A stretch of DNA of 64,000 nt, from contig JAGBCB010000033.1 of assembly GCA_017938145.1 (NCBI GenBank), positions 1 to 64,000 of the forward strand. The letters run 5' to 3'. This DNA is from Lachnospiraceae bacterium (GTDB taxonomy: Bacteria > Bacillota > Clostridia > Lachnospirales > Lachnospiraceae). Numbering within the stretch: the stretch's first letter is position 1; each line of letters starts with the position of its first letter. A program made the translations under genes and the position numbers. The notes under the pieces were generated by a model. The model had not been told where the DNA came from. It did no database searches and worked only from the letters and a program-made list of their open reading frames with translations. Shown here one piece after another: positions 1 to 64,000 of this stretch.

Positions 1-24
1 ATCGCCCATAACATCACAAAAATG

Positions 25-50
25 GCACTGGAAGGATAGAAATCCAGTGC
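25..50. terminator. Rho-independent terminator-like hairpin at the left edge
   Basis: GCACTGGA pairs with TCCAGTGC across a 10-base loop, with T-rich sequence on both sides. A frame reading in from base 1 closes with TAG at 37-39, so the hairpin may end a plus-strand gene that starts outside the window. That coding end is too short to name. Confidence 0.5.
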
Positions 51-89
51 TGCTTTATTTTGAAAATACGTATTTCAAGAATAAAAAAC

Positions 90-138
90 GAGGATGTCCC
101 TCGCTACGATTTAAAAATCATAGTTTTGGGACACCCTC
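90..138. terminator. Bidirectional terminator downstream of the deacetylase gene
   Basis: GAGGATGTCCC (90-100) pairs with GGGACACCCTC (128-138) with one G-T pair. T-runs follow in both directions: TTTTTGTTTTT on plus and GTTTTTTATTC on minus. It sits just past the stop codon of the minus-strand deacetylase. Confidence 0.7.
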
Positions 139-147
139 TTTTTGTTT

Positions 148-828
148 TTACAGCAGAACTTCTTCATTGGTTCCGTAGAAAATATCATCTCGTCCTGCCA
201 GCATCTGACAAAGCTTTTCTATTCTGTCCCAGTTGTCATTGCCCTCAAACTCATAGCTATGGCCCCAGATGTAGAAAATCTTTGGCTCCTCAGGTTCCAT
301 GGCAAGAAACTCCTCCGCCAGTTCAAACAGCTTCTCATCATCGTGATGGCAGGTCGGACGAAACCGGAGCAAATCGCTCTGCGCATCAAAATTGTGGGAA
401 GACCACACCGTGCGGGCATACTTAAAACCCAGCTCATCCAGCATGCTTACTACTTCATCGTTGAAGGTGCCGAACGGATACGCCATGCCCACCGGACACT
501 TGCCAAACAGCTTGGCCAGACCCTCTTTATCCTCCGCCATTTCGCGGCGGGCTTCCTCCAACGGAAGCTTTGTTAAGTCAGGATGGGTTAATGCATGGGC
601 CGCAATCTCGTGGCCTTCGTAGGCCTTTACATGCTCGCTTAAATCCAGACGGTTGACCGGCTTGCCCATGTACTCCCAGCCGCCCTTGCTCGGCCCAAGG
701 CCGTAGTTCAGGTTGAAGGTACACTTGATACCGTATTTGTTGAAAATTTCAAGCAGCTTTAAGTCCGGTGTAACACCGTCGTCGTAGCTGAAGGTTACTG
801 CTTTTTTGTAATGAGTTGTCCAGTTCAT
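148..828 (-). CDS. Polysaccharide deacetylase family protein
   Basis: 226 residues, carbohydrate esterase 4 / NodB-homology fold. The motif FSYDDG near residue 14 corresponds to the TFDDG motif that supplies the catalytic base and a metal-binding Asp. EIAAHALTHPDLTKL near residue 75 corresponds to the H-x3-H metal-binding motif, and the segment MAYPFG near 115 matches a later family motif. There is no signal peptide or membrane segment, so a cytoplasmic role is likely; many short members of this kind act on small acylated sugars or amides. The start has AAAGGAGC upstream. The gene stands alone between a terminator and a decayed gene. The substrate cannot be read from sequence. Confidence 0.85.
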   Translation of the reverse strand: MNWTTHYKKAVTFSYDDGVTPDLKLLEIFNKYGIKCTFNLNYGLGPSKGGWEYMGKPVNRLDLSEHVKAYEGHEIAAHALTHPDLTKLPLEEARREMAEDKEGLAKLFGKCPVGMAYPFGTFNDEVVSMLDELGFKYARTVWSSHNFDAQSDLLRFRPTCHHDDEKLFELAEEFLAMEPEEPKIFYIWGHSYEFEGNDNWDRIEKLCQMLAGRDDIFYGTNEEVLL

Positions 829-847
829 AGGGGTATGCTCCTTTGTT

Positions 848-1508
848 TTAAAGCTGTTTTTGAAATTCTTCGGTACTCATTTGGGCACGCTCTGCTGCCA
901 CCTGAAGAGAAAGTAATCCGTCTCGAACCAGTTGCACCAATGTACTAAGTACGCCAAGACGGGTTCCTTGACTTATTCCTTGACTTATTCCGGCCTTAAG
1001 ACCATCCTGCCATTTTTCTTCTAACTCTTCTTTAAATAATTCCTTTAATGCTTCACACATATTTTTCACCTCATTGAACTTTGCCACATTGGCACGAATT
1101 AATATATCCATCACGGATGAATATAATTTATTTTCTTTATGCTTCTCATATTCCTGCGCAAGCTTTTCTACAGATGCGGTTTCTTTGATCTTATTTGTTA
1201 GGTTTCTAAGCCAAAGATTGCTTTCTTCTGACAAGCCTGAACAGACTAAAATTTGTATTGCAAACTGTTCGCCGTAAACATAATAGATGCCCTCTTCTTT
1301 TTTCTCTACTTCACAACCTTTGGAAACTATGTATTTTATTAATTTCTGCATCCCTTTTAGTAATCAACACATCAACCTGCATGGGCTTGGTTCCAAGCAT
1401 ATGCTCGTTTTCAAATAGTAAATTGTCGGCTTCCTGCTCCAGTTCAATCTGAATGCCGGCATAAAATGCTGCATGCCACTGCAATAGCTTTTCCGGCTGC
1501 TCCTCCAT
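848..1508 (-). pseudogene. Decayed Rpn/PD-(D/E)XK nuclease family gene with an internal deletion
   Basis: Two reading frames together look like one member of the PD-(D/E)XK transposase-like (Rpn/YhgA type) family. The first frame (1508 down to 1311, 65 aa) carries the N-terminal part LLQWHAAFYAGIQIELEQE and ends soon after QVDVLITKR. The second frame (1351 down to 848) carries the C-terminal part, with EEGIYYVYG, NVAKFNEVKNMCEALKELFKEELEE and glycine-rich GISQGISQGTRLG repeats. The joint near 1351 lacks the usual 60-70 residue core, including the segment that normally carries the E-x-K catalytic pair, and the frame shifts there. A good ribosome binding site (AAGGAGGTAAC) remains before 1508. 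The shortened product is very unlikely to be an active nuclease. Confidence 0.75.
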
Positions 1509-1774
1509 GTTACCTCCTTATGCAATTTTGCACAGGAGATTGCTGCCATAAAACTCCTGCTTTTACGGAATTTAAAAGCAAGAATTTTTTCAGACAAGAG
1601 ACAGGCAGACGCCACTGCGCCGCCCGGTTTGACGGAGAATTGAAATTAGAAACCTGCTTTGGCTTAAGTGTAGCATAAAGCAGCAATTAACACAATATGC
1701 ATGAGGAAAACTTCGGCGTTATAGACAAAAATTTGGGTGTGGCGTTGTGCAGGGTGATGAAAAAGAAGAAAACA
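1509..1774. other. Intergenic region with a possible promoter for the decayed gene
   Basis: No gene is supported here. On the minus strand TTGTGT (1690-1695) and TACACT (1667-1672) are 17 bases apart and could be a weak sigma-A promoter for the decayed nuclease-family gene, leaving a leader of about 150 bases. Nothing else stands out. Confidence 0.35.
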
Positions 1775-1810
1775 AACCCCGTGAAGTCGCAAATTGCGAC
1801 CTCACGGGTT
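1775..1810 (-). terminator. Terminator of the eight-gene glycan operon
   Basis: On the minus strand AACCCGTGAGGTCGCAA pairs with TTGCGACTTCACGGGGTT, giving a long stem, followed by TGTTTTCTTCTTTTTC. It lies 11 bases past the stop of the dehydrogenase gene, the last gene of the operon. Confidence 0.85.
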
Positions 1811-1820
1811 CATTTCTTTA

Positions 1821-2900
1821 CTAAAACGTTCCCATCACTTTTACATAGTCTTCCGACTTGTCCCGCATAATATGAAAGCCCTTTTCCAATTCTTCCAATG
1901 AATATTTGTGAGTAATAAGTTCTGCAGGAGCAATTCTTTTTTCTTCCAAAAGCTTCAGCACATACCGCCAGTCATCCGGCTGTACGAATGCATCCTCTTT
2001 ATCAGATATATCCTCAGGAAATGCAAAGGAAGAATTCCAGGTTCCGGTAACCAAAAGCTGATGCCGGAGGATCTTCCAATACGCCGCCTTTTCTAAATTC
2101 ATGTCGGAATACGGATTGCCCACCAGCATGATTTTTCCGCCCGGAACAGCAGAATTTACTGCTTGGGTCACGGTTTCATTTTTACCGACGCATTCAAAGA
2201 AGATATCCACTCCAACATCATTTGTGTGAGTAGTTATCCACTGCTCAACGTCCTCTTTTTTGCAGTCGCAGTAGTTTTCTTCCGGTACACCAAGACGAAG
2301 CACTGCCTGCCGCTGAAACTCTTTATTCCCAACCACAAGGATGTTTTCCACCCCTGCTTCTTTTAAAAACATAACCAGCAAAAGCCCGATGGTTCCTAAC
2401 CCACAAACCGCCACAGTATCCGATGCTTTAGGCTGAACCCTTCGCATGGCATGCACCGCCACCGCCATTGGCTCTAACATGGCTGCTTCCTCAAAAGAAA
2501 CATTCTCCGGAAGTTCCACCAGATTGTCTACAGGCACAGAAACATACTCTGCGAACCCACCATCCCGGCGGGACCCGAGATAACTGTAGCTACGACACAT
2601 TTCGTACTGCTTTTTCAGACACGGACCGCACTTTTTACACGGAATCAGCGGAAAAATACCAACCCGCTTGCCCTGCCACTTTGCATCCACACTGTTTCCA
2701 ACCGCCGCTACCACACCGGAAAACTCATGCCCCGGAATCAAAGGATAAAAGTAGGTACCCGTTTTGTACACCCGGGGAATATCCGAACCACAGATACCTG
2801 CTGCCTTTACCTGCACCAGGACCTCATTCTCGGAAGGAGTTGGCATTGTAACCTCTTCTAACTTAAAGTTGTTTATATCATGTAATACATAGGCTTTCAT
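1821..2900 (-). CDS. Zinc-dependent alcohol dehydrogenase, TarJ/GatD-like (pentitol-phosphate forming)
   Basis: 359 residues, medium-chain dehydrogenase/reductase family. Visible are the catalytic zinc motifs GICGSD (near 37) and PGHEF (near 56), the structural zinc cysteines CKKCGPCLKKQYEMC (near 89-103) and the nucleotide-binding GLGTIG (near 168). Close families are galactitol-1-phosphate dehydrogenase and TarJ, which reduces ribulose 5-phosphate to ribitol 5-phosphate. The gene overlaps the preceding cytidylyltransferase gene by 23 bases, an arrangement like TarI-TarJ in teichoic acid loci. I infer that it reduces a keto-pentose phosphate to a pentitol phosphate for CDP activation. With an epimerase-like gene two positions upstream, the keto-sugar could be xylulose 5-phosphate as well as ribulose 5-phosphate. 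Confidence 0.8.
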   Translation of the reverse strand: MKAYVLHDINNFKLEEVTMPTPSENEVLVQVKAAGICGSDIPRVYKTGTYFYPLIPGHEFSGVVAAVGNSVDAKWQGKRVGIFPLIPCKKCGPCLKKQYEMCRSYSYLGSRRDGGFAEYVSVPVDNLVELPENVSFEEAAMLEPMAVAVHAMRRVQPKASDTVAVCGLGTIGLLLVMFLKEAGVENILVVGNKEFQRQAVLRLGVPEENYCDCKKEDVEQWITTHTNDVGVDIFFECVGKNETVTQAVNSAVPGGKIMLVGNPYSDMNLEKAAYWKILRHQLLVTGTWNSSFAFPEDISDKEDAFVQPDDWRYVLKLLEEKRIAPAELITHKYSLEELEKGFHIMRDKSEDYVKVMGTF

Positions 2901-3591
2901 TTCTAAACCTCTCCAAATCCGCTTTTGTCGTAATCTTGAAATTACCTTCCTCGCCCGGTATCATGGCAATATCCAGCCCAGCTAAAATTGCAGGCTCCGT
3001 GGAACCGTTGATTGTAAGAATCTTGTCCGGAAGCAGGCTCTGATTTGCCTCATAATACTTGCCAAGGACAAAAAATTCCGGTGCCTGTCCCGCAAACACC
3101 TGACTGCGGTTCAGCAGTGAAGAAACCATCTTGCCATCCTCGCTTAAATACACCGTATCCTTCATTGGAAGCACAGGAAGCACACCGTCGTGGCCTGCAC
3201 AGGCCGCAATCCCCCGGGATATCATATCCGCAGACAGACACGGTCTGGCCGCATCATGAATCAGAACAATATCCTCCGCAGATGCATAGGTTAGAACATC
3301 AGTGAGCCCACTCAAAATAGACAACTGGCGGGTAGCCCCCGGAGAAGAAAAACCACGGAATTTATGTAACAAGTCCGTGTCTTTACCAGTTATCTTTTCA
3401 ACATCCTCCAAAACTGCCTGCTGCCAGGAAGGGTCTGCCACAATTTGCACCCCGTCGATTTCCGAATGCGCAAGTAAGGTTTCCAGACAATAAGAAAGAA
3501 TGGTCCTTCCGTTTACCTCAATATATTGTTTTGGAATTTCCGCGCCCAGACGTGTGCCCGTGCCGCCGGATAAAATGAGTGCAATGGTCAT
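2878..3591 (-). CDS. IspD/TarI family cytidylyltransferase, probably CDP-pentitol forming
   Basis: 237 residues. The N-terminal nucleotide-binding loop LSGGTGTRLG followed by PKQY, the HDAARPC motif near 105-111 and KDTV near 144 are typical of the IspD/TarI family. Members make CDP-methylerythritol (IspD) or CDP-ribitol (TarI). Overlap with a TarJ-like dehydrogenase and a teichoic-acid-type transferase three genes away favour a CDP-polyol role over isoprenoid synthesis. The gene follows the epimerase-like gene by 9 bases, so the three are co-translated. An IspD role cannot be excluded without knowing whether another ispD exists in the genome. Confidence 0.82.
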   Translation of the reverse strand: MTIALILSGGTGTRLGAEIPKQYIEVNGRTILSYCLETLLAHSEIDGVQIVADPSWQQAVLEDVEKITGKDTDLLHKFRGFSSPGATRQLSILSGLTDVLTYASAEDIVLIHDAARPCLSADMISRGIAACAGHDGVLPVLPMKDTVYLSEDGKMVSSLLNRSQVFAGQAPEFFVLGKYYEANQSLLPDKILTINGSTEPAILAGLDIAMIPGEEGNFKITTKADLERFRNESLCIT

Positions 3592-3600
3592 GGTATACTC

Positions 3601-4263
3601 CTAAAACTTCAACTCTCTGATATCCTTCAAAATATCGCCATAACTTCTGTCTTTGCCAAACAGCAAGGTAGTACCGAGAACAAAACCGTCCATACCCTTT
3701 GGAGCATTCTCTATAATACGCTCCTTACCGCAGGCGCCATCCCACCAAAGCTCAAAGTCCATCTCCTCCCGGAGAGCCAACAGCTTATTGATTTTGTGAC
3801 CCACATACGGCAGATACATCTGCCCTGCATTGCCCGGATTTACGGACATAACAAGGACACGCTTTACAATGCGCAGCATTTCGTATACTGTTTCTACACT
3901 AGTGCCCGGATTAATTGCAATACCCGGAATCATCCCCGCATCAATAACCTTCTGCAAGGTTGTGGACGGATGATACTCCGCCTCCGGATGAATATAAATG
4001 GTATCGCCCGGCCGAAGATTCTTTATAAACAAACCAATATGATTGTTTGGATGCTCAATCATCAAATGCACATCCAACGGCTTGTCCGTGGCACTAGCAA
4101 TGTACTTCATGTCGTTTAAAGACATGGCAAAATTCGGCACATAACGGCCGTCCATAATATCGATATGGAAGGAGTCGATGCCTCCTGTTTCTAATGCTTT
4201 TACTTCTTGCTCCAGGTTGCCGTAGTTGGCACACATCATGGAAGCGGTTAATTTGAAGTTCAT
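3601..4263 (-). CDS. Ribulose-phosphate 3-epimerase family protein
   Basis: 220 residues, TIM-barrel RPE family, close to the usual length. Metal and catalytic positions are kept: FHIDIMDGRYVPN near 32-44 (His, catalytic Asp), DVHLMIEHP near 64-72 and the second Asp in WWDGACG near 174. The phosphate loop reads VNPGNAGQ, where classic enzymes have NPGFGGQ, and the N-terminus has SMMCANY in place of the common PSILSAD, so this is a diverged, pathway-specific member. In this operon it probably interconverts ribulose 5-phosphate and xylulose 5-phosphate, or a related sugar phosphate, to feed the dehydrogenase and cytidylyltransferase. AAAGGGG precedes the start. It is probably not the housekeeping enzyme. 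Confidence 0.8.
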   Translation of the reverse strand: MNFKLTASMMCANYGNLEQEVKALETGGIDSFHIDIMDGRYVPNFAMSLNDMKYIASATDKPLDVHLMIEHPNNHIGLFIKNLRPGDTIYIHPEAEYHPSTTLQKVIDAGMIPGIAINPGTSVETVYEMLRIVKRVLVMSVNPGNAGQMYLPYVGHKINKLLALREEMDFELWWDGACGKERIIENAPKGMDGFVLGTTLLFGKDRSYGDILKDIRELKF

Positions 4264-4414
4264 TTTAATATACCCCTTTATCTTAAGAATTGCGCACTAT
4301 TTTGTATTCTGAATTAGGTATAAATGTCCGATATGAAATATATCCCATTTTATACTTTTCCTCTCAGACACTGCAAACCTCTATGTACCGTTTGCTGCCC
4401 TATATTCTATGACC

Positions 4415-5353
4415 TTAGGAAAAGAATTTTTCAAACTCATCTTTGCGGATATAAATCTGATTTTCCTTTGTACTCATAAAATGAATATACCCTTTTCTTT
4501 TCATTAAAGCATAAAGCGTTTCTCTAGACTCATTCCACTTTTCTGCGCAAACAACCTTTATTTTATAGCGTTCCAGGTTTAGTGCTTCCAATAACTCATA
4601 ATCCATTCCTTCAGTATCAATGTCTAAAATGTCCAAAGAAAAAATCTTATGTTCTTCAAAAATATCATTTATATTTTTAACCGGAATCTGTAGTGTCTCT
4701 CCTGCTATAATTTCTCCATCTCTTAAAAAATGGTTTAGACCCGGTAAAGTCTCCATGACATACGTTAAACTAGTCTCCTTTCCAGCGCACGCCCCCACAT
4801 CTAATACAACATTTTCACTTCGATATTCCTTCAGTAAATTCACCATTACAGGATTAGGCTCTACGAGGAAGCCCCTTTTAAACCCTCTTTCATAAAGCAG
4901 ATATGTGTTATTTCTTACCACCGGATGACATACACCAATATCCATATAAACTGGGTCTGATATATTAAGTGCAGTTATTATTTTTACAAAAGTTAAATCC
5001 TCTATATCACTGGAATAATTGTAGGATTCTCCCACATCCACCAGTCTTCCAATAATTGTATCTGCATCTGGCAAGATTTTATAAATCTGATCTAAACATT
5101 CCTGTTCGATATTTGGGTAAATTATTACACATACCTTTTTACCCATAAACTCTTTTACAACCCCTGGCGAACTAATTTTACATCCGCAAATAATATCTCC
5201 AACGTTTTTTCCTTGACCATTAATTACATAATCCAATTTATACAATGAAGGATTATATTTTCTTTCGAATTCAACTACGCTATTTCCCCAACCAACCAAC
5301 ACATCATATCGCTCTCTTAGATATTCCACCTTTGTTCTTTCGATATATTTCAT
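4415..5353 (-). CDS. FkbM family methyltransferase with an N-terminal Rossmann-like domain
   Basis: 312 residues. The second half (about 115-312) resembles FkbM methyltransferases: DPVYMDIGVCHPV near 133, FLVEPNP near 160 for SAM binding, and DILDIDTEGMDYELL near 245. FkbM enzymes methylate hydroxyl groups of sugars or polyketides. The first ~110 residues form a separate unit, with a glycine turn VLVGWGN, a strand YVINGQG and ISSPG, which resembles parts of two neighbouring proteins. Most likely it O-methylates the glycan made by this operon. A 151-base gap separates it from the downstream epimerase gene, with no terminator seen. Confidence 0.8.
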   Translation of the reverse strand: MKYIERTKVEYLRERYDVLVGWGNSVVEFERKYNPSLYKLDYVINGQGKNVGDIICGCKISSPGVVKEFMGKKVCVIIYPNIEQECLDQIYKILPDADTIIGRLVDVGESYNYSSDIEDLTFVKIITALNISDPVYMDIGVCHPVVRNNTYLLYERGFKRGFLVEPNPVMVNLLKEYRSENVVLDVGACAGKETSLTYVMETLPGLNHFLRDGEIIAGETLQIPVKNINDIFEEHKIFSLDILDIDTEGMDYELLEALNLERYKIKVVCAEKWNESRETLYALMKRKGYIHFMSTKENQIYIRKDEFEKFFS

Positions 5354-5381
5354 CTTTATATACCTTTTCCCTTTGCTTCTT

Positions 5382-6908
5382 TTATTTTCTCAAACCTACT
5401 GCTTCTAAAATTCTCTTGCTATTGTTGCTGTCCTGATAAGAATGCATAAGCGGCAACAGTTTTTTTCTCTTTTCTTCTGTAGAATCTTCGCCCTGTGCAA
5501 TTTCTAAGAGAAACCTCTCTAAATCACCCAATGTATACAACTCTTTGCCCGGCAACCAATCTCGAACATTATCAAAAACAAACCCTCGGCTATTTTCATA
5601 TTCTGTCACATCGTCTAATGTAAAGGCTAATGGCCGATTTAATGTTAGAAAGTCCACTGCTGCAGAAGAATAATCACTAATCATAGCATCCGCTGATGCC
5701 AATAGACGGTTAATGATTAAGTCCTTATCTACCATTTCCGAATTACGCAATAGTACAATATTCGAATAGTCGAATCCTGACACCAATTCATCCTTTTGAA
5801 ACGGATGTAACTTGATTATCAACAATATATTCTTCTCTTGTAAAGATCGATTTAATTCTTCTAACTGAGATTTACGTTCTACAATTGGAAGACCTGTTTC
5901 CGGATTAATTTCATACTGATTTAATTCGCTTAATTGATTTTCTGCCATGCGAAATGTTGGAAGCCAAAATATGTATTTAGAAGCATCTCTTTTACCAAAC
6001 ATACTTGCCAAGCCTTCTTGATACGGCTGATATAGCCAGTCCTGTTTTGCATATCCCGTGACTAATACCTGATTCTTTCGCAAACCATAAATATCCGCAT
6101 GAATGTTTGCATACAACTCACTAACAACTGTAGTATATTCATATCGTTTTTCACATCTTGCAAAATTAACTCTCGTCTTAAATCCACAACCATGCCAAAG
6201 TTGTACTCTAATTTGGTCTTCTCTGGAATTTTTCGTAAAACCATAAGCATCTGTCATAAAAATACACTTTGCTAAACACAGAGCATGATAATAACGTTCT
6301 CTCTCTTCCGGGTTCTCAGAATCTTCCCAATCAAAGGAAAGAAACTCCACGTTCGGCTTTTTTGTGTACTCTGCAAATTTTTCTGGGTGCTTTACCAACC
6401 ATACCAGCTTATACTTTTTATTATAGTCATTTGCCAGCATATATTCAAACAGCGCTCTTGCATTATCCGAAAAATCAGTTCCCGGAACATAAGCACTACG
6501 GATTGGACCACTACGGAAAATGATAATATCCTCTAATGGTGTATCTTTATATTTTTTTCGATACGCCAAATCAATTTTTTCTACGTGATTTGCAAAGCGG
6601 AAAATCTTAAAATTCCTATTTAGCACTCCATGCAATTCTAACTGTTCTAAAACCTCTGCCGGATAAAAAGCTGTAATAATAATGGCACAATCTTCCGGGT
6701 TTTCTTCTTTTAAAACCAAAGGAGAACAAACCGGAATGCCATTAAAAGTTTGTCCTTGAGACTTTGTATTATTTTCCAAGACAGCAACAATTTGATTTCT
6801 AAGAGTAACGGTTGATAGAAACTCCTCTAGGTTGCTTTTACCATAGCAGTAGATTTTTTTGTTAGTTAAGGATATTATATTCTCTTTTGAAAGAATTTCT
6901 ACATTCAT
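5382..6908 (-). CDS. CDP-glycerol glycerophosphotransferase family protein (TagB/TagF/TarL type)
   Basis: 508 residues. The C-terminal ~370 residues carry the family hallmarks: FRSGPIRSAYVPGTDFSDNAR near 131, VQLWHGCGFKT near 233 with the catalytic-type His, IIKLHPFQKDE near 355 and ISDYSSAAVDFL near 409. These enzymes transfer glycerol-phosphate or ribitol-phosphate from CDP-polyols to build teichoic acids. The first ~110 residues are a Rossmann-like unit (YCYGKSN, VAVLENNTKSQG, GIPVCSPL). With the CDP-pentitol genes downstream in the same operon, it probably adds or polymerises a pentitol-phosphate. No membrane segment is visible. The acceptor could be a flagellin glycan or a wall polymer. 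Confidence 0.87.
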   Translation of the reverse strand: MNVEILSKENIISLTNKKIYCYGKSNLEEFLSTVTLRNQIVAVLENNTKSQGQTFNGIPVCSPLVLKEENPEDCAIIITAFYPAEVLEQLELHGVLNRNFKIFRFANHVEKIDLAYRKKYKDTPLEDIIIFRSGPIRSAYVPGTDFSDNARALFEYMLANDYNKKYKLVWLVKHPEKFAEYTKKPNVEFLSFDWEDSENPEERERYYHALCLAKCIFMTDAYGFTKNSREDQIRVQLWHGCGFKTRVNFARCEKRYEYTTVVSELYANIHADIYGLRKNQVLVTGYAKQDWLYQPYQEGLASMFGKRDASKYIFWLPTFRMAENQLSELNQYEINPETGLPIVERKSQLEELNRSLQEKNILLIIKLHPFQKDELVSGFDYSNIVLLRNSEMVDKDLIINRLLASADAMISDYSSAAVDFLTLNRPLAFTLDDVTEYENSRGFVFDNVRDWLPGKELYTLGDLERFLLEIAQGEDSTEEKRKKLLPLMHSYQDSNNSKRILEAVGLRK

Positions 6909-6958
6909 AAGTAACCCCCAGTTAACTCTTTCTATAATTATAACTCCAATTTATACTT

Positions 6959-8260
6959 CTAAAAATTACCTTCAAATAGTCCGTTCGTAATATCTACAAA
7001 AAATATTTTCCCTTTTTTAACTTTCATTTTTGCCTCTTTATAAATTGCCGGAGACATAACAAAATAAACCATATCCTGGGAATCCTCAATGTTTTCCGAT
7101 GATTGTATTATGTGTCCCTCAAAATTACCCTGCACATATTTATCATAAATACCTACAAATTCCCACCGTGGATAGATTTCTTCGATAGAAAACTTCAACT
7201 GATTTGATTTTCCTTCGATGGTTCCCCATATCGCATATTTTGTATTGTAAGGTAAAAAGGAATATTTCATCAACGCATTTCTATATACTGTATTATAATT
7301 TCCCCTTGTACGATTATTAAAATATGTATCTATTTTTTTTAATTCTTCCTCTTTATCTGTTTGCTCAAGGAAAATTTTCCTTAAACCGTCTTTGATTCGC
7401 TTTTTCTCCTCTTCGTATTCTATTTGTTGAGGATTCCAATCAATTTTATCAAATTTATCTGATGTATACAACGGCAACCATTTATCTAACCAGGCATAAC
7501 GCCCATCAAAATTTTCAGCTACTAAAATACAAGGAATTCCCATTGCTACAGCCGGAGCCGCCACATGAAGTCGAGATGTGACAATTAGTTTTGCCTCATA
7601 ATAATACTTTTTATAACGCTCCGCTGCATACGCACATGAGCATCTGCTTTCCTCTTCCGTCATTATAGGCTCTCCATCTGTTCTGGTTAAAGGATACAAG
7701 TTAGATACAAATTCTGCTTTCTGTCTTATATTTGACGGAACAAACGGCATCAGACGTTCCGGAGTATCAACAAAAAACACTTTATCAGCATTTGCAGCAG
7801 CCTCTGCGCTCCGTTTAGGTAATAGCGCCGACACACAACCAGTTGTATATGCAGAAATACCGTGGTTTCTTAAATTATCCCTTGTCTCTTCGTCACGACA
7901 TCCAATAGGTGCATGCATCACAAGTTGTTCCTTTAGTTGCGCAGGAATATATCTATTACAAAAATGAAAACTCAAAAAAACAGGTTTGATTTTTGCAGGT
8001 AGCGGAAATGTATTTGTACTGAGATTACGTGCATTATTGCAAGTGTTGTATCCATTCACAAAAACAACACACGAATCTCCAGAATACCTTGAAGCCTCGT
8101 TTCTGCTAATATGAAGTGTTTCTTTAATTCCCCACTCCCTGAATAGATATTCCACCGCAAACATTTGGAGCCACTCTCCCATATTTTGCACATCATTACC
8201 ATTTAACTTAATGGGTTTCTTTTCATATGAGATTATGCCATATTTCTTTTCCAATGACAT
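6959..8260 (-). CDS. Polysaccharide pyruvyltransferase-like protein with a C-terminal Rossmann-like domain
   Basis: About 433 residues from an ATG at 8260, chosen because AGAGGG lies 8 bases upstream; a GTG three codons earlier (8269) is possible. The N-terminal ~290 residues resemble the polysaccharide pyruvyltransferase family: GNDVQNMGEWLQM near 22, HAPIGCRDEETRDNLRNHGI near 115 and TSRLHVAAPAVAMGIPCI near 228. The C-terminal ~100 residues (YAIWGTIEGKS, FVGIYDKYVQGN, IIQSSENI) repeat the layout of the Rossmann-like unit at the N-termini of the two downstream genes. It overlaps the preceding gene by 38 bases. It probably adds pyruvate or acts as a glycosyltransferase-like partner; the activity is inferred. 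Confidence 0.7.
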   Translation of the reverse strand: MSLEKKYGIISYEKKPIKLNGNDVQNMGEWLQMFAVEYLFREWGIKETLHISRNEASRYSGDSCVVFVNGYNTCNNARNLSTNTFPLPAKIKPVFLSFHFCNRYIPAQLKEQLVMHAPIGCRDEETRDNLRNHGISAYTTGCVSALLPKRSAEAAANADKVFFVDTPERLMPFVPSNIRQKAEFVSNLYPLTRTDGEPIMTEEESRCSCAYAAERYKKYYYEAKLIVTSRLHVAAPAVAMGIPCILVAENFDGRYAWLDKWLPLYTSDKFDKIDWNPQQIEYEEEKKRIKDGLRKIFLEQTDKEEELKKIDTYFNNRTRGNYNTVYRNALMKYSFLPYNTKYAIWGTIEGKSNQLKFSIEEIYPRWEFVGIYDKYVQGNFEGHIIQSSENIEDSQDMVYFVMSPAIYKEAKMKVKKGKIFFVDITNGLFEGNF

Positions 8261-9701
8261 TTTTTTCACCCTCTACTTTCTTTTTATTGAGCGGTATTAT
8301 CTGATTCAAATAGTCCTTCAGTGCAGTGTTGGCACTTTCAGTAAATTCCATTTTTTGTATCATACACGGCATCCCTATCTCACGACATAAATGTACCAAA
8401 CTACTCGGATCTCCATAGTACGCATCTGCCAGTGCCAGTGCACGATTTAATTCTACGGTATCATCATAAATCCCCCAGGACGCATCTTTATATTCATTGA
8501 CAATCTTTTCATACTCTAACCATAACTCTGGTCGCATAGACTCAATGGTGACCCTAATGAGCGGATGTGGGCGCCATAAAAGGGCAACTCCGTTCCGATT
8601 TTCGTGAAAAACACGAAACACATCCTGCATTTTAGCTAACATTTTCTCTCCATGATCCAACAATGCATTCACGCTAGTGTTATAAAGAATTACCTTTTTT
8701 TTGTTGCCATCCGACTTAAAAAGCACCGATTTCCATTCCTCCAAGATATCCACATCCTCTTTAGACATAGAGTTTACTTTATCAAACTTCGGAGAACCAA
8801 GTGGTAAGATTTTATCCTCCCACATAGAACGATATTGTTCTCCAAATTCATTACAAAGAACATTGACATATACTTCCTTCATGGCCTCGGACTGAACTAT
8901 CGTCTTATGAGATTGCAACACGCCCGGTTGGATACAAAACATACGCATTTTATCTTTTCTTTTATCTGTCATAGTTGTCCAGTTCGGTTCGCTCAGCACA
9001 AAATATGGTATATACACCAGCTTGTCTGTATACTTCACCAAATTGCTCGCATAAAAAAACGGATGCACGCTGGTCACAAAATTATACTGATCATACGGAT
9101 TATGTATAAACACCACATCTGGTTTTCTCTCTTCAAAATTGTAGCTCTTATAGTACGTAATCGGTACATATTCCGGATACTCCAAGCCTTCGTAGTGTTC
9201 TTCCCCAAAGGTACCGTCGGGCTTTTTATCAAAATACGGAATCGGAATAACATAAGCATCGCAGTTCGAATCTTCATCCGCCGCCTTCCATACACTCTCT
9301 AAGGAGTCCCACATGGAGGCCTTATACGGGCAAAAAACCACTTCTAAGCGCACAGGTATGTCTTCCTCCACGCTTTTGCTAATCTGCGTCCAGGAAGTCC
9401 TTAAAACACTTTCTGTGTGGATCGCAGCATCTGCACTTGCTTTCAAAGAACCGTTTGCCAGTTCTTCATGCAATTTATAAACCAGTTCACAGTACTGCTC
9501 CAGTAATGTTACAGTTGGATGACCTTCGCCTTCCAACACATCAATGGAGGTTCCCACTTGAATAGCACCTTGCTGACACTGCTCCAGCAATTCCAAAGCA
9601 AGTTGAATATTCATGTTCCGGATGGCATTTTTAATCTCGGCCTGAGCCTCTTCCATCAGTTTTACCAATTCTTCAATTTGCTTTTTTTGTGCCTTTCTCA
9701 T
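8223..9701 (-). CDS. Glycan-modification protein related to CDP-glycerol transferases, with an N-terminal helical domain
   Basis: 492 residues. The first ~85 residues are helical and charged (KKQIEELVKLMEEAQAEI), with ALELLEQCQQGAIQVGTSID, LEGEG and LLEQYCELVYKL, and match the C-terminal domain of the next gene upstream. The remaining ~400 residues look like a two-lobed GT-B transferase: VVFCPYKASMWDSLESVW, VVFIHNPYDQYN, YIPYFV, KILPLGSPKFD, LWRPHPL near 395 and ADAYYGDPSSLVHL near 440. The last two echo the HP and DYSS motifs of CDP-glycerol transferases. I cannot assign a substrate. AGGAGG precedes the ATG. It is translationally overlapped with the downstream gene. Confidence 0.65.
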   Translation of the reverse strand: MRKAQKKQIEELVKLMEEAQAEIKNAIRNMNIQLALELLEQCQQGAIQVGTSIDVLEGEGHPTVTLLEQYCELVYKLHEELANGSLKASADAAIHTESVLRTSWTQISKSVEEDIPVRLEVVFCPYKASMWDSLESVWKAADEDSNCDAYVIPIPYFDKKPDGTFGEEHYEGLEYPEYVPITYYKSYNFEERKPDVVFIHNPYDQYNFVTSVHPFFYASNLVKYTDKLVYIPYFVLSEPNWTTMTDKRKDKMRMFCIQPGVLQSHKTIVQSEAMKEVYVNVLCNEFGEQYRSMWEDKILPLGSPKFDKVNSMSKEDVDILEEWKSVLFKSDGNKKKVILYNTSVNALLDHGEKMLAKMQDVFRVFHENRNGVALLWRPHPLIRVTIESMRPELWLEYEKIVNEYKDASWGIYDDTVELNRALALADAYYGDPSSLVHLCREIGMPCMIQKMEFTESANTALKDYLNQIIPLNKKKVEGEKNVIGKEIWHNLI

Positions 9702-9718
9702 AGGGGCCTCCTAATGTA

Positions 9719-11278
9719 TTAAAAACCTTGTTCCTCAATCTGCTGTATAAAATAAGCTCCTTTTTCCAAAAACGCCAGCAGTGTTTCTACCTCTTCTGTC
9801 TGGCTACACTGCCACACACACTCACAAAATATTTCTAAAGCAGATACCGCCTTGGTTCCCTCGCCAATATATTCATCAATACTTTGGCCAATGGTGATTG
9901 CCAGTTCTTGCATACCGGAAAGTAACTCACCAAGCTCCTCGTATCTGCCCTGCAGCACACTTGCCTTAGTGTATTCGCTAGCTTCCAAAAGGGTTTTTAA
10001 CAAAAGCTTGATCTCCTGTTTCTTCTCTTCGATGCGCTTCTCTTCAACCACCCGAAGTTCTTCTTTTTTCTTTTCCTGCAGCTGTTTTAAACCTTGTACG
10101 GTACGCGCCAGTTCTTCCTGATATTCACTAATGTCAAAACCTTCCTGCTTCCACGGGATACGTTTCCAGTACTGATTTGCCTTCTCGTATTCCTCGTTGC
10201 GGTTTGCTACCATTGCAGCTAAATAAACCTTGCGGTAATAATCAGCTTCCGTAAAAAATCCAGGAAAATCCATCTGCGTCTGTAACAGTGCCTCATCTGG
10301 ATGCTCCTGTCTCCAGTCCCACATTTCCAAATACACATCTACTTCTTTTTCAATGGTCACATAGTCATATTCTTCTGCTGCACCACGAATTAAAGTGGCT
10401 GCCAAAACAAGCTCTGCTGTCTCAGATAGCGGATACCTCTTACGAATTATTTCTGCCTGCTTCAGTTGTTCTGCATATTGACCATTTTCTGCAAAGCTTC
10501 GTACACTGGCAACCAACATCCATTGGCTACAGGACTCCTTTATTTTGCCCGCTTGTTCCATCCAAGCAATAAATTCCATACAACGTTCATAACCAGCCTT
10601 TTTGGTTTCTTCTCGCACAAGCAGCTCCTGCACCAGTTGCGCCGCCCTCTTTGGGTTAATTCCTTCTTCCCTAATTTCTGCTTCCAAAATGTTTATATTT
10701 CTATATTGTTTCTGCGCTTTTGCCTCTTCTGTCTCATGAGCATAGCCATAATGATGGGTAAAGCAGGAGAACTGCTTATTTGGAGAGAAAACCTCATTAA
10801 AGGATTCGTGTACACGTCCCACAAACCTTGTATTTTCCATTCGGCGAATCATTCTACCGGCAATTCCTATGGAATAACTTCCATTTGATAAATAGTCTCT
10901 TGTATAATAATATCCTGAATAATAATTATTACATTCTTCACTATTAAAAAACTCTATAAATTCAGTCACATCATCAAACCATTCGTCATCATCCACATAT
11001 AGAAACCACTCTCCCTGCGCATGGTCTAGACATGCATTTCTGGCTGCAGAAAAATCGTTGCACCACTCAAAACGGTAGACTTTGTTAGTGTATTCTCTTA
11101 CAATATCGATGGAACCGTCGGTGCCCTCACCCATTGTATCAAGCACCACAAGCTCACTTGGCACTGCATCCAGCAAAGGCTTAATAGATTCCATACACTT
11201 ACGGATATATTGGATATGATTGGACACCAGCATTCCTATCGTTAATTTGATTTTACTTTTTATCAATACTGGATACAT
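9719..11278 (-). CDS. Family 2 glycosyltransferase with TPR-like and C-terminal helical domains
   Basis: About 519 residues. The ATG at 11278 is preferred because AAAGGAG lies 9 bases upstream, while the ATG at 11320 has no ribosome binding site. The N-terminal GT-A domain (about 10-230) shows LTIGMLVSNH, VVLDTMGEGTDGS, FSAARNACL and the nucleotide/metal motif LYVDDDEWF. A helical repeat region follows, then a long charged coiled coil (KKKEELRVVEEKRIEEKK) and a terminal helical unit with LGELLSGMQELAITIGQSID and IGEG. That unit is homologous to the N-terminus of the next gene. It is the first gene of the operon, immediately downstream of a flagellin terminator, and is a good candidate for the enzyme that attaches the first sugar to flagellin. 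Confidence 0.8.
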   Translation of the reverse strand: MYPVLIKSKIKLTIGMLVSNHIQYIRKCMESIKPLLDAVPSELVVLDTMGEGTDGSIDIVREYTNKVYRFEWCNDFSAARNACLDHAQGEWFLYVDDDEWFDDVTEFIEFFNSEECNNYYSGYYYTRDYLSNGSYSIGIAGRMIRRMENTRFVGRVHESFNEVFSPNKQFSCFTHHYGYAHETEEAKAQKQYRNINILEAEIREEGINPKRAAQLVQELLVREETKKAGYERCMEFIAWMEQAGKIKESCSQWMLVASVRSFAENGQYAEQLKQAEIIRKRYPLSETAELVLAATLIRGAAEEYDYVTIEKEVDVYLEMWDWRQEHPDEALLQTQMDFPGFFTEADYYRKVYLAAMVANRNEEYEKANQYWKRIPWKQEGFDISEYQEELARTVQGLKQLQEKKKEELRVVEEKRIEEKKQEIKLLLKTLLEASEYTKASVLQGRYEELGELLSGMQELAITIGQSIDEYIGEGTKAVSALEIFCECVWQCSQTEEVETLLAFLEKGAYFIQQIEEQGF

Positions 11279-11422
11279 ATTAGCCTTCTCCTTTGCCCTT
11301 TTGGGGATACAAAATTTCATATTTTATATATCGACATTTTCCCTCGAATATATTATCATAACGTCCCCAAAAAACATTATTACCGTCTATCTCCATATGC
11401 TAAAATTTAACAAAAGACAAAA

Positions 11423-11446
11423 GGCGGAGCGCCTCTGCGCTCCGCC
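11423..11446 (-). terminator. Terminator of flagellin gene 1
   Basis: On the minus strand a perfect 9-bp GC-rich stem (GGCGGAGCG with CGCTCCGCC) and 6-base loop are followed by TTTTGTCTTTTGTT. It separates the flagellin transcript from the downstream glycan operon. Confidence 0.9.
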
Positions 11447-11476
11447 TGAAAACCATGTATATTATTCGATTTACTA

Positions 11477-13090
11477 TTAGCCCTGAAGTAAAGATAATAC
11501 ACCCTGCGTAGCCTGATTAGCCTGTGCTAACATAGACTGACCAGCCTGCTGTAAAATGTTGTACTTAGACATGGTTACCATTTCAGCTGCCATATCTACG
11601 TCACGGATACCGGATTCAGCTGCCTGCAGGTTTTCTGCTGTGTTGTCTAAGTTAGAAATTGTATGCTCAAGTCTGTTCTGAACCGCACCGAGTAAGGAAC
11701 GCTGCTTGGATACCTTTGCAATAGCTTCATCAATCTTACCTAAACTATCGGAAGCACCTTTCTGTGTAGAAAGGTCTACATTAGAATCGTTTACACCAAG
11801 TGCATTTGCGCTCATATCGTCAATGGAGAAGCTCATTGTCTGACCTTCGTTTGCGCCAACCTGAAGAACAATACCCTTACCGCCGGACTGAACACCATAT
11901 TTTGCCTGACCGAGGAATGCGTCTGTATCACCAAGTCCTGTACCACCTGCCAAAGTAAGCTTTGCAGTCACATTGCTATCAGTAATAAACAATGTGTCCG
12001 GTTCATCCGGAGCTGCACTATTTAAAGTAACATCCATGCTGAGACCTGCTTCTGCAAGAATAGCTTCAATATCTTCTTCTGCATATTCCTTACCGGACTG
12101 AAGACTTAAGGTATATGTGCCCGCCTTAGTTAATGCACCTGTAGCAGCATATGTAGCCGGTGTTTCAATTTCACACTTTTCATTGCCTTCTGTTGCTGTA
12201 AAGTCAAGATTAATTGTTACATTTGTATCTTTACCGTACTTGTTGGATTCAATTGTAATTTTATTAGCCCCTACAAAGTTACCTGCTTTACCAATAGCCA
12301 CTTCATTGGAAACACCTCTTGCGCCTACTTCTACAGCGGTACCTGTAATATCAGCGGCTGTCAGAGCACCATAATATAAATTCAACTCTAATTCTACCGG
12401 CGCATTGGTTGCTGTGGAATCTTCCTGCTTAGCATTTGCAATCAACTGGTCGATTTCGGACTGGGTATAAGTATAATCTTTCTTCAAATTTAAAGTTAAA
12501 ACTTTACCTGTCTTATCCCAAATTGCAGATTCACCACCTGCTGTTGCATTTGCTGCAACGTTAATAGAAACACCTGCAATATTAGAAGTTACAAAGCCCT
12601 TTAATCCTGCATCATAAATGCCATACTTAGGACCTGCGCTGGTTACACCTGCAGTAGCTGCACTAAGGGAACCATCTAATAACTTCATTGTATTGAATTC
12701 TGTATCAGAGGCGATTCTGTCTAATTCTTCCTGTAACTGTTCGATTTCGTCCTGGATGTTGCCACGGTCGTCATCTGTTTCTGTACCGTTGGCTGCCTGA
12801 ACTGCTAATTCTCTCATTCTCTGGAGAATGGAATGGGACTCATTTAATGCACCTTCTGCGGTCTGAATCATGGAGATACCGTCGGATGCGTTTGTGGAAG
12901 CCTGGTCGAGACCACGAATCTGGCTTCTCATTTTTTCGGAAATTGCTAAACCTGCTGCGTCGTCTGCCGCACGGTTAATTCTGTAACCGGAAGAGAGCTT
13001 TTCTGTGCTCTTTGCTAATGCGGAAGTAGAGATGCCAAGCTGTCTGTTGGCGTTCATAGCTGTCATGTTGTGCTGTACGATCATTGCCAT
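11477..13090 (-). CDS. fliC: Flagellin (copy 1)
   Basis: 537 residues. The conserved D0/D1 ends are clear: [37 protein letters not shown] and [11 protein letters not shown] at the N-terminus, and [32 protein letters not shown] and SMLAQANQ at the C-terminus. The middle (about 140-430) is a Ser/Thr-rich, surface-exposed D2/D3-type domain. Such residues are typical O-glycosylation targets, which fits the adjacent glycan operon. The gene has its own sigma-28-type promoter, a leader with three CsrA-like sites, an AAGGAGG ribosome binding site and a strong terminator, so it is monocistronic. It is a close paralogue of the flagellin at 14888-16498, diverged mainly in the centre. Confidence 0.97.
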
Positions 13091-13127
13091 AAGATAAATC
13101 CTCCTTGGTTAAAAATCTTGTTTTTAT

Positions 13128-13172
13128 CTACTTCCTTGTAGTTACGTCCTTGTGTGGGTTACATCCATGTAA
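13128..13172 (-). promoter_or_regulatory. Three CsrA-type binding motifs in the flagellin 1 leader
   Basis: On the transcript, in order: TTACATGGATGTAA (13172-13159), ACAAGGACGT (13153-13144) and CTACAAGGAAGTAG (13141-13128). All contain the ACANGGANGT core, and the first and third place GGA in the loop of a 4-bp hairpin, the standard CsrA/RsmA target shape. The ribosome binding site AAGGAGG (13100-13106) supplies another GGA. CsrA is known to repress the Bacillus subtilis hag message through two such leader sites. Binding here is inferred. Confidence 0.7.
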
Positions 13173-13190
13173 GTTACGTTTTCAATTAGT

Positions 13191-13217
13191 ATATCGGAAG
13201 GGTTTACAAGAATATTA
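13191..13217 (-). promoter_or_regulatory. Sigma-28 (SigD/FliA) promoter of flagellin 1
   Basis: On the minus strand TAAT (13217-13214), 15 bases, then TCCGATAT (13198-13191). This fits the flagellar consensus TAAA-N15-GCCGATAA and predicts a leader of about 95 bases. Confidence 0.8.
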
Positions 13218-13232
13218 ACCCTTATCTTAATT

Positions 13233-13289
13233 TTTTTCACGAAAATTAAAAATGTTTTTGAGCAGTTTTTCACGAAAATTAAAAATGTT
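13233..13289. repeat. Tandem direct repeat next to the ATPase gene
   Basis: A 24-base unit rich in A and T, with core CACGAAAATTAAAAATGTT, occurs at 13233-13256 and 13266-13289, period 33. The second copy ends 3 bases before the stop codon of the DUF4143 ATPase gene. The role is unknown; it may mark the edge of an insertion. Confidence 0.7.
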
Positions 13290-13291
13290 GG

Positions 13292-14641
13292 CTACAATCC
13301 CCTGATATCCACATCCACTATCATTGCATTTTCTAACGTTTTTTCCTTTAAGAGGTAGCTCATATATATCGGCAGATATATAATCTTTCCGATTTGTTCA
13401 ACATTTCCTATGGAAAAGACATATGCTTTTTCTATATAGTAATCCGGAATTCCAATGAAGTTATCCAGCGATTTATGTGTTTTGTAATTCTTGCCGGACT
13501 TTACTCCAATTGGAACTACCTTTCCACCCATCTCTATAACAAAGTCCAGTTCACCTATATTTTTCTTCTTACAAAAATACGGTTCAAAACCGTTGGCCGT
13601 CAACTGCTGTGCTACTGCATTCTCGAAATGCGCCCCATTGTTTACCTCACCATTTTTATTGATTAGTTCTATTTTAGTTTCTAATGGATATGCACTTGTA
13701 AGCAATCCTATATCATTCGAAAACAGACGGAAGACATTACTACTTTTACTCGCTAACAGCGGGGTAAGCGGCGCATCGGTATTATATACCGGTAATACAA
13801 CGCCGGCATCCTTAAGCCATAGAAAACTGTTCTCATACCTGTCAAATTTAAGTTCCTTATCTAACATTGTAAAAACAAACTTCTTATTTTGTTTATTCAA
13901 TTCCGCCGGAACTATATCATAAATAGATATTAGTTTGAGCTTTTTGTCCGCCTCCTCGTATTGCGTAAAATCCGCCTTATATAAAGTGGTTATATCACGT
14001 TGCACCTTGTCAACTTCCCTGATGTCCTTTGTGTTTATATATTTTTTTACTGCATCCGGCATTCCTCCAACAATTAAATACACAAAAAACAGAGACAAAA
14101 GCTTTTCATGAATGAATTCATCCACCGGCTGCAAAATCTCATATTTTTCCTTCAACATATCTAAGGTGGTTTGTGAAATACTGTTTGCAATCAAAAATTC
14201 TTCAAAATCCATGGGAAACATCCGAAGCACCGACAAATATCCAACCGGTGCAGATGCAATACCTTTTAATTCTATCCCCAACAGAGACCCGCTCATTACA
14301 TACTTAAAGCTTCCCTCATCAACTAAAAATTTAATTTTTGTTACTATTTCCGGGCATTTCTGAATCTCGTCAAAGAATACTATTGTTTTATGAGGCCTGC
14401 ATTCTTCCGGCATAATCATTTTAAGTTTAACCAGAAATTCCTCTGCACTCATCTGCACATTTAAATGCTTTATCATATCCGGTTGGTCAATAAAATTTAT
14501 TTCAAATTTTGTATATTCACTTTTTTCAATTTCATCCCTAATTAACCAGGTTTTTCCGATTTGTCTGGCGCCGGTTACTAAAAGTGCTTTATCAGAGCCA
14601 TTTATCCATTCCTTTATCTTTTCCGATTGCTTTCTATACAT
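13292..14641 (-). CDS. AAA family ATPase with DUF4143 domain
   Basis: 449 residues from the ATG at 14641, placed 9 bases after GGAGG; GTG at 14647 is too close to that site. The Walker A loop is GARQIGKT near 27, Walker B is IVFFDEIQ near 86, and MSGSLLG near 115 follows as in AAA_14 proteins. The C-terminal DUF4143 part contains a PD-(D/E)XK-like motif, ELDFVIEMGGKVVPIGVKSG near 365. Related proteins normally have PIEVKSG, so the catalytic Glu is replaced by Gly here. The function of the family is poorly known. It sits as a lone gene between two flagellin genes, with its own upstream repeats, which suggests acquisition or insertion at this spot. Confidence 0.82.
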   Translation of the reverse strand: MYRKQSEKIKEWINGSDKALLVTGARQIGKTWLIRDEIEKSEYTKFEINFIDQPDMIKHLNVQMSAEEFLVKLKMIMPEECRPHKTIVFFDEIQKCPEIVTKIKFLVDEGSFKYVMSGSLLGIELKGIASAPVGYLSVLRMFPMDFEEFLIANSISQTTLDMLKEKYEILQPVDEFIHEKLLSLFFVYLIVGGMPDAVKKYINTKDIREVDKVQRDITTLYKADFTQYEEADKKLKLISIYDIVPAELNKQNKKFVFTMLDKELKFDRYENSFLWLKDAGVVLPVYNTDAPLTPLLASKSSNVFRLFSNDIGLLTSAYPLETKIELINKNGEVNNGAHFENAVAQQLTANGFEPYFCKKKNIGELDFVIEMGGKVVPIGVKSGKNYKTHKSLDNFIGIPDYYIEKAYVFSIGNVEQIGKIIYLPIYMSYLLKEKTLENAMIVDVDIRGL

Positions 14642-14677
14642 GAACACTCACCTCCACACCTTATACAATACAACACC

Positions 14678-14754
14678 TTGCCCCGTTTTTCAAGACGTTA
14701 CATTCATATTTTGCCCCGTTTTTCTAATTTTATTTCGTTGTTTTGCCCCGTTTT
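14678..14754 (-). repeat. Three spaced copies of AAAACGGGGCAA upstream of the ATPase gene
   Basis: In the direction of the ATPase gene, AAAACGGGGCAA occurs three times (plus-strand starts at 14678, 14711 and 14743), spaced 33 and 32 bases, close to three helical turns. The nearest copy is about 37 bases from the start codon. This looks like an operator array or nucleic-acid recognition site for self-regulation, which is inference. Confidence 0.65.
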
Positions 14755-14764
14755 GCGCAAATTG

Positions 14765-14794
14765 AAAGGACCCGGCCATAAGACCGGGTCCTTT
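14765..14794. terminator. Terminator of flagellin gene 2
   Basis: AAAGGACCCGG pairs perfectly with CCGGGTCCTTT across an 8-base loop, between the flagellin 2 stop codon and the ATPase upstream repeats. The U-tract on the minus strand is short (TTTCAATTT). Confidence 0.75.
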
Positions 14795-14887
14795 ATTATG
14801 GAATGTTTTCACACTCTATTTCTATTTTCTCTAAGCTTCCTAGGTTTCTTAAAGAAATCAAGAAATTTTAGTTTAATAGACTAGCGA

Positions 14888-16498
14888 TTAGCCTAACAGG
14901 GAGAGAACGCCCTGGTTAGCCTGGTTAGCCTGAGCCAGCATGGACTGAGCAGCCTGCTGAAGGATGTTGTTCTTGGAGAACTGAACCATTTCAGCAGCCA
15001 TATCAACATCACGAATGCCGGATTCAGCCGCCTGAAGGTTTTCAGCTGTGTTGTCCAGGTTGGAGATGGTATGCTCAAGTCTGTTCTGAACAGCACCAAG
15101 TAAGGATCTCTGCTTGGAAACAGTTGCGATACCGGCATCAATCTTTTCGATGGAATTCTGAGCACCACTCTGAGTGGATACGTTAACGCTTGCACCGGAA
15201 ACGCCAAGCGCTGCTGCGCTCATGTCACCAATACCAAAATTGATAGTCTGGCCATAGTTTGCACCTACCTGAAGTTCAACGCCCTTGCCGCTTGCTGCAG
15301 AGTCATAATTTCTCTCGTTAAGGAACGCATCATCATCACCAAGACCCTTACCGTCTTTTAATTCTAACTCAATTGCCTTTGTTGCAGTGTCAGCAACCAT
15401 GAAGGAATCTGGAGTATCAGGCGCACTGGTCTTAATATCTACGGTTGCAGAGAAACCAGCTTCTGCTAACAGCTTTTCAATATCCTTTTCAGAATATTCC
15501 TTACCTGTAGCCAACTTTAATTCATACTCTGCTGTGTTACCTATACCACCTGCTGCACTGTAAGAAGCCGCCTTGGAAATCTTGCATTCTTCTTCGCCCG
15601 CATTAGCATCAAAAGAAATCTTAATCTTAACATCATTATCGGCACCATACTTGTTTGCAGTAATGTTAATCTTTGCATCAGCGCCTCCCAAAACAACACC
15701 CGAGAGATCCTGTTCGCCTGTGCTAGACTTCACACCTGCTTCTGTTGCTGTACCAGCAAGCGTTCCACCAACAATTGCGCCACCCTTTAACTTAACAGTT
15801 ACATTAGCCGGAGTGTGCTCTGCATCGCTGTCTTCCTGCTTTGCATTCTTGATTAAAGCATCAATTTCAGACTGAGTATAGCTTGTACCAGCTGCAAGGT
15901 TTAATGTAAGAGTTGTTCCTTCCTTATCCCAAACTGCAGACTCGCCACCAACGGTTGCAGAACCGGTAGCATTAACAGTAACACTCTTTACATCAGAAGT
16001 TACAAACGCCTGAAGCTTTTTGTCATAAATACCAAACTTAGGACCCGCTGCACTTGCATTGCTGCCGCCGCCTAAAGAACCGTCTAACAGCTTCATGGTG
16101 TTGAATTCTGTTGTTTCAGCGATTCTGTCAAGCTCGTCCTGTAACTGGCTGATTTCATCCTGGATGTTGCCACGATCTTCATCAGTTTCAGTACCGTTAG
16201 CTGCCTGAATGGTTAATTCACGCATTCTCTGAAGAATGCTGTGGGATTCCTGAAGTGCACCTTCTGCAGTCTGGATCATGGAGATACCATCCTGAGCGTT
16301 TGTGGAAGCCTGGTTAAGACCACGGATCTGGCTTCTCATCTTTTCGGAAATAGCTAAACCTGCTGCATCATCTGCTGCGCGGTTAATTCTGTAACCGGAA
16401 GATAACTTTTCAGTGCTCTTTGCGAGTGCGTTTGTGCTGATACCTAACTGTCTGTTAGTGTTCATCGCTGTCATGTTGTGCTGTACGATCATTGCCAT
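14888..16498 (-). CDS. fliC: Flagellin (copy 2)
   Basis: 536 residues, with almost the same first ~140 and last ~100 residues as copy 1, including [33 protein letters not shown] and SMLAQANQ. The central D2/D3-like region keeps the same order of motifs ([39 protein letters not shown]) but is substantially diverged, and the C-terminus is one residue shorter. It has its own sigma-28-type promoter and a long, structured leader. Both copies are intact, so either or both may be part of the filament. Sequence alone does not show which is dominant. Confidence 0.97.
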
Positions 16499-16672
16499 AA
16501 TATTTACCTCCTTGAATTGTGTCCGGTACGGGTTCGCCCGTCCGGTTCCCGAGTCCTTTCGGGAATCACTTTTGGTTTTGATTTTTTTGGAAGACTTCCT
16601 CTTTCGAACAACCTAGGATTTGTCAGTAGAGTGATTCTTCCGCAAGAAGTTATCTTCTTGCTTACACTAATT
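16499..16672 (-). promoter_or_regulatory. Structured 5' leader of flagellin 2 with one CsrA-like hairpin
   Basis: The leader of about 165 bases contains several hairpins on the transcript strand: GCAAGAAG with CTTCTTGC, TTCCCGA-AAGGAC-TCGGGAA at 16565-16546, and a CCGG/GGG-paired stem just before the ribosome binding site. The second hairpin puts AAGGA in its loop, the minimal CsrA target, and the ribosome binding site CAAGGAGG supplies another GGA. This differs from the three-site arrangement of flagellin 1, so the two messages may respond differently. Confidence 0.55.
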
Positions 16673-16699
16673 ATATCGGTATATTTTTCTGGGACTTTA
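16673..16699 (-). promoter_or_regulatory. Sigma-28 (SigD/FliA) promoter of flagellin 2
   Basis: On the minus strand TAAA (16699-16696), exactly 15 bases, then ACCGATAT (16680-16673), a near-consensus flagellar promoter. Confidence 0.87.
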
Positions 16700-16743
16700 G
16701 CCCTTTTTACAACTTTTTTCAACTTTTTTCTAAAGATGTAGAA

Positions 16744-16768
16744 CAGCCACCACAGGTGGTGGTGGCTG
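16744..16768 (-). terminator. Hairpin downstream of the GNAT/small-protein genes
   Basis: CAGCCACCAC pairs perfectly with GTGGTGGCTG across a 5-base loop; TTCTACATCTTT follows on the minus strand. It lies between the small gene ending at 16800 and the flagellin 2 promoter. Confidence 0.6.
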
Positions 16769-16799
16769 AGGGGTATTGGTCTAGATTTTGGGGGTGGGG

Positions 16800-16988
16800 C
16801 TATTGCTTAAATTTTTCAACTTCTTCTTTTGTCAGCTCAATTAGTTTTTTATTAACGCTTTTTGCATAACGGGACAGTTCTAAAAGATTCACCTTCCGTT
16901 CCGGCATAGGCGCATAAGGATTAGGCTCATCAAAATATCCTTTTGGTAATACTTCATTTTCTAAAAATTTAGGTATTTCTCCATTCAT
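16800..16988 (-). CDS. Small hypothetical protein partnered with a GNAT protein
   Basis: 62 residues from the ATG at 16988, chosen because GGGAGGTGT lies just upstream. The first half is acidic and proline-rich (YFDEPNPYAPMPERK), and the second half is a likely helix pair (LLELSRYAKSVNKKLIELTKEEVEKFK). It overlaps the end of the acetyltransferase-like gene by 20 bases, so the two are probably co-translated. I do not recognise a family with certainty. A binding partner of the acetyltransferase is possible but not shown. Confidence 0.6.
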   Translation of the reverse strand: MNGEIPKFLENEVLPKGYFDEPNPYAPMPERKVNLLELSRYAKSVNKKLIELTKEEVEKFKQ

Positions 16989-17520
16989 AATGATACACCT
17001 CCCTAAGCTGCTGTGCAGACTGTTCATCAATAAAAAACTGATATTGATGCAACATACATAAAGGCTCTGCCATTAATTTGCTCACATAATGTTCTAATAA
17101 CGTTTTATTTGCTGCAAATCCATGGACAGCTCCACAAAAGCCCCATTCTATAGATTTTTCACACGCAATCGCAAACAGATGTCCACCTACCCCTATGTAC
17201 TTTTGTTTTCCATTCATTTTATTATTATGCGGTGCTGTACATGCCCAGCATATAAATGCAGCTTGCGATACATCATCTTTTTGCAACGCAACTAACCCTT
17301 GTATTTCACCAATATCCTCTTTTAGAGAGAGGGCATATATCTCTACATTTTTGGATAATTCGGACCAATTAATATACCATCCCGTTTTTTCATTGAACTG
17401 TTCCAAAAAAGACTTTGTCTCAATCCTAAACACAACGGTTTCCTTAATTTTCTGCGTAGCAGACTCTTTTAAACACGGAACTATTTCATCTACCCACACA
17501 TTAACACTACTATTATGCAT
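16969..17520 (-). CDS. GNAT family N-acetyltransferase-like protein
   Basis: 183 residues. The central strand and helix with YIGVGGHLFAIACEKSIEWGFCGAVHG near 108-134 resemble the acetyl-CoA-binding region of GNAT proteins, and the following NKTLLEHYVSKLMAEPL fits the family's last helix and strand. The upstream strand (IYALSLKEDIGEIQGLVALQ) also fits. GGAGGAGAAG precedes the start. The substrate is unknown. It forms a two-gene unit with the overlapping 62-residue protein. GNAT toxins are known, but their antitoxins are usually upstream ribbon-helix-helix proteins, and none is seen here. Confidence 0.6.
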   Translation of the reverse strand: MHNSSVNVWVDEIVPCLKESATQKIKETVVFRIETKSFLEQFNEKTGWYINWSELSKNVEIYALSLKEDIGEIQGLVALQKDDVSQAAFICWACTAPHNNKMNGKQKYIGVGGHLFAIACEKSIEWGFCGAVHGFAANKTLLEHYVSKLMAEPLCMLHQYQFFIDEQSAQQLREVYHYEWRNT

Positions 17521-17824
17521 CGTTCTTCTCCTCCATTATAATTGTTTTCTCTATTGTTTGCAAGGTATCCTAAAGCATGAATTTTCAAAAATAATTCCAA
17601 AGAAATAAAGAATGTTTGGCCAAAACAAAAGAAATTATGCTTTGCAAGCATTATACCACACATACTCACTTTCGCCAATATTGCATTTTCTTCCCTTTCA
17701 CTTTTGAACACATCACAAAATCCTTTATCCATACGCCTTTGCACCTGTTTTCGTCAATTTTTCGTTCCGAAATTTCGTGCAAACCTGCCAAAAATCGGCT
17801 GTTTTTTTGTAAGGTTTTCCGAGA
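17521..17824. other. AT-rich intergenic region
   Basis: I see no gene or clear repeat between the divergent GNAT and 110-residue genes apart from the promoter listed next. Confidence 0.5.
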
Positions 17825-17853
17825 TTGTCAAGCCGGTTTTTATCATTTATACT
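17825..17853 (+). promoter_or_regulatory. Sigma-A promoter of the 110-residue gene
   Basis: TTGTCA (17825-17830), 17 bases, TATACT (17848-17853), about 65 bases before the start codon. Confidence 0.65.
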
Positions 17854-17919
17854 TAGCCCACAAAACGTTTTGTAAAACCAATCTCTTTTTTTATACATCA
17901 CATAACGGAGGAAAAACTT

Positions 17920-18252
17920 ATGATGACTGAAAGCGAATTCAAAGTACACATGAGTGCCTATTTACAAAGGCTTACAACCCCTATGCGGCACCAGATAAAG
18001 CAAATGGAACAGCGTTTAAGCAGAATTGAGAAAATAATTAATGGTGATATTTCACCCGCATTTCCTTACGTAACCGAGAATAGTACTTTATCTTTTTCCA
18101 ATCATTCTGTAACCGACACAAAAGAAGATAACAAATTTCCTCAAGAATCCGACAAAGAAGAACCTTTTATTATTGAGACATATTTAAAACTAATATACGA
18201 AGATGTGTCCATGATAAAAGATTTCATTGGCGAATACAAACATCCCTATTAA
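17920..18252 (+). CDS. Hypothetical protein, 110 residues
   Basis: No family recognised. The start has GGAGG 8 bases upstream and a plausible promoter. The N-terminal ~45 residues are likely helical and partly coiled-coil (RHQIKQMEQRLSRIEKIING). A Ser/Thr/Asn-rich linker follows, then an acidic stretch (TKEDNKFPQESDKEEPF) and a C-terminal helix (YLKLIYEDVSMIKDFIGEY). There is no signal peptide or membrane segment. It is monocistronic, ending at a shared terminator with spmB. Confidence 0.65.
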   Translation: MMTESEFKVHMSAYLQRLTTPMRHQIKQMEQRLSRIEKIINGDISPAFPYVTENSTLSFSNHSVTDTKEDNKFPQESDKEEPFIIETYLKLIYEDVSMIKDFIGEYKHPY

Positions 18253-18269
18253 TAATTCTTACTGATGGC

Positions 18270-18295
18270 AGGGGGAGACTTAATTTTCTCCCCCT
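18270..18295. terminator. Bidirectional terminator between the 110-residue gene and spmB
   Basis: AGGGGGAGA pairs perfectly with TCTCCCCCT across an 8-base loop, at the converging ends of two genes. Confidence 0.7.
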
Positions 18296-18819
18296 CACAC
18301 CCACTGTGCCACCCAAATACTTGCCACAATGCCCACCAACGTGGAAATCAGCCCGCCTGCCAGTGTCCATCTGGCCTTCCTTACTTTAGCGGCAATCAGG
18401 TACACGCTCATAGTGTAAAACACGGTTTCCGTGCTGGAGCATAATATGGATACGGTTTTGCCGAGCAGGGAATCCGGACCGTAGGTTTCAAAAATGTCAA
18501 GGACAAGGCCGGTGGCTGCAGAGGAGGAAAACAGCTTTATAAAAGAAACCGGAAGCAGGGCTGCGTCAAAGTGCAGGGCATTTGCCACCGGTGCCAGCCA
18601 TCCTGCCAGAATATCCAGCGCCCCCGAGGCGCGTAAAACCCCCACCGCCATCAAAAGACCTATCAGGGTGGGCAGCAGTTCCACCACCGTCTTCATGCCG
18701 TCTTTGGCGCCTTTTACAAATTCCTGATACACGTCTACTTTCTGCAAGATGCCAAATCCCACAATATAAAAAATCAACAAGGGAATCATATAATAAGAAA
18801 GATATACTAAAAAGTCCAT
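18295..18819 (-). CDS. spmB: Spore maturation protein B
   Basis: 174 residues, integral membrane protein of the nucleoside-recognition (Gate) domain family. Several hydrophobic segments are visible, with family motifs GAKDGMKTVVELLPTLIGLLMAV near 37-59, LLPVSFIKLFSSSAATGL near 88 and SSTETVFYTMSVYL near 128. SpmB works with SpmA in dehydration of the spore core. In most spore formers spmA and spmB are adjacent, but here galE lies between them. A weak GGGGCGGTG site precedes the ATG. Confidence 0.93.
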   Translation of the reverse strand: MDFLVYLSYYMIPLLIFYIVGFGILQKVDVYQEFVKGAKDGMKTVVELLPTLIGLLMAVGVLRASGALDILAGWLAPVANALHFDAALLPVSFIKLFSSSAATGLVLDIFETYGPDSLLGKTVSILCSSTETVFYTMSVYLIAAKVRKARWTLAGGLISTLVGIVASIWVAQWV

Positions 18820-18872
18820 AGAAAAACACCGCCCCGGTACAATTAGTATATTGTATCGTGACGGTGTGAATT

Positions 18873-19889
18873 TTATGCCTCGTATCCGTTTGGATTATTG
18901 CTCTGCCATCTCCAGGTGTCTTCGCACATTTCTTCGATGCCGCGCTCTGCAGTCCAGCCCAGCTCTTCCTTTGCCTTGGCAGGGTCTGCATAGCAGGTGG
19001 AAATGTCGCCCGGGCGACGTTCTCTGATAATATAAGGGATTTCCTTGCCGCAAGCCTTTTCGAATGCCTTAACGATGTCAAGAACGCTGTAGCCGTTACC
19101 GGTACCCAGATTATAAATGGAGACGCCGCTCTTGTCTTCAATCTTCTTTAATGCCTTTACGTGGCCGATAGCAAGGTCAACTACGTGGATGTAGTCTCTG
19201 ACACCGGTGCCGTCGTGGGTATCGTAATTGTTGCCGAATACGTTGAGGCGCTCTAACTTGCCAACCGCAACCTGGGAAATATAAGGTACCAGGTTGTTTG
19301 GAATGCCCTTAGGGTCTTCACCGATGATGCCGCTCTTATGGGCACCGATTGGGTTGAAGTAGCGGAGAAGTACCACGTTCCATTCAGGGTCTGCAGTGTT
19401 CAGATCGGTTAAAATCTGCTCCAGCATCCCCTTGGTGCGGCCGTATGGGTTGGTGATGTCGCCCTTTGGACAAGCCTCGGTAATAGGAATAAATGCCGGG
19501 CTGCCGTAAACCGTAGCGGAAGAACTGAAAATAATGTTCTTTACGCCGTGGGCTCTCATAACGTCACACAGGATGAGGGTGCCTGTGATGTTGTTATGAT
19601 AGTATTCCAGTGGCTTTGCCACGGACTCACCTACTGCTTTTAAGCCGGCAAAGTGAATAACCGCATCGATGCTTTCCTTCTCAAAAATTTTCTCTAATGC
19701 TTCTTTATCTAAAAGATCTGCCTGATAAAATACCACCGGTTTTCCTGTGATTTTTTCCACACGCTCTAAGGACTTTTCACTGGAATTGCACAAATTATCC
19801 ACCACAACTACTTCGTGGCCTGCATTTAATAACTCTACGCATGTGTGACTGCCGATATAGCCGGCACCGCCGGTAACAAGTATTCTCAT
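18873..19889 (-). CDS. galE: UDP-glucose 4-epimerase
   Basis: 338 residues from the ATG at 19889, preceded by GGAGG 8 bases away; an earlier in-frame ATG at 19904 lacks a site. The NAD-binding motif GGAGYIGSH is at 7-15, the catalytic Ser-Ser-Ala-Thr is in FSSSATVYG, and the catalytic YGRTK lies about 26 residues later. [10 protein letters not shown] and [14 protein letters not shown] are typical. It interconverts UDP-glucose and UDP-galactose, linking galactose use with wall and flagellar sugars. It lies between spmB and spmA on the same strand; a short gap to spmB suggests possible co-transcription. Confidence 0.97.
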
Positions 19890-20035
19890 AACCATATCCT
19901 CCATCTTCTTTTCCGTTTTTTGTCGGATTTCTTCTTTTCTGTATACAGTATAACAGACCTTCTTACAAAATGCAATCTCTTTTTTAAGTTTTTTGTTTTG
20001 TTCTAAAATTATTGTTTTAAACGACTAAAAGTCCG

Positions 20036-20620
20036 CTACTTTCTTGCTTTTAGCTTACAAAACACCACTGCTACAATGGTACTGATTACCGTTGCCAAAA
20101 TTACCGGAGCCACAATAGCAGCCGGGGATGTACTGCCATACTGGCTGCGGTAGGCAATCATATTAATGGGAATCAGCTGCAGGGAGGACATATTAATCAC
20201 CAACAGGGTGCACATTTCATCACTGGCCTCATACCCCGGCATCCCCCGTTCCTCCTCAAGCGCCGCCAGCTCCTCCATTGCCTTGATGCCCGCCGGTGTT
20301 GCCGCCCAGCCCAGGCCCAGCACATTTGCCACCATATTGGTTGCTATGTACTCCGCCGCCTTGGAATCCTTCTTAATTTTCGGAAATAAAAACCCAATTA
20401 CTGGCGAAAGCCATCCTGCCATTTTTTCCAGCAAGCCGCTGGCTCTTGCCACCTGCATAAGTCCTGTCCACATGGACAAAATACCCATCATGGTAATACA
20501 AAGGGTTACCGCACTGCCCGCAGATTCCAGTGCTCCGTTGCCCACTGCTTCCATATTTCCTGTAAGAATTCCTACAACTACACCGATTAAAATCATGAGT
20601 GCCCAGATTGTATTTAACAT
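20036..20620 (-). CDS. spmA: Spore maturation protein A
   Basis: 194 residues, membrane protein with four or more hydrophobic segments. Family features are MLNTIWALMILIGVVVGI at the N-terminus, LCITMMGILSMWTGLMQVA near 40, NMVANVLGLGWAATPAGIKAM near 95 and LLVINMSSLQLIPINMIAYR near 138. It partners SpmB in spore core dehydration. The B partner is about 1.2 kb downstream, beyond galE. Confidence 0.93.
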   Translation of the reverse strand: MLNTIWALMILIGVVVGILTGNMEAVGNGALESAGSAVTLCITMMGILSMWTGLMQVARASGLLEKMAGWLSPVIGFLFPKIKKDSKAAEYIATNMVANVLGLGWAATPAGIKAMEELAALEEERGMPGYEASDEMCTLLVINMSSLQLIPINMIAYRSQYGSTSPAAIVAPVILATVISTIVAVVFCKLKARK

Positions 20621-20719
20621 CTCTTCTCCAAAACCGTCTTTTTTTCAGCATATTCGCAAAATCCTTCCTTCATTCTCCAAATCGTCCGTCAAAAAATGTT
20701 AAGAATTTCCAAATTGCCC

Positions 20720-20748
20720 TTTACAAATTCTTCCTTTTCTTGTATAAT
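20720..20748 (+). promoter_or_regulatory. Sigma-A promoter of the abrB-like gene
   Basis: TTTACA (20720-20725), 17 bases, TATAAT (20743-20748); the start codon is 61 bases downstream of the -10 box, with AAGGAG before it. Confidence 0.8.
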
Positions 20749-20808
20749 GATGGCACGAGCTTTGATAGAGGGCAAGTTCAAAATCTAAAGAAGTAAGGAG
20801 AATTTATC

Positions 20809-21078
20809 ATGGGTCAGATAATTAAAAACACCGGCATTGTCCGCAAGCTGGACGAGCTGGGCAGAATCACTTTACCAATCGAGTTACGCAGAAATCTGGA
20901 AATCGGAGAAAAAGATCCTGTGGAGATTTACGTTTCTGAAGATATGATTATCTTAAAGAAATTTGCTCCTGTGGATACTTTTACCGGCAGCACAGAAAAC
21001 CTCGTAGAATTTCATGGCAAAATGGTTTCTAAGGAATCCATTGAAGAACTTGCAAAACTTGCAGGTCTTATCAAATAA
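20809..21078 (+). CDS. abrB: AbrB family transition-state regulator
   Basis: 89 residues. The N-terminal swapped-hairpin DNA-binding domain is clear: KNTGIVRKLDELGRITLPIELRRNLEIGEKDPVEIYV, as in AbrB/Abh/SpoVT. The C-terminal tail (SKESIEELAKLAGLI) is the usual multimerisation region. In Bacillus subtilis abrB lies beside the rsmI/ricT/holB block, and the same neighbourhood is kept here on the opposite strand. It probably represses stationary-phase or sporulation genes. It has its own promoter and a strong terminator. Confidence 0.93.
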   Translation: MGQIIKNTGIVRKLDELGRITLPIELRRNLEIGEKDPVEIYVSEDMIILKKFAPVDTFTGSTENLVEFHGKMVSKESIEELAKLAGLIK

Positions 21079-21103
21079 GTACATACCCACGGCTAAAGAT
21101 AAC

Positions 21104-21134
21104 AAAGCCCATCACTGTTTCCGTGATGGGCTTT
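21104..21134. terminator. Bidirectional terminator between abrB and rsmI
   Basis: AAAGCCCATCAC pairs with GTGATGGGCTTT across a 7-base loop; an A-run and T-run flank it. Confidence 0.85.
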
Positions 21135-21158
21135 TACTATTTGACAAACTGCTGCTAT

Positions 21159-22001
21159 TTATTTTTCCAACAATGCCTGATACACGTCCCGCTTAGAGAT
21201 TCCTCTGTCGGCTGCGGCCGCCTTCATGGCTTCTTTTTTATCCATGCCCTGAGAAAGATAATGTTCCACGTGTTCTTCGATGGACATTTCCTGCCATTTG
21301 GACTGTTCTTCTTTTTCAAATTCGGCAAAATCCTTGCCGTGGATTACCAGCACACATTCCCCTCTTGGTTCCTCAGCTTCAAAATGAGCAATCACTTCGG
21401 AAATCAGTCCGGACACCGTAGTCTCATGCTTTTTGGTAAGCTCCCGGCACACGGTCATCTGACGGTCGCCTAAGGTTTCCAACAAAAGCGCCAGCGTCTT
21501 TTTTAAACGGTGAGGCGCCTCGTACAGGATGATGGTTCTGGTTTCTTCCTGTAAATCTGCCAGTACCTGACGGCATTCTTTTTTATCGGAAGGAAGAAAT
21601 GCCTCAAACGCAAAGCGTCTGGTTGGCAGCCCGGAAATAGTCAACGCCGTTACGCAAGCGCAGGCTCCCGGCAGGCTTGTTACGGTAATGCCCGCTTCTC
21701 TTGCCATTTTTACCAGCTCTTCGCCCGGGTCGGAAATACCCGGTGTTCCCGCATCGGTAATTAGCGCCACGTTGGTACCGGACAGCATTTGCTGTACCAG
21801 TTCTCTTCCTTTTTCTATTTTGTTGTATTCGTGATAACTCGTCATCGGCGTTTTAATCTCGAAGTGATTTAACAGCTTAATGCTGTTTCTGGTGTCCTCC
21901 GCCGCAATCACATCCACCTCTTTTAAGGTGCGGATGACGCGGAAGGTCATATCCTCCAGATTTCCAATGGGAGTGGCACACAAATATAAGGTTCCTGACA
22001 T
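21159..22001 (-). CDS. rsmI: 16S rRNA 2'-O-ribose C1402 methyltransferase
   Basis: 280 residues, RsmI (YabC) family. Motifs are LYLCATPIGNLEDMTFR at the N-terminus, VIAAEDTRNSIKLLNHFEI near 31, LITDAGTPGISDPG near 79, SLPGACACVTALTISGLP near 105 and LYEAPHRL near 158. It uses SAM to methylate C1402 in the decoding centre. It is the last gene of the gmk-like to rsmI block; about 50 bases separate it from the upstream methyltransferase gene. Confidence 0.96.
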   Translation of the reverse strand: MSGTLYLCATPIGNLEDMTFRVIRTLKEVDVIAAEDTRNSIKLLNHFEIKTPMTSYHEYNKIEKGRELVQQMLSGTNVALITDAGTPGISDPGEELVKMAREAGITVTSLPGACACVTALTISGLPTRRFAFEAFLPSDKKECRQVLADLQEETRTIILYEAPHRLKKTLALLLETLGDRQMTVCRELTKKHETTVSGLISEVIAHFEAEEPRGECVLVIHGKDFAEFEKEEQSKWQEMSIEEHVEHYLSQGMDKKEAMKAAAADRGISKRDVYQALLEK

Positions 22002-22052
22002 AGGTCTTTCCCTCTCTTACTATATATATAAGCCGCCTTACGGCAGGCAAAA

Positions 22053-22796
22053 TCAATAGCCGTATACCTCGTAAATTTCGTCGGTATACACACCCGGTTC
22101 CTTGTAAACAATGAGCGGCGGTGCAATTTTTATCATGGATTTGCCGCCCTTTAGGCATTCCAACAGTACCATGTTCGGTTCCTTATCCGCAAAGGGATGA
22201 ACCAACCGCATGCCCTTTGGCTCTAATTTATACTTTTGGCACATAGCAAAAATTTCTGCTAAGCGGAAAGGCCGGTGCACCATATAAAAACGGCCGTTTG
22301 GCTTTAACACCGCAGCTGCCTCCCTTACCACATCCTCCAGAGAGCAAAGCACCTCGTGCCTTGCAATGGCCTTTGGAAGCTCCGGATTTTTTAACCCGTG
22401 CATGTCATTCATGTAAGGCGGATTGCAGGTGACCACTTCAAAGGTTGCCTTGCCGAAAATAGCGGAAGCTTCTTTAATGTCGCCAGTAACCACTTCGATT
22501 TTTTCCTGAAGATGGTTCATTGCCACACTGCGGCGGGCCATGTCTGCACTTTCTTCCTGAATTTCCAAAGCAGTTAAGTGTCCTGCTTCGGTTTTGGCAG
22601 ACAGCAAAATCGGAATAATACCCGTGCCGGTGCCCATATCAAGCACCCTTTCTCCCGGCTTCACCTTGGCAAATCCGGATAACAGCACCGCATCCATGCC
22701 AAAGCAGAACTTTTCTTCATTCTGGATAATTTTCAGGTTATTCCTCTGCAAATCGTCGATGCGCTCGCCGGGCAGAAGGTTTGCCTTTTCTTCCAT
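22053..22796 (-). CDS. trmN6: tRNA1(Val) adenine-37 N6-methyltransferase family protein
   Basis: 247 residues, YabB/TrmN6 family. The SAM-binding motif VLDMGTGTGIIPILL is near 51, and the catalytic NPPY of N6-adenine methyltransferases appears as CNPPYM near 128. The N-terminal FCFGMDAVLLSGFAK is characteristic. It starts 3 bases after the ricT stop codon, with AGGAG in the overlap zone, so it is co-translated. The exact tRNA substrate is inferred from the family. Confidence 0.93.
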   Translation of the reverse strand: MEEKANLLPGERIDDLQRNNLKIIQNEEKFCFGMDAVLLSGFAKVKPGERVLDMGTGTGIIPILLSAKTEAGHLTALEIQEESADMARRSVAMNHLQEKIEVVTGDIKEASAIFGKATFEVVTCNPPYMNDMHGLKNPELPKAIARHEVLCSLEDVVREAAAVLKPNGRFYMVHRPFRLAEIFAMCQKYKLEPKGMRLVHPFADKEPNMVLLECLKGGKSMIKIAPPLIVYKEPGVYTDEIYEVYGY

Positions 22797-22798
22797 GA

Positions 22799-23707
22799 TT
22801 AGTCTCCTAAATTGGATTTGCCTTCTCTCTTTTCCAGCATCTCCAGTGCCTTTAATTCTGCATCATCGGTAGTGTTACGTTCTTTTCTGCGGCGTGGCTT
22901 GAAGGAAAGCTCGGAAGTATGGTAATCCTTAACTTCCTTTTCGTCGTTATCCTTGGTGATAACCACCTTAACACGCTGCTTTAATACGCTGACACTCTGT
23001 ACCTCGCCCTTGAAACCGTCCTTTGTGGTAACAAAATCGCCCACATTCGGAAGCTTGCTGTTTAAGTCTTCGTAAGCTTCTTCTTCGTTCTTTAAGCAGC
23101 ACATGAGTCTGCCGCACACGCCGGAAATCTTGGTTGGGTTTAAAGACAGGTTCTGCTCCTTTGCCATCTTAATGGAAACCGGTACAAAATCGGTTAAATA
23201 GGAATGGCAGCAAAGCGGTCTGCCGCACACACCGATGCCGCCGAGAATTTTGGTCTCGTCACGGACACCAATCTGGCGCAGCTCGATTCTTGTTTTAAAC
23301 ACGGATGCCAGGTCCTTTACCAGGTCACGGAAGTCGATACGTCCGTCGGCGGTAAAGTAGAACAGCACCTTGTTGTTATCAAACGTATACTCACAGTCGA
23401 TGAGCTTCATTTCCAGCTCATGCTTTCTGATTTTTTCCAGACAAATCTTGAACGCTTCCTTTTCTTTTTCTTTGTTGGCGCGTTCGATTTCATCATCCTC
23501 CGGTGTTGCCGGACGGATAACCGGTTTTAACGGCTGAATTACCTTATCGTCTTCTACTTCCTTTGGCGCCAGCACAACAAAACCGTATTCCACGCCTCTG
23601 GCAGTTTCTACAATTACATTGCTGCCCTGCTTGATATCAAAATCAAGTGGGTCAAAATAATATACCTTTCCCGCTTTACGAAAGCGGACACCAATTACCT
23701 TAATCAT
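22799..23707 (-). CDS. ricT: RicT/YaaT PSP1-domain protein
   Basis: 302 residues. The PSP1 domain (about 60-200) and cysteine set GGIGVCGRPLCCHSYL near 156 and ISGVCGRLMCCLKNE near 194 are diagnostic of RicT. In Bacillus RicT joins RicA and RicF in an iron-sulfur complex that stimulates RNase Y processing and supports sporulation, competence and biofilm. The cysteines that ligate the cluster are all present. GGAGG precedes the ATG. The order holB-ricT-trmN6-rsmI matches Bacillus, but yabA is absent between ricT and trmN6. Confidence 0.95.
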   Translation of the reverse strand: MIKVIGVRFRKAGKVYYFDPLDFDIKQGSNVIVETARGVEYGFVVLAPKEVEDDKVIQPLKPVIRPATPEDDEIERANKEKEKEAFKICLEKIRKHELEMKLIDCEYTFDNNKVLFYFTADGRIDFRDLVKDLASVFKTRIELRQIGVRDETKILGGIGVCGRPLCCHSYLTDFVPVSIKMAKEQNLSLNPTKISGVCGRLMCCLKNEEEAYEDLNSKLPNVGDFVTTKDGFKGEVQSVSVLKQRVKVVITKDNDEKEVKDYHTSELSFKPRRRKERNTTDDAELKALEMLEKREGKSNLGD

Positions 23708-23744
23708 AATCTATAACCTCCACATTACTCTTTTCTAATATAAA

Positions 23745-24725
23745 TCAGCCCTTCATGGTGTACAACAGCATCTCCAGGGAAATCTCCAGGTTTACATTGG
23801 CGCTCATGCGCTGTCTTGTTGTTTCCACAGCCTCGATACACTCTTCGATACGGGCATAGCTCATTTGCTCTGCCTGGGCGGATAAGTCTTTTTCTTCTTC
23901 CCTAAATACCAGTCTTCCGGACCCGCCTGTGGATTTCATGACCAGCACATCCCGGTACCACAAATTAATCAGGGATAAAATATCGGGAAGCTCTGCCTTT
24001 CGGCCGGCCCATTCCTTTACCTTTTTGTAAATTTCTTCTGCCGGCATGGAGTCAAGACGCCGAAGCACCCGGATAACCTCATCCTTTAAATCCACAAATT
24101 CACCGGACTGGGCGTAGGCAATGGCCTTGCCCGGTACTCCGTCGGCAAAATCCGCTGCCACCTCTGCCATAAAGCTTGCAATGCCGTAGTGCTCGGTTAA
24201 CAGCTTTTTGATTTGTCCTCTTGCCACCGGACGTACATTTAATAAAATGCACCGGGACAAAATGGTTGGAAGCAGAAGCTTGGCATTTACCGTAAGAAGA
24301 ATAATTACCGCATATTCCGGCGGCTCCTCAATGGTTTTTAACATGGCGTTTTGCGCCTGTTCCGTCATTTTTTCCGCTTCATCTATAATATAGACCTTGT
24401 AGGGTCTGCTATAGGGTTTGACCAAAATATCATTGTTTAACTGAAGGCGGATGTCATCAACACTGATGCTTGCCTTCTCATGTGTTACACGCCGGATATC
24501 CGGATGATTTCCGGATACTGCCTGTTTACAGGACTGACAGTGCCCGCAAGGCTCAATTCCGCCTTCTTCGCACTGCAGGGTGGTGGCAAAAACGTCTGCC
24601 AGCAGCTTCTTTCCGGAGCCTGCTTCCCCCTGGATAATATACGCATGGGAAACCTTGCCCATCCGAATGGCATTCTGTAAATGCCCTTTCATATGCTCTT
24701 GTCCGATAATGTCCTGAAACTTCAT
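23745..24725 (-). CDS. holB: DNA polymerase III delta-prime subunit
   Basis: 326 residues from the ATG at 24725 after GAGG; a TTG start 12 bases upstream would overrun that site. The AAA+ clamp-loader fold is visible: FQDIIGQEH at the N-terminus, P-loop QGEAGSGKKLLAD near 36, four zinc-binding cysteines in CEEGGIEPCGHCQSCK near 57, and sensor region LLPTILSRCILL. The Walker A loop is retained (GEAGSGKK), although Ser/Thr after GK is replaced by Lys, as in many delta-prime subunits that do not hydrolyse ATP. It loads the sliding clamp with tau and delta. Confidence 0.94.
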   Translation of the reverse strand: MKFQDIIGQEHMKGHLQNAIRMGKVSHAYIIQGEAGSGKKLLADVFATTLQCEEGGIEPCGHCQSCKQAVSGNHPDIRRVTHEKASISVDDIRLQLNNDILVKPYSRPYKVYIIDEAEKMTEQAQNAMLKTIEEPPEYAVIILLTVNAKLLLPTILSRCILLNVRPVARGQIKKLLTEHYGIASFMAEVAADFADGVPGKAIAYAQSGEFVDLKDEVIRVLRRLDSMPAEEIYKKVKEWAGRKAELPDILSLINLWYRDVLVMKSTGGSGRLVFREEEKDLSAQAEQMSYARIEECIEAVETTRQRMSANVNLEISLEMLLYTMKG

Positions 24726-24780
24726 AGTTTTCCTCAAAATTATGCCGACCGGTTGGCCGGCCGCTGGCCTTTGCTGCGTC

Positions 24781-25236
24781 TTATGTTAAAATATCCAGCA
24801 AAAGACCCCGAATCTCGTCGATTTTACTTAAAATAAATAAATGGTCCTTTTCTTCCTTTAACAGCTCTGCTGCCAGAAGGTCCAGGTTTTCATCCACCAG
24901 TTTAATCATGCCGTACACACGGTGTCTGCCCCGGCGGTCCAAAAAATTTTCTCTGGTAAACTTGTGGGAACGGGACACAATCTCATTCATAAACTCCTGA
25001 ATGAGGGACCGGTAGTACTTCATATCCCGCACATCCATATGCTTGGCAATCTTTTTGCCCTCTTTTTCGATGTCGGTAAGAAGTCCGGATAACCGCTCCG
25101 CCAGCGCCGTTTCTTCAATGGCGGAAAGCAGGGTGAACTGGAAGCTTCCGTCCGCCTGCTGTGGCGCCGGTGCTTTTGCCTCCACCTGATTAACCTGCTG
25201 CATCTGGTTTATCTTTACATCAAAATTATTATCCAT
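24781..25236 (-). CDS. yaaR: YaaR family (DUF327) protein
   Basis: 151 residues from the ATG at 25236, with AAGGGGGG upstream. The family signature is EKEGKKIAKHMDVRDMKYYRSLIQEFMNEI near 74-103, followed by RHRVYGMIKLVDENLDLLA. YaaR is a small helical protein of unknown function that lies between tmk and holB in Bacillus. It overlaps the kinase gene upstream by 8 bases. A short GC-rich palindrome-containing gap lies before holB. Confidence 0.88.
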   Translation of the reverse strand: MDNNFDVKINQMQQVNQVEAKAPAPQQADGSFQFTLLSAIEETALAERLSGLLTDIEKEGKKIAKHMDVRDMKYYRSLIQEFMNEIVSRSHKFTRENFLDRRGRHRVYGMIKLVDENLDLLAAELLKEEKDHLFILSKIDEIRGLLLDILT

Positions 25237-25852
25237 CGACAAGCCCCCCTTCCAAAAGAGCTGCAATGTCTGCCTCTATCTCTGCACAACACTCGTCCAA
25301 ATCCCGGTTAAAGTACCGTTTACTAATACCAAGTCGTTGTAATTCTTCCTCTGCAAAATCCTCTTCATCTGCCAGGAACCGGCGGCAAACCTCTTTATAG
25401 TTCGGATTCTTCTGCAAAGACTCCCGGTTGATGTAGCGGATGAGCCGGTCCTTTGCATCGGCTTCAATATAAATCGGAATAACCTGTTCTTTATTATAGT
25501 AATCACGGATCATCTCAAAACCCGCCAGCGTATTTATCATTAAATAACTGTGATTTTCCAAATCGATTTGTCCGTCGTTTACCGTAAAATAGTACCATGG
25601 ACCGTGCACCGTATGGAAGCAGCGTTCTTCGATTACCTTGCCGTCCTCCCGAAGCTTTTGCAATTCCTGCTCGGTGGCAAAGAAATACTCCACGCCGTTT
25701 TGCTCTCCCGGACGCATCGGACGGGTAGTGTAAATCACAACGGTTTTTGGCGCAGCCTCACCGGCCTTTGCCTCAAGGCTGTCCAGCACCCGCTTATACA
25801 CCGTGTCTTTTCCTGATGAAGTTTTTCCCATGACTACAAAAATTTTGCCCAT
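25229..25852 (-). CDS. Guanylate kinase-like protein
   Basis: 207 residues. The P-loop VMGKTSSGKDTV is at 7-18, and the GMP-binding segment YTTRPMRPGEQNGVEYFF near 41 is that of guanylate kinases. The middle departs from housekeeping Gmk: ERCFHTVHGPWYYFTVNDGQ replaces the usual region around the second GMP-contacting loop, and the C-terminal half (RRFLADEEDFAEEELQRLG) is atypical. It occupies the position that thymidylate kinase holds in Bacillus. I infer a nucleotide kinase, possibly a second Gmk paralogue with an altered substrate. GGAGG precedes the start. Confidence 0.75.
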   Translation of the reverse strand: MGKIFVVMGKTSSGKDTVYKRVLDSLEAKAGEAAPKTVVIYTTRPMRPGEQNGVEYFFATEQELQKLREDGKVIEERCFHTVHGPWYYFTVNDGQIDLENHSYLMINTLAGFEMIRDYYNKEQVIPIYIEADAKDRLIRYINRESLQKNPNYKEVCRRFLADEEDFAEEELQRLGISKRYFNRDLDECCAEIEADIAALLEGGLVDG

Positions 25853-26009
25853 GACGAGTTCCTCCGGATGTACTTTTGCACATAATTATCCATAGTATAT
25901 TACAGTATAACATATTTCTTCGCCGCTGTCATGGAAAAGTTTCAGATATGCAAAAAAAGTGTAAAACGAAAGATTACGAAAAGATTTTAAAAATTTTTAA
26001 AAAAAGTGC

Positions 26010-26038
26010 TTGACATTTGATTTGAAATGTATTATAGT
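26010..26038 (+). promoter_or_regulatory. Promoter of the first tRNA-Lys
   Basis: TTGACA (26010-26015), 17 bases, TATAGT (26033-26038). Confidence 0.87.
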
Positions 26039-26094
26039 ATGCCTTGCGCTTGAGAGACGGCTGACGAGTCACTCGAGAGCGTTCACATAGATCT

Positions 26095-26167
26095 GCGCGA
26101 TTAGCTCAGTTGGTAGAGCACCTGACTCTTAATCAGGGTGTCCAGGGTTCGAGCCCCTGATCGCGCA
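26095..26167 (+). tRNA. tRNA-Lys (anticodon CTT), copy 1
   Basis: A 73-base cloverleaf: acceptor GCGCGAT/ATCGCGC, D arm GCTC..GAGC, anticodon stem CCTGA/TCAGG with loop CTCTTAA, T arm CAGGG-TTCGAGC-CCCTG, discriminator A. CCA is not encoded. It is identical over its length to the copy at 45580-45652. Confidence 0.97.
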
Positions 26168-26175
26168 CTAAAAAA

Positions 26176-26197
26176 GGGTTCTCAGTAATGAGAGCCC
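26176..26197. terminator. Terminator of tRNA-Lys copy 1
   Basis: GGGTTCTC pairs with GAGAGCCC (one G-T) across a 6-base loop, followed by TTCTCTTTTTTT. Confidence 0.85.
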
Positions 26198-26227
26198 TTC
26201 TCTTTTTTTCACACAATGTGCATTTTT

Positions 26228-26782
26228 CTACTGGTCTAACTGCTGCTTTTTCTTTGCAATGGAAATGGTGCGTTCCCTGTCGCCCGGAGCCTGGCACGTA
26301 ATCTCCACCACATCATCATTTTCCATGATATTGCTGACTGCATGCCACTTACCCATATCGTTTAAATAAAAGTCTTCTTCGCCGGTATGCCCGGTCCAAA
26401 GGATACGGCTTCCTCCCGCCAGCCACAACGGGCAAAGAGCGATGGCAAACACAGAAATATAACCTACGCCGGATCTGTAAATCATTGCGGAAAGATAGGC
26501 CACACATGCCACATAATATGCAACCAGTGCCACACACTGCACCCAAAGCTTTTTATCAAACATGCGGCGTTTTTTGTTGCTGTACTTTCCGATAAAATAA
26601 AGCTGGACTGCCACACTGGTTTCACCGATTGCCAGCACCACCACCGCAATAACCCCCAGAAACGGGTCCAGATAGCTGGCTTCATTTGGATTCATAACCT
26701 GTCCGTATCCACATAGTAAAAAGAAAATAATATTTAAGGCTGCTGCCGCAAAAAACAGAATCAGTTTTGTTGATTTTTTCAT
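26228..26782 (-). CDS. Hypothetical membrane protein
   Basis: 184 residues. Four or so membrane helices cover about residues 5-140 (ILFFAAAALNIIFFLLCGYG, FLGVIAVVVLAIGETSVAVQLYFIG, WVQCVALVAYYVACVAYLSAM, SVFAIALCPLWLAGG). A soluble tail (GKWHAVSNIMENDDVVEITCQAPGD) follows. AAGGAGAG precedes the ATG. It forms a pair with the upstream lipoprotein gene, 17 bases away. No family recognised. Confidence 0.7.
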   Translation of the reverse strand: MKKSTKLILFFAAAALNIIFFLLCGYGQVMNPNEASYLDPFLGVIAVVVLAIGETSVAVQLYFIGKYSNKKRRMFDKKLWVQCVALVAYYVACVAYLSAMIYRSGVGYISVFAIALCPLWLAGGSRILWTGHTGEEDFYLNDMGKWHAVSNIMENDDVVEITCQAPGDRERTISIAKKKQQLDQ

Positions 26783-26799
26783 TAATTACTCTCCTTCTG

Positions 26800-27300
26800 T
26801 TATTTTAACAAAAATTCTACCTGCATTAGCCATGGTGACATCTCGCTTTCATCCAGCTTGGAACCGGTACTTCCATCAATTGTTAACTTAATAATGTAAT
26901 TTCCGTCTGCAGATGGAATCTCCACCGTGTATATTCCATTATCATCCCCAACAAACTCGTACTTACACCAGGTATATTCCGGAAACACCAAATCTGCCGG
27001 TGGTTCAATAATATTATCTCCCGTCAGAACTCCTCTGGCATATTCCATCAGCAAAATCTCTGTAAAACGTTCTAACTCAAACGGATTATCATATTGCACC
27101 GAAGGCGCTTGGGTTGGCTTCGGAGTATCTGTTGCCTTTGGTTTCTCTGTCGGCTTCTGAGTTTCACCCATTGCCTCCTGTTCTTCTCCTATTATGCCCG
27201 CCGAATCCTCCACATCCGCCACAGAGGTTCCACAGGCAGCCATAGACAGCGCAATCAATAAGCATCCCATATATTTACTCCACAGCTGTACCTTTTTCAT
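26800..27300 (-). CDS. Lipoprotein of unknown function
   Basis: 166 residues. A lipoprotein signal is clear: positively charged start, hydrophobic core and lipobox LSMAAC at about residue 23. A Lys/Pro/Thr-rich spacer follows (TEKPKATDTPKPTQAP), typical of a wall-spanning linker. A C-terminal globular domain of about 100 residues (FELERFTEILLMEYARGVL, FPEYTWCKYEFVG, YIIKLTIDG) follows. The domain is not recognised. It probably sits on the outer face of the membrane. AGGAGG precedes the ATG. Confidence 0.75.
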   Translation of the reverse strand: MKKVQLWSKYMGCLLIALSMAACGTSVADVEDSAGIIGEEQEAMGETQKPTEKPKATDTPKPTQAPSVQYDNPFELERFTEILLMEYARGVLTGDNIIEPPADLVFPEYTWCKYEFVGDDNGIYTVEIPSADGNYIIKLTIDGSTGSKLDESEMSPWLMQVEFLLK

Positions 27301-27472
27301 TCTTTATTTCCTCCTGCTTTCTTTTTCTTAAATTCATAATACCAAATTTAATCAAATTCTTCTATAGTTGTTTTGTTTTTTATAAAAATTGTCAGGCATG
27401 AATTTTGAAGTCCTTGGAACACTAAGAAAAGAACGCATATCCTCTTGGTTTTTCAGAAAGGAGACCTTCTTC

Positions 27473-27640
27473 ATGGAATACAAACAAGAACATTACGAAC
27501 CGGTTATTAATTTCAGAAAACAGAGGCCGCAAATGCAGATAAATCACGTAGAACATGATATGCTCTACGAAAGAGCTTTTTTATCAAGCGAAGATTCCGG
27601 CAAATCAGAATATACCCAAAATACTACCACATGGGATTAA
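27473..27640 (+). CDS. Small hypothetical protein, 55 residues
   Basis: The ATG at 27473 follows AAAGGAG by 9 bases. The product is hydrophilic (MEYKQEHYEPVINF, QINHVEHDMLYERAF) and ends in a Ser/Thr-rich tail. A hairpin with a T-tract follows 17 bases after the stop, so this looks like a complete small transcription unit. An earlier in-frame ATG at 27389 has no clear site. No family recognised. Confidence 0.5.
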   Translation: MEYKQEHYEPVINFRKQRPQMQINHVEHDMLYERAFLSSEDSGKSEYTQNTTTWD

Positions 27641-27656
27641 ACACCGTAAAGTCAAA

Positions 27657-27683
27657 GAAACCGGAGCCTTTCGCCCCGGTTTC
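27657..27683. terminator. Terminator between the small plus-strand gene and the TraX-like gene
   Basis: GAAACCGG pairs with CCGGTTTC, followed by CGTTTTATTT on the plus strand. Confidence 0.75.
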
Positions 27684-27691
27684 CGTTTTAT

Positions 27692-28603
27692 TTAACCGCC
27701 TGCCAATATTCGGTAAATATAGGATACCACCGAAATCACATAGCGATGCACCGGATAGTACACATAGAAGAAGTACTTGCTTCCTCTTCCCTTTTCTCCG
27801 TTGTAAAGCAAGATAAACGGTACCGCAAAAATCATGTAATACTGCGGATGCCCAAGCACAATCCCTATGTAATTCCATTGATGAGCCCCCAGAACTTCTC
27901 CAAAATAGCAAAACAGACTAAATCCCGCCAGCACGGCTGCCTTGCCGTACTTATTTCCTGCAAAATACATAAGAATGCCCATGAGTACAAACAGAATGGT
28001 ATATTCTGCTGCCAGCGGGCTGAACACAAAGCTTCCCGCAAAATCCTGAATTGTCCACACCGTTTCCGGTGCTAGACCATACTTTGCGTACGGAAATTCG
28101 TAAATTCCCCAGGCAATAAAATGTGGAATGCACGTCGCTGCAATTCCTGCAATCGCAAGGAGGCTCTGCTTCCATTGTTTCGTCTTAATTCCCTCTATAA
28201 TTTGCTCAATCAAAATAATGTACAATGCCGTATAAATATAGTCACACAGAATATTGCTTGGGAAAAACCGGCCGATGCTGTCGTGGAACAATAAATTCGT
28301 TATTGCAACAAAAAGGCCTGTTCCAACTGCGCCAAAGTATAGCCGCAGCAAAAACCTTTTCCGGTTTCTCGTATGCTTTACGCTTTCCGTCAGGGCAAAG
28401 AAAAACAACGGAGCGGCAATCCGCCCGATGATGCGCAGCATATCAAAATGTGCCCCAAATACGGGAATTTCAAACCCATAGGCCGCCAGATGGTCAATGG
28501 TCATAAAAATCAGCGCTATCCATTTTATCTGACTGATGGAAAGGCCTCTACTCCGGCTTTCGGCAGGCCCATAAGTTTTTAATTTGTCCACTAATCTCTT
28601 CAT
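27692..28603 (-). CDS. TraX family integral membrane protein
   Basis: 303 residues with about eight membrane helices. TraX-type features are KWIALIFMTIDHLAAYG near 27, MLRIIGRIAAPLFFFALTE near 55, a central ILCDYIYTALYIILIEQ and the C-terminal KYFFYVYYPVHRYVI. In F plasmids TraX acetylates pilin; chromosomal members are acyltransferase-like with unknown substrates. The start lies 56 bases inside the upstream peptidase-like gene, with GGAGAGG and GTGGAG just before the ATG, and no later in-frame start would preserve the first helix. Translational coupling with the peptidase gene is likely. Confidence 0.82.
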   Translation of the reverse strand: MKRLVDKLKTYGPAESRSRGLSISQIKWIALIFMTIDHLAAYGFEIPVFGAHFDMLRIIGRIAAPLFFFALTESVKHTRNRKRFLLRLYFGAVGTGLFVAITNLLFHDSIGRFFPSNILCDYIYTALYIILIEQIIEGIKTKQWKQSLLAIAGIAATCIPHFIAWGIYEFPYAKYGLAPETVWTIQDFAGSFVFSPLAAEYTILFVLMGILMYFAGNKYGKAAVLAGFSLFCYFGEVLGAHQWNYIGIVLGHPQYYMIFAVPFILLYNGEKGRGSKYFFYVYYPVHRYVISVVSYIYRILAGG

Positions 28604-29231
28604 AACTCCACAACCTCTCCGAATTTTCTTTACTGTTTGGATCGTTTACTATAAATTTTCCGTCATCCAGTCCCCGAAGCACAATAAAATGCCCCGCCGT
28701 GGTAAAATCCCCGGGACCCATAATACAGATAATCGGGTTGCCCTGCTCCAGATTTTTCTTCATACGGTTTTCGTCTAGCGGAAGCTCTGTCACATCCAAT
28801 CCTAACGTTTCTCCGCCCTCGGAAATCAGCGCCCATTTGCTGCCGCTGCCTTTAGCGTAATACCGGTGGTCTTCTGCAAAATCCGCCACATACCGGGGTG
28901 TGTAGGTGGCATCCTGCAAAAGATGCACCAGCACCATAGAAAGACAGGTAGGGCCACAGCCGGTTACTTTCATCACGTCACTTCCGTAAATGGTGTAGCC
29001 CCAGCGCTCATCCCACTGGAAAAAGAGGGGCACGGTTTCGCTGCCCAGATGCTCCGACAAATCAATTTCCACGGTTTCCCGGGGATGAAATATATTGTTT
29101 AAAGCAGATTTACCTCCGCCATACCAAAGGCGTTCCCCGAAATTAATAACCCCTACAATGGAAACTGCCAGTACTGCCAACGCCAATGCCACCAATATGT
29201 ATTCCCAAATACCGCCTTTCCTTCTTCTCAT
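28548..29231 (-). CDS. Membrane-anchored C39-like cysteine peptidase
   Basis: 227 residues. A single membrane anchor lies at about 10-30 (YILVALALAVLAVSIVGVI). The extracellular C39_2-type domain has the QWDERWGYTIYGS lead-in, the nucleophile motif VTGCGPTCLSMVLVHLL (Cys near 92) and the later His/Asp pair in GHFIVLRGLDDGKFIVNDPNS. C39 enzymes cleave peptides such as double-glycine leaders or act on wall peptides. The gene is downstream of the VanR/VanS homologues, behind a VanR-box-like site, with its ribosome binding site inside a hairpin. The substrate is unknown. Confidence 0.83.
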   Translation of the reverse strand: MRRRKGGIWEYILVALALAVLAVSIVGVINFGERLWYGGGKSALNNIFHPRETVEIDLSEHLGSETVPLFFQWDERWGYTIYGSDVMKVTGCGPTCLSMVLVHLLQDATYTPRYVADFAEDHRYYAKGSGSKWALISEGGETLGLDVTELPLDENRMKKNLEQGNPIICIMGPGDFTTAGHFIVLRGLDDGKFIVNDPNSKENSERLWSYEEISGQIKNLWACRKPE

Positions 29232-29234
29232 AAA

Positions 29235-29267
29235 AATACCCCCATCTTTTGTTTTGATGAGGGTATT
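29235..29267 (-). promoter_or_regulatory. Hairpin that includes the ribosome binding site of the peptidase gene
   Basis: On the transcript AATACCCTCATC pairs with GATGGGGGTATT (one mismatch) across a 9-base loop, then TTTATG begins the gene. The GGGGG of the ribosome binding site lies in the 3' arm. The structure could act as a terminator of the upstream kinase transcript or as a block on translation. Confidence 0.65.
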
Positions 29268-29308
29268 GTAACTTTATTTTCTTTTTTCTGTTTTAAGCTT
29301 GTCTGTCA

Positions 29309-29320
29309 AATTTCTTACGA
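29309..29320 (-). promoter_or_regulatory. VanR-box-like site upstream of the peptidase gene
   Basis: The minus strand reads TCGTAAGAAATT, a full match to the enterococcal VanR consensus TCGTANGAAATT as I recall it. A related TTAAGAAA lies one helical turn upstream, giving a direct-repeat layout expected for OmpR-class regulators. Confidence 0.6.
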
Positions 29321-29363
29321 TTTTCTTAAGTTATCCACAAAGAACCGGTATTTCCGGTCAAAT

Positions 29364-30425
29364 TTACACCGGAAGCACGATGCGGAATTCCGTCACTCCG
29401 TTGTTGCACACTGCCTCAATGCTGCCGTCATGCAGCTCCACAATCTGTTTGGCGATGGCAAGTCCAAGGCCAGCACCGCCGGTAGAGGACTGACGGGAAG
29501 TATCCAGCCGGTAAAACTTATCAAAGATATGATTTAATTTTTCCTGCGGAATTTGGTCTCCTTTGTTTTTAATGTTTACCAAAATGCAGCCGTTTCCTTT
29601 TCTGGCGGAACACACAATCTCTGTACCCGCATAGCTGTAATTTACCGCATTGCGGAACAAATTATCAAACACCCGGGCCATTTTATCCGCATCGGCAGAA
29701 AGCATCAGCTCCGGCTCAATTTCCTGCAGCACCGTAATGTTTTTTTCCTCCATCATCGGGAAGAATTCATTAATAATCTGCACCAGAAGAATTGTCAGGT
29801 TGACCGGAGCTTTGTAGGCCGGCAGAGTCTGATAATTCATTCGGGTAATGTCAAAAAATTCGTTAATCAGCTGTTCCAGACGATACGCCTTGTCTAAAGC
29901 AATACCAATGTATTTTGCCCGCTGCTCCTTTGGCAGCTCCGGAGCTTCCTCTAACAGCGTCAAGTATCCTACCACGGAAGTCAGGGGCGTTTTTAAGTCG
30001 TGGGCCAGATATACTACCAAGTCATTTTTTTGCTGCTCGGCATGAATTCTTGCCTGCTCGTTTTCCTTAAGGCTGGCTTTGAAATCCTTTAACTTCTGAC
30101 TGAACTCCAACAGTTCCTGGGGACAATTTTCTCCGAAGATTTCCGGTTCCTCTTCACTAATGGAGGCACCCGCCAGCATGAGCAGCCGGTTAAATTTAAA
30201 TACGTAGCAAACCGATAAAATGAGCATACCAAGACAGTAAACGATAAACACTGCCAGCTCCCGGTTGGCATTAAGAAACCAGAAAGATTTCGGATTCATA
30301 TGTTCATACAAAAAGTCCAGCACCACCCCGTTAAATATGTTATCTATCACAAAAACAGAGGCAATGCAAATCATTGTGTAAATTAGTACCCAGATTAAGT
30401 ACCGCTTCAAAATATTATTTTTCAA
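29364..30425 (-). CDS. VanS-like sensor histidine kinase
   Basis: 353 residues. Two membrane helices (about 9-30 and 56-80) flank a short extracellular loop of about 25 residues. The dimerisation/phosphotransfer site is YLAHDLKTPLTSVVGYLTLLEEAPELP near 137, followed by N box FRNAVNYS, and G boxes GGAGLGLAIAKQIVE. The wording closely follows enterococcal VanS, including KAYRLEQLINEFFDITR. It overlaps the response regulator gene by 11 bases. No resistance ligase or dehydrogenase genes are nearby, so this is an orphan VanRS-type pair. It probably senses an envelope signal. Confidence 0.9.
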   Translation of the reverse strand: MKNNILKRYLIWVLIYTMICIASVFVIDNIFNGVVLDFLYEHMNPKSFWFLNANRELAVFIVYCLGMLILSVCYVFKFNRLLMLAGASISEEEPEIFGENCPQELLEFSQKLKDFKASLKENEQARIHAEQQKNDLVVYLAHDLKTPLTSVVGYLTLLEEAPELPKEQRAKYIGIALDKAYRLEQLINEFFDITRMNYQTLPAYKAPVNLTILLVQIINEFFPMMEEKNITVLQEIEPELMLSADADKMARVFDNLFRNAVNYSYAGTEIVCSARKGNGCILVNIKNKGDQIPQEKLNHIFDKFYRLDTSRQSSTGGAGLGLAIAKQIVELHDGSIEAVCNNGVTEFRIVLPV

Positions 30426-31104
30426 CCTTGTATCCCACTCCCCATACTGTTTTAATTATCTTTGGATTTCTGGCCGGCTCCTTCAGTTTGTCACGGATGC
30501 GGCGGATATGTACCATAACCGTGTTATTGCTGTCAAGATATGCTTCCTTCCAGACGGTTTCGAATATTTTCTCCGAAGATACCACACTGCCTGCGTTTTC
30601 ACAAAGAAGCCAGAGAATATCAAACTCTGTCGGCGTTAAAATCACCGGTTCTTCAAACAAGGTTACAGTATGCTCCTGCTTGTTGATGCAAAGGCCGTGT
30701 CCTTCGAACATTTCAGCATTTGCCTGTCCCATAACGGAATACTGCTGATAGCGGCGCAGTTGGGCCTTCACCCTGGCCAACAGCTCCAACGGATTAAAGG
30801 GCTTAGTCACATAATCATCTGCCCCGATGGTAAGCCCGGTAATTTTGTCCACATCCTCCACCCGGGCAGTTAACATAATAATCGGATAGGTATATTTCTC
30901 CCTGATTTTGGCACACAGGGTGAATCCGTCGATGCCTGGCATCATCACATCCAGAATTGCCAAATCAATATCATTATTTTTCTCTGCTTCCTTTGCCGCC
31001 AGACGGGAATCATAAAACTTTAAAACCTCATAGCCCTCGTTTTTTAAAATGACTTCCACCAGGTCTGCAATCTCCTTTTCATCATCTACAATTAAAATAC
31101 TCAT
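30415..31104 (-). CDS. VanR-like response regulator (OmpR/PhoB class)
   Basis: 229 residues. The receiver domain has the acidic pocket IVDDE, phospho-acceptor Asp in LAILDVMMPGIDG (near 52) and Lys in YVTKPFNPLELLARVKAQLRRY. The C-terminal winged helix has LTPTEFDILWLLCENAGSVVSSEKIFETVW and NTVMVHIRRIRDKL...KTVWGVGYK. Similarity to VanR is strong along the whole length. A TATAAT box and a VanR-box-like site precede it, suggesting autoregulation. Confidence 0.93.
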   Translation of the reverse strand: MSILIVDDEKEIADLVEVILKNEGYEVLKFYDSRLAAKEAEKNNDIDLAILDVMMPGIDGFTLCAKIREKYTYPIIMLTARVEDVDKITGLTIGADDYVTKPFNPLELLARVKAQLRRYQQYSVMGQANAEMFEGHGLCINKQEHTVTLFEEPVILTPTEFDILWLLCENAGSVVSSEKIFETVWKEAYLDSNNTVMVHIRRIRDKLKEPARNPKIIKTVWGVGYKVEK

Positions 31105-31157
31105 AGATCTTCCCCCAACATGTTTTGCTGCATTTTCCCGATTCTTCTCCCGGCACC

Positions 31158-31191
31158 ATTATACCACAGATTGCGACAAAATATCTTAAGA
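31158..31191 (-). promoter_or_regulatory. Promoter of the VanR-like gene with a VanR-box-like site
   Basis: On the minus strand TCTTAAGATATT (31191-31180) matches 10 of 12 positions of the VanR box and occupies the -35 region; TATAAT (31163-31158) lies 16 bases downstream. No good -35 hexamer is present, as expected of an activated promoter. Confidence 0.55.
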
Positions 31192-31208
31192 AATTCTGAC
31201 AAAAATAA

Positions 31209-31234
31209 ACTCCCTGATATCACTATCAGAGAGT
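31209..31234 (-). terminator. Terminator of the GH31 gene
   Basis: On the minus strand ACTCTCTGATA pairs with TATCAGGGAGT (one mismatch), followed by TTATTTTTG. Confidence 0.75.
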
Positions 31235-31241
31235 CTATATC

Positions 31242-33188
31242 TTATAACACTTCCAATACCTTGGCACCTTTCCGTACAAAGGCAATGAACTCTTCCAGTT
31301 TTGCAGAAACGTTGTGGGTTCCTTTGGTGTAGGTTTTTTTGTCTTTTAATAATACCCATTCGCCCTCCGGAAGATATACGTCTCTCTCGGTTTGTCCCTG
31401 TTTTACGATTGGGGCGAAAATAATGTCTTCGCCGAAGAAATACTGGTCTCCCAGAGTATAGCAGATTTCGTCCTCCGGATATTCAAAGAACATCGGACGC
31501 ATCACCGGATAACCCTTTTCGGATGCAATTTTCATCTGCTCACTGATATACGGACGAAGCTTCTCTCTGAAAAATACAAGCTCTTTTAAAATTTCAAAAT
31601 TCTTTTCGCCAAAGCTCCAAAGCTCATTTGGGTCACCACTTGGCTCGATAATCGGACTACGTTCTCCGTGCTTGATGCGGGAACCATGCAAACGCATTAC
31701 CGGACTAAATACACCAAACTGGAACCAGCGCACAATCAGTTCTTTGAAGTAGTCACTTTCAATATCTGCGCCGTAAAATCCTCCGATATCGGTATTCCAC
31801 CAAGGAATTCCGCACATGGCCATATTAAGGCCGGCTTTTACCTGGCAGGAAAGGCTTTCGAAGGTGGAAGGAATATCTCCGGACCACACTAAGGATGCAA
31901 ACTTCTGGCTTCCCAGGTAAGCGCACCGGGTCAGGGTTACAATATCGTCCCGGCCCATGGATTTAAAACCGTCATAAGCCAGCTTGGAATAATAGTACGG
32001 ATACAGTAATGCCACCTTATCTGCCCGTCCGGCATACCAAATCAGGTTATCAAACTGCTCCGGATGAACTTCCGGCTCCGCTTCGTCAAACCAAAGAGCA
32101 TCCACGCCGTTGTCGATGTAATTTTCCTTTAATTTGCTCCAGACATATTCTCTGGTGTCCGGGTTGGTCACGTCAATTTCCGCCTGCCAGCCATAGAAAT
32201 CAAATACCCGGTCGGAACCCCGGTTCGTACGCATCAACATGTTGTTGTCCGACATGTAACGGTAGTTCTCACTCTTTTCGTTGATGGTCGGCCACATGGA
32301 AACTATCAGCTTTGCCCCCATAGAATGGATTTCATCCGCCATGGCCTTTACGTCCGGCCAATACTTCGGATCAAATTTGTAATCCCCCTGTTCTGTCCAG
32401 TGGAAGTAATCCACAATAAACGCAGACACCGGAATATTCTCTTTTTTATATCGTCTTACTACTTCCAACAATTCCTCCTGGGTTTCATAACGGAGTCTGC
32501 TCTGCCAAAATCCGGTGGCCCACTGCGGCAGTTCCGGCGCATGTCCGGTCAAATCCGCCAAGGTGGCGGAAACTTCCTTTGGCGCTCCTCCAATCACGAT
32601 ATAATCCACTGCGTGGCAACAGTCACTGGTAAAACGGGTTCTGTTATTAGAAAGTTCTGCTAAGCCCGTGGACGGCACATTCCAAAGCAAACCGTAGCCC
32701 AAGGAAGAATACACAAACGGGATGGTGCATTTTGCATTAATATTCCGGATATCCACCGTAGAGCCCTTTAAATCAAACTCATTGTCCCAACTATGGCCCA
32801 GGCCGAAGAAATGCTCTCCCTCGTTTGGTTCGAAGGTCACTCTTGCACCCCAGAGCATACTTCCTTTGTTTTCGTACCGGCGGAAGCCCATACCAAAGGT
32901 CATCTCCGGTTTTTCTTCTAATATTTTGTTACCGTTGCAGTAAAAGGTAAGTTTTCCGTTTTCCCACAAATCTGCACGCATAGTACCGCATTGCATGGAG
33001 ATGTGGCGTTCTCCTTCTTCTATTTCAACCTGCGCACTTCCCGGCAGTAACGTATAATTTTCTTCTATCTCTTTTCCGTCCGGAAAGCCTTGAAAACGGA
33101 TGGTATTTTCTCCGCAGGAAGACAGTTTTATCAATTCCCCCTGTCTGGAAAAATAAATTTGGTTATCCACAATTCTGGTATTCTTCAT
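31242..33188 (-). CDS. Glycoside hydrolase family 31 alpha-glucosidase/alpha-xylosidase
   Basis: 648 residues from the ATG at 33188, preceded by GGAGG 7 bases away. An N-terminal beta domain (about 1-200) includes GEHFFGLGHSWDN. The TIM barrel holds SAFIVDYFHWTEQG, the nucleophile region GVDALWFDEAEPE and the acid/base region LVWSGDIPSTFESL, then GIPWWNTDIGGFYG and MRLHGSR. There is no signal peptide, so it acts on imported oligosaccharides. It is transcribed divergently from an AraC regulator, and the maltose-type uptake genes are next door. The choice between glucoside and xyloside needs biochemistry. Confidence 0.92.
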   Translation of the reverse strand: MKNTRIVDNQIYFSRQGELIKLSSCGENTIRFQGFPDGKEIEENYTLLPGSAQVEIEEGERHISMQCGTMRADLWENGKLTFYCNGNKILEEKPEMTFGMGFRRYENKGSMLWGARVTFEPNEGEHFFGLGHSWDNEFDLKGSTVDIRNINAKCTIPFVYSSLGYGLLWNVPSTGLAELSNNRTRFTSDCCHAVDYIVIGGAPKEVSATLADLTGHAPELPQWATGFWQSRLRYETQEELLEVVRRYKKENIPVSAFIVDYFHWTEQGDYKFDPKYWPDVKAMADEIHSMGAKLIVSMWPTINEKSENYRYMSDNNMLMRTNRGSDRVFDFYGWQAEIDVTNPDTREYVWSKLKENYIDNGVDALWFDEAEPEVHPEQFDNLIWYAGRADKVALLYPYYYSKLAYDGFKSMGRDDIVTLTRCAYLGSQKFASLVWSGDIPSTFESLSCQVKAGLNMAMCGIPWWNTDIGGFYGADIESDYFKELIVRWFQFGVFSPVMRLHGSRIKHGERSPIIEPSGDPNELWSFGEKNFEILKELVFFREKLRPYISEQMKIASEKGYPVMRPMFFEYPEDEICYTLGDQYFFGEDIIFAPIVKQGQTERDVYLPEGEWVLLKDKKTYTKGTHNVSAKLEEFIAFVRKGAKVLEVL

Positions 33189-33314
33189 ATTTACACCTCC
33201 AACCCTTGATGATATAATTATATTAGACAATAAGTCATTTTTTCTATAAGATAATTAACAGCTTTTATAACAATATTGACATTCTTCAATAAAAACGTCA
33301 AGTCAGGAGGACCT

Positions 33315-34169
33315 ATGGAGAAAGAAACCTTCAAAGAATCCTTGCAGCATGGAACCACAGCTTTTCCCATTGCTGTTTATCCCATGAAATTTCCGAAAGA
33401 CCAGCAAGTCTTGGCACATCTGCATTATCATAATGAGTTTGAACTTCTGGTTGCCACCAAAGGCCACCTTCTTGTCCAAATGGAAACAGAAACCTATTCC
33501 CTGTCTGCCGGAGAAGGTTTGTTTATCAACTCCGGTATTCTCCATACTATTATATCTGCATCCCCGCAGGAAGAAACCGGTTTTATCGCAGTTGTCTTTG
33601 ACTACTCCATTCTATGCACGGAGCAAGATATTACTTACGAAAACTACATCCGACCGCTTTTAAACGGTTCTTTGGAGCCAAATAGCGTTCTTTCGCCGGA
33701 CATATGTATTCTTATCCATTCTCTCTTTTGCGCTTATGAAGCAAAAGAGTTTGGGTATGAACTCTCTGTCCGCCACTGTCTGCTTCAAATGTTTTATCTT
33801 CTTCTTAAAGATGCTAAACCGTCAAAACAGTCTGCCCAAAACACAAGAAGCACGGTAATAAAAACCGTACTGGATTATATGAAGCAACACTACAGGGAAC
33901 AAATCAGTCTGCAGCAGCTGGCAAAAGAAACCCACGTCAGTAAGGAATACCTTTGCCGCCTGTTCCACCGGGTATCCGGCTATTCTCTCATGGAATACTT
34001 GAACCGGTACCGCATCCGACAAAGCACCTTTTTATTGCTTCAAACAGAAGAACGGATTTCTGATATTGCCCTTTCCTGCGGCTTTTCCCACAGCAGCTAC
34101 TTTGGAAAACTGTTTCTGGAATACATGGGATGTACCCCAATCGAATACCGCAAGCAATACCAAAAATAA
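33315..34169 (+). CDS. AraC family transcriptional regulator
   Basis: 284 residues from the ATG at 33315 (AGGAGG 4 bases upstream); a TTG 13 codons earlier is less likely. The N-terminal cupin-like sensor domain (HLHYHNEFELLVATKGHLLVQ, FINSGILHTI) would bind a sugar. The C-terminal double helix-turn-helix shows QISLQQLAKETHVSKEYLCRLFHRVSGYSLMEYLNRYRI and ISDIALSCGFSHSSYFGKLF. It is divergent from the GH31 gene, which it probably controls. Confidence 0.92.
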   Translation: MEKETFKESLQHGTTAFPIAVYPMKFPKDQQVLAHLHYHNEFELLVATKGHLLVQMETETYSLSAGEGLFINSGILHTIISASPQEETGFIAVVFDYSILCTEQDITYENYIRPLLNGSLEPNSVLSPDICILIHSLFCAYEAKEFGYELSVRHCLLQMFYLLLKDAKPSKQSAQNTRSTVIKTVLDYMKQHYREQISLQQLAKETHVSKEYLCRLFHRVSGYSLMEYLNRYRIRQSTFLLLQTEERISDIALSCGFSHSSYFGKLFLEYMGCTPIEYRKQYQK

Positions 34170-34206
34170 AAGAACCCCGGAAACGCTTCCTTCCGTACCA
34201 TAAAAT

Positions 34207-34258
34207 AAAATCAACCTGGGAACGCCTCACCATATAAAAGCGTTTCCAGGTTGATTTT
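34207..34258. terminator. Bidirectional terminator between the AraC gene and the permease operon
   Basis: AAAATCAACCTGGGAACGC pairs with GCGTTTCCAGGTTGATTTT along 19 bases across a 14-base loop, giving A and T runs on both strands. Confidence 0.9.
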
Positions 34259-34264
34259 CATTTT

Positions 34265-35140
34265 TTAACCCTTAACAGCACCGCCGGTTACACCTTCTAC
34301 ATAGTACTTCTGTAAACACATGAAGAGGATGGTAATCGGAACTGCTACCAGTACACCACCGGCACAGAACTTAGTGTAGTTTGCTGCTAAGCTGTTTGGA
34401 GAACCAATCAGCATCTGCAGACCTACAGCAACGTTCATACCCTTGCTGGTGTTGTGTGCAATGTATTTTGCAAACATGAAGTCGCCCCATGGGGACATGA
34501 ATGCGGTAAGTAAGGTATAAATTACGATTGGCTTGGTCAGAGGCAGGATAATCTTAAACATAACCTGTGCTCTGCTGGCACCGTCTACTCTGGCTGCTTC
34601 GTCCAGAGACTTGGAAATAGTATCAAAGAAGCCCTTTGCTACGTGGAAGCCCATACCGGAGCTTGCGGTATATACCAGGATAAGACCGGGAACCGCACCC
34701 GGACCTGTCATTCCTAAATCACTTAAAATATTGTACAGAACGATAACGGTAACGAAACCAGGGAACATACCTAATACTAAGCTGATGTTCATGAGTACCT
34801 TTCTGCCGTTGAATCTCATTCTGGACAAAGTGTAGCTGACACAGAATACAGTAAAGGTCTGGATAACCGCTACAGCAAGACCGATGATTAAGGTATTCTT
34901 ATACCAAATCAGGAAATCGGTGTCTTTTAACAGGGAAATGTAGTTACCAAGTCCCCATTCTTTTGGAATTACATAACCAACCTGCATGGTGGATTCCATA
35001 CGGAAGGACTCCAGGAAAATGCAGATAAACGGAATTAACCATACCACGCACATGGTAATGATTACTGCATACGCAATAATATTTCCTAAGGTTGTTTTAG
35101 CCTTTAAGCCCATTTTATGTTTGGAAGTTTTCTCACTCAT
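34265..35140 (-). CDS. Carbohydrate ABC transporter permease, MalG type
   Basis: 291 residues, six membrane helices. The EAA loop is EAARVDGASRAQVMFKIILPLTKP near 188, and the C-terminus (FMCLQKYYVEGVTGGAVKG) is the conserved MalG ending. Its ATG overlaps the stop of the other permease gene by one base (TAATG). Homologues include maltose MalG and galacto-oligosaccharide GanQ. No ATPase gene is in the operon, so a shared MsmK-type ATPase elsewhere probably powers the transporter. Confidence 0.93.
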   Translation of the reverse strand: MSEKTSKHKMGLKAKTTLGNIIAYAVIITMCVVWLIPFICIFLESFRMESTMQVGYVIPKEWGLGNYISLLKDTDFLIWYKNTLIIGLAVAVIQTFTVFCVSYTLSRMRFNGRKVLMNISLVLGMFPGFVTVIVLYNILSDLGMTGPGAVPGLILVYTASSGMGFHVAKGFFDTISKSLDEAARVDGASRAQVMFKIILPLTKPIVIYTLLTAFMSPWGDFMFAKYIAHNTSKGMNVAVGLQMLIGSPNSLAANYTKFCAGGVLVAVPITILFMCLQKYYVEGVTGGAVKG

Positions 35141-36675
35141 TACTGGAAATCCTCCTCATTCTTATTGGATGGCATTACGTTATATACAATTACGGACAGT
35201 ACGGATACTACCACGAAAATCATAATTGCAAGAACGGCTGCCAGCTTGTAGTTACTTTCTGCACCTGTGGTTATCTTAAAGAGCCAGGTTACGAGCAAGT
35301 CGTAGTCTGTAGCACTTCCGGCGGCAAGACCCGTTGTGGTTAACTTTGGATTTGTTACTGCACCACCGGTTAACAGGTAAATAACGTTGAAGTTGTTGAT
35401 GTTACCGATAAAGCTGGTTAACAGGTACGGACCTGTGATAAACAGCATATATGGTAATGTAATCTTTGTAAACTGCTGAACTGCATTTGCTCCGTCGATA
35501 CGGGAGGACTCATACAGGTCTTCAGGAATATTCATAAGGATGCCGGTTGCCATTAACATTAAGTATGGAATACCAATCCAGATATTGATTAAGATAATCA
35601 ATACACGGCCGATTTCCGGTGTGCCCCAGAAGTCGATGGCATGCTCCACTAAACCACTGTTAACAAGGAAACCGTTAATCAGTCCGTTTTTATCAAACAT
35701 CTTACCTACATAAAGCAGGGATACGAACTGAGGAATAGCGATAGTTAATACTAAAATACCTCTCCATAACTTCTTAAGCTTGATGCCCTTCTTGTTAATA
35801 AGAATTGCTACCAGCATTCCTAAGAAGTAGTTAGAGAATGTTGCAAATACTGCCCACGTTAAAGTCCATTTTAAAATCTGACCAAACGCATACGGCAGGT
35901 TACTTGTGTTATCTGCACCGCCAAACAGCGCCTTAAAGTTGTCGAAGCCAACCCAGGTAAACAGGTTTGCGTAACCGTCCAACTCACGGCCGTAGTTTGT
36001 AAATGCAACGAAAATCATGAAAATAATCGGTAATACAGTGAAACAGATAATACCGGTTAAAGGAATAGCAAGTAATGTCTTGTGGAACTGATGGTCTAAT
36101 AACTCTCTGATATCATCCTTTGCCTTAGGAATCTTTTTACCCTTGGCAACCAGCTCATCTAACTGCTTACTCTGCTTAATGCTCATTCTCCATGCAACTA
36201 CAAAAGCTACAATGAAAATCATGGTGAGCAGACCATATAATAAGATAGTGAAGGAATTATCACCGTCTACACGGATGTAAGCGTCGAGGACAGGGTCATA
36301 TGCCTCTCCCGGCGGAACATCACCCAGTGTTCTGAACTTTCCAAGCCAGTATACACCGTTGGTAATCATGTAGAAAATAAATACGACTTCCAAAACAAGG
36401 AACATAAGTCCTCTGAAGATCTGTCCTCTGGACAGATTGCCGAAGCCCATTATCAGATAGGAAACCTTGGTTTGCCAGGTACCTTTTCCGAATGTTTTTA
36501 CTGTATCAACAATTTCATTTTTGATTCCCTTGCAAAATCCTTTGATTCCACCCCAAATGGCTTTACCAATGCTTGCAAGAATCGGAGGAATCGCACAGAA
36601 GAACAAATAAATGTTATACAAAAGCTTCTGTACGGCATTTAATTTAAAGTATTCCGATCTGGTAAGCTTCTTCAC
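35140..36675 (-). CDS. Carbohydrate ABC transporter permease, MalF type, with long N-terminal extension
   Basis: About 511 residues from a GTG at 36675, chosen because GGAAGGAAGG lies 8-10 bases upstream and the upstream in-frame ATG codons fall inside an intergenic hairpin. The C-terminal ~300 residues are the MalF core, with EAA motif YESSRIDGANAVQQFTKITLPYM near 415. The first ~210 residues add at least two extra membrane helices (IYLFFCAIPPILASIG, GLMFLVLEVVFIFYMITNGVYWLG) and a periplasmic-facing loop, larger than in Bacillus GanP or MalC. It forms the pore with the MalG-type partner. Confidence 0.88.
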   Translation of the reverse strand: MKKLTRSEYFKLNAVQKLLYNIYLFFCAIPPILASIGKAIWGGIKGFCKGIKNEIVDTVKTFGKGTWQTKVSYLIMGFGNLSRGQIFRGLMFLVLEVVFIFYMITNGVYWLGKFRTLGDVPPGEAYDPVLDAYIRVDGDNSFTILLYGLLTMIFIVAFVVAWRMSIKQSKQLDELVAKGKKIPKAKDDIRELLDHQFHKTLLAIPLTGIICFTVLPIIFMIFVAFTNYGRELDGYANLFTWVGFDNFKALFGGADNTSNLPYAFGQILKWTLTWAVFATFSNYFLGMLVAILINKKGIKLKKLWRGILVLTIAIPQFVSLLYVGKMFDKNGLINGFLVNSGLVEHAIDFWGTPEIGRVLIILINIWIGIPYLMLMATGILMNIPEDLYESSRIDGANAVQQFTKITLPYMLFITGPYLLTSFIGNINNFNVIYLLTGGAVTNPKLTTTGLAAGSATDYDLLVTWLFKITTGAESNYKLAAVLAIMIFVVVSVLSVIVYNVMPSNKNEEDFQ

Positions 36676-36721
36676 TTTAAAGACCTTCCTTCCCTTGCTT
36701 TTTCTTTGTTTCTTAAGTATG

Positions 36722-36746
36722 CCCGGGGAGCACATGACTCCCCGGG
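36722..36746 (-). promoter_or_regulatory. Intercistronic hairpin between binding-protein and permease genes
   Basis: CCCGGGGAG pairs perfectly with CTCCCCGGG across a 7-base loop, with no T-run after it. Such hairpins often protect or partly stop a transcript, giving more binding protein than permease. Confidence 0.7.
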
Positions 36747-36786
36747 ACATAAGTCTGACTGGTTTTTATTACTCTCTAAATTCTTA

Positions 36787-38340
36787 TTACTGTGGAATAA
36801 GTTCTACAGTACCCTGTTCACCGTGAACGGTTAACTGAATCTTATACTTACCTGCTGTTTCAACAACATAGTTAGCTGCAGGGAAAGCGATATCCCAGTT
36901 AAGACCCTGACGAACCTTGAATTCAACACCTGCTGCTAAGTCATAAGCTTCCTTAGTAATCCAAACGCCATCTGCTGTGGATTCCATAGCGAAGTCTGTA
37001 TCCCAGTTAGTGTCTGCTAATGTACCGATTACTGTGAATGCGTTCTTAACTTCATCAGACATGCTGAATAAGCCCTGAATGCTGTCTTCGTATGCCTGAA
37101 GGGCATCCTTTAATTCTGCATCTGTTGTAGCTGCCTTTGCTGCTACTGCGTATACCTTTGCGATATCCCACCAGGAACCGTGGATGTTACCCTGAGGAAT
37201 TGCATATGGGCTCTGTGCTGCTAAAGCGGAGAGAGCTGCGTCATTCTTAACTCTGTCTGCGCCCTGAGCTGCAAGATTGGATGGACCCCAACCAACTAAG
37301 TCGAATCTTTCTAACTGACAAGCTTCGTTTGTTAAGAAAAGAGCTAACTTATGAAGAACTGCACCCTTCTTAGCATCAAGCTGTGGCTTAACACCCATGA
37401 GCTTGTTACCGGAGTAAGAAGCAATGTGGTAGGACTTACCATCAACTGTGAAGGATGGAAGATCTGTTGCTGCGTAGTTGTCGCCAAGAGCTTCCTTAGC
37501 TGCGGAGGATTCCCATGTACCGGAAATAACAACTGCGGATGGGATAGCTGCTGCGAAGTCAGCACCCTTGGAGGAACTTACGTATGCAGGGGACTTAAGA
37601 AGCTTCTGCATACCCTTTAATGCGATGAGACCATTATCGGAATTGAAGGTATCGTTTACGGAAGTGAAGATACCATCCTGGTCTGTTGTCCATTCGGAAG
37701 TACAACCGGTAGCGAAGAAGAACGCTGCGTTGTACCAAGCGGATGTTTCAAGTTCCATGGAGAAGTTTCTGCCAGCTGCTTCACAGTCAGCGATGATGTC
37801 TTCTAAGCTGTCAAGGTGTTCAGCCTTAACAACGCTCTTATCATAGTACATGTAATAACCGTTATCGGAAGTAAGTGGATAGCAGTAAAGGTCGCCTGCT
37901 ACGGAAGCTGCCTTAACAGCACCTGCATCGTTTAATTCCTTAACGCTTGCGGAAGCTGCTGCACCAAGCTTGTTTAATGCGCCTGCCATAACAAGACGGG
38001 AAAGCTGGTCCTGTGCGAAACAGAAAATGTCTGCACCGTCTTCTACGCTGTTGATCATCTGAGTTGCGGATTCTGCTTCGGATACACCTTCAACAGTTGC
38101 GTTGATGATGATGCCTGGGTTTTCAGCTTCGAACTTGTCGATCTGCTGTTCGGTTAATTCCTTAACGCCTGCGCTTTCGGATACCCATACGGTAATATCG
38201 TATGTACCCTCTAAGGATGTTTCTGTGCCTGCATTGTTGCCTTCGTTACCCTTGTTGTCGTCTGTCTTACCGCCACATGCTGTTAAGCAAAGCATGAGAG
38301 CCATAACGAGAGCAAGGATAGATGTGAATCTCTTTTTCAT
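36787..38340 (-). CDS. Sugar-binding lipoprotein, MalE type, with an extra C-terminal domain
   Basis: 517 residues. A lipoprotein signal with lipobox CLTAC near 21 is followed by an acidic Asn/Gly/Glu spacer. The type 1 extracellular solute-binding core (about 45-440) has YDITVWVSESAGVKELTEQQIDKF, GADIFCFAQDQLSRLV and VVISGTWESSAA. The last ~70 residues (VEFKVRQGLNWDIAFPAANY, TAGKYKIQLTVHG, TVELIP) form an added beta-domain resembling starch-binding SusE/F-type repeats. This makes the protein about 100 residues longer than a usual MalE. It delivers oligosaccharide to the two permeases downstream. Confidence 0.88.
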   Translation of the reverse strand: MKKRFTSILALVMALMLCLTACGGKTDDNKGNEGNNAGTETSLEGTYDITVWVSESAGVKELTEQQIDKFEAENPGIIINATVEGVSEAESATQMINSVEDGADIFCFAQDQLSRLVMAGALNKLGAAASASVKELNDAGAVKAASVAGDLYCYPLTSDNGYYMYYDKSVVKAEHLDSLEDIIADCEAAGRNFSMELETSAWYNAAFFFATGCTSEWTTDQDGIFTSVNDTFNSDNGLIALKGMQKLLKSPAYVSSSKGADFAAAIPSAVVISGTWESSAAKEALGDNYAATDLPSFTVDGKSYHIASYSGNKLMGVKPQLDAKKGAVLHKLALFLTNEACQLERFDLVGWGPSNLAAQGADRVKNDAALSALAAQSPYAIPQGNIHGSWWDIAKVYAVAAKAATTDAELKDALQAYEDSIQGLFSMSDEVKNAFTVIGTLADTNWDTDFAMESTADGVWITKEAYDLAAGVEFKVRQGLNWDIAFPAANYVVETAGKYKIQLTVHGEQGTVELIPQ

Positions 38341-38410
38341 TTTTGTCTCCTCTTTCTTTTAAAAAATTTTTTTATTTTAAAGATTTCTTTTATTGAAACC
38401 TTTAAGTACG

Positions 38411-40000
38411 TTATTGAATGATGACGCTGGTCTGAGGTCCCAGTGTTAATGTGGAACCCTTAAGACTTGCTTCGCCCTGTCCGATGTAGGCGGCAATCTT
38501 TTTTAATTCTGCCGGGAAGTCGGAGCAGGAAGTTAAATCAATTACTACTTCTTCTGTGGAAGTATTGTGGAGCAGTACGGTTTTTCCTTCGTTATAAGTG
38601 ATAAGGAAGCCGCCAAAGGTATTTTCCCCGAAATCCAGCGCTTTATAATCGCCTCTTGCTATTTCCGGATACTGCTTACGCAAACTCATGAGTTTTCCGT
38701 AGTGATGAAGAAGACTTGTTTCGTCTGCCAGCTGGTCTGCTACAGTGCCGTTGGTCTGCTTCTTTTTATCGTAGGAAGTTCCGATTGGGTCCCTTACCGT
38801 ATCTTCGTCACCCCAAAGCATTGCCAGACGCCGGTTTGCATCGGTATTAGCACCGCCGCGGGTTCCCTTTAAACCGATTTCCTCACCGTAGTAGATAAAC
38901 GGTGAACCGGAGCATAGCAGATAAAGATTTGCTGCCATGTGAGCCTGCTTGGTGGACGGAGTGAGATATCCGGCCGCACGGTCCATGTCGTGGTTGGCAA
39001 TGAAGGAAGTCATCATGCCGCCCTCGGCATTGGCCGCCAGAACCTGGTCCTGATACTTTTCCACATATTTTGTATAAACGTTGATGTCACGGCCCTTTGC
39101 GGCGTTGGCAATATAACCTTCGCCCTGGGCAACCTGGAAATTGAAGCAGTTTAATGCTTCTACATACTGTAAGGTTTCGCCGTCGCCTGACCAGCATTCA
39201 CCTACACAGTAGATATCCGGCTTGTATGCGGTTAATTCGTCCATATACCACTTCCAGAAGTCAACACTGCGTTCCGTATCGTTGTAGTATATATATTTAA
39301 TCGCATCAAAGCGGAAGCCGTCAACACCCAAATCCAGGTAATACTTTGCGACCTTAAGCATTTCTTCACGGACTACCTTGTTGTCGTAATTTAACTCCGG
39401 CATGTCGGTGGAGAAGTTGCACTCGTAATACTCTAAGTTTGCCCCCGGGATTCCGGTGTAGGCAATTCCTGCGGTGCGTTCATCGATTGGCGCCCAGGAG
39501 TAAATGTCGTAATACGGGTCGTTTTTGTTGCCCTCTTTGTGGGCATTACTGAACTTCATGAACCATTCGTGACTGGTGGCAGTATGATTGATAACCAGGT
39601 CCAAGATAACCTTTACGTTTCTCTCGTGACAAAGCTCAATCAGCTCAACCAGGTCCGCTTCGGTTCCGAATTTTTCATCTATTTTATAGTAGTTGCTTGC
39701 ATCGTATTTATGATAAGACGGAGATGCAAAGATTGGGGAAAGCCAGATGCCCTGCACCCCGAGGCTGTTTTCGGAATACATGTTGCCGTCGTTTAAGTAG
39801 TCCATCCGGTTGATGATACCCTGTAAGTCGCCGGTGCCGTCGCCGTTGGAGTCGGAGAAGGAACCTACGAAAATCTGGTAAAACGCTCTGTAGTTATCAT
39901 CGGTTGGGTCCGGTGCCGCTTTAGGTTTGCCGGAGCATCCGCCAAGCAGCATGGTCGCCATAAGAAGGACTGCAACACTTATTTTTCCGATACGTCTCAT
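38411..40000 (-). CDS. Alpha-amylase family (GH13) lipoprotein
   Basis: 529 residues with lipobox LLGGC near 22, so exposed outside the cell. The GH13 regions are clear: DLVINHTATSHEWF (region I), GVDGFRFDAIKYI with nucleophile Asp near 224 (region II), IYCVGECWSG with acid/base Glu (region III) and FIANHDMDRAAG (region IV). The C-terminal beta domain follows. It resembles neopullulanase or cyclomaltodextrinase-type alpha-glucanases. Position in an operon with galactanase and a sugar importer suggests extracellular breakdown of alpha-glucan to importable oligosaccharide. Confidence 0.93.
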   Translation of the reverse strand: MRRIGKISVAVLLMATMLLGGCSGKPKAAPDPTDDNYRAFYQIFVGSFSDSNGDGTGDLQGIINRMDYLNDGNMYSENSLGVQGIWLSPIFASPSYHKYDASNYYKIDEKFGTEADLVELIELCHERNVKVILDLVINHTATSHEWFMKFSNAHKEGNKNDPYYDIYSWAPIDERTAGIAYTGIPGANLEYYECNFSTDMPELNYDNKVVREEMLKVAKYYLDLGVDGFRFDAIKYIYYNDTERSVDFWKWYMDELTAYKPDIYCVGECWSGDGETLQYVEALNCFNFQVAQGEGYIANAAKGRDINVYTKYVEKYQDQVLAANAEGGMMTSFIANHDMDRAAGYLTPSTKQAHMAANLYLLCSGSPFIYYGEEIGLKGTRGGANTDANRRLAMLWGDEDTVRDPIGTSYDKKKQTNGTVADQLADETSLLHHYGKLMSLRKQYPEIARGDYKALDFGENTFGGFLITYNEGKTVLLHNTSTEEVVIDLTSCSDFPAELKKIAAYIGQGEASLKGSTLTLGPQTSVIIQ

Positions 40001-40040
40001 AAAATCCGCCTTTATCTCTTAGTTTCTATTTTGTACCCGG

Positions 40041-42005
40041 TTATTTTGCTACGGAGTTTAACAGAGCGTCATCAATTTTGCCCCATGCTCCGGCACCTTC
40101 ACCGCTGCACTTTACATGAATACCGACAACCAGCTTATCTGTGCCGTTGTATTCAAATTCTTCGATTAAGCCGGTGTCCCAGTTGCCGTAACCGCTGATG
40201 CCCAGAGGAGCTGTTGCAACGATTTCGTCGTTAAGCTTTACATAAGCGTAAATGTCTGTTTCACCGCAGTCACCGCCCATGATGGAGATGGCGTACTTGT
40301 AAGTTCCGGCCTTTAAGTCCTTTACTTCCTGCTCTAAGTCGAAGTCGACGGTGTCAGGATTTGCACTCCAGAAATGATAATGGAGGGAACCGGTTAAGGA
40401 GTCTGTCTTCTTATCTTCTACATAAAGCTCATCCATGGTGCCCCTTGCGGTTGCTACCCACACCGGACTGTTTTCTTCAAAGCTGTAGTCGGTTAAGAAG
40501 TTATATTCAACCATGGAAACGTAACAATGTGCTTCCATGCCGTCTGCTTCACCAACGATGTCGTACTTTGCTACGCCGCCGTTGTACATTTTATCGTAGT
40601 CAACATCCTTCCAGGTAACAGGAACTTCCTGCTTGGAGTTGTCTGTCATGAAGGCATTTACCTTTTCCGGAAGAGTGATGGTGCCGTTTAAGTCGAACAT
40701 TACGTCAACAGGTTCGATGGAGTCAGCCTTTAACGGAACATTGTTACCGGTGCCGAGTAAGCTCCAAACCTTTAAGGATTCTAACGGCTTACCTTCTGCA
40801 TCAAAGAATGCCTGGTTGTCACATGCACAGCCGCCGTAGTACTTGCCGGCGTCGTTAGGGTCATATTCCTTAGCATAGGAGGATGCCCAACCTGCACCGT
40901 ACTTTTCCCAAAGGGCGGAGTTTTCTTCCCAGGAGTTGGTACCTACGGAAATCCAGGTGCCTTCCCAGTAGAATACGCCGATACCGTTGTGAATGTCGTT
41001 AACCACGGTATCTACCACGTTGCGGACGTGATTTGTCTGACCCTGGACTGTCATTGGATAGTCGAGGGTTACACCGCCGCCACCGGAAACGGAGTTGCCG
41101 GAGAAGTCGGTGTCGTTTTCTGTATAGGTATATGCTGTTTCTGCAATCATAACCTTTTTATCATAAGTATCTGCCACATGGTTTAAAACCTCTGTAAGGT
41201 TTTCCAAAGTGCCATGCCAGAACGGATAATAGGAAGATGCAAATACATCATAATCTAACTGATAGTAATTTAACTTCTTTGCATAGTCGGCATAGCTGCC
41301 TGCCTTTTCAGGATTTGCAAAGTGTACTGCTACCAATGCGTCAGGGAAAACTTCTCTGGTTGCCTTGGAGCCTGCTGCCATAATCTTGTAGATGTTCATC
41401 CAGATTTTTTCGCCGCAGATAGCACCGTTGGATTCGTTACCAACCTGTACCATACCAACGTCAACCTTAGCATCTTTTAACTTCTTAAGGCTTTCTACCG
41501 TATAATCATAAACAGCGTTTGCCTTGGTGTCGATGTCCATACCTGCCCAGGCCTTTGGAACCATCTGCTTTGCAGGGTCTGCCCAGAAGTCGGAGTAGTG
41601 GAAGTTCACCAGAAGCTTCATACCGTACTTGGTTGCTCTTTTACCGATTTCTACTGCGGTGTCGATGTTACAGTTACCGCCGCCGTAGCCGTTGCCCTCG
41701 GAATCAAACGGGTCAACCCAGACACGGACACGGATGTAATTGATGCCGCTCTTTGCAAGAGTTTCGAACACGTCTGTTTCATTGCCGTCGAAGTCGTAGT
41801 ACTTAACGCCTGCCGCTTCTAATGCAGGAACCTGAGAAGAATCCATACCGAGAATGAAGTCTTCCGGCATGTTTTCTACCTTTTCCACAAACAGTGTGTC
41901 GGATGGAATCGGTTCCACTTCGATTTTTTTGCTGCCGCAGCCGGTAAGTGCTGTCAAGGCACATGCCATAATTGCTACTGCGCAAAGAGTCTTTACTTTT
42001 TTCAT
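40041..42005 (-). CDS. GH53 endo-beta-1,4-galactanase lipoprotein with Ig-like and CBM61-like domains
   Basis: 654 residues. Lipobox ALTGC lies near 23. The GH53 catalytic domain (about 50-415) includes FILGMDSSQVPALE, NYIRVRVWVDPFD, NFHYSDFWADP, VQVGNESNGA (acid/base Glu) and KVMIAETAYTYT (nucleophile Glu). An Ig-like domain follows (about 440-505), then a C-terminal ~150-residue domain (TDYSFEENSPVW, YAISIMGGDCGETDIYAYV) like the galactan-binding CBM61 modules attached to GH53 enzymes. It cuts pectic arabinogalactan side chains at the cell surface. It is the first gene of the operon, behind a LacI-type operator set. Confidence 0.92.
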   Translation of the reverse strand: MKKVKTLCAVAIMACALTALTGCGSKKIEVEPIPSDTLFVEKVENMPEDFILGMDSSQVPALEAAGVKYYDFDGNETDVFETLAKSGINYIRVRVWVDPFDSEGNGYGGGNCNIDTAVEIGKRATKYGMKLLVNFHYSDFWADPAKQMVPKAWAGMDIDTKANAVYDYTVESLKKLKDAKVDVGMVQVGNESNGAICGEKIWMNIYKIMAAGSKATREVFPDALVAVHFANPEKAGSYADYAKKLNYYQLDYDVFASSYYPFWHGTLENLTEVLNHVADTYDKKVMIAETAYTYTENDTDFSGNSVSGGGGVTLDYPMTVQGQTNHVRNVVDTVVNDIHNGIGVFYWEGTWISVGTNSWEENSALWEKYGAGWASSYAKEYDPNDAGKYYGGCACDNQAFFDAEGKPLESLKVWSLLGTGNNVPLKADSIEPVDVMFDLNGTITLPEKVNAFMTDNSKQEVPVTWKDVDYDKMYNGGVAKYDIVGEADGMEAHCYVSMVEYNFLTDYSFEENSPVWVATARGTMDELYVEDKKTDSLTGSLHYHFWSANPDTVDFDLEQEVKDLKAGTYKYAISIMGGDCGETDIYAYVKLNDEIVATAPLGISGYGNWDTGLIEEFEYNGTDKLVVGIHVKCSGEGAGAWGKIDDALLNSVAK

Positions 42006-42074
42006 TTGCTTTTCCTCCCGAAATTGTTGTACAAGGTTTTCATTTCCGGAGGAGACCTGTGCCAGACTGTTTTA

Positions 42075-42190
42075 AGCGCAACATTAGCGCAACTTGTTGA
42101 ATAGTACACATTCAGTCTACCAAAGGGGGTCTCCGGTGTCAATGTTTATTTTGTACAGTTGTTATTTATTTTTTTGTGCATGTTGCACAA
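42075..42190 (-). promoter_or_regulatory. Promoter and LacI-type operators of the galactanase-amylase-transporter operon
   Basis: Minus-strand sigma-A boxes TTGACA (42142-42137) and TAGACT (42119-42114) are 17 bases apart. Downstream of the start site are two AGCGCAAC units in tandem, period 11 (42075-42082 and 42086-42093). Upstream is the palindrome TTGTGCA-TGT-TGCACAA (42174-42190). The GCGCAA/GCACAA elements match those around the lacI gene 1.2 kb away, so the same repressor probably controls both. Confidence 0.7.
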
Positions 42191-42312
42191 TTTCTAGAAC
42201 GTCCGTTCTGTGTTTTTCGAAAATTTCGAAAATTTTAGCGTTTTTTCAATAGTACTATTGCACATTTTTTTCGCGTTGTTTCGTCTTTTTCTTTATTTAG
42301 CATAGTAAAGTG

Positions 42313-43305
42313 TTATATTGTCCGTAACTTGTACGGCAACAACTGCTTTACCGCAATCTGCTTTCCGTCAATCACATCCAAAAGAGTGTTGCAGGTAACA
42401 AATCCCAGCTTTTTGGCATCAAACTCTACGGTCTCTACCCGGCCGGCCAAAATGGAACCGGATACTCCTCCGTAAAAGGAAGCCACCTTAACGGTATTTA
42501 ACAGATTGACATCTACTTCCCGCAGTTTGTGGATAACATGGTTGCATATCATATCGTCCATGCAGACAATACACTCTGCTTTTTTCTCCAACAGTTCTTC
42601 CACTGCCTGTTCTATTTCAGCTACCTTTTCTGCACCGAAATATACAAGGCTCATATCCACCGGCAGGTTCATCAACCGGAAGGCATCTGCAAATCCGCCG
42701 AAACGGTTTCTGGTTACCACATGGGTTTCGTTTCCGCCAATCATGCCTACCTTTCGGATTCCCTGCTTTAGCAGATGCATCGTCAGTTCCAGACAGGCAC
42801 TTCTGTGGTCATGGTCAATTTGGATTAGTTCCGCATCTGCCGAGCTGCCTACTGCAACCACCGGAACGTTCCGGTTTTTTAAGTAGTCTGCTGCTGCATC
42901 CTCTACCAGCGTCCGGGTAAGAACCACTCCGTCCACCTTCTGGTTTGTAACAATCCGTTCCAAACCGCCTAATCCGCCTGCTGTGGTATATACCGTAAGC
43001 ACATCATAATCCCGTTTGGCTGCCGCTTCACATATTCCGCACATACAGTTTTGGAAAAACGGAAGCTCCTGCATATCACAATCTGCCGGCATCAGCACCG
43101 CAATATTGAAGGTTTTAGACTGGGCCAGCCCCTTAGCAATGACATTTGGCTTATAATCCATCCTGTCTATGTACTGCAAAACCCGCTGCCGGGTTTCCTC
43201 ACTGACTCTTCCTTTTCCGGAGATAGCACGGGACACTGTAGTTTTAGACACGCCAAGGTATTCTGCCACATCTGCAATTGTTAATTTCTTTTCTACGGTT
43301 TCCAC
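42313..43305 (-). CDS. LacI family transcriptional regulator
   Basis: 330 residues from a GTG at 43305. The helix-turn-helix and hinge are LTIADVAEYLGVSKTTVSRAISGKGRVSEETRQRVLQYI and MDYKPNVIAKGL. The effector-binding domain shows NIAVLMPAD, VDGVVLTR, VGMIGGNE and VETVEFDAKKLG. TTGCGCAA-type sites lie both at its own promoter and at the galactanase operon, so it probably represses that operon, itself and the divergent reductase gene until a sugar appears. The inducer is unknown. Confidence 0.94.
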   Translation of the reverse strand: METVEKKLTIADVAEYLGVSKTTVSRAISGKGRVSEETRQRVLQYIDRMDYKPNVIAKGLAQSKTFNIAVLMPADCDMQELPFFQNCMCGICEAAAKRDYDVLTVYTTAGGLGGLERIVTNQKVDGVVLTRTLVEDAAADYLKNRNVPVVAVGSSADAELIQIDHDHRSACLELTMHLLKQGIRKVGMIGGNETHVVTRNRFGGFADAFRLMNLPVDMSLVYFGAEKVAEIEQAVEELLEKKAECIVCMDDMICNHVIHKLREVDVNLLNTVKVASFYGGVSGSILAGRVETVEFDAKKLGFVTCNTLLDVIDGKQIAVKQLLPYKLRTI

Positions 43306-43325
43306 TTTTCTCGCTCTCTTTCAAA

Positions 43326-43474
43326 TTGCACAAATTGCGCAACGTCTGCGCAATCGGTTGCTCATTACATTTGCATAATAACACCTTTTTTTTCGTTCGT
43401 CAATAGGTTATTTTGCACAATTGCATAACTTAAACGTTTACTTTATAATAAAAATAGAAACACATTTGCGCAAA
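43326..43474. promoter_or_regulatory. Divergent promoter region with four to five LacI-type operators
   Basis: For lacI (minus): TTGACG (43403-43398), 17 bases, TATTAT (43380-43375). For the reductase (plus): TTGCAT (43421-43426), 17 bases, TATAAT (43444-43449). Operator-like sites are TTGCACAA (43326-43333), TTGCGCAA (43335-43342), CTGCGCAA (43346-43353), TTGCACAA (43413-43420) next to the reductase -35 and TTTGCGCAAA (43465-43474) after its -10. The positions are those expected of repressor sites. Confidence 0.75.
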
Positions 43475-43498
43475 TTATTATCACAAAGGAGGATTCAC

Positions 43499-44506
43499 AT
43501 GGATACCATTCGTTTGGGACGTACAAACTTAGTAGTCAGCAAAAACGGCTTCGGTGCCCTGCCGGTACAGCGCGTTGGCATGGAAGATGCCTGCCGGCTG
43601 CTTCGCAAGGCATACGAGAACGGAATCAATTACTTTGATACTGCCAGAGCCTATTCCGACAGCGAAGAAAAACTGGGCAGCGCCCTTTCTGATGTCAGGG
43701 AAAAAATAATTATCTCCACAAAAACCGGTGCAACCTGCGTGGAAGATTTCTGGAAACACTTAAACCAGAGTCTTTCCTTATTAAAGACCGACTATATTGA
43801 TATTTACCAGTTTCACAATCCGGCCTTTTGTCCGAAGCCGGGAGATGGTACCGGCCTTTACGAGGCAATGCTGGAAGCAAAAGAAAAAGGAATGATCCGC
43901 TTCATCGGTATGACCAACCACCGCCTTTCCGTGGCGGAAGAAGCCGTCCGCTCCGGTCTTTACGATACCCTGCAGTTTCCGTTCTCCTACCTTGCCAGCG
44001 AAAAGGAAGAAGCACTGGTCCGCCTTTGTGAAGAGCTGGATATCGGTTTTATCTGCATGAAGGCACTGGCGGGCGGTCTGATTACCCGTTCTGACGTAGC
44101 ATATGCTTACCTGGCTAAGTTCCCGGTGGCACCAATCTGGGGTATCCAAAGAGAACACGAATTAGACGAATTTCTTTCTTATAATGAAAATCCGCCGGAG
44201 CTTACCAAGGAGCGCCTGGATTACATTGCAAAAGAACGTCTGGAACTGATTGGCGAATTCTGCCGCGGCTGCGGCTACTGCATGCCGTGTCCTGCAGATA
44301 TCGAAATCAATAACTGCGCCAGAATGTCCCTGCTTCTGCGCCGTGCCCCATCCGCCGGATTTTTAACCGAATACTGGCAAAACGAAATGAAAAAAATTGA
44401 GAATTGTTTAGAATGCGGACAGTGTGCCGCAAAGTGTCCGTATGGTCTGGACACTCCTGCACTTTTGAAGAAAAACTACGAAGATTACAAAACCTTTTTA
44501 CAGTAA
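43499..44506 (+). CDS. Aldo/keto reductase with C-terminal 4Fe-4S clusters
   Basis: 335 residues from the ATG at 43499, 6 bases after AAAGGAGG. The AKR barrel has NGINYFDTARAYSDSEEKLG (catalytic Asp and Tyr), KIIISTKTGA (catalytic Lys) and IDIYQFHNP (His). The C-terminal extension carries two cysteine clusters, CRGCGYCMPCPADIEINNC and CLECGQCAAKCPYG, for ferredoxin-type centres. Such proteins are common in anaerobes as oxidoreductases of unknown substrate. Divergence from lacI with shared operators places it in the carbohydrate regulon. Confidence 0.92.
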   Translation: MDTIRLGRTNLVVSKNGFGALPVQRVGMEDACRLLRKAYENGINYFDTARAYSDSEEKLGSALSDVREKIIISTKTGATCVEDFWKHLNQSLSLLKTDYIDIYQFHNPAFCPKPGDGTGLYEAMLEAKEKGMIRFIGMTNHRLSVAEEAVRSGLYDTLQFPFSYLASEKEEALVRLCEELDIGFICMKALAGGLITRSDVAYAYLAKFPVAPIWGIQREHELDEFLSYNENPPELTKERLDYIAKERLELIGEFCRGCGYCMPCPADIEINNCARMSLLLRRAPSAGFLTEYWQNEMKKIENCLECGQCAAKCPYGLDTPALLKKNYEDYKTFLQ

Positions 44507-44510
44507 ACCA

Positions 44511-44549
44511 AAAGAGACTGCTGCCACAAAACGTGGTAACAGTCTCTTT
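44511..44549. terminator. Bidirectional terminator after the reductase gene
   Basis: AAAGAGACTG pairs with CAGTCTCTTT, with an inner GCCAC/GTGGT stem; TTTTTCTT follows on plus. Confidence 0.85.
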
Positions 44550-44552
44550 TTC

Positions 44553-45386
44553 TTACTCTGTTTCAAATTCTAACCGGTTTCCCGTGCAGTTAAGTACAAA
44601 TCCTGCCGGGAATTTATTTTTCAAAAGCGCCATTCCCGCCTCTCCGGTGCAATGGGAAACCGCAATCGTTTTTATTCCATGTTTCTTAAATTCTTTCACC
44701 GTTTCCTGTAACCGTTCCTCCCCGGCTTCCACTAAATGGGTGCCGCCAATGACTGCTGCCACCGGAATGTTTAACTGTTTTTTCACATGCTCTAAGATAT
44801 TCACAATTCCCACATGGGAGCAGCCAACAAGTAACACAAGGCCCTGCTTTGTTTTTACCCCAAGCGCAATTTCATCCGGAAACAAATCCTGTTCAAAGCC
44901 GGCGTCAGTTTTTACAAAAAACTTTGGATTAACCGTTTCAAACGTATTCGTCCTTGCAAAATTTTTAAATAGGAACAGATTTTCCGAAAGTCTTGTTACA
45001 TCCTGCCCTACAAAATGAATCTCCGGAAGCAGTTCTTTTTCAAAGGGATTTCCGTTATACTTCCATGTACCGTCTTCCAAACGCTTGTATTTTGGTAAAA
45101 AGAATTCCTTTCCGGCATAGACCGGTGTTTCCTTCTTTATTATAGAATGAAGTGCCGGCACTCCGCCGGTATGGTCGTAGTGCCCATGGCTTAGAATAAC
45201 AGCGCCGGTTTCAGATAAATCAATTCCGAGGTGTTTTGCGTTTTCCGCAAAAGCACCGGTTTGTCCCGTATCAAACAGGACACGGATTCCATCCGCTTCA
45301 ACAATTGCAGAAAAACCATGCTCATATTTTAATTTTCCTTCCCGGTCCGGTAAGTTTTCAATAAGTGTTGTAATTTTCAGACTCAT
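44553..45386 (-). CDS. MBL-fold metallo-hydrolase
   Basis: 277 residues from the ATG at 45386. The metal-binding motif is LSHGHYDHTGGV near 75, with LVGCSHVGIVNILEHV near 192 and ISHCTGE near 244 giving further ligands. This pattern matches the subfamily annotated as 7,8-dihydropterin-6-methyl-4-(beta-D-ribofuranosyl)-aminobenzene-5'-phosphate synthase, though the true substrate in bacteria is unknown. The ribosome binding site GGGGGA is a rather long 12 bases upstream. It is a single-gene unit. Confidence 0.87.
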   Translation of the reverse strand: MSLKITTLIENLPDREGKLKYEHGFSAIVEADGIRVLFDTGQTGAFAENAKHLGIDLSETGAVILSHGHYDHTGGVPALHSIIKKETPVYAGKEFFLPKYKRLEDGTWKYNGNPFEKELLPEIHFVGQDVTRLSENLFLFKNFARTNTFETVNPKFFVKTDAGFEQDLFPDEIALGVKTKQGLVLLVGCSHVGIVNILEHVKKQLNIPVAAVIGGTHLVEAGEERLQETVKEFKKHGIKTIAVSHCTGEAGMALLKNKFPAGFVLNCTGNRLEFETE

Positions 45387-45516
45387 AAAACAATTTCTTC
45401 CCCCGCCATTTATCAATATCTTCTATACTAATAATAGCATATTTTGTGCTTATTCTCAATTCATTTCCCTTATTTTGTGAAGTGAAGAAAAAATTCAAAT
45501 TTTTTTAAAAAAGTAC

Positions 45517-45545
45517 TTGCAATTTATCGAATCATGGTATATAAT
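45517..45545 (+). promoter_or_regulatory. Promoter of the second tRNA-Lys
   Basis: TTGCAA (45517-45522), 17 bases, TATAAT (45540-45545). Confidence 0.85.
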
Positions 45546-45579
45546 CAATTTCGTGTTCAAGAAAAACACAACCAAATTT

Positions 45580-45652
45580 GCGCGATTAGCTCAGTTGGTA
45601 GAGCACCTGACTCTTAATCAGGGTGTCCAGGGTTCGAGCCCCTGATCGCGCA
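45580..45652 (+). tRNA. tRNA-Lys (anticodon CTT), copy 2
   Basis: Same 73-base sequence as copy 1, with complete cloverleaf, anticodon CTT and no encoded CCA. Flanking DNA is unrelated to that of copy 1. Confidence 0.97.
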
Positions 45653-45659
45653 CTATGAA

Positions 45660-45694
45660 GTATCGGTTTTGACGCTTAGCGTTGGGGTCGGTGC
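45660..45694 (+). terminator. Terminator of tRNA-Lys copy 2
   Basis: A 16-bp stem rich in G-U pairs (GTATCGGTTTTGACGC with GCGTTGGGGTCGGTGC) around TTA, followed by eight T. Confidence 0.85.
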
Positions 45695-45860
45695 TTTTTT
45701 TTGCGCAAAAAAACAGTTCTTACCTCATGGACGTGCCTTTATTTTCAATTGACGAAGCGCAAAAAATAGAGTATCATTAGTAGTCAGAGCAGAGTATTGC
45801 TCTGCCTGGCTATTTTTATTTCAATCCGCCCGGCAATGCTGCGGCAGAATGTGAGGAAGC

Positions 45861-46499
45861 ATGAGACTCAGAAAAGTAAAAGGTGCAAAAGAGGCCATTG
45901 ACGCAAGCAGCCTCGTCATCCACAATGCAGTCACCCAAAAAGGACACTGGCAGGAGGTGTTCGGCAATAACAATCCAATCCATATTGAAATTGGTATGGG
46001 AAAAGGCCGTTTTCTTACCGCCCTGGCAAAACAGAATCCCGAGATTAACTACATCGGTATCGAGCGCTACGACAGCGTTCTTGTACGTGCCCTGGAAAAA
46101 AGGGAACAGGAAGAAGAAATCCGCAACCTGTTCTATCTGTGTGAGGATGCAAAAAACATTACCGAACTATTTGCGCCGGAAGAAGTGGACCGTATATATT
46201 TAAATTTCTCCGACCCATGGCCAAAGGACCGTCATGCCAAGCGCCGTCTTACTTCCACCGAGTTTTTTGCCAGATACCATCAGATACTTGCAAAAGACGG
46301 AGAAGTCATGTTTAAAACGGACAACCGCATTTTGTTTGACTTTTCCCTGGAGCAGGTGCCCCTTTCCGGCTGGCAGTTAAAGGACGTTACCTTCGACTTA
46401 CACCACAGCGAATATGCGGAGGGCAATATTATGACGGAATATGAGGAAAAATTCTCTTCCATGGGAAATCCTATTTTCCGCCTGGTAGCATACCGTTAA
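45861..46499 (+). CDS. trmB: tRNA (guanine-N7-)-methyltransferase
   Basis: 212 residues, TrmB family. Motifs are IHIEIGMGKGRFL for SAM, NYIGIERYDSVLVRAL, RIYLNFSDPWPKDRHAKRRLT and FKTDNRILFDFSLEQ. It methylates G46 of tRNA. GAGGAAGC lies directly before the ATG. It starts about 165 bases after the tRNA-Lys terminator and has no clear partner downstream. Confidence 0.97.
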   Translation: MRLRKVKGAKEAIDASSLVIHNAVTQKGHWQEVFGNNNPIHIEIGMGKGRFLTALAKQNPEINYIGIERYDSVLVRALEKREQEEEIRNLFYLCEDAKNITELFAPEEVDRIYLNFSDPWPKDRHAKRRLTSTEFFARYHQILAKDGEVMFKTDNRILFDFSLEQVPLSGWQLKDVTFDLHHSEYAEGNIMTEYEEKFSSMGNPIFRLVAYR

Positions 46500-46541
46500 C
46501 CAAACGAATATACTAATAGTATCAAATTTGGGAGCGCCTCT

Positions 46542-46697
46542 ATGTCATATCCCATCAAGCGCAGACTTGCAGACTTTTTTGCCGACCGGCCGGCATTAAA
46601 CTGCAGGGCACTTTGTATCTACCGGTCACTGCAGGAGGTCATCCGGTTGATTAACCCGCCGGAAAACGTGCATACTAAAAGAAGAAACTGTAAATAA
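46542..46697 (+). CDS. Possible small protein, 51 residues
   Basis: An open frame between trmB and the thioredoxin gene, starting MSYPIKRRLADFFADRP and ending with KRRNCK. It is basic and has three cysteines. The ribosome binding site (TTGGGAGCG, long spacing) is weak. No family recognised, and it may be non-coding. Confidence 0.3.
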   Translation: MSYPIKRRLADFFADRPALNCRALCIYRSLQEVIRLINPPENVHTKRRNCK

Positions 46698-46723
46698 CTT
46701 ATTGAAAACAAGGAGGATTACAA

Positions 46724-47038
46724 ATGGCAATTCATTTTACTGACGAAAATTTTAACGAAGAAGTACTGGCTTCCGACATCCCTGTATTAGTAGATTTCTA
46801 CGCTGACTGGTGCGGACCTTGCAAAATGCTGGCACCGGTTATCGAAACCCTGGCCACAGAGCAGGAAGGCAAAGTAAAAGTCGGCAAATTAAATGTGGAT
46901 GACTCTCCGGAAACCGCAAGAAAGTACGGTATTATGTCTATTCCAACCCTTCTTTATATTAAGAACGGCGAAGTAGTAAATAAAACCGTAGGTGTTGTTT
47001 CCAAAACAGAAATCGAGCAGATTTTAAGTTCCCTGTAA
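46724..47038 (+). CDS. trxA: Thioredoxin
   Basis: 104 residues with the active site FYADWCGPCKMLAPV (WCGPCK near 29-34), the cis-proline region YGIMSIPTLLYIKNG and the usual full length. It reduces protein disulfides in the cytoplasm. AAGGAGG precedes the ATG. The carboxypeptidase gene follows 14 bases later, so the two are probably co-transcribed. Confidence 0.96.
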   Translation: MAIHFTDENFNEEVLASDIPVLVDFYADWCGPCKMLAPVIETLATEQEGKVKVGKLNVDDSPETARKYGIMSIPTLLYIKNGEVVNKTVGVVSKTEIEQILSSL

Positions 47039-47052
47039 TATAAGAGGATTTT

Positions 47053-48465
47053 ATGAAACACAAATTGAAATCAATCCTGTCGGCACTCTTAACCCTGGCT
47101 TTGTGTATTGCTTTGCATCCGGTTACTGCTTTGGCAGAACCCACTCCGATACCTTCCGCCGAATGGCCGGAACCACCGGAGCTTACCAGCGAAGCAGCTG
47201 TTGTTATCGAAGCCTCCACAGGATCCATTCTTTACAACAAGAATGCCTACGAAGCTTATTATCCGGCCAGCACCACGAAACTTATGACTTCCTTACTTGC
47301 CATTGAACAGTGCCCGTTATCCGACGTGATTACCTGTTCCAAGGCATCCGTAGAAAGCATCGGGTGGGATTCCAGCCGCATCGGCCTGGTGGCCGGCGAA
47401 TCCATTGATATGGAAAATGCCCTGTATGCCATTTTGTTAGCTTCTGCCAACGAAGTATCCTTTGCTGTTGCAGAACATATCGGAGGCACTGTAGAAAATT
47501 TTGTTTCCCTGATGAATGAACGGGCCAAAGACCTGGGCTGTGTCAACACAAATTTTATCAATCCCCACGGTCTGGACCACGAGTCCCATTACTCCTGTCC
47601 GTATGACTTAGCGCTGATTGCAAGGCAGGCAATGGAATATACCACCTTTCGCCGCGTTTCCGGCTCCTATAACCACAAAATACCGGAAACCAACAAAAAT
47701 GAAGCCCGGTGGATTTCTAACACCCATCCGTTTATCAAGAAAAATGTAGTATACGAAGGCGTTTTTGCCGGAAAAACCGGCTCCACCTCCAAGGCAGGAA
47801 ACTGTCTGGTTACCTGTGCAGAGCAAAACGGTATGACCCTTATTTGCGCCGTTATGAAGGCACCAAATTCCGCCGCCGTCCAGGAGGATACAAAACTGCT
47901 TTTAGACTATGCTTTTCATAATTTTAAACCTACACCGATAGCCGCCGCAGAAGCCTCTGTAAAAAACGCCTTTCCGGTTTTATTTGAAGATGAAGAAGCG
48001 CTGATTTCCGATGTTTCTTCTCCTCTCTCCGTCAGCGACACCTCCCTGGTGCTTCCCGGCGGAATATCTTATGAGGATTTGACAAGAAAGGTTACCTTGT
48101 CTCCATCGGTTTCCTTTTCCGCCGGTGAAAATATTATTGGTGAAGTAAAATATTATTATGGCGAAAATTTTGTCGGCTCTGCCAATATTATTTACCATAG
48201 TAATTCTGACACTATCGTGGTGCCTACTCCAACCCCGGTACCAACCGCCACCCCGGTACCGGCCTTGTCTCCGGACGGAACCGGTAATTCCACCGAAACA
48301 AGCACCGGAACCGGTTTGTCCGATACCGAACAGGATAACCGCCCGTTAATCATCGGTATTATCGTCGGTGTGGTTATACTGGCAGCAGGACTTTACATTG
48401 TTCTTGTAGAAATTCCATACCGTAAGAAAAAGAAAGCCTACCGCGAAAAATATGGCAGAAAATAA
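47053..48465 (+). CDS. D-alanyl-D-alanine carboxypeptidase (DacF/PBP5 family), membrane-anchored
   Basis: 470 residues. A signal peptide covers about 1-28. The serine peptidase S11 motifs are YYPASTTKLMT (SxxK, Ser near 77), LLASANEVS (SxN) and FAGKTGSTSKAGN (KTG). A PBP5-like C-terminal beta domain follows. Next is a Pro/Thr-rich linker (PTPTPVPTATPVPALSPDG), and a C-terminal membrane helix (IIGIIVGVVILAAGLYIVLV) with a basic tail, in place of the usual amphipathic helix. It trims the terminal D-Ala of peptidoglycan stem peptides. Confidence 0.94.
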   Translation: MKHKLKSILSALLTLALCIALHPVTALAEPTPIPSAEWPEPPELTSEAAVVIEASTGSILYNKNAYEAYYPASTTKLMTSLLAIEQCPLSDVITCSKASVESIGWDSSRIGLVAGESIDMENALYAILLASANEVSFAVAEHIGGTVENFVSLMNERAKDLGCVNTNFINPHGLDHESHYSCPYDLALIARQAMEYTTFRRVSGSYNHKIPETNKNEARWISNTHPFIKKNVVYEGVFAGKTGSTSKAGNCLVTCAEQNGMTLICAVMKAPNSAAVQEDTKLLLDYAFHNFKPTPIAAAEASVKNAFPVLFEDEEALISDVSSPLSVSDTSLVLPGGISYEDLTRKVTLSPSVSFSAGENIIGEVKYYYGENFVGSANIIYHSNSDTIVVPTPTPVPTATPVPALSPDGTGNSTETSTGTGLSDTEQDNRPLIIGIIVGVVILAAGLYIVLVEIPYRKKKKAYREKYGRK

Positions 48466-48469
48466 AAAT

Positions 48470-48520
48470 AACCCTGAAGCTCCGCAACAAGATTTCTTGT
48501 TTTTCGGATTCTTCAGGGTT
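48470..48520. terminator. Bidirectional terminator after the carboxypeptidase gene
   Basis: AACCCTGAAG (48470-48479) pairs with CTTCAGGGTT (48511-48520), with inner TCCG/CGGA and CAAG/CTTG stems; TTCTTTTGTTTT follows. Confidence 0.8.
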
Positions 48521-48530
48521 TTCTTTTGTT

Positions 48531-49361
48531 TTACTGACCCATTGCCTCTAACAGCTTTGCAATATCTTCCGGTGTCATCATGGCATTCGGATCTGCCGAA
48601 AGACCTGCCAACGGATCTGCTGCCGGTGCCGGCTCTTCCGGTACAGTTTCTTCTACCATTGGTGCCTGCTCTGCAGGTGCGTTTTCTTCTGCTGCCGCCT
48701 CTGCAATGTCCTCAAATAATGCGGACAGGTCCAAATCATCCGGAACCTCCGGAATCTCCTCCGGCGCAGGCAAATCAGGAATCACAAATTCTTCATCTGC
48801 AGGCAAATCGGATACTTCAAGCAGTTCTGCTCCGGATACTTTCTCCAATACCGGTGTCATAGGTTCTTCTGCACCAAGGAAAGAGGCATCAAAATCCGGT
48901 GCCGCATCTTCCTCACTCTTTACGGCAGCCGCTCCCACATTATCTTCAATTGCTTTTTTCAGCTCTGCCATTACATACTCTAACGTTTCTCGCTCACTGA
49001 TAGCAAGCTGTCTTGCATTTTCTTTATTATACTTGATAATAGACTTTGCCTGGTTAATCTGTTTTTCGGAAAGAAGATAAATTTCATGTTCCACATTTTC
49101 AATTTCAGTCTGAATCAGCGTATTCTGTTTTTTCACTATCTCAACCAGTTCCTTCTGGGCACGTTCGGTTTCTTTTAAATACTTTGCCAACGCCAAACGG
49201 AACTCTCCGTCACTGAAATCTGCCACTGCTCCCAACGCCTTTTCCTTTATTTTTGATGTTCTTTTAATTCCTTTGCCAAAAAATGTCGTCACAAAGTACA
49301 GAACTGCAGATATCAGCATCAGAACTGCTGCCACAGTCATCAAAATTGTATTCCCGTCCAT
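48531..49361 (-). CDS. Membrane-anchored coiled-coil protein with an acidic proline-rich tail
   Basis: 276 residues. An N-terminal membrane helix lies at about 6-27 (ILMTVAAVLMLISAVLYFVTTFF). It is followed by a basic segment, then a long helical/coiled-coil region of about 110 residues (KETERAQKELVEIVKKQNTLIQTEIENVEHEI). The last ~120 residues are rich in Glu, Asp, Ala and Pro and end in a short motif, MMTPEDIAKLLEAMG. I do not recognise a family. The layout suggests an inner-face scaffold or adaptor. AAGGAGG precedes the ATG. Confidence 0.7.
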   Translation of the reverse strand: MDGNTILMTVAAVLMLISAVLYFVTTFFGKGIKRTSKIKEKALGAVADFSDGEFRLALAKYLKETERAQKELVEIVKKQNTLIQTEIENVEHEIYLLSEKQINQAKSIIKYNKENARQLAISERETLEYVMAELKKAIEDNVGAAAVKSEEDAAPDFDASFLGAEEPMTPVLEKVSGAELLEVSDLPADEEFVIPDLPAPEEIPEVPDDLDLSALFEDIAEAAAEENAPAEQAPMVEETVPEEPAPAADPLAGLSADPNAMMTPEDIAKLLEAMGQ

Positions 49362-49391
49362 AAAAATTCCTCCTTATCCTTTGCAGAAATC

Positions 49392-49420
49392 TTGACTTTG
49401 AAAATCGTATACCCTATAAT
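49392..49420 (+). promoter_or_regulatory. Promoter of the tRNA-Arg gene
   Basis: TTGACT (49392-49397), 17 bases, TATAAT (49415-49420). Confidence 0.88.
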
Positions 49421-49441
49421 AAAACAGTGGTAAACCACCGT

Positions 49442-49513
49442 GCTCTCATAGTTAAATGGATATAACGGGCCCCTCCTAAGGGTCAGTTATAGGTTCGATT
49501 CCTATTGGGAGCA
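49442..49513 (+). tRNA. tRNA-Arg (anticodon CCT)
   Basis: A 72-base cloverleaf: acceptor GCTCTCA/TGGGAGC (one T-G), D stem GTTA/TAAC, anticodon stem GGCCC/GGGTC with loop CTCCTAA, T arm ATAGG-TTCGATT-CCTAT, discriminator A. CCA is not encoded. CTTTTTATTTTT follows directly. Confidence 0.95.
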
Positions 49514-49523
49514 CTTTTTATTT

Positions 49524-49988
49524 TTAAGAAAAGATTACAAAATACATAAAACAGGCATTTCCAATGCCGATGATGCTTCCTGCAAGTACCTGCAGCGGAG
49601 TATGTCCCACAAATTCTTTCAATTTTGTTTCCGGTAAATCTTTTTTTGTCAGTACTTCCAAAAGTTCCATCATTTCAATAATAATGGTTGCCTGCTTACC
49701 GGTTTCACGGCGTACTCCCATGGCATCATGACACACGATGATAGCCAGTGTTGCTGCAATGGCAAACTCAAAACCTCCTAACCCGAATACCAGGGCACTC
49801 ATAGTAGCCAAAGAGGTTACAGTTGCAGAATGTCCGCTTGGCATGCCTCCGTCACCGAATAACCGCTCCCATTCCAGCTTTTTATAAATTGCTGCATGAA
49901 TAATTGTTTTTAATACTTGCGCCAATGCCCAGGAAGACAGGCCTACTATAAAAAACTGATTTGATATCAGATCAAAAAACCAATTCAT
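49524..49988 (-). CDS. Divergent PAP2 family membrane protein (YuiD/DUF212)
   Basis: 154 residues. It has several membrane helices and the family signature DGGMPSGHSATVTSLA near 46, then VCHDAMGVRRETGKQA near 85 and VGHTPLQVLAGSIIGI near 127. These correspond to the phosphatase motifs of PAP2 enzymes, but the order and some residues differ. The likely role is in lipid-phosphate handling; the substrate is unknown. GAGGGAAAAAC precedes the ATG. Confidence 0.9.
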   Translation of the reverse strand: MNWFFDLISNQFFIVGLSSWALAQVLKTIIHAAIYKKLEWERLFGDGGMPSGHSATVTSLATMSALVFGLGGFEFAIAATLAIIVCHDAMGVRRETGKQATIIIEMMELLEVLTKKDLPETKLKEFVGHTPLQVLAGSIIGIGNACFMYFVIFS

Positions 49989-50211
49989 TGTTTTTCCCTC
50001 ATTTTTCCCATAGTATTTGTTCTTAACAAGAATATCATACCATTTCTTTTACACAAGTTCAACAATTTGTTCTTTTTCTTATCATAAATTAATTTATGAA
50101 ACCACTTTCAAAAAGTTCTTCCCTTTGTCGTAATAATGTGATAAAATGTATTTAGTTGCATATACAATATACGCTAATAGCAAAATTAGGAGTTTACATT
50201 AGGAGGAAATC

Positions 50212-51525
50212 ATGAGTAAGCAACAAAAGACAGTCAAACAAAACAAAAAGCTTTTAAACGCTAACATTGCAAAGAAATTCGGTATTGCCTTCACATCCAT
50301 TACTTATGGTATACTTTTTACCGTTATCTTGGCAGTTGCCGATATGTTTTTAATTGCTAAATCCGCAGGCGGCATGTTCAATTCCCCTGCAAGAATTATT
50401 GGTCTTGTTCTTTATCTGGTTGTATCCTTTTTGGTTATGGTTATGCTTCGTGCCGTTGCAAAGAGCCTTTCCGTTGCATTAACCGAGCCTATTTATGAGC
50501 TTCAGGATGCCATGAAAAAATTAAAGAACGGTAATTTTGATATTGAACTTACCTACGAAGGCCAGGACGAACTTTCCGATTTAGGTTCCGATATTTTGGC
50601 AGCTTGTAACCAGCTCCATATTATTGTGGCAGATACCGGAGAAGTTCTCGACAAAATGGCAAACGGTAATTTCAAGGTATCCACCGGCGCCAGAGAAAGC
50701 TACGTTGGCGATTTCCAGAACCAGTTAAACGCTATGCGTACCTTAAAATATAACTTATCCGACACCTTACGTCAGATTCAGGCAGCAGCAGCTCAGGTTA
50801 TGATTGGTTCCGAACAGCTGGCCGGCAGCGCCCAGGACTTAGCAGAAGGTGCTACTAATCAGGCCAGCGCAGTAGAAGAACTTACCGCTACTGTAGCAAA
50901 CGTAACCAGCATTTCCGAAGAAAGTGCTAAAAATGCAGCCTTTGCCGCAACCAGCGCATCCAACGCTGCAGAAGATGCCAAGAAGAGCAGAGAAGAAATC
51001 AACCAGCTCACCGAAGCAATGGACCGCATCACTGCTACTTCCAAAGAAATCGAAGATATTATTGCAGCCATCGAAGACATCGCATCCCAGACAAACCTGC
51101 TTTCCTTAAACGCTTCCATCGAAGCTGCCAGAGCAGGCGAAGCAGGCCGCGGTTTCGCTGTAGTTGCAGACCAAATCGGTAAACTCGCCGCAGACAGTGC
51201 CCAGTCCGCAGTAACCACCCGCGACCTCATCAGCAGATGTCTTGCAGAAGTACAGGCAGGTAACCGTATCGTAGAAAATACCATCGAATCCATCGGAGCC
51301 GTTCTCGCCAACATGGAATCCTTCGCAGGTATGGCCTCCGGCGCTGCAGAAGCTTCCAAAGAACAGGTTGAAATGTTAAAGCAGATTGAAGTAGGTATGG
51401 ACCAGATTAATTTGGTTGTACAGAGTAACTCCGCTACTGCGGAAGAAACCTCCGCTGTCAGTGAAGAACTCTCCGCACAGGCTACCGGCTTAGACGAAAT
51501 GATTGCTAAATTTGAATTAAAGTAA
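50212..51525 (+). CDS. Methyl-accepting chemotaxis protein lacking an extracellular sensor domain
   Basis: 437 residues. Two membrane helices (about 25-48 and 60-84) are separated by only about ten residues, so there is no periplasmic ligand domain. A HAMP-like region ([37 protein letters not shown]) and a second similar segment ([17 protein letters not shown]) follow. The signalling hairpin is [36 protein letters not shown] near 285, with flanking methylation helices. It may sense intracellular or membrane-state cues, or aerotaxis-like input. AGGAGGAAATC precedes the ATG. The gene is monocistronic. Confidence 0.95.
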
Positions 51526-51545
51526 ATTGTACATAAGTGTAAAAG

Positions 51546-51578
51546 AAAAGCAGGAAACTTTACAGGTTTCCTGCTTTT
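51546..51578. terminator. Bidirectional terminator after the chemoreceptor gene
   Basis: AAAAGCAGGAAAC pairs with GTTTCCTGCTTTT across a 7-base loop. Confidence 0.9.
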
Positions 51579-51580
51579 TA

Positions 51581-52327
51581 TTATGCCTGAACATCTTTTG
51601 ATTTCTTATACCAGATTACCGCAAAAATACTGCCGCCAATCAGGGCAATCAAGCCACCGATAATCATGATATTTGCCAGTATGGAAACCGGATTGCTCTG
51701 CATCATGCTGTTCATGGCACCCATGCCGGAATTCATGAATCCGTCCATAGTTCCCTGAGATGCAAAAATATTTTCTCCGCTGTCCGCAAACAGCTTTGCT
51801 AATTCTGCACTTTCTTTGGCACTGAGCGGATTTCCGCTTTCATCATAGAAAGTGACCGAACTGCTGCCCCAGCCGCCAAACCCGCTCATCATGCTGTTCG
51901 CCGCATTGTTAAAGCCGTTCATCATACTGTTTACTATAGTTTTCATGATTGCGCCCAGTGCAGTAAATCCTGCACCAACCGCCGCAATGTACACACCGGC
52001 AATCCAGCCGAATTTCCGAACCATTTTTCCAAGGACACCCGGCACCCGCTCCATCCAGTCATCTGCCGAGCTGTTTCCCCAGTTCACAGTTTCCTGATAA
52101 TAATTTGTATTCGCATTATTATCCTCCGGCTCCTCTTCCGATAACAGCCAGTCTGTGGTTACATCAAAGGTTTTTGCCAATGCCAACAGCTTGGAAATTT
52201 CCGGCACCGCATCCCCGGTTTCCCATTTGCTGACCGCCTGTCTGGAAACACCAAGTTCCTCCGCCAACGCCTCCTGGGAAAGACCTGCCTTTCTCCGGCA
52301 ATAAAAAATCTTTTCATTTAATTTCAT
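51581..52327 (-). CDS. XRE family transcriptional regulator with C-terminal membrane segments
   Basis: 248 residues. The helix-turn-helix domain (1-65) is LNEKIFYCRRKAGLSQEALAEELGVSRQAVSKWETGDAVPEI. A linker is followed by two membrane segments (IAGVYIAAVGAGFTALGAIM near 105 and ILANIMIIGGLIALIGGSIFAVIWYKK near 215). The part between them is rich in Gly, Asn and Met (MNGFNNAANSMMSGFGGWG). Membrane-tethered XRE regulators are common in Clostridia; targets are unknown. AGGAG precedes the ATG. Confidence 0.88.
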   Translation of the reverse strand: MKLNEKIFYCRRKAGLSQEALAEELGVSRQAVSKWETGDAVPEISKLLALAKTFDVTTDWLLSEEEPEDNNANTNYYQETVNWGNSSADDWMERVPGVLGKMVRKFGWIAGVYIAAVGAGFTALGAIMKTIVNSMMNGFNNAANSMMSGFGGWGSSSVTFYDESGNPLSAKESAELAKLFADSGENIFASQGTMDGFMNSGMGAMNSMMQSNPVSILANIMIIGGLIALIGGSIFAVIWYKKSKDVQA

Positions 52328-52486
52328 TTTTGTATTCTCCTGTTTGGTAAATTCAGCCGGGTGTCATATCGGATTTTATCCGCACCCTACTGTAACTTTA
52401 CCATATAAAATTCTGTCAAAAATTACTACCAAGTCCGGCTTGAACTTTCGCAACCAATAGTTGCAAACCGCATAAACAAAGGTTTT

Positions 52487-53701
52487 TTACTTTATACTGT
52501 CTGCCATAATCTGTGCCCACTCTTCCATGGTAAAATAGTTTTCCTGCCCTCCGGCATATTCGTGGAAGGTTCCCTGAAGCACCTTGTTTCCATGCACCAA
52601 AACTATCTTTTCCATGTGGATGTCATCGATATATGCCATGGCATAGTCCACGCCCAAATCCAGCTCACCGATTATTTCAAAGTCCCGCTCCTTATCCATC
52701 CGCATGTAGTCCTTTGCCACAAGCTTTGCCATCCACGGCCACCTTACTTCGTGATAATTTACATCCCAAAGCCCGTAAACACTTCTGTCCTCTGTTACCC
52801 AGACTTCCGCCACTTCTTCCCAGATATAATTCACCGGTGCCAGCACATCAGACCATTCCACCACGGTATTAGAATACCCCATCGGCCTTATTTCATAAGT
52901 TTTTCCCGGTGCAATATCTGCCATAGTAGCAAATGGCGGATTTCCGGTATAGTCTTTTAAAGGAATTTCATCCTCAAATAAAACGTTGCGGTGAATATTG
53001 GCAAGCACCAGACATCCCCAGGCACAACATGCCAATATCACAATAATATTTTTTACCGGCTGAATCCACGCTTTCTTTTTCCAGTCTTTTTCCCGATTCA
53101 GCTGCTCGCCTTTTTTCAATTTCTTCCGGAGTTTTGTATAATATACAAACTTCCACACCGGACTGAGAATGAAATATAATATCAGCGCCAAACTAAAGAA
53201 ATAAAACCAGGTTTTCATATAAAGCATTGGTACAAGAAACGCCCCGTTCTTCTTAACTAACGGATACAAAACCAACCAAATTAAACAAGTCGTAACGGAA
53301 GAAAGCTGCCGTTTTTCTACCATCTTCATAGTAATGGCCTGTATCTCCGGATCGGTATTCATCTCCCGCACATCTTCCCGCATGGAACGGTAAATATAAA
53401 ACTCTCCCCGTCTGACCACAAACTCCCAACCAAGAGCTTCCGAAATTTCCCGTTGCTCTTTTTCCGGACCATCGCCATCCGCTAGAATATTGCCCGGGGT
53501 TTCGCCTGCCTGCAGCCGGTACTTTACCTTCCTCGGCTCTTCCTTGTGGAAAAAACCAAATCCGCAAAAGAAACCGTCGCTTGTTAAAAACAAACCTTCC
53601 TCCGCCAAATCCTCCAGCCAGCTTTCCATTCCCTCCACATCATAGGAAGGACATGGTGCCAAACGATAATAGGTCTTCTGTTCCTCATTATTTCCACTCA
53701 T
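52487..53701 (-). CDS. DUF2812 domain membrane protein
   Basis: 404 residues from the ATG at 53701, which has GGGGTG upstream and overlaps the end of the padR gene by 14 bases. The N-terminal ~130 residues are DUF2812-like (YYRLAPCPSYDVEGMESWLEDLAEEGLFL, FGFFHKEEPRKVKYRL). Three membrane helices follow (around 165-180, 190-210 and 240-260), then an extracellular ~150-residue tail. DUF2812 proteins nearly always pair with a PadR regulator, as here. Function unknown; an envelope-stress or drug-response role is often suspected. Confidence 0.85.
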   Translation of the reverse strand: MSGNNEEQKTYYRLAPCPSYDVEGMESWLEDLAEEGLFLTSDGFFCGFGFFHKEEPRKVKYRLQAGETPGNILADGDGPEKEQREISEALGWEFVVRRGEFYIYRSMREDVREMNTDPEIQAITMKMVEKRQLSSVTTCLIWLVLYPLVKKNGAFLVPMLYMKTWFYFFSLALILYFILSPVWKFVYYTKLRKKLKKGEQLNREKDWKKKAWIQPVKNIIVILACCAWGCLVLANIHRNVLFEDEIPLKDYTGNPPFATMADIAPGKTYEIRPMGYSNTVVEWSDVLAPVNYIWEEVAEVWVTEDRSVYGLWDVNYHEVRWPWMAKLVAKDYMRMDKERDFEIIGELDLGVDYAMAYIDDIHMEKIVLVHGNKVLQGTFHEYAGGQENYFTMEEWAQIMADSIK

Positions 53702-54026
53702 CCAGGTCACCCCTTTCAAACGCTGCCGCCTTGGCATCCTCCACACACTGTTTCAAACGCGCCACTTCTTCGGTATAAGCCAACCGCCCCTTTTCTGTAA
53801 TTTCATAGGTGCGCTTCCGGCCTTCCACCTGTACCTCCACAATATATTTTTCCTTCTCAAACTTTCCCAAAATAGTATAAAGCGTTGCCGGTCCAATCAA
53901 AATACGGCCTTTCGTCCGCTTCTCAATAAACTCCGCCACATCAATGCCGCACATAGCACCCTTGCAAAAGGCCATCAGCACATAAAACATGGTTTCTGTC
54001 AACAATTCCATGGATTTCTTTGGCAT
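53688..54026 (-). CDS. PadR family transcriptional regulator
   Basis: 112 residues from the ATG at 54026, preceded by AAAGGTGGGG; an earlier ATG at 54053 lacks a site. The winged-helix domain shows LTETMFYVLMAFCKGAMCGIDVAEFI and ILIGPATLYTILGKFEKEKYI, with VEGRKRTYEITEKGRLAY as the wing. The C-terminal helix is short. Two overlapping 17-bp operators in its own promoter suggest autorepression, and translation is coupled to the DUF2812 gene. Confidence 0.93.
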   Translation of the reverse strand: MPKKSMELLTETMFYVLMAFCKGAMCGIDVAEFIEKRTKGRILIGPATLYTILGKFEKEKYIVEVQVEGRKRTYEITEKGRLAYTEEVARLKQCVEDAKAAAFERGDLDEWK

Positions 54027-54043
54027 GTTATCCCCACCTTTCA

Positions 54044-54100
54044 ATATCATCAAACGATATCATCTAACGATATTATATAATATATACCTATACCTGTCAA
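54044..54100 (-). promoter_or_regulatory. PadR promoter with two overlapping operators
   Basis: On the minus strand TTGACA (54100-54095), 17 bases, TATAAT (54077-54072), a consensus sigma-A promoter. Just downstream, ATATCATC-A/T-AACGATAT occurs at 54044-54060 and 54057-54073 (plus-strand reading), overlapping by four bases with period 13 and touching the -10 box. Occupancy should block transcription. Confidence 0.8.
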
Positions 54101-54180
54101 CTTATTCCTTTTCGTCTCAATCCATCGCCTCCGCACCGTATTATCACCCGGCTGTGGAGGCAAATTTATTTAGACTTCCG

Positions 54181-54396
54181 CTTTTTACAACATAAAAGGG
54201 CTATTGCAAGATGCTTATATTTCATCCAACGGTATCCAAGTGTCCGACCTCTCAGCGGATTGACGTTTGTTTTCGGCAGACATGGCAATCTTTTGCCGTG
54301 TCTGACAGAAACAGACGGCAGTCCGAGGAGGCAGGCGAACACGGATACCATTGGATGAAATATATCTTTGCAATAGCCCTTGTAGCCTTATAAAAA
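54181..54396. repeat. Large imperfect inverted-repeat element with a nested hairpin
   Basis: The left arm (54181-54256) and right arm (54321-54396) are reverse complements over about 65 bases with a few bulges; shared blocks are AGGGCTATTGCAA, ATATTTCATCCAA and GGTATCC. The ~65-base centre contains a second hairpin, CAGACATGGCAA with TTGCCGTGTCTG, extended by GTTTGTTT with AAACAGAC. No convincing gene is inside. It could be a small mobile repeat (MITE-like) or a structured RNA. It fills the gap between padR and the TSCPD gene. Confidence 0.8.
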
Positions 54397-54406
54397 AGCT
54401 GAAATA

Positions 54407-54652
54407 TTATAAATTTGCTTCCACAGCCAGTGCCAGCTGGTTCGGACAGGAATTGTCACCGCGGCACTCAATGCCCTTTAAGCGCTTTACCAGTTCGGTA
54501 GCTTCCATGCCCTCGGCAAGTCTTGCAACACCCTGTGTGTTACCACGGCATCCGCCGATAAACTGTACATTGCGAACGATTCCGTCCACAATGTCAAATT
54601 CGATTCCTCTGGAGCATACGCCCTGTGTCTTGTATGATACGTGCTTTTCCAT
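54407..54652 (-). CDS. TSCPD domain protein (TIGR03905 family)
   Basis: 81 residues. YKTQGVCSRGIEFDIVDGIVRNVQFIGGCRGNTQGVARLAEGM and IECRGDNSCPNQLALAV show the family's conserved cysteines (four). TSCPD domains also occur at the C-terminus of some ribonucleotide reductases. The stand-alone protein has no known function. AAAGGAAGAG precedes the ATG. It follows the DUF3881-like gene by 15 bases and is probably in the same transcript. Confidence 0.9.
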   Translation of the reverse strand: MEKHVSYKTQGVCSRGIEFDIVDGIVRNVQFIGGCRGNTQGVARLAEGMEATELVKRLKGIECRGDNSCPNQLALAVEANL

Positions 54653-54667
54653 ATTCTCTCTTCCTTT

Positions 54668-55540
54668 CTATACTTCTACTTTGCCCTGCATCCACACATT
54701 GCCGCGGAAACGACGGCCCACCGCCGGCTCACCCAGTAAATCGTCTACATGAATGCACACATCGTAGTTCATCTCGTTGCACTCTACGTTCATTACGTAG
54801 AATTCTTCATTTGTATAAATATTTCTCTGCCGCTCCACGCTGTTGATGTAACCCAGAATGGAGTAATTGTCCGACTCCGAACCATAGGGAATAAAGCTGG
54901 TTTCCACAATAGAGTAAATATCCTCTTTGCGGATGCGTCTGCTTACAACCGCATACTGGTCGATATCATCAAAGGTCAGACTCTGCATGGCCTCCTGATT
55001 TCCCTGCTTTGCCTCTGCAATCAGGGCAGAACGGTTCTTCAGATCTGTTTTAACCTTTTCGGCTTCTTTTGATGTTTTTTCCACCGGAAGAAGTATTTTT
55101 CCTTCCGATGCCAGTGCCGCCAAATAAACCGGGCATTTTCTGCGTTCCTTCTTTTTGATTGGATTTTTTAAATAATCCACCACATTCTGGATATAGAAAA
55201 TCAAAGAAACACCCAGACGGTAATCGTCACACATACCGGTATAAGCATCTGTGTCTACCCGCTTGTTTACAAACAGCGGTTCTTCCGTTGTAATAGCATT
55301 GCCCCGGCGGAACGGGAAGTAATGTGCCACATGAAACACACCATGGGCATCAGTTTCTCCACGCACCACCACGCCGGTATCCTCTGTCACCTCCATTATG
55401 AGCTCCACAACGGAACGTTCTTCTGACACACGGAATACCTGCTTTTCCGTGGCATTATCTATTACCAGACTAATTAACTTTTCTTCGTCGTTCCGGCTTT
55501 TAATACTGCCAAAGCCGACTGCTCTTAAAAAACTATGCAC
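54668..55540 (-). CDS. DUF3881-like protein
   Basis: 290 residues. The N-terminus MHSFLRAVGFGSIKSRNDEEKLI and internal EPLFVNKRVDTDAYTGMCDDYRLGVSLIFYIQN agree with what I recall of DUF3881, a family restricted to Lachnospiraceae-type Clostridia. No signal or membrane segment is visible. Function unknown. It lies in a minus-strand run with a membrane protein upstream and the TSCPD gene downstream, with short gaps. Confidence 0.65.
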   Translation of the reverse strand: MHSFLRAVGFGSIKSRNDEEKLISLVIDNATEKQVFRVSEERSVVELIMEVTEDTGVVVRGETDAHGVFHVAHYFPFRRGNAITTEEPLFVNKRVDTDAYTGMCDDYRLGVSLIFYIQNVVDYLKNPIKKKERRKCPVYLAALASEGKILLPVEKTSKEAEKVKTDLKNRSALIAEAKQGNQEAMQSLTFDDIDQYAVVSRRIRKEDIYSIVETSFIPYGSESDNYSILGYINSVERQRNIYTNEEFYVMNVECNEMNYDVCIHVDDLLGEPAVGRRFRGNVWMQGKVEV

Positions 55541-55556
55541 TATAAATCCTCTCTAA

Positions 55557-56729
55557 CTATGCTTCTGTAAAAGAAGCCGGTTCTGTTTCTTTCTTGTTGT
55601 TTCGGATAACAGCAAGAAGAATGCCCGCCAAAATCAATAACACAGCGGCCATTAGACCTATCTTACCAACCTTTTCGAATCCGGTCAAGCACCAACCTGC
55701 GATTTCTTCAAGCATTGGCATAACAAATTCCGGAAGTTCCGTACCTGTGCCTCCCTCTGCCATCATCTTGGAAAGCTCAGAATTCAGTAAATTCAGGGCA
55801 ATTCCCGGAACGGCCTTCGCAACGGCAAAAAAGCCTCCACCGATAATCAGTGTAAAAGCACCGGCAGTAAAGAATCCGGACGGACGGAACCAGTGACACA
55901 CCAGTAAGAGCAGCAGGAAAAAGGCTGTAACCCCAAGTAAAATATATCCGGCCAGACTAATATCCTTGCAAAGTAAGGTTCTGTCAGTCAGACTGTATCC
56001 GTATTTGGTTTCCAGTTCCTTCAGCTCCTTATACTCCGGCATATCATAGATGCTGTTAAATGCTTTGGATACTTCCTGCTCCAATTCTGTCACTTCCGTA
56101 TCCACCATCGGAATTACTTCCGTATCGAAAACATTTCTTGCTTCTTCCATGGCAATATTGGTTGCTTCCTCCTTTGCCTTGGTCATAATTTCCTGTCTCT
56201 CGCTCTCAGACAGTTTGTCGTAAGTCTCTCCGTATTCCTTTTTTACTTCCTCTTCCAGAGACTCTTCAACGGTTGCTTTTATTTCTTCTGTTACGGTAGT
56301 TTCAAAATACTCGTTTAACATTGTCTTTAAAAAGTTTTTCTGATGGGACAAATCAACCTGATATTCTTTGCCCTGTACAATGGCATGATAAACATCAGAA
56401 AGAATGGTCTCTGCCTGCTGCTTTGGTAAAATCTCCTTTGCATCCAATTCCGGCAAAGCAGCTCCGTTACCCATGCCTTCCGGCATACCTTCGGCAAGCC
56501 CCTCTTCCAGTCCCTGCTCCAAGCCTTCAATTATCAAATTGTATCCCCAATCTACGCCTCCGTTTCTTACGAAGGACTGATACAGTTCTTCCTCTCTGTC
56601 CGGAGCAATCACCGATTCCAAGGTAAATACTGCACTTGCTCCTGCTCCGCCTGCAAATATAAACGGAAACAAAATTATACTGAATATAACCGCTATCACA
56701 ATTGCAATTGCACTGGTCTTCTTTTTCAT
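55557..56729 (-). CDS. Hypothetical membrane protein with extracellular helical domain
   Basis: 390 residues. One membrane helix lies at 7-28 (AIAIVIAVIFSIILFPFIFAGG). A large acidic helical domain of about 210 residues follows (EGLEQGLEEGLAEGMPEGMG, EEIKATVEESLEEEVKKEYGETYDKLSESERQEI). Then come three more membrane helices (about 255-275, 285-305 and 350-375) and a short tail. No family recognised. It begins 2 bases after... the fusion kinase stop region is immediately upstream (1-base gap), so it may be the last cotranscribed product of the signalling operon. Confidence 0.65.
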   Translation of the reverse strand: MKKKTSAIAIVIAVIFSIILFPFIFAGGAGASAVFTLESVIAPDREEELYQSFVRNGGVDWGYNLIIEGLEQGLEEGLAEGMPEGMGNGAALPELDAKEILPKQQAETILSDVYHAIVQGKEYQVDLSHQKNFLKTMLNEYFETTVTEEIKATVEESLEEEVKKEYGETYDKLSESERQEIMTKAKEEATNIAMEEARNVFDTEVIPMVDTEVTELEQEVSKAFNSIYDMPEYKELKELETKYGYSLTDRTLLCKDISLAGYILLGVTAFFLLLLLVCHWFRPSGFFTAGAFTLIIGGGFFAVAKAVPGIALNLLNSELSKMMAEGGTGTELPEFVMPMLEEIAGWCLTGFEKVGKIGLMAAVLLILAGILLAVIRNNKKETEPASFTEA

Positions 56730-56730
56730 T

Positions 56731-59406
56731 TTACTCGTCCTTGCCTTTCTTTATGTATAAGACACCCATTGCACCCAAACCACAGTTACTGGAAATAGTA
56801 GCAGATGCCTTCTGAAATTCAATCCGCTCAAATTTCTGATATTTCAAAACTTCTTCCTTAAACTCCTTCAACTGCTTAGAGCTGCAGCCTGCATAGGTAA
56901 TAAACAATAATCTTGTGTCGATATTCTTTTTACCCTTAAAGTTTTGGCGGATATAGTCTGTATATGCAGTCTTCATGGAACCGCATTTTACTCCGGCAAA
57001 AGAGAATTTACTCTTTTTCAAATAGATAACCGGATGCAGATTAAATACCTCGCAGATTCGTTTTACATTATTCGAGATTTTACCGTTCCGGTACAAAGAT
57101 TCTGCCGAAGGAACAATGAAACTGGTCGCAATCTTATTCTTCATTACTTCCAGATCTTTCACAATTTCATCCACGGTCAGTCCTCTGCTTACCAAATGGG
57201 CAGCCCGCATTACCATAAGACCAAGGCCACTGGATAAATGCCCGGAATCCACTACAATAACATTATCAAAGCCCTGGGCAGCTGCCATAGCAACCTTATA
57301 TCCATTACCGACCTTTTGTGCTGTAGTTACATGAATTACTTTTTCTCCGACACCAAGCGCATTCGAGAAAAACGTTTCAAATTCCTCCACCGATGCGGTC
57401 TGGGACTTCGCCTTGCCTTCATCTGTAGCAAGATATTCCAGTAAATTATCCGATGTAATTTCGTTAATATCACAGAAACGGCCCTTGTCGGTATGTACAT
57501 AACAATACATCGTACGGATATCGTAATGGTCCAAAAATTCCTTTGGTAAATCACAAACACAATCGGTAGTAATTTGAATCTTTTTTCGTTTTGCGCCTGT
57601 AATATTTTGAATCAGTTCCGTCTCTTCCTGGGTTTCCACAGCATTATATTCTACCAATTCCTTCGGAAGGTATTTTAACAACACTGCTTCCAGTAGGGAA
57701 CTGCTGATTGGCTTTGCGAGGTAATTTTGGAAGCCCTTTTCCTGATAAATCTGCTCAGCTCCTGCTGTAACATTTGCTGTCAAAGCAATCACCGGAACTT
57801 CGCGGCATAAGCCGTTCTCCTGCTGACGTACACGGTTTAATGTTTCTACGCCATCCATTTCCGGCATCATATGGTCCATAAAAATTACGTTATAAAAATG
57901 CTGTTTCGTAAGTTCCAGACATTCCTTGCCGCTTTTTGCAAGATCTACCTGAATTTTTGTTTCACGTAACAGTTTTTTTGCTACCAGCAGATTCATCTCG
58001 TTATCGTCTACAACCAGCACATGCGCATCGGGAGCTTCAAAAATCTGCTTATATTTCTTTCTTTTATGTGTAGAACCTCTGGTCATGAAATCCATATGTC
58101 CCATTGGATTTTCATTAACAATGTCCTGTTCAATCTGGATAGTAAACACAGAACCCTTCTGATAAATACTGTCAACGGTGATTTTACCACCCATCATCTC
58201 TACCAGTTGGTGGGAAATGGACAAACCGAGACCTGTACCTTCAATTCCTGCATTGGTTCCTTCATCTACACGCTGGAAGGACTGGAACAGTCTGTCCATG
58301 TCTTCCTTTCGGATGCCGATACCGGAGTCACGAATGGAAATAGTTAACAGAATTTTGTTATTGTCCTTCATTTCACTACGGGCAGATAAAGAAATAAAAC
58401 CTTTTTGTGTATATTTTACCGCATTAGACAACAAATTTATAACTACCTGCTTAATACGAACTTCATCACCATACAGCATCGATGGAATTTCCGGAGAAAT
58501 ATCCAGTTTAAATTCCAACTTCTTTTCATGAGCTCGAATCCAGATTAAATTTACCAGTTCACTGAACATGGCACCGGTTTCGTACTGAATCGGAACAATT
58601 TCCATTTTACCGGACTCGATTTTTGACATGTCTAAAATATCATTAATCAGAGCCAGCAGCATTTTACTTGCATCCTGGATATGAATGGCATTTTCCGCTA
58701 TCTCTTCTGAAATATCTTCTCTGAGAATCATTTCATTTAAACCGATAATAGTATTAATCGGTGTGCGGATTTCATGGCTCATATTGGCAAAGAAGTTATT
58801 TCTAGTTCTTGACAAACGCTCCAGTTCATGGTTTTGTTCCACAACCCGCTGCTGCTCTGCTTCGTATACTTTGTTTTGGAACCGGACAATCAGACCGATA
58901 ATCAAAGTAACAATCAGAATACTAAAAATAATATCTTCATAGGAAGTCCACTCGTCCTTCAACGGAACTACCGCCCTTGGATGATGATACGAATAAACAT
59001 AGCAAAACAACACGCTGGACAAGGATATCAACAACATGGTCCAAAACATTTTACCCCGGATTAACAAAAATACAATAAACAATCCAAGAACGAACCAGGC
59101 ACTGATGCCACTTTTTACACCACCACTGGTAAAAAAAGCAAGCGGAAGAATGACGCAGTTTAACAGGAAAATCAGAATGCAACTGCATAACTCTACTTTT
59201 TTTGTCTTTTTTGCAATAAACATTAATGCACAGGCAGCAACACCACCAAGTAATGTAACCAATACTACAATAAACGGAAGATTGGAAAACATGGAAGTAA
59301 AACTTCCCGCAAAGGCTGCCATCATACCTCCGAAGGCTGCCACCTGGAATATTTTTAATTCAAACGGGCTATCCAGATCATAAAAATACTTTGATAATTT
59401 ACGCAT
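56731..59406 (-). CDS. Hybrid histidine kinase-receiver protein fused to a DegV domain
   Basis: About 891 residues from the second ATG (59406), 8 bases after GGAGG; the ATG at 59412 is too close to that site. Domains: five or more membrane helices (about 20-180), dimerisation/phosphotransfer domain with FFANMSHEIRTPINTIIG (His near 211), ATPase domain with NLLSNAVKYT and GTGLGLSISHQLVE, receiver domain with LVVDDNEMNL and VIFMDHMMPEMDG, and finally about 280 residues (606-891) of DegV type: IQITTDCVCDLPKEF, SQTASVEEFETFF, IVVDSGHLSSGLGLMVMRAA and ESLYRNGKISNN. DegV proteins bind single fatty acids (FakB). The receiver is followed by DegV in place of the HPt domain seen in its upstream paralogue. 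It overlaps the preceding gene by 8 bases. Confidence 0.92.
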   Translation of the reverse strand: MRKLSKYFYDLDSPFELKIFQVAAFGGMMAAFAGSFTSMFSNLPFIVVLVTLLGGVAACALMFIAKKTKKVELCSCILIFLLNCVILPLAFFTSGGVKSGISAWFVLGLFIVFLLIRGKMFWTMLLISLSSVLFCYVYSYHHPRAVVPLKDEWTSYEDIIFSILIVTLIIGLIVRFQNKVYEAEQQRVVEQNHELERLSRTRNNFFANMSHEIRTPINTIIGLNEMILREDISEEIAENAIHIQDASKMLLALINDILDMSKIESGKMEIVPIQYETGAMFSELVNLIWIRAHEKKLEFKLDISPEIPSMLYGDEVRIKQVVINLLSNAVKYTQKGFISLSARSEMKDNNKILLTISIRDSGIGIRKEDMDRLFQSFQRVDEGTNAGIEGTGLGLSISHQLVEMMGGKITVDSIYQKGSVFTIQIEQDIVNENPMGHMDFMTRGSTHKRKKYKQIFEAPDAHVLVVDDNEMNLLVAKKLLRETKIQVDLAKSGKECLELTKQHFYNVIFMDHMMPEMDGVETLNRVRQQENGLCREVPVIALTANVTAGAEQIYQEKGFQNYLAKPISSSLLEAVLLKYLPKELVEYNAVETQEETELIQNITGAKRKKIQITTDCVCDLPKEFLDHYDIRTMYCYVHTDKGRFCDINEITSDNLLEYLATDEGKAKSQTASVEEFETFFSNALGVGEKVIHVTTAQKVGNGYKVAMAAAQGFDNVIVVDSGHLSSGLGLMVMRAAHLVSRGLTVDEIVKDLEVMKNKIATSFIVPSAESLYRNGKISNNVKRICEVFNLHPVIYLKKSKFSFAGVKCGSMKTAYTDYIRQNFKGKKNIDTRLLFITYAGCSSKQLKEFKEEVLKYQKFERIEFQKASATISSNCGLGAMGVLYIKKGKDE

Positions 59407-62134
59407 CTGCATTTCCTCCTTCTTCCAAAAGCTTTGTCACTTCCTCTGTCGCACTCAGGAAGTCAAACCGGCTTACCTGCTCACTTATCGGCTTTAATAA
59501 GTCTTTCAGATTCTTTCCCTTGAAGCAGTATTTTGATAACTCCTGTATCTTGGCATCCACTCCGCCTTTTTCAAAGGTATTAAGAAGCTCTGTCAATTCT
59601 TGCAAATGAAAAGCAAAGCGTTCTTCCGTAATTTCTTCCACAACAATTTGTTCTTCCGGCTCCTCTGCTTTTGTATCTACCGGACCCTTTTCAAATCTAT
59701 CGCGGATAGTTTCTCCGCCGATTTCTAATAACACTTCCTCGTATTCCTGCATAACTTCCCTGTGATGTGCCTGTATAAAAGAAATATTTCCTTCCTTGCC
59801 GGCCATCTCCAGTTCCTTTGCCATTTCACCAAGATGCGTAGCACCGATGCCAATGGATGTGCTCTTTAATGCATGCACAAGGATAGTATAATTTTTCCAG
59901 TCCTCTGCCTTATATTTTTCCCTGATTTCGCGGATTTTCTGTAAACCGGAATTTAAATATACCTGCAGAATTTCTTTATAATCCTCTTCGTTTCCGCCAC
60001 AATACTGGATACCCCGGCGACGGTCAATGCGGGACTCTTCTTCACTTTCTACAATTTCCGGTTCCTGCTCATAAGGTTCTGTTGCATCATCCATCCGGAT
60101 AATCTTATCTTCCGGAATATACTTTCTAAGCACTCTTTCTAAATGAGACATTTCGATTGGTTTTGCCACATATTCCTGGAAACCTTCCTCCAAGAACATC
60201 TCTCTCGCACCACCGATAGCGTTGGCTGTTAATGCTATAATCGGTACATTCTGGAAATAGGAACCTGCCTTTGCCCGAATCTTGTGCGCAGTTTCCACAC
60301 CATCCATCTCCGGCATCATGTGGTCCATAAAAATGATATCATATCGGGAACTATCCAGCTTTTCCAAACATTCCTTACCGCTGGACGCAACAAACACCTT
60401 AATTTTGTATGGACGGAGTAATCCTTCCACCACTCTAAGATTCATCAGATTATCATCTACTACTAAAACAGTTGCCTCAGGAGCAATAAACTTCTTCTCC
60501 TGATAATGGCTTCCATCCAGACGCTGCAGGGAATAATCGCCGTTTAATACTGTTGCGATAGACAAAACATAGAACGGCTTGTACAGGGACTTAATATTTC
60601 CTCCCGCTTTTATGCTGTTTTCCCTGTTCTGCAAAAGGATAATTACCATCTGATCCGAAATTTCATCAAAGTAATGCTTATCCTCCATGTACTCGGAAGT
60701 GGTAATAAACGCATGGGTAAAAATCTCTTTTTCCATACGGCGCTTGAATTCACCCAAATTACGGCACTGATGATAACGTACCTCCAGACTCTCTACCATA
60801 TGGCGTATATTACTCATGTAATCATCATGGATTTCCGTGAATTCATACTTTTCAGTATTTATGTATGCAATAATGTTGATACTCTCCGCATTTCGTACAG
60901 CAACCATCGGACGGTCATCCACTACCTTTTGCGGAATTACAAACTGGAACTCACTTCCCTTTCCAAAGGTACTTCTTACGCTGATGAAACCACCCATCTT
61001 ACTGATGATTCGTTTCGAAATGGCAAGGCCGATACCAATACCGCCTTCCTGACGGTTTCTCTTGGTGTCCACCTGGTTAAAGCTGGAAAACAGCTTCTCT
61101 AAGTTCTCATCTTCGATTCCGATACCGGTATCTTTTACTTTTACCGAAAGGTTAACACCATACTCTTCCTTTCTCGCAGAAAAAACAAGAGTAATACATC
61201 CTGCCTCCGTAAATTTAATTGCATTGTTCACAAAGCTCAAAATAACACGACGAATTTTCTGCTCATCTCCCAACAGAGTATAAGGAATCTTTGCATCACA
61301 ATCCACAATCAATTCCAGATTCTTTGAATCCTTTTGGGCAATTGCCATATTAATTACGTCGTTAATTGTGGAAGTTAAATTATACGGTTCTTCCACCAAT
61401 TCCATTTTTCCGTATTCCAATTCGGAAAAATCCAAAACGTCACTGATTAAAGATAAGAGATTTCTGCCTGCTGCCTGAATATTAAAGGTGTTTTCCCTTA
61501 CCTCTTCCGGAATATCTTCTCTAAGAATCATCTCGCTCATACCGCAAACCGTATTTACCGGTGTACGGATTTCATGGGAAATATTCGCCATGAAGTCCGT
61601 CTTGCTTCGCTCTGCTACCTTTAATTCTTCGATTACTTCCTGCATTTCCCGGTTCATTTCACCATTTCGTTTTACCAGATAATGGGCACCGATTTCTGCT
61701 ATAAAAACAGAAGCCAGCTGCACAAACAAACGGTACTTGTCCATTCCTGTTTCCAGAGGAATAGACTGCTTAAACAATAAATGATACAGAAAAATTATCA
61801 GGCAAAATCCCATTTCCAAATAGACCAAACGCGGAACACCAAGAAGACCAAGCAAAATAACCACCGTAGTGAAGGTAATCATGATACTAGGGAAGGAATC
61901 CGACATAAAGGCATATAATGTGAAAGTAATTAACGTAGAGCCGGAAAATAAAAATGCTCTGGTCCGATAATCGTTCCATTCTTTGATATATGCCATCCAC
62001 GAAATCAGCATGATACCGATAATCGTAGGAGTAATCCATGCCGGCCACTGTAAAACGGTAGCAGCCACAGACATTGCCAGTGTATATGCAGAATATGCAA
62101 TTACTATGATTCTTTCTACTTTTTTTGTATTCAC
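59399..62134 (-). CDS. Hybrid sensor histidine kinase with receiver and HPt domains
   Basis: About 911 residues from a GTG at 62134, 8 bases after AAGGAGG; a GTG at 62161 would lie upstream of that site and overlap the preceding gene. Membrane helices cover about 10-155. The phosphotransfer site is DFMANISHEIRTPVNTVCG, the ATPase boxes are SFVNNAIKFTEAG and GIGIGLAISKRI, an inactive-looking receiver-like stretch follows, then a receiver with LVVDDNLMNL and IIFMDHMMPEMDG, and a C-terminal HPt with LVHALKSTSIGIG. The layout supports a full phosphorelay. It is a paralogue of the DegV-fused kinase in membrane, kinase and receiver parts. Confidence 0.93.
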   Translation of the reverse strand: MNTKKVERIIVIAYSAYTLAMSVAATVLQWPAWITPTIIGIMLISWMAYIKEWNDYRTRAFLFSGSTLITFTLYAFMSDSFPSIMITFTTVVILLGLLGVPRLVYLEMGFCLIIFLYHLLFKQSIPLETGMDKYRLFVQLASVFIAEIGAHYLVKRNGEMNREMQEVIEELKVAERSKTDFMANISHEIRTPVNTVCGMSEMILREDIPEEVRENTFNIQAAGRNLLSLISDVLDFSELEYGKMELVEEPYNLTSTINDVINMAIAQKDSKNLELIVDCDAKIPYTLLGDEQKIRRVILSFVNNAIKFTEAGCITLVFSARKEEYGVNLSVKVKDTGIGIEDENLEKLFSSFNQVDTKRNRQEGGIGIGLAISKRIISKMGGFISVRSTFGKGSEFQFVIPQKVVDDRPMVAVRNAESINIIAYINTEKYEFTEIHDDYMSNIRHMVESLEVRYHQCRNLGEFKRRMEKEIFTHAFITTSEYMEDKHYFDEISDQMVIILLQNRENSIKAGGNIKSLYKPFYVLSIATVLNGDYSLQRLDGSHYQEKKFIAPEATVLVVDDNLMNLRVVEGLLRPYKIKVFVASSGKECLEKLDSSRYDIIFMDHMMPEMDGVETAHKIRAKAGSYFQNVPIIALTANAIGGAREMFLEEGFQEYVAKPIEMSHLERVLRKYIPEDKIIRMDDATEPYEQEPEIVESEEESRIDRRRGIQYCGGNEEDYKEILQVYLNSGLQKIREIREKYKAEDWKNYTILVHALKSTSIGIGATHLGEMAKELEMAGKEGNISFIQAHHREVMQEYEEVLLEIGGETIRDRFEKGPVDTKAEEPEEQIVVEEITEERFAFHLQELTELLNTFEKGGVDAKIQELSKYCFKGKNLKDLLKPISEQVSRFDFLSATEEVTKLLEEGGNADA

Positions 62135-62147
62135 AGTAAATCCCTCC

Positions 62148-63218
62148 TTATAAAAGTTCACCCAGTAAGTCCTTTATCTCCTGCTCCAAACTAGTAAATA
62201 CATCTGTAATCAGCGGATCAAACTGCGTTCCCCTGCCTTCTTTTAAGGTTTGCATTATTTTATATACCGGCCGAATCGGTTCTTTGTAACAGCGTTCCTC
62301 ATATAAAGCATCAAACACATCTGCCAGTGCCATGATTCTTGCACAAAGCGGAATATCCTCTCCCTTTAGTCCAATCGGATATCCGGTACCGTCCCACCGC
62401 TCGTGATGATACATCGCAATATCCTCAGCAATTTTGACATAAGCCGGATCTTCCACACCGCCGATAATTTCATTAATAATTTCCCGGCCGTACACCGTGT
62501 GCAGCTTCATCGCATTATATTCTTCTTCTGTTAATCTGCCCGGTTTCCGTAATATAGCATCGGAAATCTTAATTTTTCCCACATCATGCAATGGTGCTGC
62601 TTTATAGACATTCATAATATAATCTTCTGTCAGAATGTCCGAATAAATATTCCTGGCTTTTAATTCCGAAGCAATCATTTTCACATAAGTCATAGTATTC
62701 TTTACATGTTTTCCGGTACTGTTATCACGGGTTTCAATCAGCGTAGCCATTCCCATGATGACCTGCTCCTGAATCTGGCTGATACGTCTTGTTCTTGCCG
62801 TAATAATTCTGGTCTGCTCCTCCACCATATGTTCCAGATTTGCACGGTATATTTCCAGTTCCAGCGTCTTTTTTACACGGCTCATAAGTACATCCGGAAT
62901 AAATGGTTTTGCCACAAAGTCTACAGCCCCGGTAGCAAAGCAACGGGTTTCTGTTTCCGGATCATTATCAGCTGTCAGAAAGATAACCGGAACATGAGAA
63001 AATCTTTCCATTCGCTGAACTTCTTCCAGCACCTGGAATCCGTCCATTTCCGGCATGTTAATATCCAATAAAATAAGATCCGGACAGTTATTTTCTAAAT
63101 ACTTTAGTGCTACCTTTCCCGAATTTGCTGCAGCAATCCGGTATTCCTTTCCCAGTATTTTCTGTGCCAGTGCTAAGTTAGAAGTATCATCATCTACAAC
63201 TAAAATAACCTGATTCAT
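62148..63218 (-). CDS. Response regulator with HD-GYP phosphodiesterase domain
   Basis: 356 residues. Receiver domain: VVDDDTSNL, LILLDINMPEMDGF (phospho-Asp near 53), LTADND and AKPF. A coiled-coil linker is followed by the HD-GYP domain (about 155-356) with GKHVKNT, LHDVGKI and MYHHERWDGTGYPIGLKGEDIPLCARIMALADVFDAL. All catalytic metal ligands look intact, so it is expected to hydrolyse cyclic di-GMP. It is a likely output for the hybrid kinases downstream in the same operon. Confidence 0.94.
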   Translation of the reverse strand: MNQVILVVDDDTSNLALAQKILGKEYRIAAANSGKVALKYLENNCPDLILLDINMPEMDGFQVLEEVQRMERFSHVPVIFLTADNDPETETRCFATGAVDFVAKPFIPDVLMSRVKKTLELEIYRANLEHMVEEQTRIITARTRRISQIQEQVIMGMATLIETRDNSTGKHVKNTMTYVKMIASELKARNIYSDILTEDYIMNVYKAAPLHDVGKIKISDAILRKPGRLTEEEYNAMKLHTVYGREIINEIIGGVEDPAYVKIAEDIAMYHHERWDGTGYPIGLKGEDIPLCARIMALADVFDALYEERCYKEPIRPVYKIMQTLKEGRGTQFDPLITDVFTSLEQEIKDLLGELL

Positions 63219-63239
63219 GCTGCCCCACTTCCTTTCCCG

Positions 63240-64000
63240 TTACTCCTCTATCGTATCTACAATAAAAAGTGCCAGTTCTTCTGCCAAATCCTTATCTTCT
63301 TTACGTATCCACTCTCCATTTTTGTTTTGTTCCACAATTCTTACAATCGGTCGGGTTGGATTGTCCGCATTCTGCCGAAGAACAATTGCTTTTTTTCCCG
63401 TATTCAGACTCACCATGGAACCGGTAGGATAAGTTGCTACGGAACCCAGAAAAATTTTTACCAATTCAGCATCAAATTTGGTACCCGCATTTTTTGTTAT
63501 TTCATCCAATGCCTCATGTACCTTTTTTCTTTCTTCCAAATTACCGTAAACCATATTATCGAAAGTATCACAAATAGCCACAAGACGAACCTGTGGCTTA
63601 ATTTTGTCTTTCGACATATGAAAAGGATATCCGCTGCGGTCCAACCGCTCATGGTGATATAAAATTATCTCTCTGGATACGGACGGAATCCAGTCCTGCT
63701 GTTCCACCTCTATATATCCGTATACCACATGCCGCTTGATTTCCTTTTGAATTTTTTCTTCCTGCTCTGACAGAATTAATCCCTGATATTTTTCCTTCAC
63801 ATTCGTAAAACCAATATCGTGGAGTAATGCACCCATTGCAATTTCTTTTGTCTCTGTCTGTGTATAACCGGCGCGGACCGCAATCAAAATTGCAAGTGCC
63901 GCCACGCTTAACGTATGTTCATATAAACTTTTGGAATGATTTCTTACATTGGAAATTGTATAAATCACCTCGTCCTGCAGAAGTACACCTTCCATAACTT
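63240..64000 (-). CDS. HD-GYP domain protein with an altered HD motif (5' end outside the window)
   Basis: At least 251 residues; the frame is open to the window edge, so the ATG at 63995 may be internal. The HD-GYP domain shows LYEHTLSVAALAI, LLHDIGFTNV and LYHHERLDRSGYPFHMSKDKIKPQVRLVAICDTFDNM. The usual HD-x-GK is HDIGF here, and DGTGYP is DRSGYP, so metal binding or specificity may differ. A ~60-residue beta-rich tail (GSMVSLNTGKKAIVLRQNADNPTRPIVRIV) is the common C-terminal extension. The downstream response regulator gene follows after 21 bases. Confidence 0.85.
   Translation of the reverse strand, partial: VMEGVLLQDEVIYTISNVRNHSKSLYEHTLSVAALAILIAVRAGYTQTETKEIAMGALLHDIGFTNVKEKYQGLILSEQEEKIQKEIKRHVVYGYIEVEQQDWIPSVSREIILYHHERLDRSGYPFHMSKDKIKPQVRLVAICDTFDNMVYGNLEERKKVHEALDEITKNAGTKFDAELVKIFLGSVATYPTGSMVSLNTGKKAIVLRQNADNPTRPIVRIVEQNKNGEWIRKEDKDLAEELALFIVDTIEE

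Follow-up and report, generated by a model that had tools for sequence, protein, structure and literature searches.

Tripartite hybrid kinases of the BarA/ArcB type carry HisKA, HATPase and receiver domains followed by a C-terminal HPt domain on the same chain. In Vibrio the hybrid kinases LuxN and LuxQ have no HPt and share one HPt protein, LuxU. The DegV domain is represented by FakB1 and FakB2 of Staphylococcus aureus; in FakB1, according to one report (PMC8892158), Thr62, Ser95 and His270 form a network round the fatty-acid carboxylate, while Arg173 and Arg205 are completely conserved and needed by FakB, one of them being key for the binding of FakA. FakB4 of Streptococcus pyogenes is a precedent for a DegV protein with a role other than the usual one in the Fak system: it is reported to play no part in the incorporation of exogenous fatty acids (PMC10138225). 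In S. aureus fatty acids inhibit the two-component system SaeRS, the activity of which follows the fatty-acid pool under Fak control, and the effect of FA kinase is called indirect in that article (PMC5539427).

The window analysed here is the whole stretch of 64,000 nucleotides from a Lachnospiraceae genome. Near its end a hybrid histidine kinase terminating in a DegV domain is encoded in one unbroken open reading frame, the first ATG of which is at 59412; position 59406, given as the start in the original prediction, is the second ATG. The gene, its domains and the neighbouring genes are the following:

56731..59412, minus strand: HK-receiver-DegV hybrid histidine kinase gene, 893 aa, one ORF, four Pfam domains above cut-offs
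58864..59313, minus strand: N-terminal membrane region (residues 34-183) with roughly 4-6 hydrophobic spans (Kyte-Doolittle segments 34-52, 70-99, 100-131, 156-183)
58609..58803, minus strand: HisKA, residues 204-268, phospho-acceptor His213 (Pfam E 3e-17)
58126..58470, minus strand: HATPase_c, residues 315-429 (Pfam E 1.8e-26), with an N-box and a G-box motif
57685..58020, minus strand: receiver (Response_reg), residues 465-576, phospho-acceptor Asp513 (Pfam E 8.2e-23)
56746..57582, minus strand: DegV domain, residues 611-889 (Pfam E 5.7e-41, profile positions 1-280 of 280)
59399..62161, minus strand: partner HK-receiver-HPt protein, 920 aa, 14-base overlap with the DegV gene (Pfam HisKA, HATPase_c, Response_reg, Hpt)
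59777..59974, minus strand: HPt of the partner, residues 730-795, His763 (Pfam E 3.6e-6; HALKS motif at 763)
62148..63218, minus strand: 356-aa protein with receiver and HD-GYP, a candidate for the output of the relay, 14-base overlap with the partner (Pfam Response_reg, HD_5)
63240..64000, minus strand: HD-domain protein, 354 aa, the full frame extending past the window to 64304 of the contig (Pfam HD_5 inside the window)

The order membrane region, HisKA, HATPase, receiver and full-length DegV, as well as the HPt of the neighbour, agrees with what had been predicted from the letters of the DNA; the four DegV motifs named at that time all occur in the translation, and the similarity to DegV continues beyond residue ~600 as far as residue 889. 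The protein has what defines a hybrid histidine kinase, namely HisKA with its phospho-acceptor His, HATPase_c and a receiver with its phospho-acceptor Asp, and in a 39-row alignment of homologues His213 of HisKA and Asp469, Asp470, Asp513 and Lys567 of the receiver are invariant. No Pfam family was present in the membrane region of more than two of the 39 homologues. The DegV part scores 152.9 bits with the NCBIfam model TIGR00762 (cut-off 99.7), and the solved structures nearest to it in sequence are DegV/FakB proteins (2dt8, E 1.1e-20; 4x9x, the structure of FakB2, E 2.5e-18). Eight DegV matches were found in the genome of the window, and this is the sole one within a long frame; FakA is also encoded there (PF13684 match, 305.6 bits).

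Such fusions were detected in at least 38 of 250 genomes sampled from the same family at one genome per genus, a recurrence that had been considered possible for Lachnospiraceae; the tallies are lower bounds, because at most 8-10 candidates per genome were scored at strict E-values. The wider collection was scanned with a profile of nine domains, a 48-domain profile being too diverse. All four domains were matched by Pfam in all 39 homologues of ~900 aa scanned, the protein of the window included; these are the complete ones out of 56 loci, and seven of a longer form of ~1,130 aa were scanned apart. The statement that no function is described for this architecture still stands at the level of titles and abstracts: no description of a DegV-kinase fusion was found in the open-access literature by titles, term counts and abstract openings.

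The kinase-DegV protein is half of a pair. It has no Hpt match in Pfam, so the C-terminal HPt on the same chain that marks the BarA/ArcB type is absent from it and is found in the partner instead. The domain order is otherwise that of BarA and ArcB, the NCBIfam models of which match below their cut-offs; the difference is that DegV stands at the place of the HPt, the latter being carried by the neighbour or, in the ~1,130-aa form, placed after DegV. An intact HK-receiver partner is adjacent at 104 loci; there the HPt was on the partner only in 94, on the DegV protein only in six, on both in none and on neither in four. In three of these four the cluster includes an HPt gene of its own, and the fourth is a tandem duplicate. 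These figures come from our own HPt HMM, which was trained on the same loci, and Pfam agrees with it on the subsets scanned: Hpt was found in 0/39 of the ~900-aa proteins and in 31/35 of their partners (32/35 by our own HMM), and conversely in 7/7 of the ~1,130-aa proteins and in 0/6 of their partners. The median overlap of the two genes in the 94 ordinary pairs is 4 bases, and in 81 pairs they are no more than 20 bases apart. Where the Pfam scans did not reach, domain architectures and neighbouring genes were assigned from open frames that we called ourselves and from searches using parts of the window's proteins as queries.

An HPt that resides on one or the other protein, and never on both, points to one shared relay, in which phosphate would pass between the two chains; this exchange of a domain between neighbours can be regarded as natural evidence for two hybrid kinases acting as one. 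The pair is not always the sole source of HPt at its locus, as in 7/100 one-HPt pairs a further frame with an HPt is encoded no more than three genes upstream or two genes downstream. An HPt-less hybrid kinase which feeds an HPt on another protein resembles LuxN and LuxQ with LuxU, but here the HPt belongs to an adjacent second membrane hybrid kinase and either of the two may carry it.

The DegV domain itself was compared at the five sites that are canonical for FakB. Three of them are listed with the residue of the window:

56785..56787, minus strand: Asn876, at the carboxylate-binding His (His266 of FakB2); Asn in 119/126 fused, His in 43/48 free-standing domains
56983..56985, minus strand: Cys810, at the FakA-docking Arg (Arg202 of FakB2, Arg205 of FakB1); Arg in 1/126 fused, 44/48 free-standing
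57079..57081, minus strand: Lys778, at the catalytic/latch Arg (Arg170 of FakB2, Arg173 of FakB1); Arg in 58/126 fused, 46/48 free-standing

At the remaining two, Gly702 replaces the binding Ser of position 93, and Ser670 stands at position 61. Of the five sites the latter is aligned with the least certainty, because the pairwise alignment has an indel in that region; the Lys which that alignment put at the place of Thr61 was dropped, since multiple alignments place Ser670 there. The domain shares with a FakB its full length, its sequence relationship, the Gly at 268 and a genome that also encodes FakA, whereas it is borne by a kinase and has Ser670, Gly702 and Asn876 for the Thr-Ser-His network. 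The proposal that it would bind a fatty acid as FakB does and present it to FakA finds no support in these residues, as Lys778 and Cys810 replace both arginines and Asn876 and Gly702 the His and the Ser. FakB4 differs in being free-standing and outside any kinase.

All five canonical residues are kept in none of 126 fused domains (a few of them from incomplete frames) and in 42 of 48 free-standing ones, which are mostly the top scorers with a fused query and include seven from the genome of the window and three of the Asn type. The docking Arg was lost in 125 of the 126, the carboxylate-binding His in 124 and the catalytic Arg in 68. Ser is kept at position 93 in 82/126; position 61 is Thr or Ser in 105, with Ser instead of Thr in 96, and Ser870 is an additional residue of the fused type. 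The docking-Arg column ranks 265th of 276 in conservation among the fused domains and 11th of 276 among the free-standing ones (45 rows, the three Asn-type domains left out), while in the fused group Asn266 is 28th and Gly268, invariant, is 1st. The FakA-docking face drifts in the fused domains, and a part of the ligand site stays conserved. Judged by its residues, the fused domain is not a FakB; if the sensor reading is true, it would be a clean case of a carrier separated from its enzyme partner with part of the pocket kept, and Asn266 together with the loss of Arg202 could serve as sequence marks separating sensors from carriers in annotation.

In the tree of DegV domains (82 rows thinned at 58% identity, 52 fused and 30 other, two PDB references among the latter) all 52 sampled fused domains and three free-standing Asn-type DegVs form one clade with a support of 100/100; the tree was rooted at midpoint and the bootstrap had not settled. 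These three are the only ones among the 48 free-standing DegVs with Asn266, and each is encoded in an HK-receiver-HPt cluster; the first-branching free-standing relatives are encoded beside an HK-receiver-HPt protein.

To the explanation that we prefer a probability of about 0.5 can be assigned: the membrane hybrid kinase and the HK-receiver-HPt product of the gene directly upstream would constitute one phosphorelay, in which a DegV domain derived from a FakB-like fatty-acid carrier has abandoned the docking of FakA, gained a signalling role and senses an acyl ligand. Phosphate would leave through the HPt of the partner, since the kinase-DegV protein has none and the domain occurs on either protein but never on both. 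An acyl-chain ligand would be held in the inherited pocket, and the balance of kinase and phosphatase activity may be set by whether this ligand is loaded or released, or else by membrane contact. As the residues of the carrier job were lost, the DegV part has probably turned into a lipid sensor, and sensing of an acyl or other lipid ligand is plausible. The inhibition of SaeRS by fatty acids (PMC5539427) offers a precedent. A more extended version may be put forward tentatively: the carrier domain would have been captured once by a phosphorelay, as a separate subunit first, encoded next to an HK-receiver-HPt kinase, and later in fusion with a second kinase. Having lost its FakA face, it would gauge lipids inside the cell and set c-di-GMP or chemotaxis in gut Lachnospiraceae; its ligand may be a neutral lipid instead of a free fatty acid, since Asn has taken the place of the charge-balancing His. 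If true, lipid status within the cell would bear directly on behaviour in a large family of gut bacteria, by way of a carrier converted into a sensor. To our knowledge SaeS has no DegV domain, unlike the kinase of the window.

That the exchange of His for Asn and the loss of the arginines are adaptations to a neutral or bulkier lipid (monoacylglycerol, fatty alcohol or amide, lysolipid) is an unlikely alternative, yet one with some weight: the nearly fixed Asn, the Ser at position 61 and Ser870 suggest a ligand site that was changed but is under constraint, while the variability of position 93 within the fused group speaks against it, since more than one class of ligand may then be involved. 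Against the preferred explanation, the fused group does not retain the carboxylate site throughout, as Gly702 and position 93 illustrate, so the fused domain could also be empty. We consider it rather improbable that DegV binds nothing and replaced the HPt as a module of dimerisation or docking which holds the two kinases together; it does occupy the place of the partner's HPt, and of the five FakB sites two are freely variable, at ranks 185 and 265 of 276, and one, at rank 114, is moderately variable, but Gly268 and Asn266 are conserved, and the protein beside the first-branching free-standing relatives has its HPt, so that no replacement was needed. The position of DegV after the receiver, like that of output domains, and the presence of FakA in the genome would suit a scheme in which phosphorylation of the receiver controls the fatty-acid loading of DegV and its presentation to FakA, signalling thereby gating phospholipid synthesis. 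We rate this scheme very low because the residues that present to FakA were lost, the key docking Arg most consistently; moreover DegV is not always terminal, the HPt following it in six of the 104 intact pairs, and in one homologue it lies at the N-terminus, ahead of the membrane region. The joining of two genes by an assembly or frameshift error, conceivable because the genome is a draft, 78% complete, is refuted by the recurrence of the fusion in at least 38 of the 250 sampled genera and its presence in isolates, Schaedlerella arabinosiphila DSM 106076 among them, the suspected junction near 57590 being in frame.

Under the preferred explanation, that of a FakA-uncoupled lipid sensor in a two-kinase relay, the phosphate would most likely end on adjacent receiver proteins, HD-GYP here and CheY-like proteins or diguanylate cyclases elsewhere, which suggests c-di-GMP or motility as output. 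The genes upstream of the 94 ordinary pairs encode an HD-GYP protein in 45 cases, a single receiver in 19, an MCP in nine and a receiver-GGDEF protein in two; nine are of other or untested kinds, eight lie on the opposite strand and two beyond the contig. We infer from these neighbours a link of the relay to movement and c-di-GMP. In raw counts, uncorrected for kinship and for the large number of kinases that motile genomes encode, flagellin was found in 34 of the 38 genomes with the fusion versus 95 of the 212 without it.

The DegV kinase is a hybrid histidine kinase whose DegV domain derives from FakB and is no longer a FakB. Its gene, its domains and the adjoining genes are the following.

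Features of the locus in the window
56731-59412, minus strand: DegV kinase gene, 893 residues, a single unbroken open frame
Residues 204-268 of the DegV kinase, minus strand: HisKA (Pfam)
Residues 315-429 of the DegV kinase, minus strand: HATPase_c (Pfam)
Residues 465-576 of the DegV kinase, minus strand: Response_reg (Pfam)
Residues 611-889 of the DegV kinase, minus strand: DegV (Pfam, E 5.7e-41, entire profile covered)
59399-62161, minus strand: partner HK-receiver-HPt gene, 920 aa, its 3' end sharing 14 bases with the DegV kinase gene
62148-63218, minus strand: receiver-HD-GYP gene, sharing 14 bases with the partner gene
63240 to past the window edge, minus strand: HD-domain gene, 21 bases upstream of the receiver-HD-GYP gene
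55557-56729, minus strand: gene of a 390-aa protein, starting 1 base downstream of the DegV kinase stop

Strong hydrophobicity extends over the N-terminal residues 1-185 of the kinase, and a 39-row alignment shows no variation at His213 or, in the receiver, at Asp469, Asp470, Asp513 and Lys567. The window's genome has eight DegV matches, and only that of the DegV kinase lies in a long frame. The 390-aa protein, which is followed by a DUF3881 gene, was assigned to no family by Pfam or NCBIfam; hydrophobic stretches were recognized in it by eye. In another locus (L095) a 290-aa frame stands in its place directly after the DegV kinase homologue.

Across 56 loci, the distribution of the HPt domain was followed by Pfam in complete proteins. 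HisKA, HATPase_c, receiver and DegV were found in 39/39 DegV proteins of about 900 aa and Hpt in none of the 39, while 31/35 of their partners had Hpt at E 0.01 or better (four partners, cut or split, were omitted). In a longer form of the DegV protein (1,117-1,152 aa) Hpt follows DegV in 7/7 cases, and it was found by Pfam in 0/6 of the partners, the seventh being off the contig. A wider count used an HMM built from these same loci on 131 distinct loci, 104 of which have an intact adjacent HK-receiver partner; HPt is in the partner only in 94 of these pairs, in the DegV protein only in 6, in both in none and in neither in 4. Of the 27 uncounted loci, 12 lack an intact partner immediately upstream, 5 have a partner that falls off the contig, and in 10 HK, receiver and DegV are not together in one frame. 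In three of the four "neither" loci (L067, L071, L074) the cluster includes an HPt gene of its own. Pfam also finds Hpt in those of L067 and L071; in that of L074, which is truncated at the contig edge, it gives receiver and FleQ and no Hpt. The fourth (L173) has two tandem DegV kinases, one of them with His at position 266, behind one HK-receiver-HPt protein. In the 94 ordinary pairs the median overlap of partner and DegV genes is 4 bases, and in 81/94 the two genes are no more than 20 bases apart. Read most simply, both kinases belong to one relay and share a single HPt. Against a strict one-HPt rule, an extra HPt-bearing frame was found up to three genes upstream or two downstream in 7/100 one-HPt pairs (L057, L068, L072, L076, L114, L127, L156).

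In order to compare the DegV domain with FakB, 126 fused and 48 free-standing domains were aligned; the positions are given in FakB2 numbering, assigned by alignment.

Residues by position (fused; free-standing; window's DegV kinase)
61: Ser 96, Ala 17, Thr 9, other 4; Thr 44, Ser 4; Ser670
93: Ser 82, Gly 32, other 12; Ser 48; Gly702
170: Arg 58, Lys 25, other 43; Arg 46, Lys 2; Lys778
202: Arg 1/126; Arg 44/48; Cys810
266: Asn 119, His 2, other 5; His 43, Asn 3, other or gap 2; Asn876

All five canonical residues, with Thr or Ser accepted at 61, occur together in 0/126 fused domains versus 42/48 free-standing ones. When the 276 columns are ranked by weighted entropy, position 202 comes 265th among the fused domains and 11th among the free-standing ones; in the fused set Gly268 ranks 1st, Asn266 28th, and positions 61, 93 and 170 rank 77th, 114th and 185th. 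With position 202 variable and Asn266 and Gly268 kept, the FakA face drifts freely, and part of the ligand site is retained with a changed residue. A FakB1 study describes Thr62, Ser95, Ser171 and His270 as a network around the carboxylate, Arg173 as required for catalysis and Arg205 for FakA binding, and both arginines as completely conserved (PMC8892158). Judged from its residues, the fused domain is predicted to be no longer in the Fak pathway. The Pfam FakA-like C-terminal model gave weak matches to free DegV proteins of the window's genome (contigs C64, C23, C68), which suggests that the FakA C-terminus and FakB are related in fold.

In a midpoint-rooted tree of 82 DegV domains, 52/52 fused domains and three free-standing ones (L089, L090, L104) form one clade with support 100/100. 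These three are the only Asn266 carriers among the 48 free-standing domains, and each lies within an HK-receiver-HPt cluster, as a direct neighbour in L089 and L090. L104 is probably a fused gene split by a frameshift. L089 and L090 are the first branches of the clade, and the kinases adjoining them have 40-41% identity with the window's partner over 766 and 808 residues. Under the midpoint root, this suggests that a free DegV entered the relay before it was fused.

We have taken the DegV domain as the input of the kinase, since the FakB features for serving FakA are lost, the genome still has FakA and a further seven DegV genes for the Fak job, the earliest-branching relatives stand alone as proteins with a kinase gene next to theirs, and the domain is not fixed in place (ahead of HPt, C-terminal, in one case N-terminal). 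According to published work, FakB lets its ligand go at the membrane via lid opening (PMC8892158), and a two-component system of S. aureus is inhibited by free fatty acids (PMC5539427). A membrane-anchored kinase could keep the DegV domain near the bilayer; the ligand and the sign of its effect are inferred. The parts of the protein are each known already; in listings from an open-access library no description of the DegV-kinase combination, the HPt exchange or the residue switch was found.

By a hand count from search listings, 38/250 genomes of the window's family, each from a different genus, have a DegV within the frame of a kinase or receiver; the 38 include two contig-edge fragments (L059, L088), a gene split into two frames (L087), a protein with DegV first (L067) and a HATPase-DegV protein without recognisable HisKA or receiver (L083). 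In L067 (5431-8304) the N-terminal DegV is followed by membrane region, kinase and receiver, the same parts reordered. L083 (7790-10378; HATPase and DegV only by Pfam) and L085 (7951-10563) are HK-DegV frames with no receiver found and no same-strand partner directly upstream; they form their own long branch in the DegV tree, and are perhaps a further change of job. Among 295 genomes sampled across the order, one outside the family has the fusion, in a frame of about 920 aa (G483; L195, placed within the fused clade). Among the matches listed for 299 genomes of the phylum, DegVs outside the family are in short frames; in one (G595) DegV lies in a 580-residue frame in which no kinase was found. 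A genome-collection scan returned 508 stretches, and a relative of the DegV query is encoded in 488 of these. The 80 that were kept gave 75 proteins new to the set, of which 74 are fusions and one (L104) is spread over two frames. By title, most of the kept stretches belong to Lachnospiraceae or other gut Clostridia, and a few to draft genomes under other names (Bacillus sp., Bacteroides sp.). The fusion is also present in an isolate, Schaedlerella arabinosiphila DSM 106076.

For the likely output, the next gene upstream of the partner was tallied in the 94 ordinary pairs: 45 encode receiver-HD-GYP or HD-GYP, 19 a single receiver, 2 two receivers with GGDEF (L069, L082) and 18 another kind, a chemotaxis receptor by Pfam in 9 of these; in 8 pairs the gene is on the opposite strand and in 2 beyond the contig. 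CheW lies beyond the receptor in both loci examined. The receiver-HD-GYP proteins of the loci have HDxGK in 43/48 and the GYP motif in 46/48. Flagellin was found in 34/38 genomes with the fusion versus 95/212 without it (Fisher p 2e-7, kinship ignored). These neighbours and flagellin point to c-di-GMP and motility as the likely output of the relay.

Two Flagellin_N matches lie in the window (12668-13078 and 16076-16486, minus strand) and two more elsewhere in the genome. About 2 kb past the window end, at 66162-67923 of the contig, frames were judged ParB- and ParA-like by eye from their first residues, so the relay may sit near the replication origin.
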